Source: Phorcus lineatus (taxonomy: Eukaryota; Mollusca; Gastropoda; Trochida; Trochidae). Taken from it: 64,000 bases of DNA. This document shows, in pieces, positions 1 to 64,000 of the stretch (position 1 is its first letter; each line of letters opens with the position of its first letter). Where the stretch lies: contig OV121087.1 in NCBI GenBank assembly GCA_921293015.1, positions 40,720,630 through 40,784,629 on the forward strand, written 5' to 3'. The notes beneath the pieces are model-generated. The model was given only the letters and a program-made list of their open reading frames with translations. It was not told the DNA's origin and did not search any database. Both the position numbers and the translations under genes were made by a program.

Positions 1-2000
1 TTGTTGGACTCTCTCGCTAGTGTAATAGGCAAATCAGCTACATTGATTCGTATATAGTTTCTTTAGGTACCTATTTGCATGCTATTTCCGTCGTCAGCAG
101 GAGATCATCGTTTAGACTGGTTTACATGTACTCGACGTAAACACGTAGCTGTCTCGGGAGAGACATACAAGCAATATATATATATAGGTCATATGACACG
201 ATGTTTCGCGAACTTATCCACTGATCATGTTATGATATATACTAGCCTAGTATTACATCCCACGTTTCCGTTCACTCAGCATTATGATGAAATATAGCGA
301 TTATTGCGATTTGTAGACCCTAAGTGTAAAGTTAATATTCTATGGTTCATGAACGTGTGAAGAAAAGTTGGATCAAGCTTTCCTTTCATTAAGGGTGCGC
401 GGTGTGATCTATATATCGGTATATTTCATTACAGAAAAAAACATTATGTGTACCGGTACAAACTTCTGAAAATATCTAAATATCGGACTACATGTAATAT
501 AAATCGAAATACTGATATTACAGAACTGCCTACCATCTGTTCGGTGAATGTGCAGACATATTGTAACTTAAGTGTGTATTTTAATTTTATATGTGTACAA
601 CAACAATGAAGGCAGCATTTTACTGTCATTTCTAACATGGCATGCTCTCGTTTGGCAATTCTAAACCTTTTCTCAATTTGTTAATTAAGGATATACAGTT
701 CAAATTGAACTTTGTAACATTTAGCACTCCAATACTTCAAAACTATTACCAAAGATGAAGAAATTATTTTCTTTTTAGAATAGGTGTACAATTCGCAACA
801 TTGGTGTACATTCGTATCTTAAGACCGTCATGTGTACCAAATACAAAAGAATAGACTACAAGTAGGCAACTCTGAAATGAGGAGCGATACAATTCCTAAA
901 TGAACGCGAATAAATCAATTGTGCCTACTCACTTTCAACCATGAAGATATCGATTAATATTCAACCCAGTGATTTAAAAAATTGGAACTATGACCGCATA
1001 CAGTACAACAGCTGGGAGTGATTTGGATCACGATGAAACTTCAATGGACTTGTCCCTCTGTATTTATCCTGAATTAGTCATGACTGAAACATAACTAGAT
1101 ACATGAATTTGTAGCCCTTATGTTTCTATTTAGCATTATAATGGGGGTGGTGTTGAGAAAAAGTATTATTTCAGCTGATATATTACGAAAGGTATTTAAG
1201 GAGTGTGTTTTGTTTTGGTACACAGCATAACGTCAAATATAATGTTCTCATTCGCTTGATTTAATACTTGTTGTAATCTAGGGATTGCAGACACTTAAAA
1301 CAATAATTATGCCTTATTGAAAGCCATAATTACCAGATCAATTGGGTTCTTTAACAGTAGATGATTTAAATAAACCTTACTGGATGCAGTTATTCGACAG
1401 AGGCACACGATGGTAATGGCGGCTGCTGACGTTATTATAAGGGCAGATAACTCTAATTTCCTGTCATCGAATAGAGATTTTTTAAAGCGTACGCTTTATT
1501 CAGTATCACTAGTACAGATGTAATTTTTTATATTGAAAGTAGAAATTGAATGAAATTTCTAACCATAAGACGCAGTTATTATATTCGTTCAAAAATATTT
1601 AACCGTCAAATTAAAAAAAGTTCAAAAGTAAATGTCGTGCTTGACCCTCGAAACATTTTTTTAACTAAACGTTATCATGTTACATACATATAGCGACACT
1701 AAATAGATAAGATAGTCAAAATATATATGATCCAAAGTAAATCTAAGTAAATTATACACTACATTCGATTGGGAGAAAGCCTGCGACATGTAATCGCTTT
1801 GACAAGAATAAAGCTGCGTTAGTTTGGAGTAAGCTGACGTTGCTAAATAAATGGCGGAGACGTGTATTTTCAATTCATTTTTCGAATATTGCTTTTCTAT
1901 TTTAATCTGTTGTCTTTCATGTATTAAAGATAGTAGTATAGATCTACTAAAAGCCATTTGTTTTTTCCTAGATATGTAGTTTTCAACGCTAATTTTCCGG
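1..2000. other. Gene-free AT-rich DNA
   Basis: I see no supportable gene or repeat here. The open frames present, such as a 122-codon minus-strand frame at 1661-2029, have low-complexity AT-driven composition, no recognisable domain and no splice context, so I treat them as chance. Confidence 0.5.
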
Positions 2001-2243
2001 TACTTATTTATCAATGTCAAAAGTACCAATGGTACATTTCATATATATCGGAATGATAAATTCAGGTACAATATTACCTACGCCTGGCGCTTTGTTTGTT
2101 TTTAAATTTTGTATGTTATCTATTATTTCTTGCCTGTTTCTTGCCAGAAAATCACTATAGAGTTTGTCCAACTCAGTAAAATCAATTGTCGAGTTAACAT
2201 CGCATGTGGTTTCTGTGACCTTTCCGATATTGTGTTTTGACAT
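2001..2243 (-). pseudogene. Fragment of a non-LTR retrotransposon reverse transcriptase
   Basis: The minus-strand frame reads about 79 codons and contains the segment EIIDNIQNLKTNKAPG, followed a few residues on by VPEFI. This matches the start of the reverse-transcriptase domain of LINE-type elements, where the usual pattern is I..LK..KAPG.D.I..E. The expected Asp after the KAPG motif is replaced (KAPGVGN), and the frame stops about 20 residues later. The catalytic motifs, endonuclease and 3' end are all absent. It is therefore a short dead relic rather than an active element. The family (CR1, RTE or Jockey type) cannot be told from so little. The following minus-strand frame, lower in coordinates, does not continue RT homology. 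Confidence 0.6.
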
Positions 2244-3203
2244 GATAAAGGATTTTTTTTTACATTTGTACCATATTTGTTTCTATAGGCCTGTGACCTT
2301 TAAGAATTGAATAAAGACATCATAACGAAATTATTAATTTTAAACTTAATTGTCCACAATGAAAATTGAATTATGCATATGTTCAATATATAGCTTTTTA
2401 CAAAAAAATTCCTTCAGTCAATTTAGATGAAATTAAAGGTGACAAATAAAAGACCTATCAGGATGTTGTGAAAACAGAAGTCATAATAGTTCTATGTGAA
2501 CGCAGCTTAAAAGAGCATAAAATCCTTTCGCTTGAATACGTAATCGTTTGATGAACGTAACTATTGTTTTGATGTATACAGGGGAAGCAATTTTAGGAGC
2601 ACACACGAGGCAATTTGAAACAATTATGTAGAAACAAGAGATCGTTGTCTGCTTTTTATTCATTTGTAAACGGTAATACCAAGCCAATGCTGACGTCGGG
2701 AACGAACAATTGAAGACGTCACGTACAATTGTCAATGAAAAGTATTTATTAACCTTAGTTTGTTTTGGGGCTTTTATTCAAAACCAGTAATTTACACCAG
2801 AGCACGTATTCTCCTTTTTTTCTTTTTTCTTTGTTGTTGTTTGTTTTGAAAATACTAAATTTCGAATACCTTGTTCACGCATGTTAGAGTAGGCTACAAA
2901 AAGAAGCAAATGTCGAAAATTGTCTTAATGGTAATTACTATTATTATTATTACCAATAATAAAACAACAGAGAATGTTTTAGGTCACTCAAAATAGTACA
3001 TTGGCACTTTAAAAGGACAATAGAATGGCGCATTATTTGTTATAATTTGTGTACAACCTGACAACGTTAATACCGTTTGTCACGCAGAATGGCTACTTGT
3101 ATTAATACTAAAGTGATTTCTTTCACCTTTATGGCATTGGACATAAACATGCAACATGAAAAGGTCAAAGGGTCAAATTGTAATAAACATTTCCCAATGA
3201 AAT
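2244..3203. other. Gene-free spacer
   Basis: AT-rich sequence between the RT relic and the first TTAA-flanked element. No coding exon, RNA gene or inverted repeat was recognised. Confidence 0.4.
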
Positions 3204-3207
3204 TTAA

Positions 3208-3538
3208 AGGGGCACTAGCCCAGCCATCAGGTAAACAAAGGAGTCTCGCGAAAACGAAAATAAATGTTTCCAGGGCAATCGTCTTTTAATCAGAAGAAGT
3301 TATTGAATGAACGTAAAATGTGTCGTAAAGCAACGCGATTTTATTTCCCTAACTTAAAAGACTAAAATGTGTTCACACTTAAATGGCCTCAAGCAATTCT
3401 TGCTTGATACTTAATAATTACCTTAACGACTGTGGATAATCAGGTTGCGTAATAGGGCGTTTGACCCTTTGATTACTGGACATATTCATATATTCATTTG
3501 AACCAAAATAATCGATTAAAAACCCTGCTATTGCCCCT
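3208..3538. mobile_element. TTAA-flanked MITE with AGGGGCAMTAGC termini
   Basis: The 331-bp segment begins AGGGGCACTAGC and ends with the inverse of AGGGGCAATAGC. Both ends are directly flanked by TTAA (3204-3207 and 3539-3542). A TTAA target duplication with short terminal inverted repeats is the signature of piggyBac- or Kolobok-type DNA transposons. There is no transposase frame inside, so this would be a non-autonomous copy. TTAA is common in AT-rich DNA, so the case rests on the 11-12-bp matching termini. Confidence 0.65.
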
Positions 3539-3542
3539 TTAA

Positions 3543-5680
3543 ATCGGCGATATTTGGCGAATCTTTAATGGAGTAAGTTTTATTCGTGTCGTCTCAAGTT
3601 GGCTATATGAATATTGTCAAATATTGAAAATGTTGTAAAAATGAGCATGCTAACTTACAAGGGAATCTAAGACATGGTTAATTGTTTTGAATTATATATG
3701 TTAAATTTTTAAGCCTCAGTCCAAGTATGAAGGAAAGTCATTAGTCAATCACATAGAAAACAAATACGAATAACATTTCACCAAAAAGACGTTATGAAAA
3801 CGCCCAATTCGTCAAATAATATCTTTATAAAACATGATAAAATGGCAGCAAATTAAGGACACTGACACATGCCAACAATAACAATTCTTTGAAAAAAGGA
3901 CAGAATTAATTCAATGATGCATTAAATCCAAAAGACCTGAGGTGCAGGCAATGTTAAACTTTTGCACATAATCTGAAGTAAAAAGGCTTAGATCAGGTTT
4001 AACAATTACAATTCTTTCATAAATTACAATTATTTTTTCTCAGTTAAAGGGACACGGAGTAGGCTAATTAAGTTAAAAATATCAAACTTTATAAATGATT
4101 TTAATATATGGAGAAGAAGTGGTTGGCCTAAGATTTTTTTAAATTCCTTAGTGACATCGACAATCTCATTTTCATCACTGATTGCAAGTCAACAGTGAAT
4201 AATGATAAGTACGTTATTCACAATGTATGTATCGATGAAAAGCAAAAGAAAGTGTATATGTAATATAGCCATTTTGGGGAAAATAATACGGGTTATAGTG
4301 CCTTTAAATTACAAAAAGGAAATGCCCACTTACCTGCAAACTTATTACTAAGGATTGTTTCCAAATAGGTAATATCCAATGGATGACTTTGGCAACCAGT
4401 TTTCAAAGCCTATAATTCACAGTAGGACGTTTTCTCCTAGTTTCAATACGACTGGCTATTTATTAGTATCTGTCATGTTCATCCCATGTTTGTCGTCTGC
4501 TTACCTCAGGACATAGCATTTTTTACGCTCAATTAGGGCTGGTATTGTTTACGGGGCCAAGAAGATGAGGACACGCAATGCCAGCAGCCAAATTTCACGA
4601 ACACGAATTACTCGTGCATTTCATGCACCTACAGCAAAGGAGTGTCGATAATATTTAAAAATGAGATGACTGAATACTTTGATGCCCGATGCATTAGATG
4701 ATTTGAACGATTTAGTTTATTTTCCATTGAAGGACATCGGGGGACAATAGCAAATAACAATCAATCTTAATAAATCATGAAAAATATATTTCTAAAATGA
4801 CATGGTATATGATGCGTTTGGCCGAACAGTAATATCCCATGTTGTCACCAGCGGAGACTTCTAAAGGAATGTCACAATATAATCAAATTCCGACTTCAAA
4901 CGTTGCAATAACAGTATATTGAAAATCTATACTCACGTTTAGTTCACTTAAAAAAGATAGCGAGCAGTCTGACAAAAATACTTTCTTTAATGAAAAGAGA
5001 CTTTATTTGGCATACACAACATTAAATCCCATTAATGTGTTTCTTTTTTTATTTTAGAAAATAACAGTTTTTCAAAAATCAATTTTTCTTAGAATTAAAA
5101 GTCTAACCCCCTTACAGCGTTTGATAATATCTTGACCCATAATTTGGAAAAGCAAGTCTACATATGGATTCATCTGCATTCCTATTTCTCTGATACTAGT
5201 TTCTCATATCTAATTAAATAATCTTTTGAGAGTATTAATATAAGACAAATTGTTTGTCTACAAGCAAGGCTACATTTGCATTTATCATGTCTTCGTGACC
5301 TTAAACACCCATGACAATCAATTATTGCAATGGCATAGCATTACATAATATAATTAACAGGCCCGTTAAAGAGGTTTACCTTCGCACTGTGTGTAGCGCC
5401 GAACACATGTTAACAACACGACGATGATATAACGAGATAAAAGCGTGATGTGTTTTCACCTGCATAAACTGATTTGCCCGCGGGGGCGTGAGTCATTTGT
5501 TGAAGCTGTGACGTAAGTCTTGACCGATTGAATAGGGAAAAAGGAGGGGAGAGACCGACAGCAAGAAGAGGCGAGGGGGGACGGGGTGGTTGAAATGAGG
5601 GGGAGGGGGTATTCTTTGTTGAAACGAAATCCAACCTGACATGTCCGTTTTTACAATTCAATATAATTCAGTTGAATCAT
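3543..5680. other. Gene-free spacer with one possible further TTAA element
   Basis: No gene was recognised. At 4048-4303 a 256-bp segment starts AGGGACAC after a TTAA and ends ATAGTGCCT before a TTAA, and may be another small TTAA-type element; its inverted ends match only over about 7 bases. Around 5530-5620 the plus strand is purine- and G-rich. Confidence 0.35.
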
Positions 5681-5688
5681 ATTACTGA

Positions 5689-6108
5689 CATTCTCTCCCA
5701 ACATCCCAACAGAGGTAATACCGTCATAAATTCCTATACAACCTCTGTACTAATACTAAGGTTTCTCGGGCTTCCGGCAGTTTCCCCTACCGGCACAATT
5801 TTGCAACTTAAACTACCTGGCAAATTTTTCAGCTAATGAAAACAACCAATGCATGAATAACATATTTGTTGTCATACAGGCCTGTGCAATGATACAGTCG
5901 CTTCGGCGTTTGTGGTCTGTAAAGACAACTCAAATTTCAAGGTGTATATTCGAATAAAGTTTAGTTTTGGAAAGTTTACGGAAATAACTTTTGAAACGGC
6001 GTCGCTGCATCCAATTAGCCTCCTAACGTTCTAGACCAAGAAACCTTCGTATAAAGTAAGAAGTTGTACAGGAATGTAAGACGGAGCTACTTCTGTTGGG
6101 AGAGAATG
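5689..6108. mobile_element. 420-bp MITE, hAT-like (8-bp target duplication)
   Basis: The element starts CATTCTCTCCCAACA and ends with the exact inverse, TGTTGGGAGAGAATG. It is flanked by a perfect 8-bp direct repeat, ATTACTGA, at 5681-5688 and 6109-6116. Eight-bp duplications are typical of the hAT superfamily (P and some other families also use 8). No transposase frame is present. It shares its ends, including the sub-terminal GACGGAGCTAC motif on the right side, with the element at 10193-10348, but the interiors differ in length and sequence. Confidence 0.85.
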
Positions 6109-6119
6109 ATTACTGAAAG

Positions 6120-7860
6120 TTGAATAATGGTTAAATTTCACAACTTGATAAATGACAGCCCACGATCGGTAAAATATAACAAGAAAGAGAAGTGAATCCA
6201 TTCATCGGTGCTACGAGTGTGAAAAGCCTTTCAACGGCGTTACAAGACATTGTCGATAAGTCTTACGATAAATCGTTTGTTAATGTATGAATATTCAATC
6301 CATACAAAAAGTTTTCTTAATGTTGTAATAGTTAAAGTAGTGCGCCATTTTATGTCATTTTCCATCAAAACAACATGGCGGACTATGGCCGATAGGACAG
6401 CCTCTTTAACTACAGGCTGGGTATTGGACTCTTTGCTTGGCCGTTTAATTTCCAATACAAATGTCCCTGGGATTTCCTAATTGTTGAATCAAATTATGTA
6501 CCGCAAACAATGTGTTACGATAGAATGTAGGCAAAGCGAAAAACAAATTATGCATCATGAGGTTTGTATTGTTTGAAATGATCCCGATCATGTTTGTTTT
6601 ATACTTGTGTGTGATCTGAATATCATATATGTTGTTACTTATACCGTGTAAGGAATAATGTTAAAGTCCTATCCAATGCAGGGACTATATACACATATAT
6701 ATATATATATTCAAAGACAAAAAAATGACACATAGCCAACATTACAAAATGTCTTTGAATATATAATACTGATACTGTAAACTTGTGAATTTTTTTTTCA
6801 AATATTGTCTTTATATTTATATACCCAATAATAATGAATGGTAACCTTTGGGGAGTGGGTTGTAGAAATACAAAAACAATGGTAAGGTCTAAATTGGATT
6901 ATTACATCGAAATAATTAGTTGAATAACAAACAAATTAATATTGCTAATGCACACACACACACTTTTGAATTATCTATCTCAAACAGAATTGGCTAATTC
7001 ATTTCATTCTTCAATGTAGTATTATCAGATTTATGCTCACATTTCTTTTTAGCAAGACAGGAACTGGTTTTATGTAAATGTTGATTTACTTTATAATCTT
7101 TTCAATGGTTGCATTTATTTTATTGGTCTCACTTAACCCGAAAAGGGTTGCTCTTAACATCGTTTTACATATACATGCTTGTATTTCCAAAAAGGTGACA
7201 CTTTAATAAAATATCTGTCTGTCTGTCTTACTGCTTAACTGCGAAAGGTCGATAATGTAAACATTTGTTATAGTCCAATCAAAACAAATCACAAAATCAC
7301 CCATCAAAAACAAAATCGAGTTCTTTTCCAACATTGAAAGCTCAAGAAATCTGAAATCTAGTTGATTATATAGGGAAAGGGTTTAATCTAGGATCAATTG
7401 AAAAGACATCGAAATGGACATTAGATACCAAGGGGAAAACACGTGTGGACTAAATCCACAATAAAAATAGGATCAAACGGGGGAAATATTGCGATTAATC
7501 AATCTGGTTGCAAAGGCACGGTCTATTATATCGACTGTCATCAAAGAAAACAATCAAGTCGCAAAAATAGTCGTCTTTTTGAAGGATTTAGTCACAGATT
7601 GAGGCTAATGAGATTTCCCCCGACCATTGCGTAATTTATCAACGATAAATACATAGACAAGCGCAGTCAGTATAATGCAAATGCGGCCCACGGCAATTCA
7701 ATAGACTGAAAACATCGTCTGATCCATATGTTTGCAGAGCTATCATTTGCGCTACCGAGTCGCTATATTTGATGGATATCTGTAGTTTATTGCCTTTAGC
7801 GAAACTTGATTTATAGAACAATCTGTCAGTGGTTCTTGTTATTATCACCATGCTGAAATT
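6120..7860. other. Gene-free spacer with a hairpin and short repeats
   Basis: Contains a perfect 16-bp inverted repeat (6704-6719 and 6750-6765, 30-base loop), a short CA run near 6952, and a CTGT-repeat tail near 7216. The CTGT tail follows AATAAAAT and could be the 3' end of an old retroposon. No exon was recognised. Confidence 0.4.
6704..6765. repeat. Perfect 16-bp inverted repeat (hairpin)
   Basis: The left arm TATATATTCAAAGACA (6704-6719) is the exact reverse complement of 6750-6765, with a 30-base spacer. It lies next to an AT dinucleotide run. It is probably the remains of a tiny palindromic MITE; no clear target duplication was seen. Confidence 0.7.
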
Positions 7861-8142
7861 AGGGATTTGCTAGCTCGGGGGGGGGGGGGGGGGGGGGAGA
7901 GAGAATAACGTTAATACTTTATAGGTCATGACAGATTATTTATTTAAGAAAAACACCCGCTTACAACGTCGGTGAGACCAAATACAGATTTTTTTTCTCA
8001 ATCTGCAGAAAAGGGTAAGATGCCTCATGATACTTATAATATTCTATTTTTCAATACAAACATTGAAATAAAGAGCAAAAAAAGTTTCTTTTTTTCCCTA
8101 AAATTAGTGGGGGGGGGGGGGGGGGGGCTTGCTACGGGCCTG
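7861..8142. mobile_element. hAT-like MITE carrying poly-G tracts, copy 1
   Basis: The right end is GCTTGCTACGGGCCTG, so the inverted terminus reads CAGGCCCGTAGC, a typical hAT-style end. The left end (AGGGATTTGCTAGC) is more diverged. Just inside the ends are G runs of 21 (7877-7897) and 19 (8109-8127) bases. The interior, including 'ACTTTATAGGTCATGACA' and the sequence around 'CACCCGCTTACAACGTCGGT', is repeated in reverse orientation at 37729-38037. No coding capacity. Confidence 0.75.
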
Positions 8143-8894
<752 letters not shown>

Positions 8895-8910
8895 AGACAG
8901 ACAGACAGAG

Positions 8911-9313
8911 ACTAGAATGCGTAATTGATAAATGAACGAAGTTAACAAAAAACAATAAAACCTAACGGAAATAAATATGTAAACAAATTTAATCACCAAA
9001 ATAAAGAGATATCAAACAATGGATTTTCATATCAAAATGAGGAAATTGTTAACTTTTTATGAGATCCTCGAGTCTACAAATATTTTGAATTGTTCCTTCC
9101 TTGTATTCCGTTATGTTTTGCAGTACATTTCCTAAACATGCAATCACGGGGATTATTCTGGTTTTCAGCGACAGGGCAATATTTTTTTCAAAGTTTAAGG
9201 AAGTAAAATTGAAATTCCTGCTTACACACATATAGTTTTATGTAAATTTGGCAGAGAATATATCTTTTTAACTAACTTGTTGCTTTATCATCATGTTAGT
9301 TCTGTCACAGTAA
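8911..9313. repeat. Dispersed 400-bp repeat, copy 1
   Basis: From GACTAGAATGCGTAATTGAT to TTCTGTCACAGTAA, this block is closely similar to 53931-54336 in the same orientation, differing by scattered substitutions and small indels. The similarity stops abruptly at both ends, as expected for a transposed element. I see no terminal inverted repeats and no intact frame, so the class is unknown; a SINE-like or truncated retroposon is possible. A short GAGA run follows at the right end in this copy only. Confidence 0.8.
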
Positions 9314-10185
9314 GAGAGAGAGAGAGATCTTCTGGTAGATGAAAACTCGGGTTGTTTCTTAATTTATTTAATAAAATAAAATGAAATAAAAACATTAAAA
9401 TAACACTATACTTACACGTTTAGTCCCAATATCCCAAAAAAAGAATGAAATGTCATTTAAAATAATTTTTGTGTGGTAAGAATAAGAAATGATATTGACG
9501 TATACGAATTATCGTTCATCATTTTTCAGACACTGGATATTCACGCATGCGTAGATTCGGTTCAATAACCTTGCATTTGGCAACCTTTTTCTTCACCTCA
9601 AACAGTGTTTTACGATAAATAGCAACGTATCAGGTGTGCATTTCAATAGGTGCATGTCGCTTTCAATGTTGGTTCCGTGATGTACGCCAAAAGGTGAAAT
9701 GTCATATTTGAAAATATCTAGTCTCGATCATTCAAGGAGTGTTGCGTAAATAGATAAAGATTTTTTAAAATACACAAAACATGCGTATTAAAACCTGTTC
9801 CTTCATGATAATAACTGTTTGCAAGGTGTTATGGATATCCATAGAAAAGACTTCGTATTTGTATTTTTCAATGTTAACTATTGATTGTTTAATCTTGCTG
9901 AATTAAAAATGAACATATATTTTTGTTTGCTAAAAATACATGTATACGCGTAAGTGATTGATTTTATATTGATAAAACAATAATGTGGTGATGTTACTTT
10001 GAACATGGACATACTTTTAAAACAGAACAGTTCATCATAAAACACATTAAAATATTATCAGATTAAGATCACATCCGATATATTTATATAAGATTATACT
10101 CCTTAATCTAAAGGGATTTTCATAAGACGAGCTAATTCGTTGTGTTGCAGTGCTCTACCTACATTAATATTCCATCAAAACATCG
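9314..10185. other. Gene-free spacer
   Basis: AT-rich sequence with no recognised exon, RNA gene or repeat. Confidence 0.4.
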
Positions 10186-10192
10186 TCAAACA

Positions 10193-10348
10193 CATTCTCT
10201 TCCCACAGAGGTAGCTCCGCCATCAATTCCTATAATTCTCATTGAAATCAGATCGAAACACAGCGATGTATACGAGGGACAAGTTTCGAGCTGATTTTAA
10301 TGAGATTGAATTCCTATATGACGGAGCTACCTCTGTTGGGAGAGAATG
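10193..10348. mobile_element. 156-bp palindromic MITE, same family as 5689-6108
   Basis: The left side reads CATTCTCTTCCCACAGAGG then TAGCTCCGCCATCAATTCC. The right side is its near-perfect inverse, so almost the whole element can fold back. Its ends match the 420-bp element at 5689-6108. The flanks carry the same 8-mer TCAAACAC (10186-10193 and 10351-10358), offset by two bases on the right, which probably marks the target-site duplication with a small end variation. No coding capacity. Confidence 0.8.
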
Positions 10349-10359
10349 CATCAAACACT

Positions 10360-12185
10360 ACTTATTAGGGAAAGGGATAGTTAACTTATGTGTCCGTTTC
10401 TAAATGATATATTTGAAATATTTTTTTCACCAACTTTATTTTGTATGTTCTTATTTTGACTCATATACTGTGCATTTTTCTACTTTCCAAAACCACGTCA
10501 GATATATCACTTTACATAATGATGGATTGGTTTCATTGTAACACGCATAATGAATAGAATTAGAATTGATTTCATAGGTGTGAATATTAAACGTTGTGAT
10601 TTTATCATCTCTGAGTCTGTGGCGATGTTGAATATTCATCCGCTATTTCGTCTCTTTAGAGGTACATTAAGTTGATAATAAATAGGATCCGGACATAAAT
10701 TAGTAATGAAAGGGCAACACTTTAGCTATCATATAGATACGTAAAAGTATGTAAATTCTAACACAGATCCCCTTCTGTATACTCATAGAAAGGTGGAAGT
10801 TAAATATAAACCTTCCTCGCCGTTCGAATACTTGTGTTCTGGAAAATGGAAGTCAAACAATAAAACATGATATTTTTTTTCATTCTTGAATCATTATTTA
10901 TTTTGTTTTGTCGAGTATAAATCTTTAATGATGCGTCTAGTTGACGTTTTCGCTATGATCGATTGATGAACGTTTATTCTTCTTAAACACAGATGTGACA
11001 AGTTGTTCTGCAGTAGTTTATTACATTTGGGTCCAGCACCGCAAGAGGTATTTTACATGCGCTTCAACCAAATCGGACACACTTTTTGACCTATGGAAAA
11101 GGATTTTAATTTTTGATATCTAGTATCATATTAACACTTAATAAAGTATTCAAGATTACGGTATTTATACCATTTCATTAGAGGGACAACCCAATATAAA
11201 TCTAGGGACCAAATCAATTTGATTTTAATAAGATTGACTAATTTGCTGTCTGTAAGTTTAAGGAAGCTATGGGGGTCCTTTGATGAAATATTTATTGCGA
11301 AAACCTGAATATTTTATCCGAAATAGATCACGCCAACTATGCTACCCACTTAAACAACTGAGGCAGTATTTATCAAGCAACTCTAAAATTCTAGGAAAAC
11401 AAACTTTTGAAACACAACCACAATTATTGTAAAAAGTTATCATAATTATTTCAGTTAGAATCACTTTTAAAAAATAAAATAACAATGCTATTATGTTGTC
11501 AATGCGTTCCAAGCGTTATACTTTATGAAAAGATCTTTTAGCTTGGCCATGATTAACTTAAGTGACGTTTCGTTTGGTATTAAACATCAATCTTTTTCGA
11601 AAAATAATTGATAATTAACGATTTTGCAAATTTTTCATGGTCGTGATATTAACATTCTCAAAACACGTAAGTTTTGTATGATTCTCAAACTTATCATTTC
11701 GCAAGACGATAAATGTCAATATCAATGCCAAACGTAATAATTTTTCATGTGCCAAATAGTACGAATTGCCAAACAAACACTATAATCTCTGATGTTGTTT
11801 GCGTGAAAACTCTATTATGTCCATGAAATGTTTGCAAGAGTTTGTTTATCTATTCTTTAAGCTTTGAGGCATTTACGATCGTTTTATTTTGAGTTAGATG
11901 ATTCATCAGGGAAATTCGGTCTTAAACTGAGTAAAAATTCAAACATGGTGGTAAAGTAAATTAAGTTACCAGCAGCTAAAATCGCGAAAACCTTTAAACT
12001 TCTGCCAAAAAAAACCCCAAGATAATTAGGGACACTACCTGCCTTGACCTGATACCAAAAGTCCTTGAAAATGGAATACAGCAAGTTATTTTTATTCACT
12101 TTTATAATTTTATGTAAAATGTATACTTCCGCGTTATGAAAGTATGGAAATGTACTTTTTAAAAAGATGCGAATCCCCTCAGCAA
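10360..12185. other. Gene-free DNA leading into the satellite
   Basis: AT-rich, with no gene recognised. A 119-codon minus-strand frame (11884-12243) overlaps the first satellite units and has no recognisable domain. Confidence 0.4.
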
Positions 12186-12187
12186 CC

Positions 12188-15100
12188 TTTCTGTGCCATC
12201 TCGAACGCTTCATGGAGCTAAACTTGATTGTACAATTCAGCAATATTTCTGTGCCATCTCTAACGCTTCATGGAGATAAACTTGATTGTACAATTCAGCA
12301 ACATTTCTGTGCCATCTCTAACGCTTCATGGAGATAAACTTGATTGTACAATTTAGCAACATTTCTGTGCCATCTCTTACGCTTCATGGAGCTAAACTTG
12401 ATTGTACAATTCAGCAACACTTCTGTGCCATCTCTAACGCTTCGTGGAGCTAAACTTGATTGTACAATTCAGCAACACTTCTGTGCCATCTCTAACGCTT
12501 CATGGAGATAAACTTGATTGTACAATTCAGCAACATTTCTGTGCCATCTCTAACGCTTCATGGAGCTAAACTTGATTGTACAATTCAGCAACACTTCTGT
12601 GCCATCTCTTACGCTTCATGGAGCTAAACTTGATTGTACAATTCAGCAACACTTCTGTGCCATCTCTTACGCTTCATGGAGCTAAACTTGATTGTACAAT
12701 TCAGCAACACTTCTGTGCCATCTCTTACGCTTCATGGAGCTAAACTTGATTGTACAATTCAGCAACATTTCTGTGCCATCTCTAACGCTTCATGGAGCTA
12801 AACTTGATTGTACAATTCAGCAACATTTCTGTGCCATCTCTAACGCTTCATGGAGCTAAACTTGATTGTACAATTCAGCAACATTTCTGTGCCATCTCTA
12901 ACGCTTCATGGAGCTAAACTTGATTGTACAATTCAGCAACATTTCTGTGCCATCTCTAACGCTTCATGGAGCTAAACTTGATTGTACAATTCAGCAACAT
13001 TTCTGTGCCATCTCTAACGCTTCTTGGAGCTAAACTTGATTGTACAATTCAGCAACATTTCTGTGCCATCTCTAACGCTTCTTGGAGCTAAACTTGATTG
13101 TACAATTCAGCAACACTTCTGTGCCATCTCTAACGCTTCTTGGAGCTAAACTTGATTGTACAATTCAGCAACACTTCTGTGCCATCTCTAACGCTTCATG
13201 GAGCTAAACTTGATTGTACAATTCAGCAACATTTCTGTGCCATCTCTAACGCTTCATGGAGATAAACTTGATTGTACAATTCAGCAACATTTCTGTGCCA
13301 TCTCTAACGCTTCATGGAGCTAAACTTGATTGTACAATTCAGCAACATTTCTGTGCCATCTCTTACGCTTCATGGAGATAAACTTGATTGTACAATTCAG
13401 CAACATTTCTGTGCCATCTCTAACGCTTCATGGAGATAAACTTGATTGTACAATTTAGCAACATTTCTGTGCCATCTCTTACGCTTCATGGAGCTAAACT
13501 TGATTGTACAATTCAGCAATATTTCTGTGCCATCTCTAACGCTTCATGGAGCTAAACTTGATTGTACAATTCAGCAACATTTCTGTGCCATCTCTAACGC
13601 TTCATGGAGCTAAACTTGATTGTACAATTCAGCAACATTTCTGTGCCATCTCGAACGCTTCTTGGAGCTAAACTTGATTGTACAATTCAGCAACATTTCT
13701 GTGCCATCTCTAACGCTTCTTGGAGCTAAACTTGATTGTACAATTCAGCAACACTTCTGTGCCATCTCTAACGCTTCCTGGAGCTAAACTTGATTGTACA
13801 ATTCAGCAACACTTCTGTGCCATCTCTAACGCTTCATGGAGCTAAACTTGATTGTACAATTCAGCAATATTTCTGTGCCATCTCTAACGCTTCATGGAGA
13901 TAAACTTGATTGTACAATTCAGCAACATTTCTGTGCCATCTCTAACGCTTCATGGAGCTAAACTTGATTGTACAATTCAGCAACATTTCTGTGCCATCTC
14001 TTACGCTTCATGGAGATAAACTTGATTGTACAATTCAGCAACATTTCTGTGCCATCTCTAACGCTTCATGGAGATAAACTTGATTGTACAATTTAGCAAC
14101 ATTTCTGTGCCATCTCTTACGCTTCATGGAGCTAAACTTGATTGTACAATTCAGCAATATTTCTGTGCCATCTCTAACGCTTCTTGGAGCTAAACTTAAT
14201 TGTACAATTCAGCAACATTTCTGTGCCATCTCTAAACTTGATTGTACAATTCAGCAACACTTCTGTGCCATCTCTAACGCTTCATGGAGCTAAACTTGAT
14301 TGTACAATTCAGCAACATTTCTGTGCCATCTCTAACGCTTCTTGGAGCTAAACTTGATTGTACAATTCAGCAACACTTCTGTGCCATCTCTTACGCTTCA
14401 TGGAGCTAAACTTGATTGTACAATTCAGCAACACGTCTGTGCCATCTCTAACGCTTCATGGAGCTAAACTTGATTGTACAATTCAGCAACATTTCTGTGC
14501 CATCTCTAACGCTTCTTGGAGCTAAACTTGATTGTACAATTCAGCAACACTTTTGTGCCATCTCTAATGCTTCATGGAGCTAAACTTGATCGTACAATTC
14601 AGCAACATGTCTGTGCCATCTCTAAATTTGAATGTACAATTCAGCAACATTTCTGTGCCATCTCTAACGCTTCATGGAGCTAAACTTGATTGTACAATTC
14701 AGCAACATTTCTGTGCCATCTCTAACGCTTCTTGGAGCTAAACTTGATTGTACAATTCAGCAACACTTCTGTGCCATCTCTAACGCTTCATGGAGCTAAA
14801 CTTGATTGTACAATTCAGCAACATTTCTGTGCCATCTCTAAACTTGATTGTACAATTCAGCAACATTTCTGTGCCATCTCTAACGCTTCATGGAGCTAAA
14901 CTTGATTGTACAATTCAGCAACATTTCTGTGCCATCGCTTAAGCACATTTCTGTGCCATCTCTAAACTTGATTGTACAATTCAGCAACATTTCTGTGCCA
15001 TCTCAAAGGCTTCATAAAGCTAAACTTGATTATACAATTTAGTAACATTTCTGTGCCATCTCTAAAACTTCATGGAGCTAAACTTGATTGTACAATTTAG

Positions 15101-15268
15101 CAACATTTCTGTGCCATCTCTAACGCTTCATGGAGCTAAACTTGATTGTACAATTCAGCAACATTTCTGTGCCATCTCTAACGCTTCATGGAGCTAAACT
15201 TGAATGTACAATTCAGCAACATTTCTGTGCCATCTCTAACGCTTCATGGAGATAAACTTGATAGTACA
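12188..15268. repeat. 58-bp satellite array, about 53 units
   Basis: The unit contains TTGATTGTACAATTCAGCAA, then the (C/T)TTCTGTGCCATCTC block, then CGCTTCATGGAGCTAA; spacing of identical blocks is exactly 58 bp. Each unit has a perfect 10-bp palindrome, ATTGTACAAT. Diagnostic variants (CTCTTA versus CTCTAA, CTT versus CAT, GATA versus GCTA, ACACTT versus ACATTT, TTTAGC versus TTCAGC) recur in order with an 11-unit (638-bp) period. The marker ATTTAGC lies at 12351, 13453 and 14091, separated by 19 and 11 units exactly. Near the right end several units are shortened by about 16 bp and the array decays after 14.9 kb. Open frames across it are by-products of the repeat. Confidence 0.97.
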
Positions 15269-16370
15269 ATCAGAAATCTGGAGTTGATGGACAAGTGGGC
15301 TATGGTGTTTAAGAAATTTGATAGAAGAAATATGAAATAAAACAAATGATAGAAGCACTATGATTTTATTTTTTGATAATCTTAGTACAAAACTTTTAAC
15401 AAATGTTTGAATTTCTATCACCAGCAATAATATAAATAACATAAGAGATGAATGTATGAAAAAAAATGAGTATTTTGATGGACTTAATGTTTCATTTTGG
15501 TGTGAAGCAAATGGTTTCCAGCCTTGACACATGATTGTCTTTGCTGTTGTGAACAACAGGGTTTGGAATATGTTCTTTAGACATAATTTTTTAAATGAAT
15601 TCCATTAAAAATAATTCATGAAATGAAATATCCTACATAGGACCAATGTGAATATCTATCTATCTATCCAAGTTGATTGAACTTTTGGCATAAACTCTTT
15701 TCTAAACACACAATACATGTATTTTAGTGTGTAAATTTAGTTTCAACTATGTAATATCATCGATATTTCATGTAAAACATGAATACTCAAATATTTTGAA
15801 ACCATCTCTATTTGTAGTGAAATTATTTGTCATGTTTTAATAAATGAAGGTTATCTGGCTTCAATTTTAAATTAAATTTTTTAAAAACATTACAAGTACA
15901 GTTAATGGAACATAACATTACAATTATCAAATTTGATTAAAACATCGGTACCAAAACAAATCTGTGATTTTTCTTAAATCAACCAAATACAACATCAACT
16001 CTTGTCCAAAATTCATGTAGGGTATGTAATCATAGTTAGCTAAAAAAAAATCTGAGCATCACTGGACAAGAAAACTCTTGTATAATAATTTTTTTTATTT
16101 GACACTAGCTCAAAATGTGTTAACCTATCATATGTATTTTACTTTTTTGCAAGCTATTGTCAATGACATTTTTTTCGAAATTGTTTAAATTGAATTGATC
16201 CAAAATTGTACACAGGCTCGAGATATACTAACCTCGAAAACATAACCTAATTTCAGCCAGCTAATTGATTACATGTTGGTGAAAACTAATAGGAAATATC
16301 CCAAATAGGATACTTGCTCAATGCCATCATTCGTGTCTGTCCTTACATGAAATGCTCTGTGACATATACC
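15269..16370. other. Gene-free spacer
   Basis: No exon was recognised. A short TATC run is seen near 15655. A 106-codon minus-strand frame (15236-15556) is low-complexity and partly satellite-derived. Confidence 0.4.
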
Positions 16371-16374
16371 CTAC

Positions 16375-16895
16375 AGTGGACACATCCTGTCTCAGGGTAA
16401 AACGTGTATATGCTATTGCTCCACTCTATACCCCTGGGATATAACTCCACTCCAATTTAGGTGCTGCGACGTATGATCTATGAAAATCTAAAAATAGTCA
16501 ACCAATAGCAGCTCTTGATATGCGTGTTGGCAATATCAAGATTGCACCGCCTTGCTGGCAGGGTTCCGCCTGTCTTCTTTTTGGTTGGTCACTGCGGAAC
16601 TCCTTCAGATTCTCAAAACAGTGTTTTCAAACATTTACCCTACCTATTTTTATTTAATGTAAACAGCGTTTAATTTCATCTTGCTCATTTAAGGATGTAA
16701 CCATGTTGCGGAAGAATGAAAGCCTACTGTGCCATTGGAGGCTCTTTGTAGTTTGACTGTGAACCATCGCGATAAAACTGTTTCATTGGCTGGATCATAG
16801 GTCACAGCGAGTAAGTTTTAGTTGGGTAATATCCCAAGAGTATATCAGTGGAGCAAGAGTGCAAACATTTTACCCTGAGATAAGATGGAGTGCCC
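16375..16895. mobile_element. Foldback MITE with long inverted ends
   Basis: The first ~120 bp and last ~120 bp are imperfect reverse complements. Matched blocks include TCTCAGGGTAAAA near both ends, TTGCTCCACT, TGGGATAT and TATGATC. The interior is about 280 bp and non-coding. The exact ends and target duplication are unclear, so the class is unassigned. Confidence 0.65.
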
Positions 16896-16995
16896 ATAAG
16901 TTTATTATCACTCGAGTGACGGCATCACAACAGTGCTATGACATCACTTAGAACTCTGTGACAGGATTTCTTTTGACACAAATACATCGTTGAAA

Positions 16996-17250
16996 GAGGT
17001 GAGTGAGGTGAGGTGAGTTGGTGTTAAACACCCCTCTCAAGATTATTTCACTAGCGGCTGCTAGTAATATTGCAGGGAGAAAGCCCGCAACACCTTTGTG
17101 GTTATGCATTGCGGTGAAACCTGCGAGCATCGGCTGCAACTAGCGAACCATGTTTGGTACTGCGCTGAATTTCAGTGAAGCATTGCACCCAAACCTGACT
17201 GTGTATAGAACAGTTCTCTACTGCAGATAAAGTTGCGGGATTCGAACCAC
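16996..17250 (-). mobile_element. tRNA-derived SINE, copy A
   Basis: On the minus strand this copy starts near a tRNA B-box-like GGTTCGAATCCC. It runs through a conserved body (CAGTCAGGTTTGGGTGCAAT; GGTTTCACCGCAATGCATAA; GTTGCGGGCTTTCTCCCTGC) and ends in a GTTTAACACC-plus-TCACC/TCAC tail. It matches copies at 22340-24104, 29321-29480 and 36891-37148. The tRNA head upstream of the B box is missing, so this copy is 5'-truncated. Confidence 0.85.
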
Positions 17251-18137
17251 AATAAAACAAACATTAAGTCATATAATAAATTGACCATCTGCTTTTCCTG
17301 ACAAATACAATGTCTATCTCATCTATAAAGGTAGACAAGTTAATATACATAGCATAAGTCGAGGAAAGACAGATATCCTCTATGCATTAAATGCTGGATT
17401 TGTTGTTATGGTAACAAGTTCATTCCTTTATTTCTGACACTCTGAATAGTTTTGAAATGATCATTTCGACAGTTACAGTGCACAAATATGCATGTTATTT
17501 AGATATTTATTGTTTTATAGAAAGATTCAAGGGCAGGTAATTTAAGTACAAATGGTCCTAATGAAATTCCCATGGCTGATCTGTGTAGAGTACCCGAACA
17601 GTATACCTTGGGTGACCGAGGATGGAATTGTTTTGACAATGATTCAATTCTCCTTTTATACACGAGTTCTCTTCCTTTGCTACTTAGCAAAAATGTTAAC
17701 TTTAACCAAATATACTGATATTGAATGTAAATCTCGAAATTAATTTATTTTGATACGCCTCAAAATGACTAGCTACTTTTGCACCACTTTTGCAACAATA
17801 AGCCTTAAAGGTATAAACTACCTCAAAACATAATTTGCTACCTGATTACTAGCAACAACTTGCTACTTCGTACTTTTCAAATTATGTTAACATTGTAGGA
17901 ATACAGAATCTTATTCAAAAGGCTCACAGTATTTATTTTTAATATCCCAATGAAAATCTTTGTTTAAAAAAATCAACGAGACTATCGGAAAGGGCAGGAG
18001 GAATTAATGTCAACAAAGAGTTTGACCAAAAAGGGACATAGGCTTCCCATATTGAAACATGGTTACAAGTACTTGCCATTTGTTAAAAAAGTATATGTAA
18101 TTCTGGAAAATTTTGCATATAAAAAAAATTGACAGTA
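17251..18137. other. Spacer downstream of the Scm3/HJURP-like gene
   Basis: This holds the presumed 3' untranslated region of the minus-strand gene. A polyadenylation hexamer (TTTATT on the plus strand, AATAAA in the transcript) is present at about 17932-17937, some 200 bp after the stop codon. Nothing else was recognised. Confidence 0.4.
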
Positions 18138-21100
18138 TCACATTCCTGATACAAATGAGTATGGGCTAACAGTCTGAACCTCATCATCATCATCATCTTC
18201 ATCATAATCATCATCAGAAATGTCTATTTGTTTCTCCAAACCCTGGAATATTGTTGACATTGAGTCGTTCAATATTGGCACATTTCGTCCCTTTGCAGGT
18301 GTACTGGTCCAACGTGAACTTTCAACTGAGGCAATACGCATATGGATCTGGGTTTGTGTATTGTCATATCTATTTCCACCAACTTTTTTCTTCTTCCGCG
18401 ACATGATCGGTTTCAAGGATGGTCCTTTTGGCACAAGAAACAAATCCTTTTCACAAGTTTTTAAGTCTTCAAGGGCATAATTGGTTGAAGATTTGACGTC
18501 ATGGGATGATTTCCATTTTCGTAATGTGTCGCCTGGCTGGGGCCTTTCAAACTCATCCCTTGATATTTTCACTTGAGCCCATGATAGATTTTCAGTTTTG
18601 GGCAAATTTGTTTGTGATTTTACTCTACACAATTCTTTCGATTTCTTTTCAACAATGAAAGGCTGTTTGAACGGTGAATGATTGCCAGTTTGACTGACTT
18701 TCACAGGTGAGTTGGAACCCAAACCAAAATAGTCTCTTTCCAAAATCTGTTCTGCGATCTTCTTCTGGGTGTGTTTCGTCTTATTTTGTTTCCTTGGCGA
18801 CAGGACCAGATCATTTGGCACTAAATCCCTTTGCTTAGTCAAAGACACTTCTCTGGATCCAAAGAGATTCTTTCTCAAAGGTTCTTCAGTTCTTTCCCGA
18901 GCTTGTCTTGATGTTGAAAGTAAATCACAAGAGCTATCTTTTCTTGTAGACATAGCAGAACTGGAGACATCTAAAACAAAATTTTGCTTCAGTTTGTCTT
19001 GCGATACATCAAAAAGTTCTTTGCTTGATTTTTTGCGTGGTTTTATCTGAGTTGGACTCCCAAGTCGTAGTTGTGAGAGTCCAGTTGATGGAGAGAGTCC
19101 GGAAGTCGACAAAATTTTCACAGGCTTTCTTCCACAAACAGGCGACAGCACCTCATCGTCCTTCAAAACCACATCTCTAACTTTCATGTTCTTTATTTTG
19201 TCACTTTTGGCATTCATTGAACATCTCTTCTTTTCATCAACAGAACAACTTTTCTTCACAATTTTGTCACTATTTACCGTGTGGGTGTCTTCAACAAAGA
19301 TTTCAATTCCATATTTGGCACCATTCCTGTCTTTTCCACTCTTGAGGACATTCAAAGAAAACCTGTCTGTCCCATCATTTATAACATTTCCCGCCCCATC
19401 AATTCTCTGTTGTCCATGATGCAAAGACTTTTTTAGGAATGAAGTATCAGAGGAATAACCAGTACAAGGCCTTGAAACTCTCTTTGTTTGAAAGACTCTT
19501 CGTTCCTCTGGGGAAGCAACACTACAAACCTCCATGTTTTCTGGAGATCTTTCTGAGGGTCTCAATTCTTGCTGATAGGCAACTCTTGCCTCTTCCAAAG
19601 AAATAAATCTATCAGTTTTCACATCTACAGCCATCATTGGACTTTCTTTCCTATTTTTGCTGGATCCAACTCTTCTTTCATGGACAAACTTTTCAGAGCC
19701 TCTAAAATCCTCTCTTCTATTGTTTCTAACTTCAATTGTGTTTCCTTCATTTTCAGATTTTTTAGCAGCCATGCACATCTTTGCAAAATCTTCTGGTCTG
19801 TCCCTGACCTCATCAGAGGACCTCTTGCTCTCAGGATTTTCAGAGCTCCAGCCAAGCTGTCTTCTTGCTCGAACTGAGGTCCTGATAATTTCACCTCGAG
19901 ATTTCGGTTCTGATGCACATCCTCCCAGCTTCAACCGGTCAAAGATCTGTTTCTTGCTGACTATTCCTCCAGATCGGGTGACCAAAGCTGGTGACCAACA
20001 GGCCTGAGGTATTTCAGACACAACATGGTCATGCTCCTTGACCGCTTGACCAAAACCTTCACACAGAGTTATGCCGTCATCTTGGGAACTTTTCAGTTTT
20101 GGATCATCAAATTCTGTACCAGACGTTATAAATTCAGATGACTGGGCAGTTTGTGGACTTGGTTTAACCTTCCCGTTTGATGTGTTATAATCCTTTGAGA
20201 CATCTTTATTCAGATTGTTCAGATGAAATTTTGGAAAATTGGTATTTTGGGCACAAAAACTTGTGAAAGGTTGACAAGGTGAACCAGAAAGATCATCCTT
20301 GGCAAATCCTTCAGGAACAAAGCTTTGATCTGTCTGGTGAATGTCATCTGCAGATCCAATTTCCTCACTAGCAAGTCCATAGCTTTTATCTTTCCAATGC
20401 TGAACCTTGTCTGCATTGAACCCAGTCCTTTGGCAAGATGGACTCAACACTTTTACAACTGTCATTGGCATAGGGGACCGTAGGTAATCAATCAACTGCT
20501 CTGAAGTATAAACAGGTTGAACAGGAGTAAATGCTCTCTTTCGAGCCCGAACAATTCTCCGTGGGGTCAGACAACCGGATTCATTTTGAGTTTCAAAAGA
20601 GGCATCTTGATCTACAGGCATTGTAGAGTCAAACATCTTTGTCTGCATTGACGGGAAACCAGAGTTTTCTATCACAACTGTTTTATTTTCCTTATTTATA
20701 TCCGCTTGAGACAGTTTTGGTGCAGTTTTGGATCCGAAGGGAGACATGCCAGGTTTTGGAACAGTATATGTGTAATTCAATGCGTCTGCTCCTACAGTTT
20801 GTGACGACCATTTTGAATTTGATTCTTTGAAAGGAGAACTTTTGACAGCTTCACCTGTTTTCCGTATCTTAGTAGGCGACAATAGTTGCTCCTTATGAGA
20901 ATCTTCACCACAGAATGATTCAGGGGGAGGATGAAAGTCTGTATTTTCTGTTGCCTGATTTTTCACCCAGTTCATTACTCTGTTGATTTTATCTTCATTT
21001 AAACAAGACATTCGGACTGAATTCTTAATTTCAGTAATTGGATGTTTTCCAGGGCCACTTTCAAAACCGCTGTCGCCCTCCTGTCGCTTCAAAAGCTGAT

Positions 21101-24100
21101 TTTTCTCAACATTTTCTGTGGAAAGATGTCCGGTTCCTCTTCTTTCCCCGTCAGTACTTTCGCTGTCTTCATTCCTACTGAACACATCCTTTGATCGTGA
21201 TTCCAGAGACCCAAAAACATTTTTGCATGAAGTGTCGGATTCTTGGTTTGAATATTCTGAAGAACTCCCAAGGGAATACCAGGCAGCTTCTTTCAGGTTT
21301 TCCACACCTCCCTTGAACTTTGACCTCTCTGCTAGGTCAAGGTCACCATCTAACTCATCCTGAAAGGAGTCAAGGTCAGATGTTTCGCTTTCACAATTCT
21401 GGAGGGCATTAGATGAGTCTCTGGAACTTAGTGTCTCAGCATCGCTCGGTTCGTTTTCATCGCTGTTGATAAAGCTGAGAATTTTCGAAGCATCATCTGT
21501 AAGAAATTTGTAAAAATTGCTATAAGAACATTGTAACCTTAACATAATTTTATCAAAATTATTCAAGAATAAAAATGATACAAGAAAATGTAATTGCCAT
21601 TGGTTAGTAATTTTCAAAATGTATTTTTTAGGTTTAAGATTTTAATTTCTGTGCATAACCAAATATCTTATTTAATAAATGACTTTCATTTAAATATCAA
21701 AAATGGGGAAAAGCAATTTTTAAAAAAAAATCAAAGCACTACCTTGAAAACTCACCTGCAAAATGTGATTGATCAACACTTCCATTCACATAGTGACTGT
21801 AGATCTGAAAGTTGGTGGAAAAAAAAAATGTAAATCAGGATCACAAAATGACAATTACAATTATGAAAGTAACATCACTAGACACAAATATCTTACCCTG
21901 TAAAGTGATAACTCCTAACAGCTTTTTGTATTGTAAATACTTTCATAAAAATGTTACATTTTGAAGAGTTTTTAATACAGGTACATCTATAAAGGCAAAT
22001 CATCTGTCAATTTGAAATGTACAGCTTAAATTTTTTTAAGTTATCGCATGGAGGTGACAAACATGACAAAAGCCACCAGGAAATGGCTTATCCCCTAAAC
22101 CCATCATAAGCTGAATGGAAAAGTTTTACGAGTATATTATTGAAAAAAGATGTAACATCCATGATCTAAAATTCTAAAACAACACACTATTGAAAGTTAA
22201 GGATCCCAAAGCGATTGCAGTTAGTAGAGGTTATGAAGCATTTTGACTTTGCACTATCAATTATTTTACACATGGAAATTATGATTTAATATTTTATGCG
22301 TAGTGTGGCCCACATATGTACCAGGGGTGTCCAATTAGAGGTGAGGTGAGGTGATATGGGGTTTAACGCTGCTTTCAAGTACTTCACTTACATCACAGCT
22401 GCTAGTATGATTGCAGGGAGAAAGCCCGCAACACCATTGTGGCTATGCGTTGTGGTGAAACCTGCAGGGATCACCCTGGAAAAATGGGTCTATGGGAAAA
22501 AATCCCCTTCATAGTTAAAGCAATGGGATTTTTAGGAGAGGTAATGGGATATTTTAAAAAACAAGATATTTTTAAGAATCGTTTATTACAAATGTTATAA
22601 TATATTTTAAAAAATGAATTGAACTTCTTTATTCAATATTGGAATTTGGAACACTTGTGAACTTAATTTGAAAAAATTATTGATGTCTTGATCACATTTT
22701 AGTTTTATGTGCCCGTGTTCTGCCAAGCATTTGGGACCAATTTCCCCACTTCAGAAAAAAAATTGGGTCAACTTTTACTGGGTACAGGTCAAGTCAGTTG
22801 CAAGTAAAAATCAAATCTAAAATCACTCTATATAAAATCATTTCTTTTGCTTGTATTTACATTATGTGCAAAATATGTGCATGCAATGTGTACATTACTT
22901 TAATCAGAGTTCAACAAATGATTAATATGATGTTTTAAAATATATAATATATAAAAAAATAACCTTTTTGTTTGCAGCTAACACATCTCTATCATGTAAA
23001 AATAATAAACAGCAACATGTTCTTTCTTTCCCTCAAAAGAGAAAAATCTTAATGATAGTGACTGTCACTCAGCCATTTTTTTCTACTATAAACCTTATTA
23101 ATTTCTGTCCAATTATTAAAATATATTTTATCAAAATTACAGTATTTTTTCAATTTTGAAGAAAATGATTTCCCAAGCAAGTCATGTGTGAGGAAAAATG
23201 CAATTGAAAATGTTTTATTACAATTGTCAGTACGTCATCTTTTAACACAAAAAAGTGAACGATATTTTATCACAGCTTTTTTTTAAGACATAAATAGGTA
23301 ACATGATGGAAGGAAATAGTAAAACAAAACGAAATATAAATCACGATTCGCGTCTGAGAAGTTGGCAATGTCGATGATTATTGATTTGTTTCTGTATTCA
23401 AAATATATCAAAATAATTAATTCCAAACAATTAATAGGTCTATGATTAAGTGATGAATATTTACGCATTCAAATAAATATTTTTTGTTCCTAATACAAAC
23501 TTATGAAACGTATGATAACTTATATATTTCATGGAAACATTGCGAAAAGCGTCTGCTTGTTCATCGGGCGAGTCAGTAGAGTTACTTCCCTTGCATATAT
23601 AATGTAACGCCAATTGTGATTGGCGCAGTAGCGAACGAAAGCTTCTCAACGTCCAATGAAATAAAGTGTTCTAGAATTAGTCGGTCTATGCGATATTACG
23701 GGCGCTCTTTACCGATCCAAATACGAAGTAGCTCTATTATGAATTGACATTTAATAAAAAGTTTTCTGAAGATCTGAAGATTGAAAATGAAAGAAAGATC
23801 CGATTTCATTTTATTAATGCGATTTTTATCGCACTGCATATTTTTAAATGGGATATTTATAATTTTAATGCAATATTATCGCAAAATCGCGGCCCAAAGT
23901 GATCCCTGAACCTGTGAGCATCTGCTGGAACTAGCGAACCATGGGTGATACTGCACTGAAACTCAGTGTAGCATTGCACCCAAACCTGACTGCGTGTAGA
24001 ACAGTTCTCAAATGCAGACAAGGTTGTCGAGCCCCAGGCGGGATTCGAACTACGGACCTCTTAATCCGAAGCTGAACACGCTTACAACTGTGCTTTTCCT

Positions 24101-27100
24101 TCCCGTGTCCAATTAGAAGCTGTTTTGGTAAATACAAAGAGACTAAAGGCTTTCATAGGTAGATTTAGTTTTAAAAATTGAGGGTTTGTGTGCATCAACG
24201 TCAACAATGCATTCCAGTGAACTTCTACATATTTCATACACTCTGATATTTAATTGAATGGTTCCCAAAACATTGTTATACATTTATTGCTGATTTGGAT
24301 GTTTTTGATGGTAGCTAAAATTGGGGATTGTGAAACTGAAATATAACAGAACCAAGTTCCTGAAGGTGGAAAAAGGTAAAAACTTTGAGTAAAATCTAAA
24401 AGGCTGTATTTGTATCCTTTTCTATTTGATCCTACCTACTTATGGGACACCCCTTGTAGTGCCATCTTATAAGTCATTACACAAATATGCATTCTAGACG
24501 CAACACTGCAAAAGTTTCAATTCACCCTAACCTAACAAAAAATATGCCATGAATTGCAAATTAAAAAAATAACTTGTGTTCTTGTCTTACCGATTGACAG
24601 TCAACTGGTCTAGTGGAGACATTAAAGTTACTCTGCGAGAGGGTTGTTATGAGCTTGTCAGCTGAAAAATATCAATTAATCAAATGTATATAATAAGAAA
24701 ATGAGAAGTCATTCAATAAATTCTAAATCAAATTCAATGAGAAAATTCAAACTTTTTGGGAAGATAAAGATTCATATTAACACGTAAGTCTTACACATAA
24801 TGAATATTTCTTAAAGGTGACTGCAATTTTTCTTCTTTTTAAATAAAAACTATTTTGGTACAACATTATATCATCTTTGCAATGTCACTGCATCTTTCAC
24901 CTAAGCTTGGATTTCATGTGTACATATTGGTGCACTTTGCGTGTTACGTTACATGTTGCGTAAGGCGTGCTTGTAATGACACTTTCAATAAGCGTGTAAG
25001 AGTTGAGTCTGAAATGATGTTGCGAGGCATATTTCTACCTCATATGGAAAACCATGGAGAATGGGTTATTGCAAAGTGTTAAATACAAATTAAATACTAC
25101 ACATGAACTTCGCCTTATCCTTAGAACATTTTGGTCATAGATGACTGTTGCATCACAAAATATACTGATTTCAGAAAAATAGTAGTTTATCAAAACGTTT
25201 GGATGTCATTCAGTTGGAGGAATCACCCAGCTGATGTGTCTGACACAAAATGGAAACTTGATATTTGTTGATGTTATTCTATAGGAAATAAAAAACATGA
25301 TCAGCGTTCATTTAAAAGAAGTGATATACGAATGACACAATTAATGAAATCCAGGTATGATCTCTCTTTGCTCACTATCAAGTGATAGGTTATACACATA
25401 AAAATCATAACCTATTTCAATTATCACTGTTAACATCATGGTCATCATGAAAATAATATAATCATAAAATCATATGAAATATAAAAAATAATCGTATTAA
25501 TAAAGTCTTCTCGACTCCTTTGAACTTGACCACTCAGGCTAATTTGACATAAATAAATCAGGAAGTGAAAGAGTTAAAGTTACCTCTACGCTTGGTTACT
25601 GCTAGCTTCGCTTCTCCAAATTTAATGGGTTTAAGTTTCTTCAAAGTACCTGAAATACAATATTTCCAGATAAAGAAGTGAAAATGATTTTCAATCCTTG
25701 AAAAATTAATACGTTTCCAATTATGAAATGAAAACCAACAACACAGAATAAGTGTTTTAACTTAACAAAGCGTTTGCATCCATAAAGCAGTAATCCGTAG
25801 CTCATCAGGCTTTATCTAGTTTGTGCTAAAAACTTTAATGAATTGAAAACAAAATCAAACAAATTGTTATCTAATATTTGCTCATTTCATTTCTATGTCT
25901 TTGAAATCAACATCACAGAAATTAACAGACAATAATTATTTTTCATTTCTCATCCATCTTTTCAACAAACTGATGTTTGTAATTTGTGTGAACTCAAACA
26001 AAAAATTTCTTCATCCAACACTTGTTTTGAATTTAAGAGCCCTTGTTTAAAATTCAACAGCATGTTGTAAATCTGTGAATGATTTTTAAACCCCTGATCT
26101 GATATCTTTTTAAGGTATCCTTTTTTTCCATAGATCTTAAACATGCCTGAAAACACAACCATGTTTAACCTTTTTTTTCTTTCTACATATATAGATATAT
26201 TCAAGTCAGCTGTTTTGCATGTATATTTAGTAATTTACCAGTTTTATTAACAATCTTTCCAGTCTTCATGCAAATCACATCACTCTCAGGGAAGTCCCGT
26301 CCATACTGAAATTAACAAGAATGAACATGAAGCAAGTACTGTAACAGCAGTTTAATAAAAGAAAAAGCCTTAAAAGTTACAAGACAAAAAGTGAAATTTT
26401 ACCGCCTGGCCTAAAATTAACCAGCTGCATTCGCTAATAACAGCCATGACTAACATGTAAATTTATAAAGAAAAATGTCCCAATTAATGTGGTTTCCACC
26501 AAAAATACCCTCATAACTATAAATCTAAAACTGATAAGCAATTTCATTGTAAAAAAACTATTTGTTTCAGCATTATGCCAAAATGGCTCTTCTCCATATA
26601 AATCAGAATATCTAAGATGATATATACACTGATGGGGATATAAAGAAACATCCTAAATTGGATACAGAAGCGTTACCTGTAGCCCAATCAGGATATATAA
26701 TCATAAATCCTTGAATAATTATGCAATCAGGTTGGGGAAATCCTGAAAATTATATTTGCTAAACCTATCTTAGCAGATATTCAAGGTAGATGATGTTTTG
26801 ACGTCCTCATGTTAGTTCAAAGGAAAAATTCAATGCAAACATGACGTCAAAACTCGGCAAAATTGATGGCTACTTTATTCCCAGCTTCCATACGTTGCTC
26901 GTGCGGCGGACTAATTTTTTAATTGACATCAAAATACATTAATTTGTCGACTAGTAGAACTTCTGGTTTTGGAAAGACGAGTCAATGAAAAGTCAATGTT
27001 GTGGTTCTCGTAAGTTTTGGGAAGTTTAGGGTTGTTTTTGTGTTGTTATTTAACGTTTTCACGCTTGTTTACGGACAGTGGTGATATTTATTGCTTTCAA

Positions 27101-27771
27101 ACTCAACAAATGTAGGGTTTCAAGTTATAAATTACATATAATCGGCAAAGTGATGAATGACGTGTTTGATTAGACATTTGCTGAATGATCGGAAAACGGT
27201 GTACACTAATCATCGGACCAAAATGTTCACTATACGTCGATCTATGTATGGTTTTCTACCTAGATTATACGTCGACTGACGTATTATACAACCTGGCAAT
27301 GTATAGCCTTATCACCTACTTTGAATAATTGCCAGGTCCATTAATAAGCCCTCATTGAATTTAATCATCTATCTTCAATATCTGCTAAGATAGATTTAGC
27401 AAATATAAACAAAAGTCATCAAAATCTTCTTTTTCATAAAAAAAGTTAAACTTTTCTAATAAATGTCTTTTCATATTCTAAATTATTTTTTCGAAAGCGG
27501 GAAAATATGCACAACATTGAACTATAACATAATTGATGTTTCCAATCGTTGTGACTTGACGTAATTCGAAGATACGAACAGTTTATTTTACCTTAGCACA
27601 AATGCTTTCTAAGTTTGTTTCAAATCTCTTATAGCTTTCGGCAGCGGCTGTCATAAACTCCTCCATATCAGAATTAAAAGCCCCCGCCATTTTCATACAT
27701 TCCAATCGAATTACACTTTTCGGATTTCCTAGACTCGAAATATCCACCTTGATCATAGAGTTTCCGGACAC
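18138..27771 (-). CDS. Candidate Scm3/HJURP-like CENP-A chaperone (six exons)
   Basis: Predicted exons on the minus strand are 27771-27592, 26305-26239, 25649-25584, 24661-24591, 21804-21756 and 21496-18138. All junctions are GT-AG, phases agree throughout, and the product is 1263 residues. Residues about 35-60 form a predicted helix (MEEFMTAAAESYKRF...). It is followed by KYGRDFPESDVICMKTGKIV (60-79) and KTGTLKKL (81-88). This resembles the Scm3 core, in which a helix ending in KYG/KYN is followed by an acidic-hydrophobic stretch, T-x-E/K-I-V and a Gly turn; human HJURP has KYNQPFEDTPVVQM at this place. Family members bind the CENP-A/H4 dimer and deposit it at centromeres. The last exon is 1119 codons, disordered, rich in Ser/Thr-Pro and basic (for example RRIVRARKRAF), and ends with an acidic run (SDDDYDEDDDDDE), as expected for a cell-cycle-regulated chromatin protein. 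The first ATG of exon 1 is used; upstream sequence is non-coding. Homology rests on the short N-terminal motif, so an unrelated disordered mitotic protein is possible. The exon structure itself is secure. Confidence 0.72.
22340..24104 (-). mobile_element. Complete SINE with 13-bp target duplication, split by a DNA transposon (copy B)
   Basis: Flanked by a perfect 13-bp direct repeat GTGTCCAATTAGA (22327-22339 and 24105-24117). On the minus strand the 5' head (24104 to about 24040) looks tRNA-derived, with the B box AGTTCGAATCCC. The body matches the other copies and the 3' tail is (CACCT)n. Removing the 1.44-kb insertion at 22465-23908 and one copy of its AACCTG duplication leaves a SINE of about 315 bp. 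It lies in intron 4 of the Scm3/HJURP-like gene, in the same orientation as the gene. Confidence 0.9.
22465..23908. mobile_element. hAT-like non-autonomous transposon nested in the SINE
   Basis: A 1444-bp insertion begins CAGGGATCAC and ends GTGATCCCTG, an exact 10-bp inverted terminal repeat of hAT style. It is bounded by AACCTG (22459-22464 and 23909-23914), a 6-bp duplication of SINE sequence. The interior is very AT-rich and the frames are short (62 codons or fewer) and unrecognisable, so there is no transposase. It is younger than the SINE it interrupts. Confidence 0.88.
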
Positions 27772-28212
27772 TACCGAAGCTTTCCGTATGATAACGGAAG
27801 TTGTGGCGTGAGCTCAGTGCTTTGCGTGTTATACGTTATTTACTACAATTAAAAGCTTCATCGACCCTGTTAAGAGTTTAAGCGACATACGATATAAGAG
27901 TTACCTTTCCTTGGTGGATTAAACGTGTTGGTATTTGTCAATCAATACTGAATCTGGCTTTTGAAATAAGAAAAGGTGATTTATTAGAATTGATGTCTCA
28001 ACGGACATGTATGTTACAATTAATATCGTTCAAAATGTTAGCAAAAGTTGTGGTATTTTGTATCACATTTTTACGTTGATTTTTTATTTTGACAAGACAC
28101 ATATCTTTCCACAGTGAACGTGATAATCATATTATAATAATAATAATTTGATATATCATGATAAATGTTATGAAATAATTATGAATAATTTGTAATTTTT
28201 ATCTATTTCAAG
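27772..28212. promoter_or_regulatory. Presumed bidirectional promoter between the Scm3/HJURP-like gene and MAT2B
   Basis: Only 441 bp separate the divergent start codons, so both promoters and both 5' leaders must lie here, unless an untranslated first exon lies further away. The part next to the minus-strand gene is GC-richer with some CpG (for example CGGAAGTTGTGGCGTGAGC near 27796, which includes an ETS-like GGAAG core). The half next to MAT2B is AT-rich. ATTTCAAG directly before the MAT2B ATG looks like a 3' splice site, so MAT2B probably has an upstream non-coding exon in this spacer. No TATA box is convincing. Confidence 0.6.
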
Positions 28213-31200
28213 ATGTCCAAGAGAGTTTTGCTAACTGGTGCATCAGGACTTTTAGGGAGAGCTATTTTTAAGGAGTTCTCAAATGATGCAACTTGGGAAG
28301 TTCTTGGCCTTGCCTTTTCTCGCTGCGGTGATAAACTGAAGAAAGTTGATTTGACAGATGCCTCTGCCATCAAGCAAGTGATACAAGAGTTTAAAGTTAG
28401 TAGCTAAGGGTTGATCAGGTGTAATTCTATTCAAGAAAAAGTAAATAAGTTAGTGTAAACTTGCAACCTTGATTGGCATGTATTTATTAATTAAAAAATT
28501 TTATTCTAGGGTGAAGTAGGGTCACAAACTCAAGAATATAGGTACTGTGACTAAATAAACCTCAATGCTTAATTTGTCACTATCTTAAAAGATATAATTA
28601 GTGATAATTAAGTGTAGTGTTCATAATGCAGGATTTTTCCAAGACCGTTGAATCTTTTTATTCCTAAATAACTATTTTTCTGTTCAATTTGTCAAATGGT
28701 TTTACAAAATGCAAGGGTTACTTTATCATGAGATTATGTTATCTTTATTGTAATTGCATTTGGTATTGTTGTCCATTGTGAAGTGTTCATTGCATGAACT
28801 TTGATATGCAATAGGGACATTAATTAGAAGGGGGCTGTTGAATGCGTCTCTTCTAGTTTAAAGTCGTTTTGCGTGCAATTACAACATTACCAGATGAGAG
28901 TTACGTACCTATTCATTAGGGATTATCTTAGCATGTAAAAGAGCTATTAAATCTCAACTCATGTTATGTCAGTTACAATATTCATACCTGATTTCCAATT
29001 GTTACGTTAGTAGAAGAAGTTAAGGAAATCAAATTTTGTAAGGAAAAATATTTTTAGAATTGAAATTTATTTTAAAATCAGAGTCTTTTTCACAGCCGTC
29101 AGTTGTAATCCACTCTGCGGCGGAGAGACGTCCAGACGTGGTAGAGAAGCAAGCAGAAGCAACACATAGGATCAATATACAGGCCACAAGGACACTCTGT
29201 GAGGAGGCAGGTAAGAAGAAACTTTTTCCTTTCCTTACCATCGAGATATTTGTGTTCCCCATCTTTATTTTTTACTACTTTTCTCATTTCTGATTCTCTG
29301 AATTTCAGCACAATAACATCCATGGGTTTGCTAGCTCCAGTCGATGCTCTCAGGTTTCACCAAAATGGATAGCCACAATGGTGTTGTAGGCTTTATCCAT
29401 GCAAAAATACCAGCAGTCATGATATAGATGAGATACTCTTAGAAATGGCGTTAAACCCCAAATCACTTCACCTCACCTCATTTCTCAAGGAGATGTTACT
29501 CTGTTATAGATATTCAATGTATGAATCTTGGTTTTTTTTCTCAGCAAAGGTTGGAGCATGGGTGATGTTTATCAGTACAGACTACGTATTTGATGGGACT
29601 AACCCCCCTTACAAAGTGGACGCAGAGCCAAACCCCCTCAACAAGTATGGTCAGAGTAAGAGAGAGGGGGAAGTGGTCACTTTGGACATCAGCAAAGGTC
29701 AGTATATTAAGGATGCATTAAAAAATGAAAGTATCAAATGCAATGAATGCTCACAATATTTATTAATTGAATACTTTACAAACTAGTGGTGCCTGCATAA
29801 AAAAAAAGCAAAACGACACATTTTAAGGTCATCCAATGCTTTTGTCTTTAAGAAGTAAAAGCACAAGAAAGTTGAAAATTTGTGAAATATTTCCTTGACC
29901 ATTGCAAATCGTACCGGGTAGAGGTAAATTTAATGACCAATGATAAAAGCCACGTGTTCAATGCCTATGTAACTCAATTTGATGATAGTTTTCAAGAAGA
30001 AACTAGCTTATTACAATGTGACACATTAATCTTTTTAGACAATGTCGTCTTGCGAGTACCAATCTTGTACGGAGATGTGGAATATCTTGGCGAGAGTGCA
30101 GTAACCTTGCTATTTGAGAAGGTCAAGGACACAGGAACAAATTGTGTTATGTCAGACTACGAGAGACGGTATCCAACACTGACCGATGATATCGCTGTGG
30201 TCATTCGACAGCTGTCAGACAAAAAACTTCAGGTACAGTAACATTATAAAATCTCTGGGCATGTTTTCTGTAATAATAAAATAAGGGGATTTTAAAGTTA
30301 TAGTTTAAAGTGAAATTAAATGATGAATACATGAAATATAAATTTAAAAAATGTACAATAATAATGCTTAATAGACCAAGTTGAATATCGATAAAAACCA
30401 AAATTATGGGTATAAAGTATGTGTACCTAAGCCAATGTGGTGTGGGATTCTTTGATACCAAAGAAAGCATCTTTCTTACATATCAAGAAAAAACAAGACA
30501 GGGCTGAACACGCATCCAATATATCAAGGTCAATCAAAAACTGCCTTTGTCTTCTAAAATTTGAAAAGCTGTTACTGTAAAATTGAGCTGCCTGTCTGTT
30601 TTAAAATTTAACGAACCCATTGTGGATATTTTGTTTATTTTCCAAACTTGTCATGACAATTTTATAAAGTAGTCAGGGATATATTTTAAATTCATCAGTG
30701 TGTCCGACCATCCTTCTGTCACACTTTTTGTTCCGATCATTTCTCGAACAGTCATCGTCCAAATGTACCATAACTTGATAAATGTAATCATGAATATAGC
30801 CTTTTGTGCATAATACTTGCGTAATAAAGCCTCTAAACAACTCCAAAAATATATTATGGTTCATTGAACTTGGTATACATGTTGACTTGATTTGCTCCCA
30901 TTGGGTAAGACCCATGTATGTAATATTTCGGGGTTCCCATGGTAACATGATTAATTCTGACACAGTGAGAAAATCTTTTATCTGCTCAAAGATACATAGA
31001 TGTTTGCTTTGTGAAATGCGAGGGTAAAACCACATTGCTGTTTTAAATTTGTTTTTAACTTTTAATGCAATATCTGTCTTTGAAGCATTGTGGACAATAT
31101 GGAAAGCTTGGGTATAAGAGTCAGCTGTGTTCACTTTCACTGATGCCTTTCTTTAATATTTTAGTAAAAATGATTTTCATTATTAATTTTCAGGATAAAT

Positions 31201-31445
31201 CTTTAGGAGGCATCTTTCACTGGACGGGTGATGAGAATATGACTAAGTATGACATGGCGGTCGCTATGGCAGAAGCATTCAATTTGCCAACTAATCACAT
31301 CGTAGCTGACAATAAGCCGACAAGTGGTGCCCCGCGACCCTTCAACTCTCACCTTGACCCTTCAAGGTTGGAGGCACTCGGCTGTAACCAACGAACAAAA
31401 TTCAAAGAGGGAATTACAAAAGTTTTACAGAAATATAAACCATGA
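28213..31445 (+). CDS. MAT2B, regulatory beta subunit of methionine adenosyltransferase
   Basis: Five exons (28213-28395, 29096-29210, 29545-29697, 30039-30232, 31194-31445) join in phase at GT-AG sites to give 298 residues. The first donor is GTTAGT, the others standard. The protein is an extended SDR related to dTDP-4-dehydrorhamnose reductase. It shows an NADP-binding TGASGLLG (residues 8-15), AAERRPDVVE, STDYVFDGTNPPY (110-122), a YGQSK YxxxK motif (Y134, K138), LRVPILYG and FHWTGDENMTKY. These blocks closely match vertebrate MAT2B over the whole length. MAT2B binds the catalytic MAT2A subunit in the cytosol and nucleus and tunes S-adenosylmethionine synthesis. The vertebrate N-terminal extension of about 30 residues is absent from this start; an upstream coding exon cannot be excluded. 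Intron 2 carries a SINE fragment. Nothing suggests loss of function. Confidence 0.95.
29321..29480 (+). mobile_element. SINE fragment inside MAT2B intron 2 (copy C)
   Basis: Reads in the plus sense from CATGGGTTTGCTAGCTCCAG through CTCAGGTTTCACC to GGCGTTAAACCCC and a CACCTCACCTCA tail. It is thus the 3' half of the SINE family seen on the minus strand elsewhere in this window. The tRNA head is missing and the middle is diverged. It ends about 65 bp before MAT2B exon 3. Confidence 0.8.
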
Positions 31446-32055
31446 TTTTGATGTTTTTGTTTTGATTCTATTACTTTTTAAATGGGTTATTAGTTTTTAT
31501 CAGTTTGTTGGATAATAATGTTTTGAATGATCAGACCCCCTGCTAGTCTCATAATGCTTGTTAAATGCTTTTAGTATATCTACTCCAATACAAACCCTCG
31601 TTACTGTGTCCTTCACCTATGTCTTCCACGACCCAACCGTATTTTCCAGTTTTCATTTATGATTATATCAGTTATGATTATTCGAGCATCCTTTCATTCA
31701 GGTTTGGGTGTAGTTTATTCTCTTAGTATTATCCCAAAAGTGCAGTATATCGCTAGTTAATATGTGATGGAATTACAATATATTTTATATTTGACCTTAA
31801 GTCCATAAGATTATGTGTAACAATATTTCTGAATCAACTTAAATCAGATATAATATTGCATTTTTGCAAATATGATTGCTTGAAATAATAGGTATTTACA
31901 AACAAGTCTTATTTAAGACATTTCCTTGGACCTCTGTTTGTCTCCGTATAAGTTAGCATTGTGATGATATGAAATTATCGTGTAACAAGAATGGCGCTAT
32001 TACTAAATGTGATGATTCAAGAGGTTTTAACTTTTTTCCCAGTGTCTTGATGCTA
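31446..32055. other. MAT2B 3' region and spacer
   Basis: AT-rich sequence after the MAT2B stop codon, containing its 3' untranslated region. No canonical AATAAA was noted close by. No other gene was seen. Confidence 0.4.
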
Positions 32056-32214
32056 ATAGGGCCTGCAAGTCTCGTCCCGAACGACCTTCACCTTTAACTT
32101 CCGGGGAATACCTAAACTGAATCACGTTTGAAGCGCGGCTGCGCTAAGTAACCACGTAACTGTACAGTTACACGATACAATTCCTAGTCTGTGGTGACTA
32201 CTTTGAACTACGAT

Positions 32215-32370
32215 ATGGTTTGCTGTTTTGATTTCGGGTGTAATCATTCAAGTAGTAAAAATTCTTGCGCTTTTATTCTATTTCCTTGTAACTTGCGTCA
32301 ACGGAAAAAGGGGGTTTATCTTGAAGCTACGAAAAAAAATGCCAATAAGGCGTATGTTAAACTGATATGA
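32215..32370 (+). pseudogene. Truncated THAP-like zinc finger of the ISL2EU-like element
   Basis: The 51-codon frame starts MVCCFDFGCNHSSSKNSCAF and continues ILFPCNLR. This is the standard start of a THAP domain (C-x4-C, then a hydrophobic-Phe-Pro block). The frame ends before the conserved Trp, the second C-x2-H pair and AVPTIF could occur. It is probably the first exon or remnant of the element's transposase. It starts 157 bp inside the left terminus. Confidence 0.6.
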
Positions 32371-33740
32371 ACATTCATTTTTCGTGAATTGTATTGGCGG
32401 TATATATGAAATTGTTCTATTACGCATATTTCCATCACAATCTACGATCTAAACAATGTTGTTGTTGTAACTGTTATAACTTAAGGTCTCTCCGTTGAAA
32501 TGATTTCCTGTATGTTTCCTGATATATTGTTTAAGCAAGGTAGACATTATACAACTTGTGCCGAGAAGTGTCTTCTCTTAGACTTAATTGGATCGTTTAA
32601 TCTTACAAAAAAAAATCACAAAAATAAATAATTATATTAAACAATTGACAAAAAATCTGTGAGAAATGAAGAGATGCTCTTCTAAACTATTATGCTCTTT
32701 AAATTTGATTTTTATATGGTTGAAATGTTTGAAGTTTGTTTTAAACTTTCATGGGAAAAACAACCAATTAATCACACCTTTTTCATCCAATCATTACACA
32801 ATATATGCATTGTCTCAAGTTCATCAGGATTGATTTATATGCATAAAGCAAACACATTTCAATTTAAACTTTATAAGAAGTAATCAGTGGCTAGATTAGT
32901 GTGATTAATATCTATTATAACTAAACCCTACTGGTCAATGTGTCTGTACACAGTAATTTCAGCATTCAAATAGATAATAATAAACGACATCCTGTTTAAT
33001 AAAACTTTTATGAAACAAGCACGTGGTTTGGTATTTAATGAGCTTAAGCGAGTTAAATATCGATACCTATCAGGAGTTTCATAAAAATGTTTTAAAAGGG
33101 ACTGAATTAAGTATTTTATTATTTACTGTACTCATTAAAAATTTACATCGATAAAATCGCAAGAAAATCACCGACATGACCATTGCGGCTGTGCCGCTGA
33201 CATTGTGACGTAATACTTGACAATGATGATGTCATGTCTCTGTCACATCAATTGTTCGGCATGCGATGTTATTAAACAATGTGTAATAATAAGGAGTAAC
33301 CTTAAACTGCACTTGCCGACTTACTACCATTCACTCCTACAAACATCCAAGAATGTATCCTCATTGCATATACACAATACAATAAACACATAAGGAAAAG
33401 GCGAGTATGAACTTCTGGAAAAATTTTACAAGCCGAAAAATGTAAAACCTGAACCTTATAAGATAGCAACATGGCTTATATAAGGTGTTCATGATGAATA
33501 CATAATGAATAATGAATTCTTTGACAATGTGATGTAGTATGAAAAAAATACCTGAAGAAAACAATGGTGCTATTGTGTACTTTAACTTCCTAAGTTTATG
33601 ACTCGAGTAACTAATTCTAATTCCAAAGACCCTAAACTATGATCAAAATACTATAAACAACACAAATTCCACTGTTTTTCAAATAGAGTTTAATATAAAA
33701 AAAATAATCACACACAAACAAACAAAGTTTTTTTTTTGTG

Positions 33741-33852
33741 TGTTTTATTGTCATATCCCGCGCAACATAGGGGCACTTGACCTCCAACAACACATCATTG
33801 ACTATGCCTTCCGGTGAAGCTGCTAGAAGATCAGATTCATGCAGCCATGCCC
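33741..33852 (-). pseudogene. YqaJ-type nuclease exon remnant
   Basis: After a splice-acceptor-like TTAACTTTCAG, the minus strand reads AWLHESDLLAASPEGIV and then LLEVKCPYVARDMTI. The pair 'ASPxG ... LLEVKCPY.AR' is the hallmark of YqaJ/lambda-exonuclease-like proteins, where the Asp of SPDG and the E-x-K of LEVKCP are catalytic. Here SPDG has become SPEG, E-x-K is kept, and the frame runs on into low-complexity sequence. It lies within the ISL2EU-like element, which normally carries such a gene. Confidence 0.75.
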
Positions 33853-34512
33853 CTGAAAGTTAAAATTATACATCAATTCATAGCTTATTATCATATTAAA
33901 ATCACTTAAACATCATCACACACACAAGAGTCATCAGAAGATGACATAACCTACAGGTCATGATTATTCATGAAGACTTCTTTGAAATAGATAAAATGAC
34001 TCTGTAGCTCTAAGACATACAGTCATTATTATTCACACAACATGTAAGAAATCTAAAAATCTCATGTCGTGGTTAAAGCTTGAGGTTTTATTGATAGATC
34101 AATGTAGGAACTCCAGATAAAATTCTTGTCTCGGGGACACTGAACACTAAGATGACTACCCCCATACTTCTAAAGGTCATCAATTGTACGCAAAACTTAC
34201 GAAGGCAGACTTTCCATGAACCTTACATTTTGTACCCTATTTAGTTATTTTTATTATATTTTAATCTGTTCCAAACATAACTACCTCTTTGTTAAAGAGT
34301 GTTGTAAACTTTGCTAAATTTCTCAGTTTCAGTGTTTCATGCTCATAATCATCATTCTCATTTTACCATTTTGATATGTTATAATATTTTCAAAAATACG
34401 AACTAAAATGATTTAAATGAAGACTTAAATCCCATACATCGACTACAAGTGCATATCTTTAGTCTAGACTCCGCGTATCTTTACCCGACACAACTGAATT
34501 TATCGAACTTAC

Positions 34513-34695
34513 TTGTACTTTGTAGCACTTGTCTCTCATGCTGGCTTTAACTTGGGCCAACACAACATTCTCCTCAGGATCAAACAGAAACTGTTTGACC
34601 CTAGAAGGACTTCAATCAACACATGCTTCGTTCTTCTTGGTCAACTTCTTCGATCCTGCCACATATTCTTCCCAGTACACGATGGACAACGCCAT
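34513..34695 (-). pseudogene. First exon of the element's minus-strand gene, with an in-frame stop
   Basis: From ATG at 34695 the minus strand reads MALSIVYWEEYVAGSKKLTK and KNEACVD, then TGA, then SPSRVKQFLFDPEENVVLAQ and onward in the same frame to a GTAAGT donor just after 34513. The span is exactly 61 codons. The single TGA interrupts an otherwise continuous exon. It is most simply the 5' exon of the YqaJ-containing protein of the ISL2EU-like element. Confidence 0.6.
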
Positions 34696-34796
34696 TGTAA
34701 ATGACAGCGCAAAAGCGCAAAATTTGGAACCAGTTTAGCAAATTCCCCGGAAGTAAGATGTCTCGCATGTTCTCGTGACCTACTTACAGGCCCTAT

Positions 34797-36890
34797 TGTT
34801 AGCCTTAAATGTTGTTAATTATTTTAAGGATTATTAGAGACACTTAGTGGTTGAAGTCAGACATGTCAATATTTGGCAATTGTGTAATCGTATCGAGATG
34901 TGTTGATGCTGCTGAATAGTATCATTTTAATGCTTATCAGTTAATTATATTCACAAAAAAGATGACAATGACTCACATGCATTAATCATTTAAACCTAAT
35001 TTAGAAACTTATCTAAAGCAGATTTCTGACATTTAGGAGTTGAAAGTGTTCGAAAGGTTATTTAAACACACTAGTGCACACCAATATTTCGTAAACACAA
35101 CGAATGCACAGATACTGCATATATCTGGATATTACTCACAACCCTCACTCAAGTAATCTACCTTGTATGTTATTTAACAGACATTTACGTATTCAGGCAG
35201 TAAACTTTAAATCCCATGAACTACGATATCGGAAATATTAAAATTTTGCTTATTAACAGAAAAGCGGAAACGGCAGCCGCTTTGGTCAATCTAATAACAA
35301 TGCTAATGCTGTGTTTCTTTATAACATTGCTTTCATAAAACATATTTCATGATTTGTTCTCAGTTCAGAGTTTAGATAATTCAATAGCTGCACATTATTC
35401 TAGTTCATCCAGTTCAACTGTCCATAATTTATCCGTTTTGTGCACAGCTAACCATAGACTTGTTATATGTCCAAGCCAACAGCTGCTGTCTAAACTTTTT
35501 CATTGTTAATTGCAGGTCAACTGAAAAGAATTTTAAGTATTTCTTTGCATCGATAGAAAGCTTAAGTGAATGCATAAGTCCTCTTAAACCTTAAAATAGC
35601 CAATTTAAACCGTAAAAGCATGCAGTAGTGCCTTTAAAGATTCAAAATGTTTGTGTGATTTCAGCTTTTGAACATATTTTTATTCTCATCGAAAATAATT
35701 AGTTGCCATATATTTGTCATTTGGAGACACATATGAGGGCTGTTTTGCATTAACATCATATGTAGTTTTGTTTAGGAAATGTCATTTGAAGGCTTGTGTA
35801 AAATTTTACATTTTATCATGATCACAATGTAATTATGGCTTCAACAATCCAATGTATTTAAGAAAATAACTACCCTTTTGAAATTATTGAGGTTCAATTA
35901 AAACTGTTTATAGGATTTTCCGATTTGTGCATATATGGGATAAAATGCTCACCAAAATAACATTTTAACAAATTTACATCAAATGGCCTCGCTTATTTTA
36001 TGAATATTAAAGCAGTGCAAAAGAATTCCACATAGTTATGCTTTTGCTTCATTAGCAGACAGAATTTCTTTTGATTTTTTGTTTGTATTTGGTCATTTTG
36101 AATTTAGCCATTTTAATTATTAATTAGATTATATTTATTGATATTTATCTAAGGGTGCTAAGTATCACGAGGTCGTTATCACTTTAAACTGTGTGAATGA
36201 TTATTGTGATGATTTGATAATGCTTTGTGATGAGAAGTATTTTATGAGTGCTTTATCCAGTTTAACGACGCTTTTTCATTAAAAGAACATGCTTTCTATA
36301 AACATGTTTGATTACTGATTCATGACATGGATCTTTATGTTGTTATTGATAACAATATCAATAATGAATTATATTTTTGTTGAGCTAATATGATTGGCTG
36401 TTGATTTTTGTTTGATGCGTTTATCTAATCAAACAAACTATTTTTACAAAAGGGGATTGTTGTATAGGGGCCTACATATGCTTTAATCAAGGAATAAAAA
36501 TATTATCCTCTTAATGTTTCCTTTTATCAGTTATTGTAATCATTAAACATGAAGTATTGTCCAAGTGACGCTTAACTATACTTACGGACTCACTCACTAG
36601 TCACTACAATTTGAAAATTTAACAATTGCCTTTATAGTTGAAATGAAAAATAAGACAAGGGGATCATGATAATCAATGATCAATGCATCTTGTACAATTG
36701 ATCCATGCAGTTGAAATCTTAAAATGTGACATACAATCCCTGGTCAAAAGGTCCAAAATACCTGTATAGAAAAACATTTGCAGAACAGATGCTCTAATTA
36801 AAGTTGACACTGAAGCCTTAGTTGTGGACTATGACACTAACAGAGATATAACACAGGTCTCTCAATTTATCTTTCAGTGTTGTGCATATA
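34797..36890. other. Gene-free spacer
   Basis: AT-rich. No exon, RNA gene or clear repeat was recognised. A stretch near 35005-35070 is loosely similar to 55235-55305 (CTTATCTAAA...GGAGTTGA(A/T)AGTGTT), suggesting a shared dispersed repeat. Confidence 0.4.
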
Positions 36891-37148
36891 GATGAGGCTA
36901 TTTGGGGTGTAAAGCAGCTTTCAGAATTATTTCACTTACATCAGGGTTGCTAGTAATATTGCAGGAAGAAAGCCCGCAACACTATTGTGGCTATATGTTG
37001 CAGTGAAACCTGGGAGCAATGGCTTGAACAAGCAAACCATGGATGGTACTTTGCTGATATTATTAAAAATAGCATTGCACCCAAACCTTACTGCGTGAAG
37101 AACAGTTCTCTACTGCAAACAAAGTTGCTGAGCCCCTGGCGGAATGTA
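36891..37148 (-). mobile_element. tRNA-derived SINE, copy D
   Basis: Matches the SINE family in minus orientation: GTTTCACTGCAACATATAGC, GTTGCGGGCTTTCTTCCTGC and AGTAAGGTTTGGGTGCAATG are seen. It diverges before the B box, and the tail is degenerate, so this is an old copy. A small insertion is present around 37060-37072. Confidence 0.8.
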
Positions 37149-37728
37149 GTGCAAGAACTACAAATCAGTTTGTGGTGGGTCACCCGCTCGGTTATAAACC
37201 ACAATTTTTGTTGCTGAACCTTACAGACTTTGATCAAATTATCTCCGCTTAGGACCATGTGGTACCAGTAAAGAAATGAAGATTGAATTGCCATCAAGTT
37301 TAATATGAATAGGTTGTTAAGTAAGTAAGTCAACATAGAAAATCATGTACAATGTTTAGAAAAATGAACTCTTTCGATTTGTTATACATTTAAGGTGTTT
37401 TCAATTCTCGAAGTGACTTTGAAAACGTTGTCAAGGTCATCAAATTCTATTAGCCCGGAATCCAGAAAACGTTTGTAAACACAGGTCAAATGCAGATTGA
37501 TGAAAAGTTAAATGCTTCGATTTGACCTTGAAACTGGGCCGATAATGGAAGACCACACATCTATGGAAAAATGGATATGTTTGTTGAAAAACATCAGGAA
37601 GAGAAACATCAAATTGACCTTTGCTGCAAATTTGCTTCAAGGTGATCGCTTAGGAAATTATTTCGCGGAGTTTTTAGATAACCTCAGAAACACGGAGAAT
37701 AAGTATATCTTCCTTGAAATAACAGTAA
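37149..37728. other. Gene-free spacer
   Basis: Nothing supportable. A 75-codon plus-strand frame at 37512 has no recognisable domain. Confidence 0.35.
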
Positions 37729-38037
37729 CAGGCCGGTAGCAAGCGGGGCGGGGCGGGGCGGGGCGGGGGGCGGGGGGGGGGGGGGGGGGGGGGGGCATCA
37801 AAAACACACTTTTTTGCTCTTCATTTCAATGTTTGTATGAAAAAATAGAATATCTTAAGTTTCATGAGGCATCTGAGCCTTTTCTGCAGATTGAGAACGT
37901 GACGTGAACATTAAATGCCTGTATTTGGTCTCACCGACGTTGTAAGCGGGTGTTTTTCTTAAATAAATAATGTGTCATGACCTATAAAGTATAAACGTTA
38001 CTCTCCACCCCCCCAGAAAATTGGTGCAACGGGCCTG
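37729..38037. mobile_element. hAT-like MITE carrying poly-G tracts, copy 2 (inverted)
   Basis: Starts CAGGCCGGTAGCAAGC and ends GTGCAACGGGCCTG, inverted ends of hAT style, with the 5-bp direct repeat AGTAA immediately outside each end. The body is the reverse complement of copy 1 at 7861-8142 (for example CACCGACGTTGTAAGCGGGT and TGTCATGACCTATAAAGT). Inside the left end is a GGGGC-repeat plus a long G run (37743-37795); inside the right end is a short C run. Confidence 0.85.
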
Positions 38038-38869
38038 AGTAATATGTATTGTGTTATTATATACCAGACATTATTGGAATAAAGTAGATCGATGTCTTTT
38101 TTGAAAAACAATTTTTGAACATACATCTCAAATTGGCAATCAAGGGAATTGTTATTTCTTTGTAAAGTTGAATATATTTTCTAATCTAGTTAAAACTATT
38201 TCTGAAATCCTTCAGGACTTCAAACGCTAAGACTAGTATATATGGTTACTTTAGATTGACTATCTTAAAATAGAATCCCCAAGAAAAGCTCTGGGTTGTT
38301 GAACTTGAGCTTAAATCAGATTCATTCAGTTGCATATGTATCATTTTATCAAATCAGTTTTATACCAGGCATGTAATGAAGAAAGAATGCTTCGAAGGAT
38401 CCAAATTTAGATCAAGAATCCCATATTGGCTTCTAAATTAATTCAAAAGAAACTTTCAACAAGCCAAGATGTCGTTATGGATAAAAAGTTATTAAGCCCT
38501 TGAAAAGCAAGTTCGAAAGAAAAGAAAAAAATTGTTAAAATGAATCTCCCACAGCACAGATTAAGGAACAAAGGTGTCATTTGGGAAAGCATGTCGATAA
38601 CCTCCAAAGAACACTTTGTTATGTACCCAGACACTGGGAAATTCATTACCTATTACCTACATCGTCGCCCGTTCTCTTTATTGTTTCATTAGTGCATGTT
38701 CAAGACTCCAGGAAACCCGTTAGAGCTATTCTTGGTGCCAATTTGTCTTGGAGTTCAAGTACTCTTGTTTTGGAAATATGACAATGTAGACTAAGTCAAT
38801 CAGTGGTTTGGTTTGCCTCGTTGTCGATCCTCCAGAAGCACTGTAAACATTTTTAAAAAAATTAAACAT
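38038..38869. other. Gene-free spacer
   Basis: AT-rich, with no exon recognised. Confidence 0.35.
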
Positions 38870-39258
38870 TACCTTATTTCCTCGAATAGAGGCTGGCTCT
38901 CGAATTGACGCCGGGTCTCGATTAGACGTAGGTGATGCGACTGTTTGAAAAACAATAGACCCCGGGGAATATGATGACTCTGGTGATTTTTCAGTAGTGG
39001 AAGATATATATAAGCGCTGTTTCTTATCGGAAATGATATGGATCATGCTATCATATGTTCATGTCCATTATAAAGAAATGTCGAATAAAAAAATATACAT
39101 TTTAAAGTGAGGCACCCATTATTGCTTTCATGTACATGGAAATTGGAATAAGGTATCTAGCAAAAAAATATATAGAGGCTGGTCTCGAATTGGCGCCTGG
39201 GTTGCAGATGGTCTGGAAAAATATACCCCGGGGCGTCTATTATAAAAAATACGGTAGT
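38870..39258. repeat. Two direct copies of a 100-bp GC-richer repeat
   Basis: ATAGAGGCTGGCTCTCGAAT with GACGCCGGGT and ACCCCGGGG (38887-38966) recurs as ATAGAGGCTGGTCTCGAATT with GCGCCTGGGT and ACCCCGGGGCG (39173-39236) in the same orientation, about 285 bp apart. The right copy ends in 'CTATTATAAAAAATACGG'. Probably two fragments of one dispersed element; class unknown. Confidence 0.6.
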
Positions 39259-40606
39259 TCATGCCCAAAAATTGATTTTTACATGTTAACAGTAAAACAT
39301 CTCATTGCGTAAACCGATTATCTTTAGTAGTAGAAAAAGGTGGTCATGTATGTTTGAATATTTTAATCATTCGAGTACAAAAAAGGAATTAGCGTAGCTT
39401 AACCGAACCTGGTCAAGAAAGATTTGTCTTACAACTGGTAACTTGTGTTTTACATTTTCGTGTGTTCTTTTTATTTGTAGAAGAAAACGTGTTACAGTAT
39501 CTTTAAAGGTGTTTTTAAAATTCTTAGTAATGCAACTTTCAGCACACTGGTTTACAAAATAGTAACATACATAAGATACATAATGTAAACGCAACAGAGG
39601 TGAAAATATAGTTTAATAAATGAGTTATTTCAGTTTTAATATTCTTTATTGCATGATGAATTATGTTTATTTAAAAAGGTTTCAATACAAAACGTTATTT
39701 CCTTGTTTCTCATCAGTGGTATATTTTCAAATTTAATGCTGTGAACAGTAGGATTATAAACCATATACAAGAGATACATTGGAAAACAATGATTTTACTT
39801 TCTTTACTTTACTTTTTTATATGTATGCATTGTCATTCTTAAACGTTGATTTTTTAAATTCCTCTACATAAATGCAATTAAAACTTCCTTGTGATAGGGA
39901 AGCATTTATCATTTACCTAACAATGTTTAGCAACCTTGTTAAATTATTCAAATTTTATGTTGGAAAAATATAACGAGTTATTTCCGGGAGGTCAAAAACT
40001 CTGTGTCTCTAAGGCATTCGCAACGTACGCCATTGTCATAAACCCCAGGACGTCGTTAACGACAGAACAACGTGTTGTGCGATGAATGAGGAAGCGTTAA
40101 ATTTGGGTGATTAGAGGGGAGATATGAAGGAGGGGAATTGCAGACTCCTTGCAGCAATAAAAACACTCAAACGCAGTTGAGAGTTTGAGGCGAAACCTCA
40201 CGTCGGTAACCCGAGATTAGCGAACCAAATGTTTCCCCCAAACATATTCTCCATATGCTTTTGCGTCGTTGCCAATTTTAACTCCGTTTACTAAGTGATG
40301 ATTTCTTAGAGATATGAGCCGAGCTTTCATAATATGATGATAAACTCCGTTATATGATAACATCTCAAAACCTCAAAATTACACGTTTCATGAATAACAA
40401 TTTTCAAACTAAATCATCTTTTTAACTCAATTCTTTACCAAATTATAAAAAATTCATGCTAATCATTTTAATTTAGTTTTAAAATTCGTTAAATTTAGAG
40501 AATTATTAATGAAGTGAAAGGAACATTCCCGGAATCTAACAGCATTTCACGCATGGAGACCGTTATCTGCAGTAAGGGCATAATGCAGTGCTGCGTTCAT
40601 CAGCAA

Positions 40607-40629
40607 GGGGGGGGGGGGGGGGGGGGGGG
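40607..40629 (+). repeat. Poly-G tract, 23 bases
   Basis: An uninterrupted G run after ATCAGCAA. Unlike the runs at 7.9, 8.1 and 37.7 kb, no hAT-like terminus is visible next to it. Confidence 0.9.
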
Positions 40630-41334
40630 TTGATTTGGGGATAGGTGCGTCGAGGTAGCACTATTAGACTAGCGTTGTGTGCTACTGGCGCTAGCATGAA
40701 TTTTCCGTGTGGATATATTATACGTTATCTAGATGGTAAAGCTACTGTGCTACAAAGGTACTGCCTCAGAGGTAAGACTTATTGATTATTAATTATGAAA
40801 TATAGGTTAAATGAGTAATTATGTAACATATCACCTTGTGTTAGTACTGTGCAACCCCCTTACCTAGTTACGATAATTAGAAACATGCTTATGGTCTATA
40901 TGTTCCATATTTCATATGCACGGAATAATATTTACAGGTATCTGCCCTTTAAGTATTTATCGACGATTTGAATTAACATCGTAATGACATTTATTTTTCG
41001 GATTTTGATGTGATTTTAGCAGTAATGACGTATATCGATTCTATTTTTTACTTGGGTAATCTATCTGTATCACGTATGTAATATTTTAATTATATTTTCA
41101 ATTTCATTTTATTCATACAAATTTACTTACACATTTTGAAGGTGTTGATGTATACTGATAAACACACCTTGATGAGTACCACGTGTAAACCTTCTATTCC
41201 TGATCTCGCATAGGCCATAGGTTGCATTGCGTTATACTCACTCGTCTCTTCTGATGTTTCTAACAAATATAGGTGTAAGCTTATATATAAATAAATGTAT
41301 ATAAAATAATATTTTCAATGTGGAAATGAAGAGG

Positions 41335-41400
41335 TTTCAAAATTATTAAACAAGTTCATAGACGTACTTAACCACCCTCACTCTCTTAATAATTTTGAAA
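41335..41400. repeat. Perfect 15-bp inverted repeat
   Basis: TTTCAAAATTATTAA (41335-41349) is exactly complementary to 41386-41400 across a 36-base spacer. It could form a hairpin; no associated element was seen. Confidence 0.6.
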
Positions 41401-44400
41401 ATATCGTATCAGTTAATCCTCCAGTGTTAATCAGACAATGGCAATTTAAAAGCCATGCCGTCCCCACTGATGTTAGTCAACTCATATCTATTCACGTAAC
41501 CTCTGTTACGAGATAGCCATGTTTCATAATATCCCAAACGGTAAAACGTTGCACACTTATAACACCTTGAAAACCATCGTACATTCGACATATGGCTGTC
41601 TTGATGAAATATGTGCGTGAAGGAACGATTCTTTGCATTTCCCTGTTACATTAAAAGATCGAATGCTGACCTTGAAACTGAAGGGGTTTGTATTGCCAGA
41701 AGAATACGTCCTTGATAATAATTTTGTTCACCAACAACCAGGCCCTGATTATGCATATGTTTTCCAAGTTCATAAGTTTCATTTATATACAATATACGTA
41801 AATTTGTGAAAACATTTTGAGTGTATTATTATAAAGACCAATCCTGAAAAAATTATATTTATCTACTGAATGCCAAAAACAACTGATCCTTTCTCGACTT
41901 GTTCTTAATCAAACTTTCGATGCACGAACTTTCCGCCCGTGACCGCCTTTGATCACGTGACGCTATGATAAAGAGCGCACTTTTCTCGTGTTTATCATGC
42001 TTCGATCGTGCCGTGTCAATCAATTAAAGATACTGGTAGATATCGCCTCAAAAGCAGACTGTTAAAGATTTCACAAACAGAAAACCGGCTGTTTATTCAC
42101 CAGCTTATAGTTGTTGGTTATCATTGAATTCATGTCATCAATTTCGTCTGAACGATTCTGACAGGCGCCAAGTTAATCAATGGGGGTCCACATTATATTT
42201 CCTCTTTAGAAGAACCTTATTATATATCAGTAGGAGAGAAGACTGTTTATTTTGTTTAAAATCAACAACAACAGACCACAAGAAGTCAGAAAACATAATT
42301 TACGTTTGAGCATAAAAGCTTTCATCAAGGTTCATTTTGATAATATTGAAACAGATTGTGTCTGTCTAAACGCGAACAAATCTTGTAAAATATAATTCAA
42401 AGGCATTTTATCTTAAATAAATACACCTTATCTAAGCAAAAAATATGAATTTATACCATAGCTAACGTTATTAAAAAAGTTAGGATATCAAAGTGAATAT
42501 CCAAAAACCTTATCATGGATTACAGATTTTTTTGTGCATATTCGTATATTACTTTACAAAGACTAATTCAAAGTAGCTTTATCATTTTAAAAAGCAAAAT
42601 ATCAATTTGAGTGAAATGTTTGATTAAATGCAAAATCTAAAAGTTTACAAGCTGATTATGAAATGAATATTTATTTATTCCAAAGTAACTCAATCATTAA
42701 AAAAACAAACCCTGTGTCTGTTTCACGCATATTTGATATCAATACCAACACTTACATCGTCTGTATAAACTTTGAATTCAAAACCACAAATTGTTTGGAA
42801 AAGCACAAAATTCTAATGTGATAAATTTCCTATATTTTCATAAATTCTTTTCATACTAAAGATCCTACTATCAAGGTCAAAGTACTAAAAGGATGAATTA
42901 ACGTTTAACAAATTGAGCTAGTTAACTAATTATCTAATTTGATAATTAATTGCGATAAGATAACTGATAAAATACGACAGGTTCAAATATTGTCATGAAA
43001 GTTCATGAACCAATTATTAGAAACATGTCACGTATGTAAGGAATCCTACACGTATGGGTTGTACATTTCAAAACTTGAGTGTTGAGATTGACAGCTGGTC
43101 ATGTACAAGCGCATGGAGCACGTGTGTCGGCACCTGCGTTGAACACGTGTTTTATACATATCCAAACAAAAAAGCATATGGTGAAACTATTTCATAAAAC
43201 TACGTGGTCGTTATTTCTTTGCTGTAGATTGACTGTGTTTGTCATGTCAATATTTGACTTACACGAGTCTTAATATAATGGAAAACCCCGTAAACATACC
43301 ATCATTTCATATAGAAAAATAAATTAATCTAGTTTTTATTGATTATCATACGACGTAATCATTAAAGCCGTTGAATGTTTCAAAGAGTGTTTTGGGATGG
43401 TAAATATCCTGCATCAGGAATAATCATTGTATTTGACCAGTTTTGAGTTTATTTTCCTCACATCACAATCCATTGTATGGTAATCACAAATAACTTGTCT
43501 ATAGTTTGTTATTTTCACACGAAACTAAAACAAATATATGTTTTAAGGGGTTTCAATGATGTTAAACCAGTTTATTTTGTGTAAGTTCAAGAAGTCAAAT
43601 GTTTACTGCAAAGTATGAGCTTTTAGATTTTCTTCTTGCATTATGACTTGTAAGATCTTCAAGCAATAGGGGTTAAAGTCACCATACCTTCAAGAAAAAA
43701 TTTGTTACGTTAATTAGTCTTGAATGAAATCTTTTCGTGTCAATTTCAAATGAAATCAATTTCCGGTTTCAATATGGCTTAATTTGATTAGAGGCAGATA
43801 AAAAGGCTTCAGGAAACGCAGGTATTTCAAATTGAAATGAGCTGGATTTCATCTTACTTTTAGGCATTAATTACCGAACGAATTAGTTTCATCAAATGTT
43901 TCAGGAATGCTCTGAAGAGAATGTATGATGTGAAATTGTTGGCAAATGTTGAAAGTGTTTATCGAAAAACGGCAAACTTTCAATGTGACATTTTCAGAAT
44001 GAAATACTTGCACACTTTTCTTTCAAATATCATTCAAAGTAATTTTTATTTGTTACAAATATTTTCAACTATTTGAAAGAAAGAAAGAACTGAAAAACAA
44101 ATCAATTTAGTAGCTTGATGTTTGATGATGAATATCATGGTAACAGCATTTCGTATTCATCCATATTCAATGGTTTTACGATGTTTAACCGTGAATAAAC
44201 TCATATCAAGAAAACACTGTCGATACAAAACTGCCTATTATATATACCTATGATATATTCTTTGTCGTTGTTTCTGCAATCTCTGCAAAAATAGGTTTAG
44301 ACTGAGCTCTTGACACGTTGTTAAGTTATTGTAATTTTAAATTTAAGATAATGACGTTTAGAACGTTTTTCTGGCAACGAAAGTTGATGAATAAATCATA

Positions 44401-44479
44401 TTCAATAAGGGATAAACGTACACATGAAGTTTATAAATACCATGAGATTTATAACAACCAACTATAATTTCACTAAAAG

Positions 44480-45320
44480 CTACAATATGCAAAAGTACAG
44501 ACGAAACTACCTTAATCGAACGAACATATCTTAAGCTGCAAGACAAACATACCTGAAGCGATAGACTTATATATCGGAAGCTATATACGACGATGTCGGA
44601 AGCATCAGACGAATAAACATTTATCACCCATATTTTACAAGCTTTGATGAACATATCAAAATCTTTGAAGAACATATCAGAAGCTTTGAAGAACATATCA
44701 AAATCTTTGAAGAACATATTAGAAGCTTTGATGAACATATCAAAATATTTGAAGAACATATCAGAATCTTTGAAGAACATATCAGAAGCTTTGAAGAACA
44801 TATCAGAAGCTTTGATGAACATTTTTGAAGGTTTGTTGAACATAACAGAAGCTTTGACGGACACATGTAACTCTTTAACGATACGTATCTGAAGCTCTGA
44901 CGAACTTATCCCAAGCTAAATATGAACATATCTGAAGCTTTGATGACCATGTCTGTAGCTTTGACGAATATTTTTGAAGCTTTGGTGAACATATCTGAAG
45001 CTTTAATGAACATAGCTGAAGCTCATATGACCATACCGGAAGCTTTGATGAACATATCTGAAGCTATAGAGATAGGTAAGTGAAGCTATTATATCTAAAT
45101 AACTGTTGTATCTAGAAATTGTTATGACTTGTGTCAATATCAAATTTTAACTAACCCTGTTTATGTTAACATAAATGCCCCGCTTGCAAAACTTATTGCA
45201 ACCCCCTCGTATCTGAAGCTTTGACAGACTGCAAACGGACATATCTGAAGCTAAAGACTGACTTTCTTAAGCTACACACGAACATTATCTGCAAGATCAC
45301 GAATGATCTTCTAAAATCGA
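44480..45320. repeat. 21-bp minisatellite with degenerate flanks
   Basis: The core (about 44636-44880) consists of 21-bp units of the form AACATATCAGAAGCTTTGAAG, alternating with a version carrying AAATCTTTGAAG. Because 21 is a multiple of three, it stays open in several frames: NISEALK-type heptads on the plus strand and MFFKASD-type heptads on the minus strand. Units decay outward on both sides to about 44480 and 45320, with AAGCTTTGA/GAACATATC blocks still visible. I read the open frames as a product of the repeat and not a gene, since they lack flanking exons. Confidence 0.9.
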
Positions 45321-45329
45321 ATACACAGC

Positions 45330-46630
45330 ATTGGTTTAATACCTCCTATTCTGAGAAAGAAAAACATACCAGCAGTAATTTCATTACCCCCAAATGCATT
45401 TTACTCAATCGTAGTTTCTGAACCAATTATCTTATAGCGTCCTCTGACGTAAGCAACACAGATTGCAGAAAACCGGGTCACATACATCGTTAGATTTACA
45501 CACGTGTGTGAAAAAAACCGTAACAGTCCTAGTGAAAAAGATTCAGCCATAAACAACATCAACTACCAAATGCATTGTAAATCATCAATGGTTTCTGAAT
45601 TCCAAATCTGTTAAGAAATTTCAAGTAAAATAAAGGCATGTAAAACTATATATGAAAAAATACGGGTTGCCAGAAAGGCAATCGTGAAAAAAGTTCCTGC
45701 AACCAATTTGGCAACTCCCATCCATTTTCTATCATCTATCTATCTTCCATCTTTAATCACCGATTGTTTCTGAACCCGAAAGCAGATAAGTATTTTTTCC
45801 ATAAACCGTTGAACGCAAAACCTCATAAACAATTTTGGATGATACAAGCTATTGTAAAAAAGTAAAAAGACTTGGTTCAATAACTCGTAAGTTGATACAG
45901 TGAACTGGCAACCAAGAATATCTTTCTCTCCTCTTTCTGTCAGAGATTGTATCTTGTATTATATCCCAGCTAGCAAACCCCCTTCCACCCCCTCAGACAT
46001 ATAAGTACGTCCCTCCTCCCCCGTCCTCACAATCCTGCTAGTCTTCCCCAATACACAATATCCATTTGACTGTGTCATAGTTGCTTGGCTATATTTTCTG
46101 GAGACAATATATAACAAATACAAAATAAGTTTTGAATTTTTAAGGGATTTATCTCATAAATATGTCAATGAAGGATAATATCATTATTCTTAATAAAAAA
46201 TGTTCATAAAAACCTTATTATTTGATCCACCATGGCCAATAAGGGTCAAGAACATTTCGTGAACATTAATCTGATAGAAAAGGCAACAAAATGACCACAA
46301 AATAGCGAGAAATGACATGGAAACAATCTCACAGATACGGTGAAGTCATGAACTGATTACGAAATGAAATTTCTATTCAAAATATGTTTCACAAATTCAC
46401 AATTTCAAAAATGTCGTTTTGCACATTTACATGTCTTTCGTTCATTGTCTAAGTCCATTGAAGTCCATTATCGAAATTGCAGTCTGGTGATATAATTAAG
46501 AGTTGCCGTGTTATTTATCACACTTTCCGATCCAAAATGGCAGAGCTTTCCTTATACTATTTTTCATACTTTTATTTTTCATGTGATAGCACCAGAATAC
46601 ACAGCGGGCCGAGTGTTATTGCGTAGTAAG
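45330..46630. other. Gene-free spacer
   Basis: No exon or RNA gene was recognised. Confidence 0.35.
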
Positions 46631-46633
46631 GTC

Positions 46634-47136
46634 TTCAGCGGATGGTCATATTATCACGCTCGTGTGACGTACTTCCCGTAGACTTCATTTTAATTAGGCC
46701 TAGTTGTTGCGAGAATAATCATTATGAAGTAAGGAATTAATATATATAGTCTGGTAGCTTTATATTTTGAAGACAGCTTGGAAATAATCACAGCTATATG
46801 CATGTATGATAACATTTCACGTACAGGTTGATTAGTTATCGAATTTCACTTGTTTACACAAGGTATGTGCATTTGGTGATTTTGATATCCAATTGACGAC
46901 CATGTTAAACCAAACGGGAAGGTTTCTTATGTGTTTGATAAATATTTTCTTATTAATCATCAGAAAATTTAATGGAAATTGTGTGTCTGTAGCAGAGATG
47001 ATTTCAAACCTGTCCCCCAAATATGGCAGCAAAAGAATGTTCCTTAATTTATGATAATTATTCTCACAAAAGCTAATAACATATATGGCTCAGGGAATTA
47101 CATCACCTGTACGTATAAATATGGCCATCCGCTGAA
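46634..47136. mobile_element. Possible TIR element
   Basis: TTCAGCGGATGGTCATATT (46634-46652) matches the reverse complement of 47118-47136 with one mismatch across 465 bp of non-coding sequence. A small DNA transposon is the simplest reading, but no target duplication was recognised. Confidence 0.4.
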
Positions 47137-47789
47137 CTCTTCATTTCTTTAAGATAATACATTCTTTCTTCTCAACGGTCATAGGTAAAGTTGAATACTT
47201 AGATTGAAATCGATCAAGATTAGCTATATCAAATCCATAAAGTGCTGTACTTGTAACAGAGATTACGAAGCAACATGACTTGTGTAGCTTCTGAGAAAAT
47301 TCAGAAATAGGATGACATCGCAGGTGAGAATATAGTGAATATATTACACCGTTAGGAGACTAGAGACAAATCTACCTCTAAACTACCAAGGTTAAAGTTA
47401 TAGTTTACCAAGTACGTTCAATCTTCGTCAGGCTTAAAAAACGTCGTCAGATGCATTTCACTTAGAAAGTGTGCTCGTTTTGGAAGCTTTTTCTCTCCTC
47501 TTCCTAATTACTTTCATGGTTTCTTACTTAGCATTTGTCTGTGTAACTGTTATTTTAAGTCTGTGTGCTTACAAATATTCACTTTTATAAAGCATTTTTG
47601 TTAAAAAGTATTTTTTGTTTATAAGTGAAAAATTTAAAATAGTATGTAAAATAGGCATTGATGACTGAAACTCACAAACTTTTAATTTTAACAAACTGAT
47701 AAAAACGTCATGTTGAAAAACACATAGGTTGAGATTATCAACCCGCCAAATGATCTGGTGATATACAATTGACCTCCGTCCTTCCGTGC

Positions 47790-48430
47790 AAACTCGAACA
47801 ATGATCATGTGGAGTTGTGCCTTTTGGGGAATTCATTTTCTTCTTACATATATTTTTGGTCGCTTCACTAGACCGATCTTAGAAATTGATTTCCGGGCCA
47901 GGACTCAGAATCCATTAGGCCTAGCTTTTTGAAACGTTATAAATGGAATAATCATATTGTGTAATTGAGTCTTTTAGGGTTTTCAATAGTCTGTAGGCCA
48001 GACCCTGAAATAAGTTAGAAGCCTAAGCAAGTCTATAAAAAGACTTAAGAGCTTGATTTCAGTCGCCTTTTCATTTCATTTAATATTTTTTAAATTTTTC
48101 GATTAACTGATGCATTTTTCATTTCGGAGTCTAATTGTTAGACTTGGTTTTCAACTTCTCCCTACATCAATGTTTCCTAAAACCTCAAGGCCTGGCTCAC
48201 TGAAACTTGGTATATTGAATAATCATAGTTTGAAGTAGTGCCTTTTTGGGTTTTCAACTTATTCCTGCTTTACTTTTTGCTGATTCCATGGAAACATTAC
48301 TTAGAATTTTATTTCCGAACCAGAACTCCAAAACCATAAAGTATAGTACATCTCAAATTGTTGTGCAAAACTATCATTATATTTAGTGGTGGCTTTTGGG
48401 TTTTATTACACACTTTTGCTGTTTGATGGG
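47790..48430. repeat. Old degenerate tandem repeat, about 150-bp unit
   Basis: A block combining 'CAATAATCAT(A/T)..T..AGT.GTG(C)CTTTTGGG.TTTTCA' recurs near 47805, 47948, 48218 and 48372, preceded in several copies by GGCC(A/T)GGACTC or GAACCAGAACTCC. Copies are heavily diverged; one interval (270 bp) looks like two units with one eroded. Confidence 0.55.
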
Positions 48431-51010
48431 TGATATAGTCGATTTTATGTTCTTGTTGTTTTTGTTTTGTTCAGCAGTATAAGTATGTTATGCTCTGCCC
48501 AATTTAAATCCCAAATAAGCTGTTCGCCAGGGTTGTCTTCCTACTCGTTAAGTATTTAGCGTGAACATTGCTGGTTTCTGAGTATGATGATACATGTTTC
48601 AATCGAGTTTCACCTACAGGCCAAACCGCTGGCTCAATACGCCACAGAAAAAATTGATGGTTTGGAATGAGAGACTAGAAAAGTTTCTTGATGGAAAACA
48701 AAACTGCCTTTTTTAAACAATCGAAACAGTGTTTTAATTAATACAGCCAGTTTGAAATATTGATATAAAAGGATACGTTTTACACTTGTCAATATGTTTT
48801 CGAAATCATGTGCATTTCATATGGTTACGTTCATGATAAGCTATGAAATAAGTATTTCACGTCAAGTATTTAAGTAAAAAACATTTTAAATTTTTTTTTG
48901 CTTTATTTTGGGGTTTGATTTTATGCGTCTGTGAAGGTATACTACAAACACTATACCTAATCAAGATTTTCCACGTCGCTTGTAGCACATCCATTACAAG
49001 CCAAATCGTCAGACATAGACCATTTTGGGCCATTGTTTACAAACACATGTTTGCACTTGGAGCAACTAAAGGTCTTCTAATATTGGTCAGTGATAGCAAA
49101 CACCATATTTCGGAATGCGCGACTTTCCGGAACGATGTGATAACGTCATCGGCAATCCTTCCTGCTTTAGTGTCATTGCCTGTAGGCGTGGGCGTGGTTT
49201 TGTTTACAGATCTCGTGCTGCACGTGTAAGTCATGCTGGCCGCATTACCCGCGCATGCTCAGACAACAAGACTCTGATAACAGGTTGTTTTGACTATCAC
49301 AAGGCATGGCACAGATGAAAGAGAGGAGAAAATTTGTACTCGCAGTTGGAATTCAGAAAAGCAACCAGTTTATAAGTTTGGCATCATATGGCAGAAATGT
49401 ACACTGATGTTGGCCATGGGTTATTATGGATTGTTATGAATATTACCTTTGATGACCTTTGATCTTTAAGAGGGCTAGTTTTATGATAAACATCTTGAGG
49501 AGTTTATTATTGAGAGAAACAGACACAAAGAAAGTCACACTAACTAATAAAAGTAAACTTGTAAGCTATTCGGTTGGGTTGCTAAAGCGTCTGGAAGAAA
49601 TTAAGAGATGAAATGACGAAATGACGTCAGATGTTCATTTTAAAAATAACCTCTTGCAAGGGGATACTTTCAAGGTGGTTATCAGCACGATATATCAGAA
49701 CTTGTGAATACATACATTTTGAAAGCATTTCTATACAAATAAGTGTTTGAATTTTATTTTACTTTTTAAAATGATGTAATTATTTAAAACATTTAAATGT
49801 TTCAAACTTATTATTCAATGCGTAACGATGTCCCAGTCATAATGTTCCACACTTCATTTTATTTTCTTGTTATAATCTTTCCTTACTTAGTTTAAATAAA
49901 TTCTATTCCAAGCGCCCATTGCTCTTACTGTTAAAGTTACTCTAAATGACCACATATTACAAAGGAGATAATCAAAATCAATGAAACATATTCGTTCACC
50001 AATACATTAAGAAACTAATTGTGTTGCTTAAGTTTGAGAGAAAAATATCTTTTAAAAATTATCTCGATTTTGTTAACGAAAAAGGACAACATGTCATAAA
50101 TGAAAATTCATGTTATGTTTACCTTCAAATATGGGAAAACCATAACTTGTTGGCCAAAAACTTTGATAAATGGAGACTGTAGTTTCTAGATTTGGTCTTC
50201 ACTTTTTATGCGTGACAGGGTGTTACTAGAATCTTCATTCATTTTTTTCCTGGAGAACTGTGCATCATAGTCTTTAACATAAAATTATACAAAGGCTGAT
50301 GAGCTACAGAGTCCATGGCTCGGTAAAGAATTCCCTTCAATGGGATTCAAAGTGATAAAATGATATTTCTGTTTTTATGTATTATTAAAGTAACATTTGA
50401 TCTTGAAATAATGCAAGGAAACGACTCGGAGAATCAACAATAAATTTCAAATGTAAAAGAAACATACCATCTTTTATCAAAATCACTTACCTTTCTCTGT
50501 GGAATTTATGACGATCTTTAACGAACGTCGATCTAGGTCTGATTACGTCTCCTATTCATAGTTTACCAGTATTGCCTCGGCAATGAACTTCCGCCAGTTC
50601 TTAAAAGATAATTACAGTTAATGTTATGATTCATCCTCGTTACATGATGTCATGGCGCCTGTTTTGACACCTCCATAGATAGCCTTTCTTTAGATTTGGC
50701 AATTTTGAGATTTCTGTGGTTTTGTGGAATTACGATAAATCTATTGCAGCAAACCGCATTGAAAAAATTATTATATCCAGAACAAAACTAGTATTATAGT
50801 AAGTTAGAAGTATATTTAAATTATTCTGCCTGATTCTTTTCATCAAACTCATTTTACATATATTTGCCTACAAGTGTGCTATTTTGTTGAAAATTACTGG
50901 AAACTTACAAGGAATATTTTAATTCCATAACTTTAATGCTAAGTTAGATGGTATATTTACTTCAGGTGTCCTGACAACAAACATGCCCATAACTTCTTAA
51001 ACAAACGTAC
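48431..51010. other. Gene-free spacer
   Basis: No exon was recognised. A 104-codon plus-strand frame at 48915-49229 has no domain or splice support. Confidence 0.35.
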
Positions 51011-51014
51011 CTTT

Positions 51015-51235
51015 CTTCAAGAATTTACCATTTTCAAAGTTACAAAATTTTCAAGAATCAACATTTTCCTAGAAACGATATTCTCCAAGAATTAACCACT
51101 ATCAAAATACAATATTCTTCATAAATTTACCATTGTCCAAGATACAATATTCTTGGAGAATTGAAAATGTCCAAATATAATTAATTTACCATTGTCCAAG
51201 ATACAAAAATCTTCAACATTGTCGAAGACATAATT
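51015..51235. repeat. Degenerate tandem repeat of about 38 bp
   Basis: Blocks such as ATTCTTCAAGAATTTACCAT followed by TGTCCAAGATACAA recur about five or six times with heavy divergence. Many units contain the palindrome-like ATTCTTNAAGAAT. Confidence 0.6.
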
Positions 51236-51779
51236 TTTTTTTTATTAAATAGAGATTAATCTTTGTTTCAGATATGTTTATTGAAGAATACATTATCTAA
51301 GGTGATTTTCTTCAAGTCTGTTTTTTCATCAAAAAGAAGTCGCCATTAATGAACTGATACTCTTAATTGAAGATATCATAGAACAAACAATAACATTCAA
51401 TGCAAAATAAAACAATTAATTGTTATACTATTGGGTACATTTGATATGTTTCTGCGCTCTGGTTCTCACGTTATTTGATAATAAACATGCGTGTTGCCTT
51501 GTTACATAAGTTATTGTCTCAGAAAGTTTATCCAGCAATTTAGAAGCAATATGGGCAAAATTAAACCATGGCTCGTCTACAAATTGTTCAATTGAATATA
51601 ACTTAATTTATTGATAAAGACTGATTCAGGCATGATTTGGAATTAAAACAAATCTCGAACATCTGAGATCATTTGGAAACAAAAATAGTTTTTTCCAAAC
51701 TCACAGTCGATAAGAAAAACTTCAATAACAAAAGGTCAACCTAAGATATGTGTACTAATGACTAAGATGTTTAGCAAGC

Positions 51780-52110
51780 ATCTCCATAAGTTTGTATCGA
51801 CATGTTTATCAAATGCAAGATGGGACACTGGAGCACCGTGTTCCACTGTGTCGATTTATACTTACAATCTGCGAGAATTAATGTTAATCGTATTTTATCA
51901 CCAATAGGCATATTTTCACGTCGTCATCAGTATATTTTGTCGCTGTTCTTTGGCCCCCGACTGATGGCGGGGATTTTATAAGCCACCTTATAGGTATTGG
52001 AAGGTCCTCGTCTATTAAAATGAATGTTACTGAAAAAGACAACTTTTTGAACAAGGTTAATTTGACTCTTAGAAGGTATCTATTCCAAATAATAAAAGTA
52101 ATAAGGTCCG
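51780..52110. repeat. Diverged segmental duplication, left copy
   Basis: Shared landmarks with 53150-53490 in the same order and orientation are TGTTTATCAAA, TCTGCGAGAATTAATGTT, CGTCATCAGTA, TTTGTCGCTG/TTTCTCGCTG, and AACAAGGT(T/C)A followed by TTTGAC. The two copies start about 1.37 kb apart and are clearly diverged. No coding potential. Confidence 0.6.
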
Positions 52111-52139
52111 ACATAACTCAAAGAATTATCAACTGTTCT

Positions 52140-52700
52140 AGGTCCGATATTCTATAAGAATGAACCAGTGCCCAATGCCTTTCATTGCTGATTCCATGTT
52201 CAGGCCTATTGTTAACAAAGACATACGCGTGGTATGTTGATTTTAATCTTTGTTCAAGTCAGGTATTCTTTAAGAATGGAACGATCGTGTAAGGTCCACA
52301 ACCTTTTAACTTCTATACATTATTTAAGCACTGTCATTCTTTAAGAATTAACAATTTTGCATGGCGGCTCATTTGTCTTAAATATATTACTCCCAAAATC
52401 CTGCTATCCATAAGGAATGTCTAAGGATTAAGGAAAGTTATGTAAGTTCTGTTCTTTTGGAAATTACCAAACATCCAAGGATCGTAATCCTACATGATTA
52501 AAAAGTTTTCCTGAGGTCTGATGTTCTGTAAAAAGTGTGTATCGTTAAAGGTTAGTTATCCTTCAGAACAAAACGTTGTTTAAGACGGAATTACTGTCAT
52601 AATCTATTCTCCCTGATGAAGGAACTGGTGTCCAATACTATTATTTTCTTCAAGAATGAACCATATTAAAAGGTATGTTAACTGTTTAAGACACCAAAGA
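52140..52700. repeat. Scattered degenerate units with ATTCTTTAAGAAT
   Basis: 'GGTCCGATATTCTATAAGAATGAACC' type blocks (split here: GGTCCGATATTC, TATAAGAATGAACC) recur at about 52142, 52262, 52335, 52510 and 52650 with variable spacing of 60-150 bp. They look like a worn continuation of the 51-kb array. Confidence 0.45.
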
Positions 52701-53149
52701 TCAGTACACTCGAAGAATTTCTGAAATATAATGTTCTGCAGAAGGGAATAATTTTCAAAAGCGTTTTTCTTCAAGAGTAACAACTTGTATATACAGGTTT
52801 TACATTTTTGAATTGGCATAGGATAACCTAAAATGACAAAGAAAATATATATCAATAAGATTTCACGAAATAACATAAAATCGGGTATCACAGTCAGTAT
52901 TTCCCCGCAACTCGAATCCAGGGGGCGCTGTACAGAGCATGGCCAAACTATGATTTCCGGTATTGATAAACGCGCTTTCTTTTGGTTTCAACGATCCATG
53001 ACAAATCTATGAAGAAATCGAAATCTTCTGATATTACTCGATAAAAAAGAAAACGTCATTAAACCACTAACGATATAAATTCAACAAAAACCTTTCCAAC
53101 CCAAAACGTAGTCTACGGCTCTTTAATCACTAAGAAATATCGTTACTTC

Positions 53150-53490
53150 ATCGTCAACATGGAACAGTGATAATGTTTATCAAAGGGAAGACGAGATATT
53201 GGCACATCACGATCCGATGGGTCTATTTATACCTACTATCTGCGAGAATTAATGTTTATATCATTTTTATCTCATATACACTAACTTACATATCGTCATC
53301 AGTACGCTTTCTCGCTGATCTTTGCCTGCTGGTTAGAATTTCTGTTAAAAGGTGGTTTCGTAGGCCTGCTTAATCTGTAAATTACAACGTTGTTTATCAT
53401 ACATGTTTCCAAAACCGCTCTTTTGGACACAAAATCTCCTTTAACAAGGTCATTTTGACACTCAGTTAGTTTTGAAAGAAATAAGTTAAA
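53150..53490. repeat. Diverged segmental duplication, right copy
   Basis: Partner of 51780-52110; see landmarks there. Frames within it are short and unrecognised. Confidence 0.6.
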
Positions 53491-53849
53491 ATCATAAGAA
53501 CTTTGCATTGAAGTCCACTTAAAGTTTGAAGCGGGTTAATAGGGGGAAACATAGCCAATATTGGTTGACAAATAATATTGGAAAATGTTTTATTATTTTA
53601 AACACTATTTAGGTACATATTAGTTCAGCGATGAAATTAATCTTTCATGATAACGTGTTATTATATTTTTTTATGATTATACATTCCGTGTACAACATTT
53701 CTGGAACGTAACAGTAGAACCTAGGAACACACAATACCATTTTATGTTATGTTTTGATTGATTACTTGAAGCATGATATCTCGATACAGAACAGACTATT
53801 TCAATGAATGAACTTTAGAAAAGGAGAAGAAAAAGAAACAGACATACAT

Positions 53850-54336
53850 ACAGACAGACAGAGAGAGAGAGAGGACAGTCAGACAGAGACAGACAGACAG
53901 TCTTACAGATAGTTCTGTTTAAGGCTATGAGACTAGAATGCGTAATTGATAAATGTACGAAGTTAACAAATAACGATAAAACCTAACGGAAATAAATATG
54001 TAAACAAATTTAATCACCAGAATGAATAGATATTAAACAATGGATTTTCATATAAAAATGAGGGCATTGTTAATTTGTTATGAGCTCCTCGACTCTTCAA
54101 ATATTTTGAATTGTTCCTTCCTTGTATTCTGTTATTTTTTGCAGTACATTTCCTAAACATGCGATCACGGGGCTTATTCTGGTTTTCAGTGACAGGACAA
54201 TACATTTTTTCAAAGTTTAAGGAAGTAAAATTGAAATTCCTGCTAACAAACATATAGTTTTATGTAAATTTGGCAGGGTGTATATCATGTTAACTAACTT
54301 GTTGCTTTATCATCATGTTGTTTCTGTCACAGTAAT
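53850..54336. repeat. Dispersed 400-bp repeat, copy 2, with GA/GACA microsatellite
   Basis: GACAGACAGAGAGAGAGAGA-type microsatellite (53850-53905) precedes a block (53931-54336) matching 8911-9313. The match ends at CTGTCACAGTAA in both copies. The microsatellite here is much shorter and more broken than the 127-bp GA run at copy 1. Confidence 0.8.
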
Positions 54337-54615
54337 TTATAATTTATCTTCATCTGTTTTTAGTTTTGGCTTCTATGGTTTTGAAATTTGGATAACAGTA
54401 AACTAGTATCATAATTATTGCGTAATACTATTATTATTAATTACGCCTTTATTTTCGGAAAGTCGTGTATAATGATATATGAAAATTGTATATATAGAAT
54501 AAAATTTCAGTATCAAGTATCTTTGCAGGAGTGATGATAGTCTTTAAACAAGTTAAAAAGGGTGGCGGTTTTTTTTAGGATTTTTTAAACTTTATGTTAA
54601 AACCCTATGCATTAA

Positions 54616-55502
54616 AGAGCCACTCCTTGAGTTGTTGGACTCATATATGCCAAACTTAATCAATGGTGTCATTTGATCGCGAAGTATGGACTGTTACCAA
54701 AAAGTAAGGATGGGTATCGGTCCTCATTTCCATATCGCAATATATTGCAATACAGAAAAGCGTATTGCAATACGTATTGCAATATATTAGTACTTTTCAT
54801 ATCTTAGTTTTCCCTTGTTCTTTCGACCTAATAACAGCATTTAGAACAGTGATCAATGCTCAACTGGACGTCGTTTTGTAAAGAGAGATAATTCGAACTT
54901 ATAACATGTCTGTGCTATTCCACTTTGCAAGTTGACACTTTGTTCACAACTTTCAGTAAAACCATAGGGTGTTTTTGTTACGTATTTCTGCAATTTTACA
55001 CAGAAACTGTTAATTTTTTAACCTCCAATATACTGGATATTTTCAGAAGAGTGTACCGGTACGTATCGTGGTGTTTCTGTATTGCAATATACCGATAATA
55101 CCGCACACCCTTACCAAAAAGACACATTTTAAAGCTTGTTGGTTTTTAAAATGTGACAATATGAAGGTAGAACGTCGCAATTATGATCGAAAACCGGACA
55201 ATGGCGCGCGTCAAATAGTCAAACGTAATTTTGGAGACTTATCTAAAACAGTCAGGAGGGCAGTTAGGAGTTGATAGTGTTTGTTAGGTTATATAACTAG
55301 TATCCATGTATATTGAACGTGATGTCTACACCTCTGTGCATTTATAAGGCTGTTCTTAGATTTTCATGGAAAACCAGTATTTGTCATATATATGTCTTTT
55401 GGACATGAAAAGTTAAGATATTTTGATTTTATATTACCACATATGGCATTTAGGTTCGTATCAAAGGTAAATAATATGTTATGAAAATAACGGAGTGGCT
55501 CT
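54616..55502. mobile_element. TTAA-flanked DNA transposon with nested insertion
   Basis: The ends are AGAGCCACTCC and GGAGTGGCTCT, exact inverted repeats, each immediately flanked by TTAA (54612-54615 and 55503-55506). This is a piggyBac/Kolobok-type signature. Subtracting the nested element at 54705-55113 and its duplicated site leaves about 470 bp without a transposase, so it is non-autonomous. Confidence 0.85.
54705..55113. mobile_element. hAT-like MITE nested in the TTAA element
   Basis: The 409-bp insertion starts TAAGGATGGGTATCGGT and ends ATCGGTATATT...-type inverse (right end reads ACCGATAATACCGCACACCC then TTA). It is flanked by a perfect 8-bp duplication, CCAAAAAG (54697-54704 and 55114-55121). 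Inverted TATTGCAATA-rich blocks lie inside both ends. No coding capacity. Confidence 0.88.
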
Positions 55503-55509
55503 TTAATCG

Positions 55510-57148
55510 TATTTTCATGAATTTAAAAAAAGTAGGTAGTCATTTGTAGCAAAAGAAAACACGGGAATAACAGGGTAATTTGATTAGAGGGTGCTCATTT
55601 CCAGTTGGATTTAAAAGTTATCGGAATTACCAATACCATTTCGCTATATATAAACTGATTATAGAGGAAGCTTTTGTGTTCTTAAAGAAATAAAATCTTA
55701 ATCATAGTAGAAATTACATGATTATGCAGCTTACAAGAAAGACATGGTATTTATATCCCATTTCCCTCGCCCACACTCATTGCCATATCCCAGTGATTAT
55801 ATCTCGTCTATTGCAGAATTCTTCCATCCAACACACATCCACATTTTAATGTAGAAACTCTACACGTTTTGTTAAAAAAGGTACCTAGTTGGGTTCTGAA
55901 GAGATCCTTGGAATTTCTACATGGTTTAATATCATCTTGATATATCCCACGTGATTCCATTCACAAATATGCCACCATAAACAGTTTATTGATAGTTTAC
56001 AAAGAGCCGACCCCATGTGTTATCAATCCATAGGGTAAACGTTACCAAATGGCGCGTTTGAAATTAAAGAGATATTTTATTAAGAAATTGTTCTTTAATA
56101 GGTTTATATTAAACCCATATGCTCGAGATAAAGCTCGATGGATTCTTAAACATTCTGCCATGTAGTAGTTCGGATTTTCCTAAGAAGATAAATAAACGTT
56201 GATCTGGCATACATAGAGTCATATGTCCTGAATGAACTTTATTTTGGAAGTAAAAACCGAAGGTTATTGCTGTTCTAATATGATTATGATTGTCGTAAAA
56301 AAACATCTTATTCAAATAGGGCAACTTTGCTTAAGTGCACCTTGACGTTTCACCTTGTTATTTTCATTCCCTAATTTAAGTTTATTGTTAATGAGCAGGT
56401 TAACGACAGAAAATATTAAATTCAAATGTTTGTTTTGTTTAATGAGGATGCTGAATGAAGCATTTTTGTTGATTTTTTAAATTTAATTATCAAAGGATTA
56501 TAATTATATGTTATCCCCCTTTATGTAAAGATGTAAAAGTTAAATGGGTATGTTTTTTTAAAAAAATTGCATCATATTATAACGCTATATCGTCTTATTT
56601 CAGTGTATATTTACTGTTATATGTCTCCTATAAAAACTTTAAAAACAATGGTTTAAAATTGTTGAAACAATTTTTCATGAAAAGCGTTGTTTTTTAGTTA
56701 AAATCTTGTATCATAATTTCTTCGCTTAAATCTCTTATTCGAGAATTGCATATTTCATTACAAATTGCTTTAAATTACAACATTTAAGTTGCCTGTAAGT
56801 AGTGATAAACAGTTTTTTTATATTTAAAAAATCTCAAATAAGTTTTTATAAATATCAATATTTGCTCAAGTAACTTAATTATTTCTAAAATTTTATGAAT
56901 TATTCTTATCTTACTATTTCGAAATTGCAAAACACTCCTTGAAAAGGCGCAGTTACGGATCCTTAAAACAGATGGGAAAACATCGTAATATAACCAATCT
57001 AAACAAACGTTTTGCATCACAGCCTTTTCAACGAAATTATACGACCGCTTCGTCTACTCATTACCTATGTACAGGAAGTCGGTTCTAATTACCTCCCTCG
57101 TCACTGTTATCTCTTCTCCGAGGGAGGAGAAAGGAACAGCCACAGTGA
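55510..57148. other. Spacer and presumed FCHSD2 promoter region
   Basis: No exon was recognised. The last ~100 bp before the FCHSD2 coding start are GC-richer and contain CTTCTCCGAGGGAGGAGAA, an inverted repeat, in the expected 5' leader. Confidence 0.4.
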
Positions 57149-57430
57149 ATGGCGGATACCACATCGATAAGACCAAAGTATATATGCTGTTCGAGTTATG
57201 ACCAAAAACAAATCATGCTTCCACCACCAAGAAAGGTAAGCGCTGACATCTGAAGACTTCAATCACTTTTCTGTCGAAAGCTTGAAAGTTGTCAGTGAAA
57301 TCACGCCTGGATTTTTTTTTATTTCATTTTAGGTCAAACCGACGGTTGCGTTGAAAAACATCCATTCCGAACAAGTGTCCAAACTTCAAGCGAAGCACCA
57401 ACAAGAGTGCGATTTATTGGAGGATATAAG
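57149..57430 (+). CDS. FCHSD2/nervous wreck (F-BAR and double SH3 protein), first two exons, partial
   Basis: Exon 1 (57149-57235) ends MLPPPRK and splices at GTAAGC. Exon 2 (57333-57430) follows TTTCATTTTAG and reads VKPTVALKNIHSEQVSKLQA then KHQQECDLLEDI before another GTAAGC. This matches the start of vertebrate FCHSD2 (MQPPPRKVK..., KLQAKHQ.ECDLLED) almost residue for residue. FCHSD proteins bind curved membrane through an F-BAR domain and promote WASP/Arp2/3 actin assembly in endocytosis and at synapses; only the first helix of the F-BAR domain is here. The start is probably the ATG at 57215, which aligns with the vertebrate start and has A at -3; the in-frame ATG at 57149 would add 22 residues. 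Exon 2 ends in phase 2. The next exon (expected to encode IEREYA-type sequence) was not found before the window ends. Confidence 0.88.
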
Positions 57431-59269
57431 GTAAGCAAAGATAATTTCATTACCATATCTGATTGCGTCTGTTATCCATTTCCATGTCGATATCACTTGT
57501 CAATTTCAAGAAGGCGATAAGTCCCGCATCACTCAAAATATCACGCCCCTAACTTTGACAGCCCCAACAGCGATTGTCCCAAATGCGAAGAAGTTGTTGC
57601 GAAACTGCACGGGAAATATCAATCCTTTAAACTATTTGCAAATAGTTTGTAATTTGAGCCTTTGTGATTCTGACACGAATACTTACCCTTGTCTTTACTT
57701 ACACGGACTGTTAAGTAATCGGGGGGCATCAAACGCAGAACAGTAAACAACGACACACGACCAGATCGCCTCTGTACACAAGGGTTACGACTCTTCAGTT
57801 GTTAGGTAACTACACCAGCTGATCGTGAAATGTACAAGCGTGTTACTTACATGCAATATACAGCCTTTTGGGCAGTTTACTTACTTGCAATACAATGTGC
57901 TTACTGTTATTTAAAAAGTATTTATCCATCAGTAAACAGAATTAAAAAACCCAAAAGTGATAACAACTAATTTGAATAATTTCAATGTGGCTTTATATAA
58001 TATTTATCTTTGTGGTTAGAGTTAGATTGAAGTGGATGTAAGTTTGTTCTGTATTGTGATTTTTTATTTTTGATTACAGTTTATCTCTATGGCTTAGATT
58101 ATGTTGGGTGGACAGTGGTACTAAAATACTTTTTATTTTTAAATGAAAGTTTGGAGATATTCTCGTTTATTCTTTCGTAACTAATCAAAAATGAGTAAGT
58201 AATTGTCATTTGGAAGCCTATTGCCAATATTTTATATATAATGTCTAGCAACTAAGTGGTTCTGATCCTTTAATTGTACACAACTCAGTCGCAATATTCA
58301 CAATGTAAGGTATAGATTTACATGCATGTACAGAAATTTATGTGAGATATTGAGATATGAAATGAGCTTTTCCTTCGTTCATGTTGATTTAATATATCAT
58401 TTATCTGTTAATGTGTCCATTTTTATTTAAATGTTTTGATGTATGATAAATTGATAAAAAATAGGGAATTACCTCCAGATCAAGATATGAGAGGTTTTCA
58501 AGTTTGTAAAGTTTTTCACTTGAACATGTGTAAATTTCACTAATTGATGAATTTTAGTAAAATTTTCAAAGCAGAACTACAAGACATCTATATAGCAGTA
58601 TACATGTATTAATCTATACTGTTATTGTTACTTATAATTCACTTTTATTATATAAAATGTTGTAATTGACACCCAAGACACATGCAATATACATGTTTTT
58701 CCGAAATGAACATGCAATCTGCATTATACATTTACTGTCAGCCTGTTGTTCACGTCTATTAGTCATAAACATGTTTTTTGTTAGATTAAATCATAGATAT
58801 TCATGCAATGCACATATTTAATGTTATGTTCTTGTAATGTATGATTAATGTGCTTTGTACTCAATATGATATACACATCAATTTACATATATACTTCAGA
58901 ATAGAAATACAATATACATGTTTGTGTTATCCATTTGGAATTAAATCTACATGTTGGTTGCAATATACATATCTGCTGCCACATAGTTGTAATCAGTTCC
59001 CTGTTGTCTACTCTGCTGTATATATGAATTGTATATATATTGATAATTAGGGTAATGAAGACGTAATTAGCATGACGTAAGATAATCAACAATTATTAGC
59101 GAAGGCTTTACCCAGAAGATTGGATACAGGCTAAATACCATTGAGGAAATGTTAGCCTAAGGTTGCTTGGTACCACATATGAACTTAGCCCTGGGTTCCA
59201 ATATATTTTATATTAATTTATAGATTTTCTTTGTTAGGCTTGCATGGAAAAAACAAGGTTATGCGTTTG

Positions 59270-59560
59270 AAATTTCAAATATGTAATACATATGTGTGTA
59301 GTGATATGATACTTTTCAATAATGCAATACATTGTAATGAAATGAAACTTTCAGCAATGTAAAACCTTTGAAATGATATGATACTTTAAGTAATGTAATG
59401 CATTTGAAATGATATGATACTTTCAGTAATGTTATACATACTTTTCAGCAATGTAATACATTTGTAATGATATGATATTTCAGCAATGTAATTCAGTTTT
59501 CAGCAATGGTATACATTAGCAATTATAGAATATATTTTCAACAATGTTATACATTTTTCA
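59270..59560. repeat. 36-bp degenerate minisatellite
   Basis: Units such as GAAATGATATGATACTTTCA plus GTAATGTTATACAT repeat about seven to eight times with rising divergence to the right. AT-rich and non-coding. Confidence 0.75.
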
Positions 59561-60340
59561 TTTTCTTGAAACATAATTTTGCATTCTATGGGAAAAAATA
59601 GGTTGAGAATTGAAATGGTTTTTAAAAACAATTTCTTATGAATAATGATACATGATTTGAAAGGTATTCATTAATTATGATATTACATTTGATGTTTGAA
59701 TTTTATTTTAAGAATAAGGTAATGCCAAGAAATGACAAGATATTTATTTTGTAAAAAATCATTCAAAATAAAGCCGTAAAACAAGATAAGGCCTTGATGA
59801 AACCATTACAGAATGTAAGGAAGTTATTTCATAGTTTATTTCAGGCTTGGACTTAATTCATGACATTTTGATGCTAGACAAAGTAACGTTATACCTTGTG
59901 TAACAGAGTATTCAAATTGTTTTCATGATTAATTTTTCTGAATTAAATCTGCTGTAAAACACAAACATCTCAAGCATATCACAGATGTTTCAGCTTTCCT
60001 AGCTTTCTAAAAAATATGACACAATATGTGTCGACTTTCAGAATTGCATCAAAACAAAGCTGAATGTTATAAGTTTATCAAATTGTAAATCAGTTGTGAC
60101 AGATAAAAGTAAGAACAACTACCTTAACTTAAACAAATATTTAATTTCAAACTCACAATTAGTCAAGAATTGTAAGTTTAAGAAATAAATCTCAATGCAT
60201 GAGCCGTCACGGCGACTTTGGGAAGAAGAAAAAGCCCACAGATGCATAACCATCTGCCGACAAGGTTCATTGTAGTTCGTCTCTGTATAATAGATGAGCA
60301 GTGAATGCCTAATATGGGGGTCTGTGATCCGTGTGAATCT

Positions 60341-60360
60341 CCTCATGAATATTCATGAGG
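60341..60360. repeat. Perfect 20-bp palindrome
   Basis: CCTCATGAATATTCATGAGG is exactly self-complementary, with no spacer. Confidence 0.9.
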
Positions 60361-60779
60361 GATGGATTATTCAACACTCGTATTAGATCATACCAAGAAG
60401 ATGTGAAGGTCTTTATTAACCCTGAGGATGGCGGTGTGCATTGTTCTTAAATTTTCATGTCGGCGGTTTATTTGTTTTAACCTTTATCATGAAGATCTTT
60501 GGTTATTCTGAATTGTGGTGTTATACTGCTAATGATTTGAATGATTTGTATATTTTCTTTTCTATGAAGTTTTTGAATATTTCCTGAGCTTATATATATG
60601 TAAATTTTTACCTATAATATCTACAATCTCATTGAGTTTGTTAAATGTTATTATAAATACTGTTTTCCTGAAATTTGCCCTGATCCCCACAAAACACTTT
60701 TTATGACACTGATGTTATGTTTTTGTAAGTAAGTAACATATATCTGTAGGTATCTAGCTTAGAGTACAGTTGATGACTC

Positions 60780-61130
60780 ACGGGGAGAGTATGGAGAGAA
60801 AGAAGAGAAAAGGGGAGAGGGCTTGAGGGGGAGGAGGTTGAAGACAAATTTGAAAAAGAGGGGGTTATGAGTTGGAGGGGGTTGGGGTGGAACAGGCATA
60901 TGAAATAAAAGGGTGTGGGTTGCAAATGGAAGAAAATCTATATGGGAAATGGGAGAGTGAAAGATTTGGGGAGGGGTGACTGTAAGGGGGGGGGGTGGGT
61001 TTGGGGGAGTGGAGATACTCAACAGAGTAGGGGGGGTTGGGAAGAGGAGTAAACAGAAGAAAAAATTCACAAGGTTTGGGAAAATGAAGAAAGATGTGGT
61101 TGAGGGGAGAGGGAGGGACAAAAAAAAGCA
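60780..61130 (+). repeat. Purine-rich (G/A) tract of about 350 bp
   Basis: The plus strand is overwhelmingly G and A with several G runs (for example a 9-base run near 60986). The proline/serine/phenylalanine-rich minus-strand frames here are artefacts of this composition. Confidence 0.85.
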
Positions 61131-61548
61131 AGGGCTAGATGCAATATGTTGGAAAGATATTTATGTTTTGTTTGTAAGGTATACAAGCTGCTTCGTTTGG
61201 CCAGGTGTGTACTATTTCTCAGGTGGGCAGACAGAGTGTCTGTTTTTTCTTCTTAGATCTTGTGTACAATCTGTGTCGAGGTGAGGGTCTTACATGGCTT
61301 GAATAATAAAGGGAGGGTTCCCATGTTTATCTATGGTCAGTGGCTCGTTCTTTAGCTGAAAGATCTTAAATAGAAATTTGGTGAAATTTGCTTCTTTGAA
61401 ATTGGAAATGTTGAATTTTTGATAGACTTAAATCATCAGTGCATTAAAACTCAGGGGTTGCAAGACCCATCCAATGCTTGTAGGTTTCAGTGCAAGACAA
61501 ACCTACAATGCTGTAAATACATGTCAACGTAATATGAAGATTCTTCAC

Positions 61549-61637
61549 CTGAAGACACCTAATTTCAATTATATGTATATAAACACACAATATATATATA
61601 TGTACACACACATTTAATTGAAATTAGGTGTCTTCAG
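61549..61637. repeat. Perfect hairpin with 23-bp arms
   Basis: 61549-61571 (starting CTGAAGACACCTAATTTC) is exactly complementary to 61615-61637, around a 43-base AT/CA-rich loop. This is a young palindromic MITE or a hairpin-forming site; no target duplication was evident. Confidence 0.85.
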
Positions 61638-62599
61638 TATCAGTGTACAGTCAGCATATATTCAAATGTTTATCAGTCTTATTTGAATTATATTCATGTA
61701 TCATGAAATATTCATTGGATTGTTATAGTTAACTTATACATTCTTATAAGAATTGCTCTAATTTATTGATTGAAAATGTCTGAGAACGATTTCAGGGCGT
61801 AGGCAACAATAATCTTTAACAACGGCCAGTTCGATTACGTTTTCAGCGATAAGCTTATGCTGCTAACGAAGCTATTTTTAGATACAGTGCGTCAGCAGTT
61901 AAGTAGATCTATAAATAGAATGAGAAAAGTCCCTTCCCATAATGCAACGCTGCATGTTTTCACAACATGGCGACAATCACGAAGCCACTTTTCTCCTCAG
62001 TGTCATATTGATTGAGCTTAGCCATTTGAGATGTCATAATTAGTTATGCAAACATTATTTACATTATTAATCCCCAACAATCAAAACATCCAAGTAACTA
62101 CAAGGTTACTACAACGCAGATCAATCATGCAGCGGACAACAATCTAATGGCCGCCATGATCGCAATAGAGTTAAGCCCCTTGGTAGTGCTGGTCAGTGGC
62201 TTCGATTGTTTTCGCTATTTTTTTCAGTTTGAAGGACGGATTACAACTAATTACCAAACATGAAAAAGTTGTAAACACAGAAAATAGAAAACAAATCGAA
62301 TATATAAAAAAGTTACGTGTCGCGTGCAAAAGGGAATTCCCTCCCGAATATTTGTGGAACAGAAAATACCCGGTCGAACTGGCCGTTTAACCTTCCAGGG
62401 CAGTGAATAACAATTTTGAAAACTTCAAATTTCCTGGAAACAAAAATAGGTCTTGTTTTGCTCAAAGCAAATTAACCTAGGAAAGTAAGGTAGTAGGCTG
62501 TTAAAAACGAATTAACTGAGAAAAATACGATGGGAGGTCGTTAAATATATGGAACAGTATCTTGGCATTCTGTGACCTACTTTCAATGATTGATTTTGG

Positions 62600-63410
62600 C
62601 TTATAAGAGTTTCCGTGCTCTCCAAACAACTCTGATGGACTTGGCACCGATAGTGCCTACGGTTCTTGGAATTAATTTGTTTGGTTCTGAGATCTAAGAA
62701 TAAATGAAGGGGCTATTCAAAGGGGATTATAAACAGCATTTTTGTGTTACAGTTTTCTTGCATCAACATATAATTGTTTGAGTATAATTAATAAGAGTTT
62801 TGTTGATTTGCCCAAGAAGGGATCTTAATTGGCTTTGAAACTGCCTCTGGTTCCTGTTTTTAGCTTGATTGATTTAGATCTCTTCAAGTATGTTAAGAAA
62901 GGTGTTATACAGGGATCAAAGTATCTTATGCATCTAAATTTCATTATTATAGTGATACTTATAAGTAAGAGTGTTGTTAATTTTCTTAAAAAAAAGTTGG
63001 ATGTTAATTGACACTAGGAAGACTTTGGTACATGGAGCTATTTATCTTGTTATCTTGTAAATAAAGAACATTTTTTAAGTATGTCAAAGGATATTTTGAA
63101 TGGTTTGAGTTTGAACCACTTCTGGTTCAAGAATATTCCAAATAGGCCTGTATTCAGCCAATGGCACAGTAATTTTCCCTCTATTAAGAATTCACGATTC
63201 CTGTAAACTAAAGTCTCAGAATTATTAGATTGCTTTAATTATTTTAAGTGCCAGTTTGAGTATTGATAAATGTTTGAATCCTTTTTAACTCATCTTCCAT
63301 AGACTTGGCACCAGCAGTTCCAGGAATCACTCTGTTAGGTTTTCTGATAGTCTAGCAAATGAAGAATGGTTAATTCAAAGGACATTGTTAGGTCTCTGTA
63401 GTCTGACAAT
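62600..63410. repeat. Two diverged copies of a 100-bp block
   Basis: GGACTTGGCACC...GTTTGGTTCTGA...AAATGAAG...ATTCAAAGGGGATTATA near 62636-62735 resembles GACTTGGCACCAGCAGTTCC...GTTAGGTTTTCTGA...AAATGAAGAATGG...AATTCAAAGGACATTGTTA near 63302-63392. Class unknown. Confidence 0.45.
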
Positions 63411-64000
63411 CCAACTTTGAAATGAAAATTTGGACAAAGAACAAAACAATTGAGAAAACATATTAGTTAAGATGAAAATGAGTTGGAGATTTATTCATTT
63501 TCTTAAATCAAGCTCTCAAGTCTTCTTGAAGTGCTTATCTTATGTCAATAATCTTATTTTAGTCTGTCAGATTAGGTCCTTCGTCAAACTGTTGAAATTT
63601 AGACGCAACGTACAGTTTACATTTAAAAATTTTTTTTAATGTTATGCAAGGTGACGAATGATTAAAAATTTATAATTAATAGACACAAAAAAAACGTTCA
63701 AAGACTTATTAGCAATTGTACAGTTTATTCAATAATAGGTTTGTTTTTTCACTCTAAGAAAAAAAAGTAAAAAAACTATCTAAAACTCATTAAAAAAAAT
63801 TTTAAATTTAAAATATGCATCAGGAAAAAGTATTTATTTATACACTAACGAGGAACATGACAAAAGCTCATATTTTTTCATAATCAATAGCAAACTGTTT
63901 GCACAATCTCTTTAGGAAGTCTGTTCATAAGGAAAATACTACTGTTGTTTCAATGAAAATAGTTGCATAAAAAATTTATTTATAAGGTGTATTTTTTCAA

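Follow-up and report, generated by a model that had tools for sequence, protein, structure and literature searches.

A candidate Scm3/HJURP-type CENP-A chaperone gene in the mollusc Phorcus lineatus

INTRODUCTION

Scm3/HJURP candidates are reported in most of the metazoan lineages examined, including Biomphalaria glabrata (KAI8798300.1, HMMer E 3.9e-15), C. teleta (Capitella), and Schistosoma japonicum (Hollis et al., Sci Adv, July 2026; PMC13322267). The scm3 domain is described there as the definitive conserved feature of these proteins, which are long, polar, and otherwise unconserved across Metazoa, that of the snail included (PMC13322267). According to the same report, the helix and strand of the domain lie antiparallel to the alpha2 helix and loop 1 of CENP-A, and the chaperone is brought in through the Mis18 complex or CENP-C (PMC13322267). 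The DXGXL motif is considered ancestral in opisthokonts, with a weaker constraint in metazoans, and a case is made for Drosophila CAL1 as a highly diverged Scm3/HJURP ortholog (PMC13322267). A sequence-only reading of the DNA described here had called CAL1 unrelated and the other invertebrates poorly described; in light of what this report describes, both remarks are out of date.

Here we analyze a gene located in a 64,000-nucleotide stretch of Phorcus lineatus DNA (contig OV121087.1; the whole stretch is called the window below). Our search of the open literature turned up no further account of a mollusc HJURP, and none of the P. lineatus gene.

GENE ORGANIZATION

The candidate gene lies on the minus strand (27756..18138) and is made up of six exons (Table 1). 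All five introns have a GT donor and an AG acceptor, and every join is in phase, giving 1258 codons in one frame that closes with TGA (18140..18138), as the sequence-only reading had proposed for its six in-phase exons. The length of 1263 residues given in that reading needs correction, because its five extra codons (27771..27757) start at GTG, while the first in-frame ATG (27756) yields 1258 residues. Translation from ATG 27690 would yield 1236 residues; this ATG has A at -3 and G at +4. The usual start-context rule favors these two bases, and by that rule ATG 27690 would have a better context than ATG 27756. The exon joins are predictions resting on the splice signals, the phase, and the profile score described below.

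Exon 1 codes for the N-terminal portion of the scm3 domain through the K of a KY pair, and exon 2 for the remaining core, that is, the Y of this pair, an acidic/short hydrophobic stretch, and TGKIV; the Pfam match terminates within exon 3. The stop-to-stop frame around exon 6 is 1167 codons long, while the runner-up among the 16 frames of at least 110 codons in the window has 185; the exon 6 frame extends upstream no farther than the splice acceptor region. An ATTAAA is found 6 nt ahead of the nearest AATAAA, again as a sequence match.

Table 1. Positions of the predicted exons and neighboring features in the window.
Feature	Position	Strand	Basis or remark
Exon 1	27592..27756	-	Open frame and GT donor; ATG 27756, ATG 27696, ATG 27690
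Exon 2	26239..26305	-	AG/GT borders; encodes YGRDFPESDVICMKTGKIVNKTG
Exon 3	25584..25649	-	AG/GT borders, phase 1; TLKKLKP..., basic stretch
Exon 4, linker	24591..24661	-	AG/GT borders, phase kept
Exon 5, linker, 49 bases	21756..21804	-	AG/GT borders, phase kept
Exon 6, giant terminal, 3,359 bases	18138..21496	-	Open frame, TGA stop
Nearest AATAAA	17932..17937	-	About 200 nt past the stop codon; sequence match only
Intergenic stretch, HJURP first ATG to MAT2B ATG	27757..28212		457-523 bases between the starts, depending on the ATG chosen
MAT2B gene	28213-31445	+	Head to head with the HJURP gene
1.44-kb element	22465-23908		15-nt imperfect terminal inverted repeats, flanking AACCTG duplications
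SINE-like repeat, two copies	17000-17250 and 22335-24110		GGTGAGGTGAGGTGA...; tRNA-like GGATTCGAAC end (by eye)

The gene arranged head to head with the HJURP gene is that for MAT2B (methionine adenosyltransferase 2 subunit beta), whose first 61 residues from the start codon match human-named MAT2B chains (best E 2.5e-11). Judging from this arrangement, the stretch between the two genes is possibly a shared promoter.

THE SCM3 DOMAIN

The first 101 residues of the protein, counted from ATG 27690, matched the Pfam family Scm3 (PF10384) with 41.6 bits (E 9.7e-11), and the whole 1258-residue protein matched it with 35.7 bits (E 7.1e-9), both above the curated cut-off of 24.3 bits. Scm3 was the sole Pfam family at E <= 10 for the whole protein and the first 101 residues alike, and the match covers profile positions 4-52 of 53. 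It spans residues 37-84 of the 1258-residue form, close to the core placed at residues 35-88 in the sequence-only reading. That reading had also named a profile search among the tests that could refute it, and in this search Scm3 was matched and no other family clearly was, in agreement with the proposed Scm3/HJURP-type identity. The order of motifs in the N-terminus is a helix, KYGRDF, an acidic-hydrophobic stretch, TGKIV, and G; in the translation, the KY pair closes the helix and is followed by the acidic/short-hydrophobic stretch (CAKYGRDFPESDVICMKT).

Exon 1 by itself gave no Pfam match, and exons 2 and 3 by themselves matched Scm3 with 21.9 bits (E 1.4e-4), which is under the cut-off; the Scm3 signal therefore depends on the proposed splicing. 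The score passes the cut-off once exon 1 is spliced to exon 2, a join that falls between the two residues of the KY pair. A six-frame search of the whole genome with the Scm3 family gave 0 matches; this negative result counts against the identification, but such an outcome is expected for a domain interrupted by introns. No Scm3 match was obtained with the reversed N-terminus or with a hand-typed scramble, used as controls, and the prokaryote-oriented NCBIfam library had no match to the protein.

Local alignment with the scm3 region of human HJURP gave a score of 52, which none of 2000 shuffles reached (19.1 +/- 3.6); nine of the 39 aligned residues are identical, including R-F and K-Y. Against PDB sequences, the N-terminus alone found no HJURP or Scm3 and only one unrelated match (E 1.3). 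A two-sequence profile made of the N-terminus and HJURP matched HJURP (3r45), owing to the inclusion of HJURP itself, as well as designed helical proteins and others, and no fungal Scm3 or CAL1 chain was among its matches. When the assembly (958 Mb, 74 contigs) was searched with the first 101 residues, the four matches were all to the gene's own exons, and so no second scm3 gene was detected with this N-terminal query. Taken on this evidence, the identification as an HJURP/Scm3-type chaperone gene is solid, and we have little doubt that the gene encodes a molluscan member of the Scm3/HJURP family that is a candidate chaperone of CENP-A/H4.

THE LONG C-TERMINAL PART

Beyond position 105, the protein continues for 1153 residues of polar composition (13% Ser and 9% Lys), with 54% A/R/G/Q/S/P/E/K and 29% W/C/F/I/Y/V/L/N, from which we predict that they are mostly disordered. 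No Pfam domain was found in exon 6 when the whole protein was searched at E <= 10. The C-terminal part has 21 [ST]P sites, against 10.9 +/- 2.8 in shuffled sequences, and seven [ST]Px[KR] sites, against 1.7 +/- 1.2, and neither number was reached by any of 1000 shuffles. Of the description of this extension in the sequence-only reading, the richness in Ser/Thr-Pro and the single giant exon are thus borne out, while its disorder is supported as far as composition indicates. Five overlapping [DE]4 windows were counted, against 0.5 expected (as many in 0 of 1000 shuffles), and all of them fall within a single stretch close to the C-terminal end (DEDDDDDE, residue 1238). KEN (one) and RxxL (four) are at chance level, since 305 and 615 of the 1000 shuffles, respectively, had as many. 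The Ser/Thr-Pro sites would fit control by cell-cycle kinases.

CANDIDATE PARTNER GENES IN THE SAME GENOME

A human CENP-A core query matched 28 places in the genome, mostly H3, and scores were taken for the best candidates. A three-exon gene on C39 encodes a 125-residue C-terminal core that is CENP-A-like; its N-terminal exon was not found. Loop 1 of this core is one residue longer than that of H3 and contains a Trp, and alpha2 has VHLFEDA and the glutamate of ALQEA. In the targeting region it scores 111 against human CENP-A, with 25 identities, as compared with 99 and 23 for the mollusc's own H3. Over the whole core, it is nearer to H3 (295) than to human CENP-A (246), H3 itself scoring 255 against human CENP-A, and the best 60 of its 173 PDB matches are all H3. 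Judging from the diagnostic positions, we consider it likely, with good confidence, that this gene codes for CENP-A, even though it is nearer H3 overall. As for a client of the chaperone, a CENP-A-like core, nearer H3 by overall similarity, is thus present in the genome.

A diverged, intron-bearing H3 variant is encoded at C7:38081695-38082372. It keeps the MARTKQ start, but its loop 1 is changed (RRLKPGMKIQTPALFAL); the second exon is almost that of an H3, and exon 1 has no clear donor site. Compared with an H3.3-like gene on C2, the variant shows saturation at synonymous sites, whereas the replacement changes per site amount to 0.08 for exon 2 and 0.41 for the core of exon 1, which argues that the variant is old and has been kept. 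It was rejected as CENP-A on account of its greater similarity to H3 and of a loop 1 without any lengthening.

The CENP-C cupin (PF11699) was matched on C5 by two exons with 20.4 and 16.7 bits, respectively, and with 47.4 bits when they were joined (cut-off 29). Eight of the 14 prokaryote control genomes also gave matches in this search, none above the cut-off, so that single-exon scores mean little here and it is the joined-exon score that counts. Another match to this family on C15, above the cut-off together with its neighbors, was rejected as a repeated frame (GNHYCVSK...).

A SANTA exon of the M18BP1 type was found on C7 (30.2 bits, cut-off 21). Three SANTA matches lie within 2 kb at C7:25434799-25436740, two of them over the same C-terminal part of the domain, and this cluster may represent two SANTA domains or tandem M18BP1-like genes. 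The Yippee-Mis18 family had 11 matches in the genome, three of which were above the cut-off of 26.6. Two of these exons lie 5.3 kb apart on C12 (35.7 and 31.5 bits); the family covers both Yippee and Mis18, and from its resemblance to Mis18 we take the pair to be a likely Mis18. The match above the cut-off on C7 reads as Yippee, and was rejected as Mis18.

REPEATS AND HOST GENOME

Within the copy of the SINE-like repeat in intron 4 (Table 1) lies the 1.44-kb element, of which there are at least 28 copies in the genome, itself included, that are 92-100% identical across 1440 or more of its 1442 bases. This number is a lower bound, 40 of the 153 candidates having been scored. The element is a recently spread, apparently non-autonomous DNA transposon.

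The haemocyanin beta-sandwich family, which we take to stand for molluscan haemocyanin, had 16 matches in the genome, all above the cut-off and all on one contig. When one of the units was compared with 14 haemocyanin sequences, PDB 3j32 was the nearest, and the species of this entry points to a gastropod as the probable host. The haemocyanin thus indicates a mollusc, probably a gastropod, as the host, in agreement with the invertebrate and lophotrochozoan origin suggested for the protein in the sequence-only reading.

PROPOSED FUNCTION AND ALTERNATIVE EXPLANATIONS

The scm3 domain (approximately residues 37-84) would form a long helix up to the KY pair, followed by a short beta strand, and this helix and strand would run alongside loop 1 and alpha2 of CENP-A, thereby holding the CENP-A/H4 dimer apart from other histones. 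The chaperone would be recruited via Mis18-M18BP1 and/or CENP-C. Because each of the likely partners has a candidate gene in this genome, the usual mechanism is the simplest reading, and the protein is most likely a CENP-A/H4 chaperone recruited in this way; we infer its binding, recruitment, timing, and loading from the family and from these likely partners.

It is extremely improbable that the Scm3 match is a product of chance or of exon picking. Such an origin might be suspected because the exons were picked by a reader who was seeking a motif of this type and because exon 1 alone is unmatched, but the E-value of the spliced peptide is 9.7e-11, and exons 2 and 3 already reach 1.4e-4 without exon 1. 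We also think it very unlikely that exon 6 comes from a different gene and that the scm3 protein is short. The agreement of splice signals and phase at all five joins and the end of the exon 6 frame at its splice acceptor region argue for one gene, as do the long polar C-terminal parts described as usual in the family (PMC13322267), against the facts that the joins are predicted, that no domain was found in exon 6, and that the upstream exons are small and widely spaced.

A true Scm3/HJURP-family protein might instead have shifted to another histone client or to DNA repair, with CENP-A loaded otherwise. The strongly diverged and long-maintained H3 variant on C7 could then be a second client, but a likely CENP-A, the CENP-C cupin, SANTA, and Mis18 are all found in the genome, where the N-terminal query picked up only this one scm3 gene, and we regard such a shift as very improbable. 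In a related and equally doubtful speculation, the one scm3 chaperone would serve both the likely CENP-A on C39 and the variant with the altered loop 1 on C7, each a specialized form of H3; if this were true, the chromatin of the centromere (or germline) would carry two marks, both loaded by one chaperone.

COMPARISON WITH KNOWN SYSTEMS AND CONCLUSION

Returning to the preferred reading of a CENP-A/H4 chaperone, the protein has the order of the scm3 core and the KY pair in common with human HJURP (PDB 3r45 chain C), while the TLTY...GLRIWGG stretch of the human protein contrasts with the shorter, fungal-looking TGKIVNKTGTL of the mollusc. Vertebrate HJURP carries middle and C-terminal HJURP Pfam domains beside scm3. 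Nothing like these families was found in the mollusc protein, for which Scm3 is the only family at E <= 10, and we therefore do not assign it to the vertebrate-type HJURP sub-type. Almost the full length of the fungal Scm3 profile is matched (positions 4-52 of 53), and the D of the fungal DXGXL is K in the mollusc protein (KTGTL), in which G and L are kept. This replacement is a point against the identification, though the motif, relaxed in metazoans according to PMC13322267, would not be a defining feature in animals. CAL1 of Drosophila has the same job; our two-sequence profile reached no CAL1 chain. Biomphalaria is a gastropod. Its protein KAI8798300.1 is likewise molluscan and, as described in the report, is likewise long and polar, with the scm3 domain at its N-terminus (PMC13322267).

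The P. lineatus gene extends a known family by another molluscan member and is not new in kind. It adds a clearly recognizable Scm3/HJURP protein, together with partner candidates (CENP-A, CENP-C, SANTA/M18BP1, and Mis18), from one mollusc genome. A single sequence of its scm3 core is enough to clear the Pfam cut-off by a wide margin, and so the protein could be a stepping stone to more diverged relatives. The finding supports, without changing, the 2026 revision according to which animals generally kept the chaperone.
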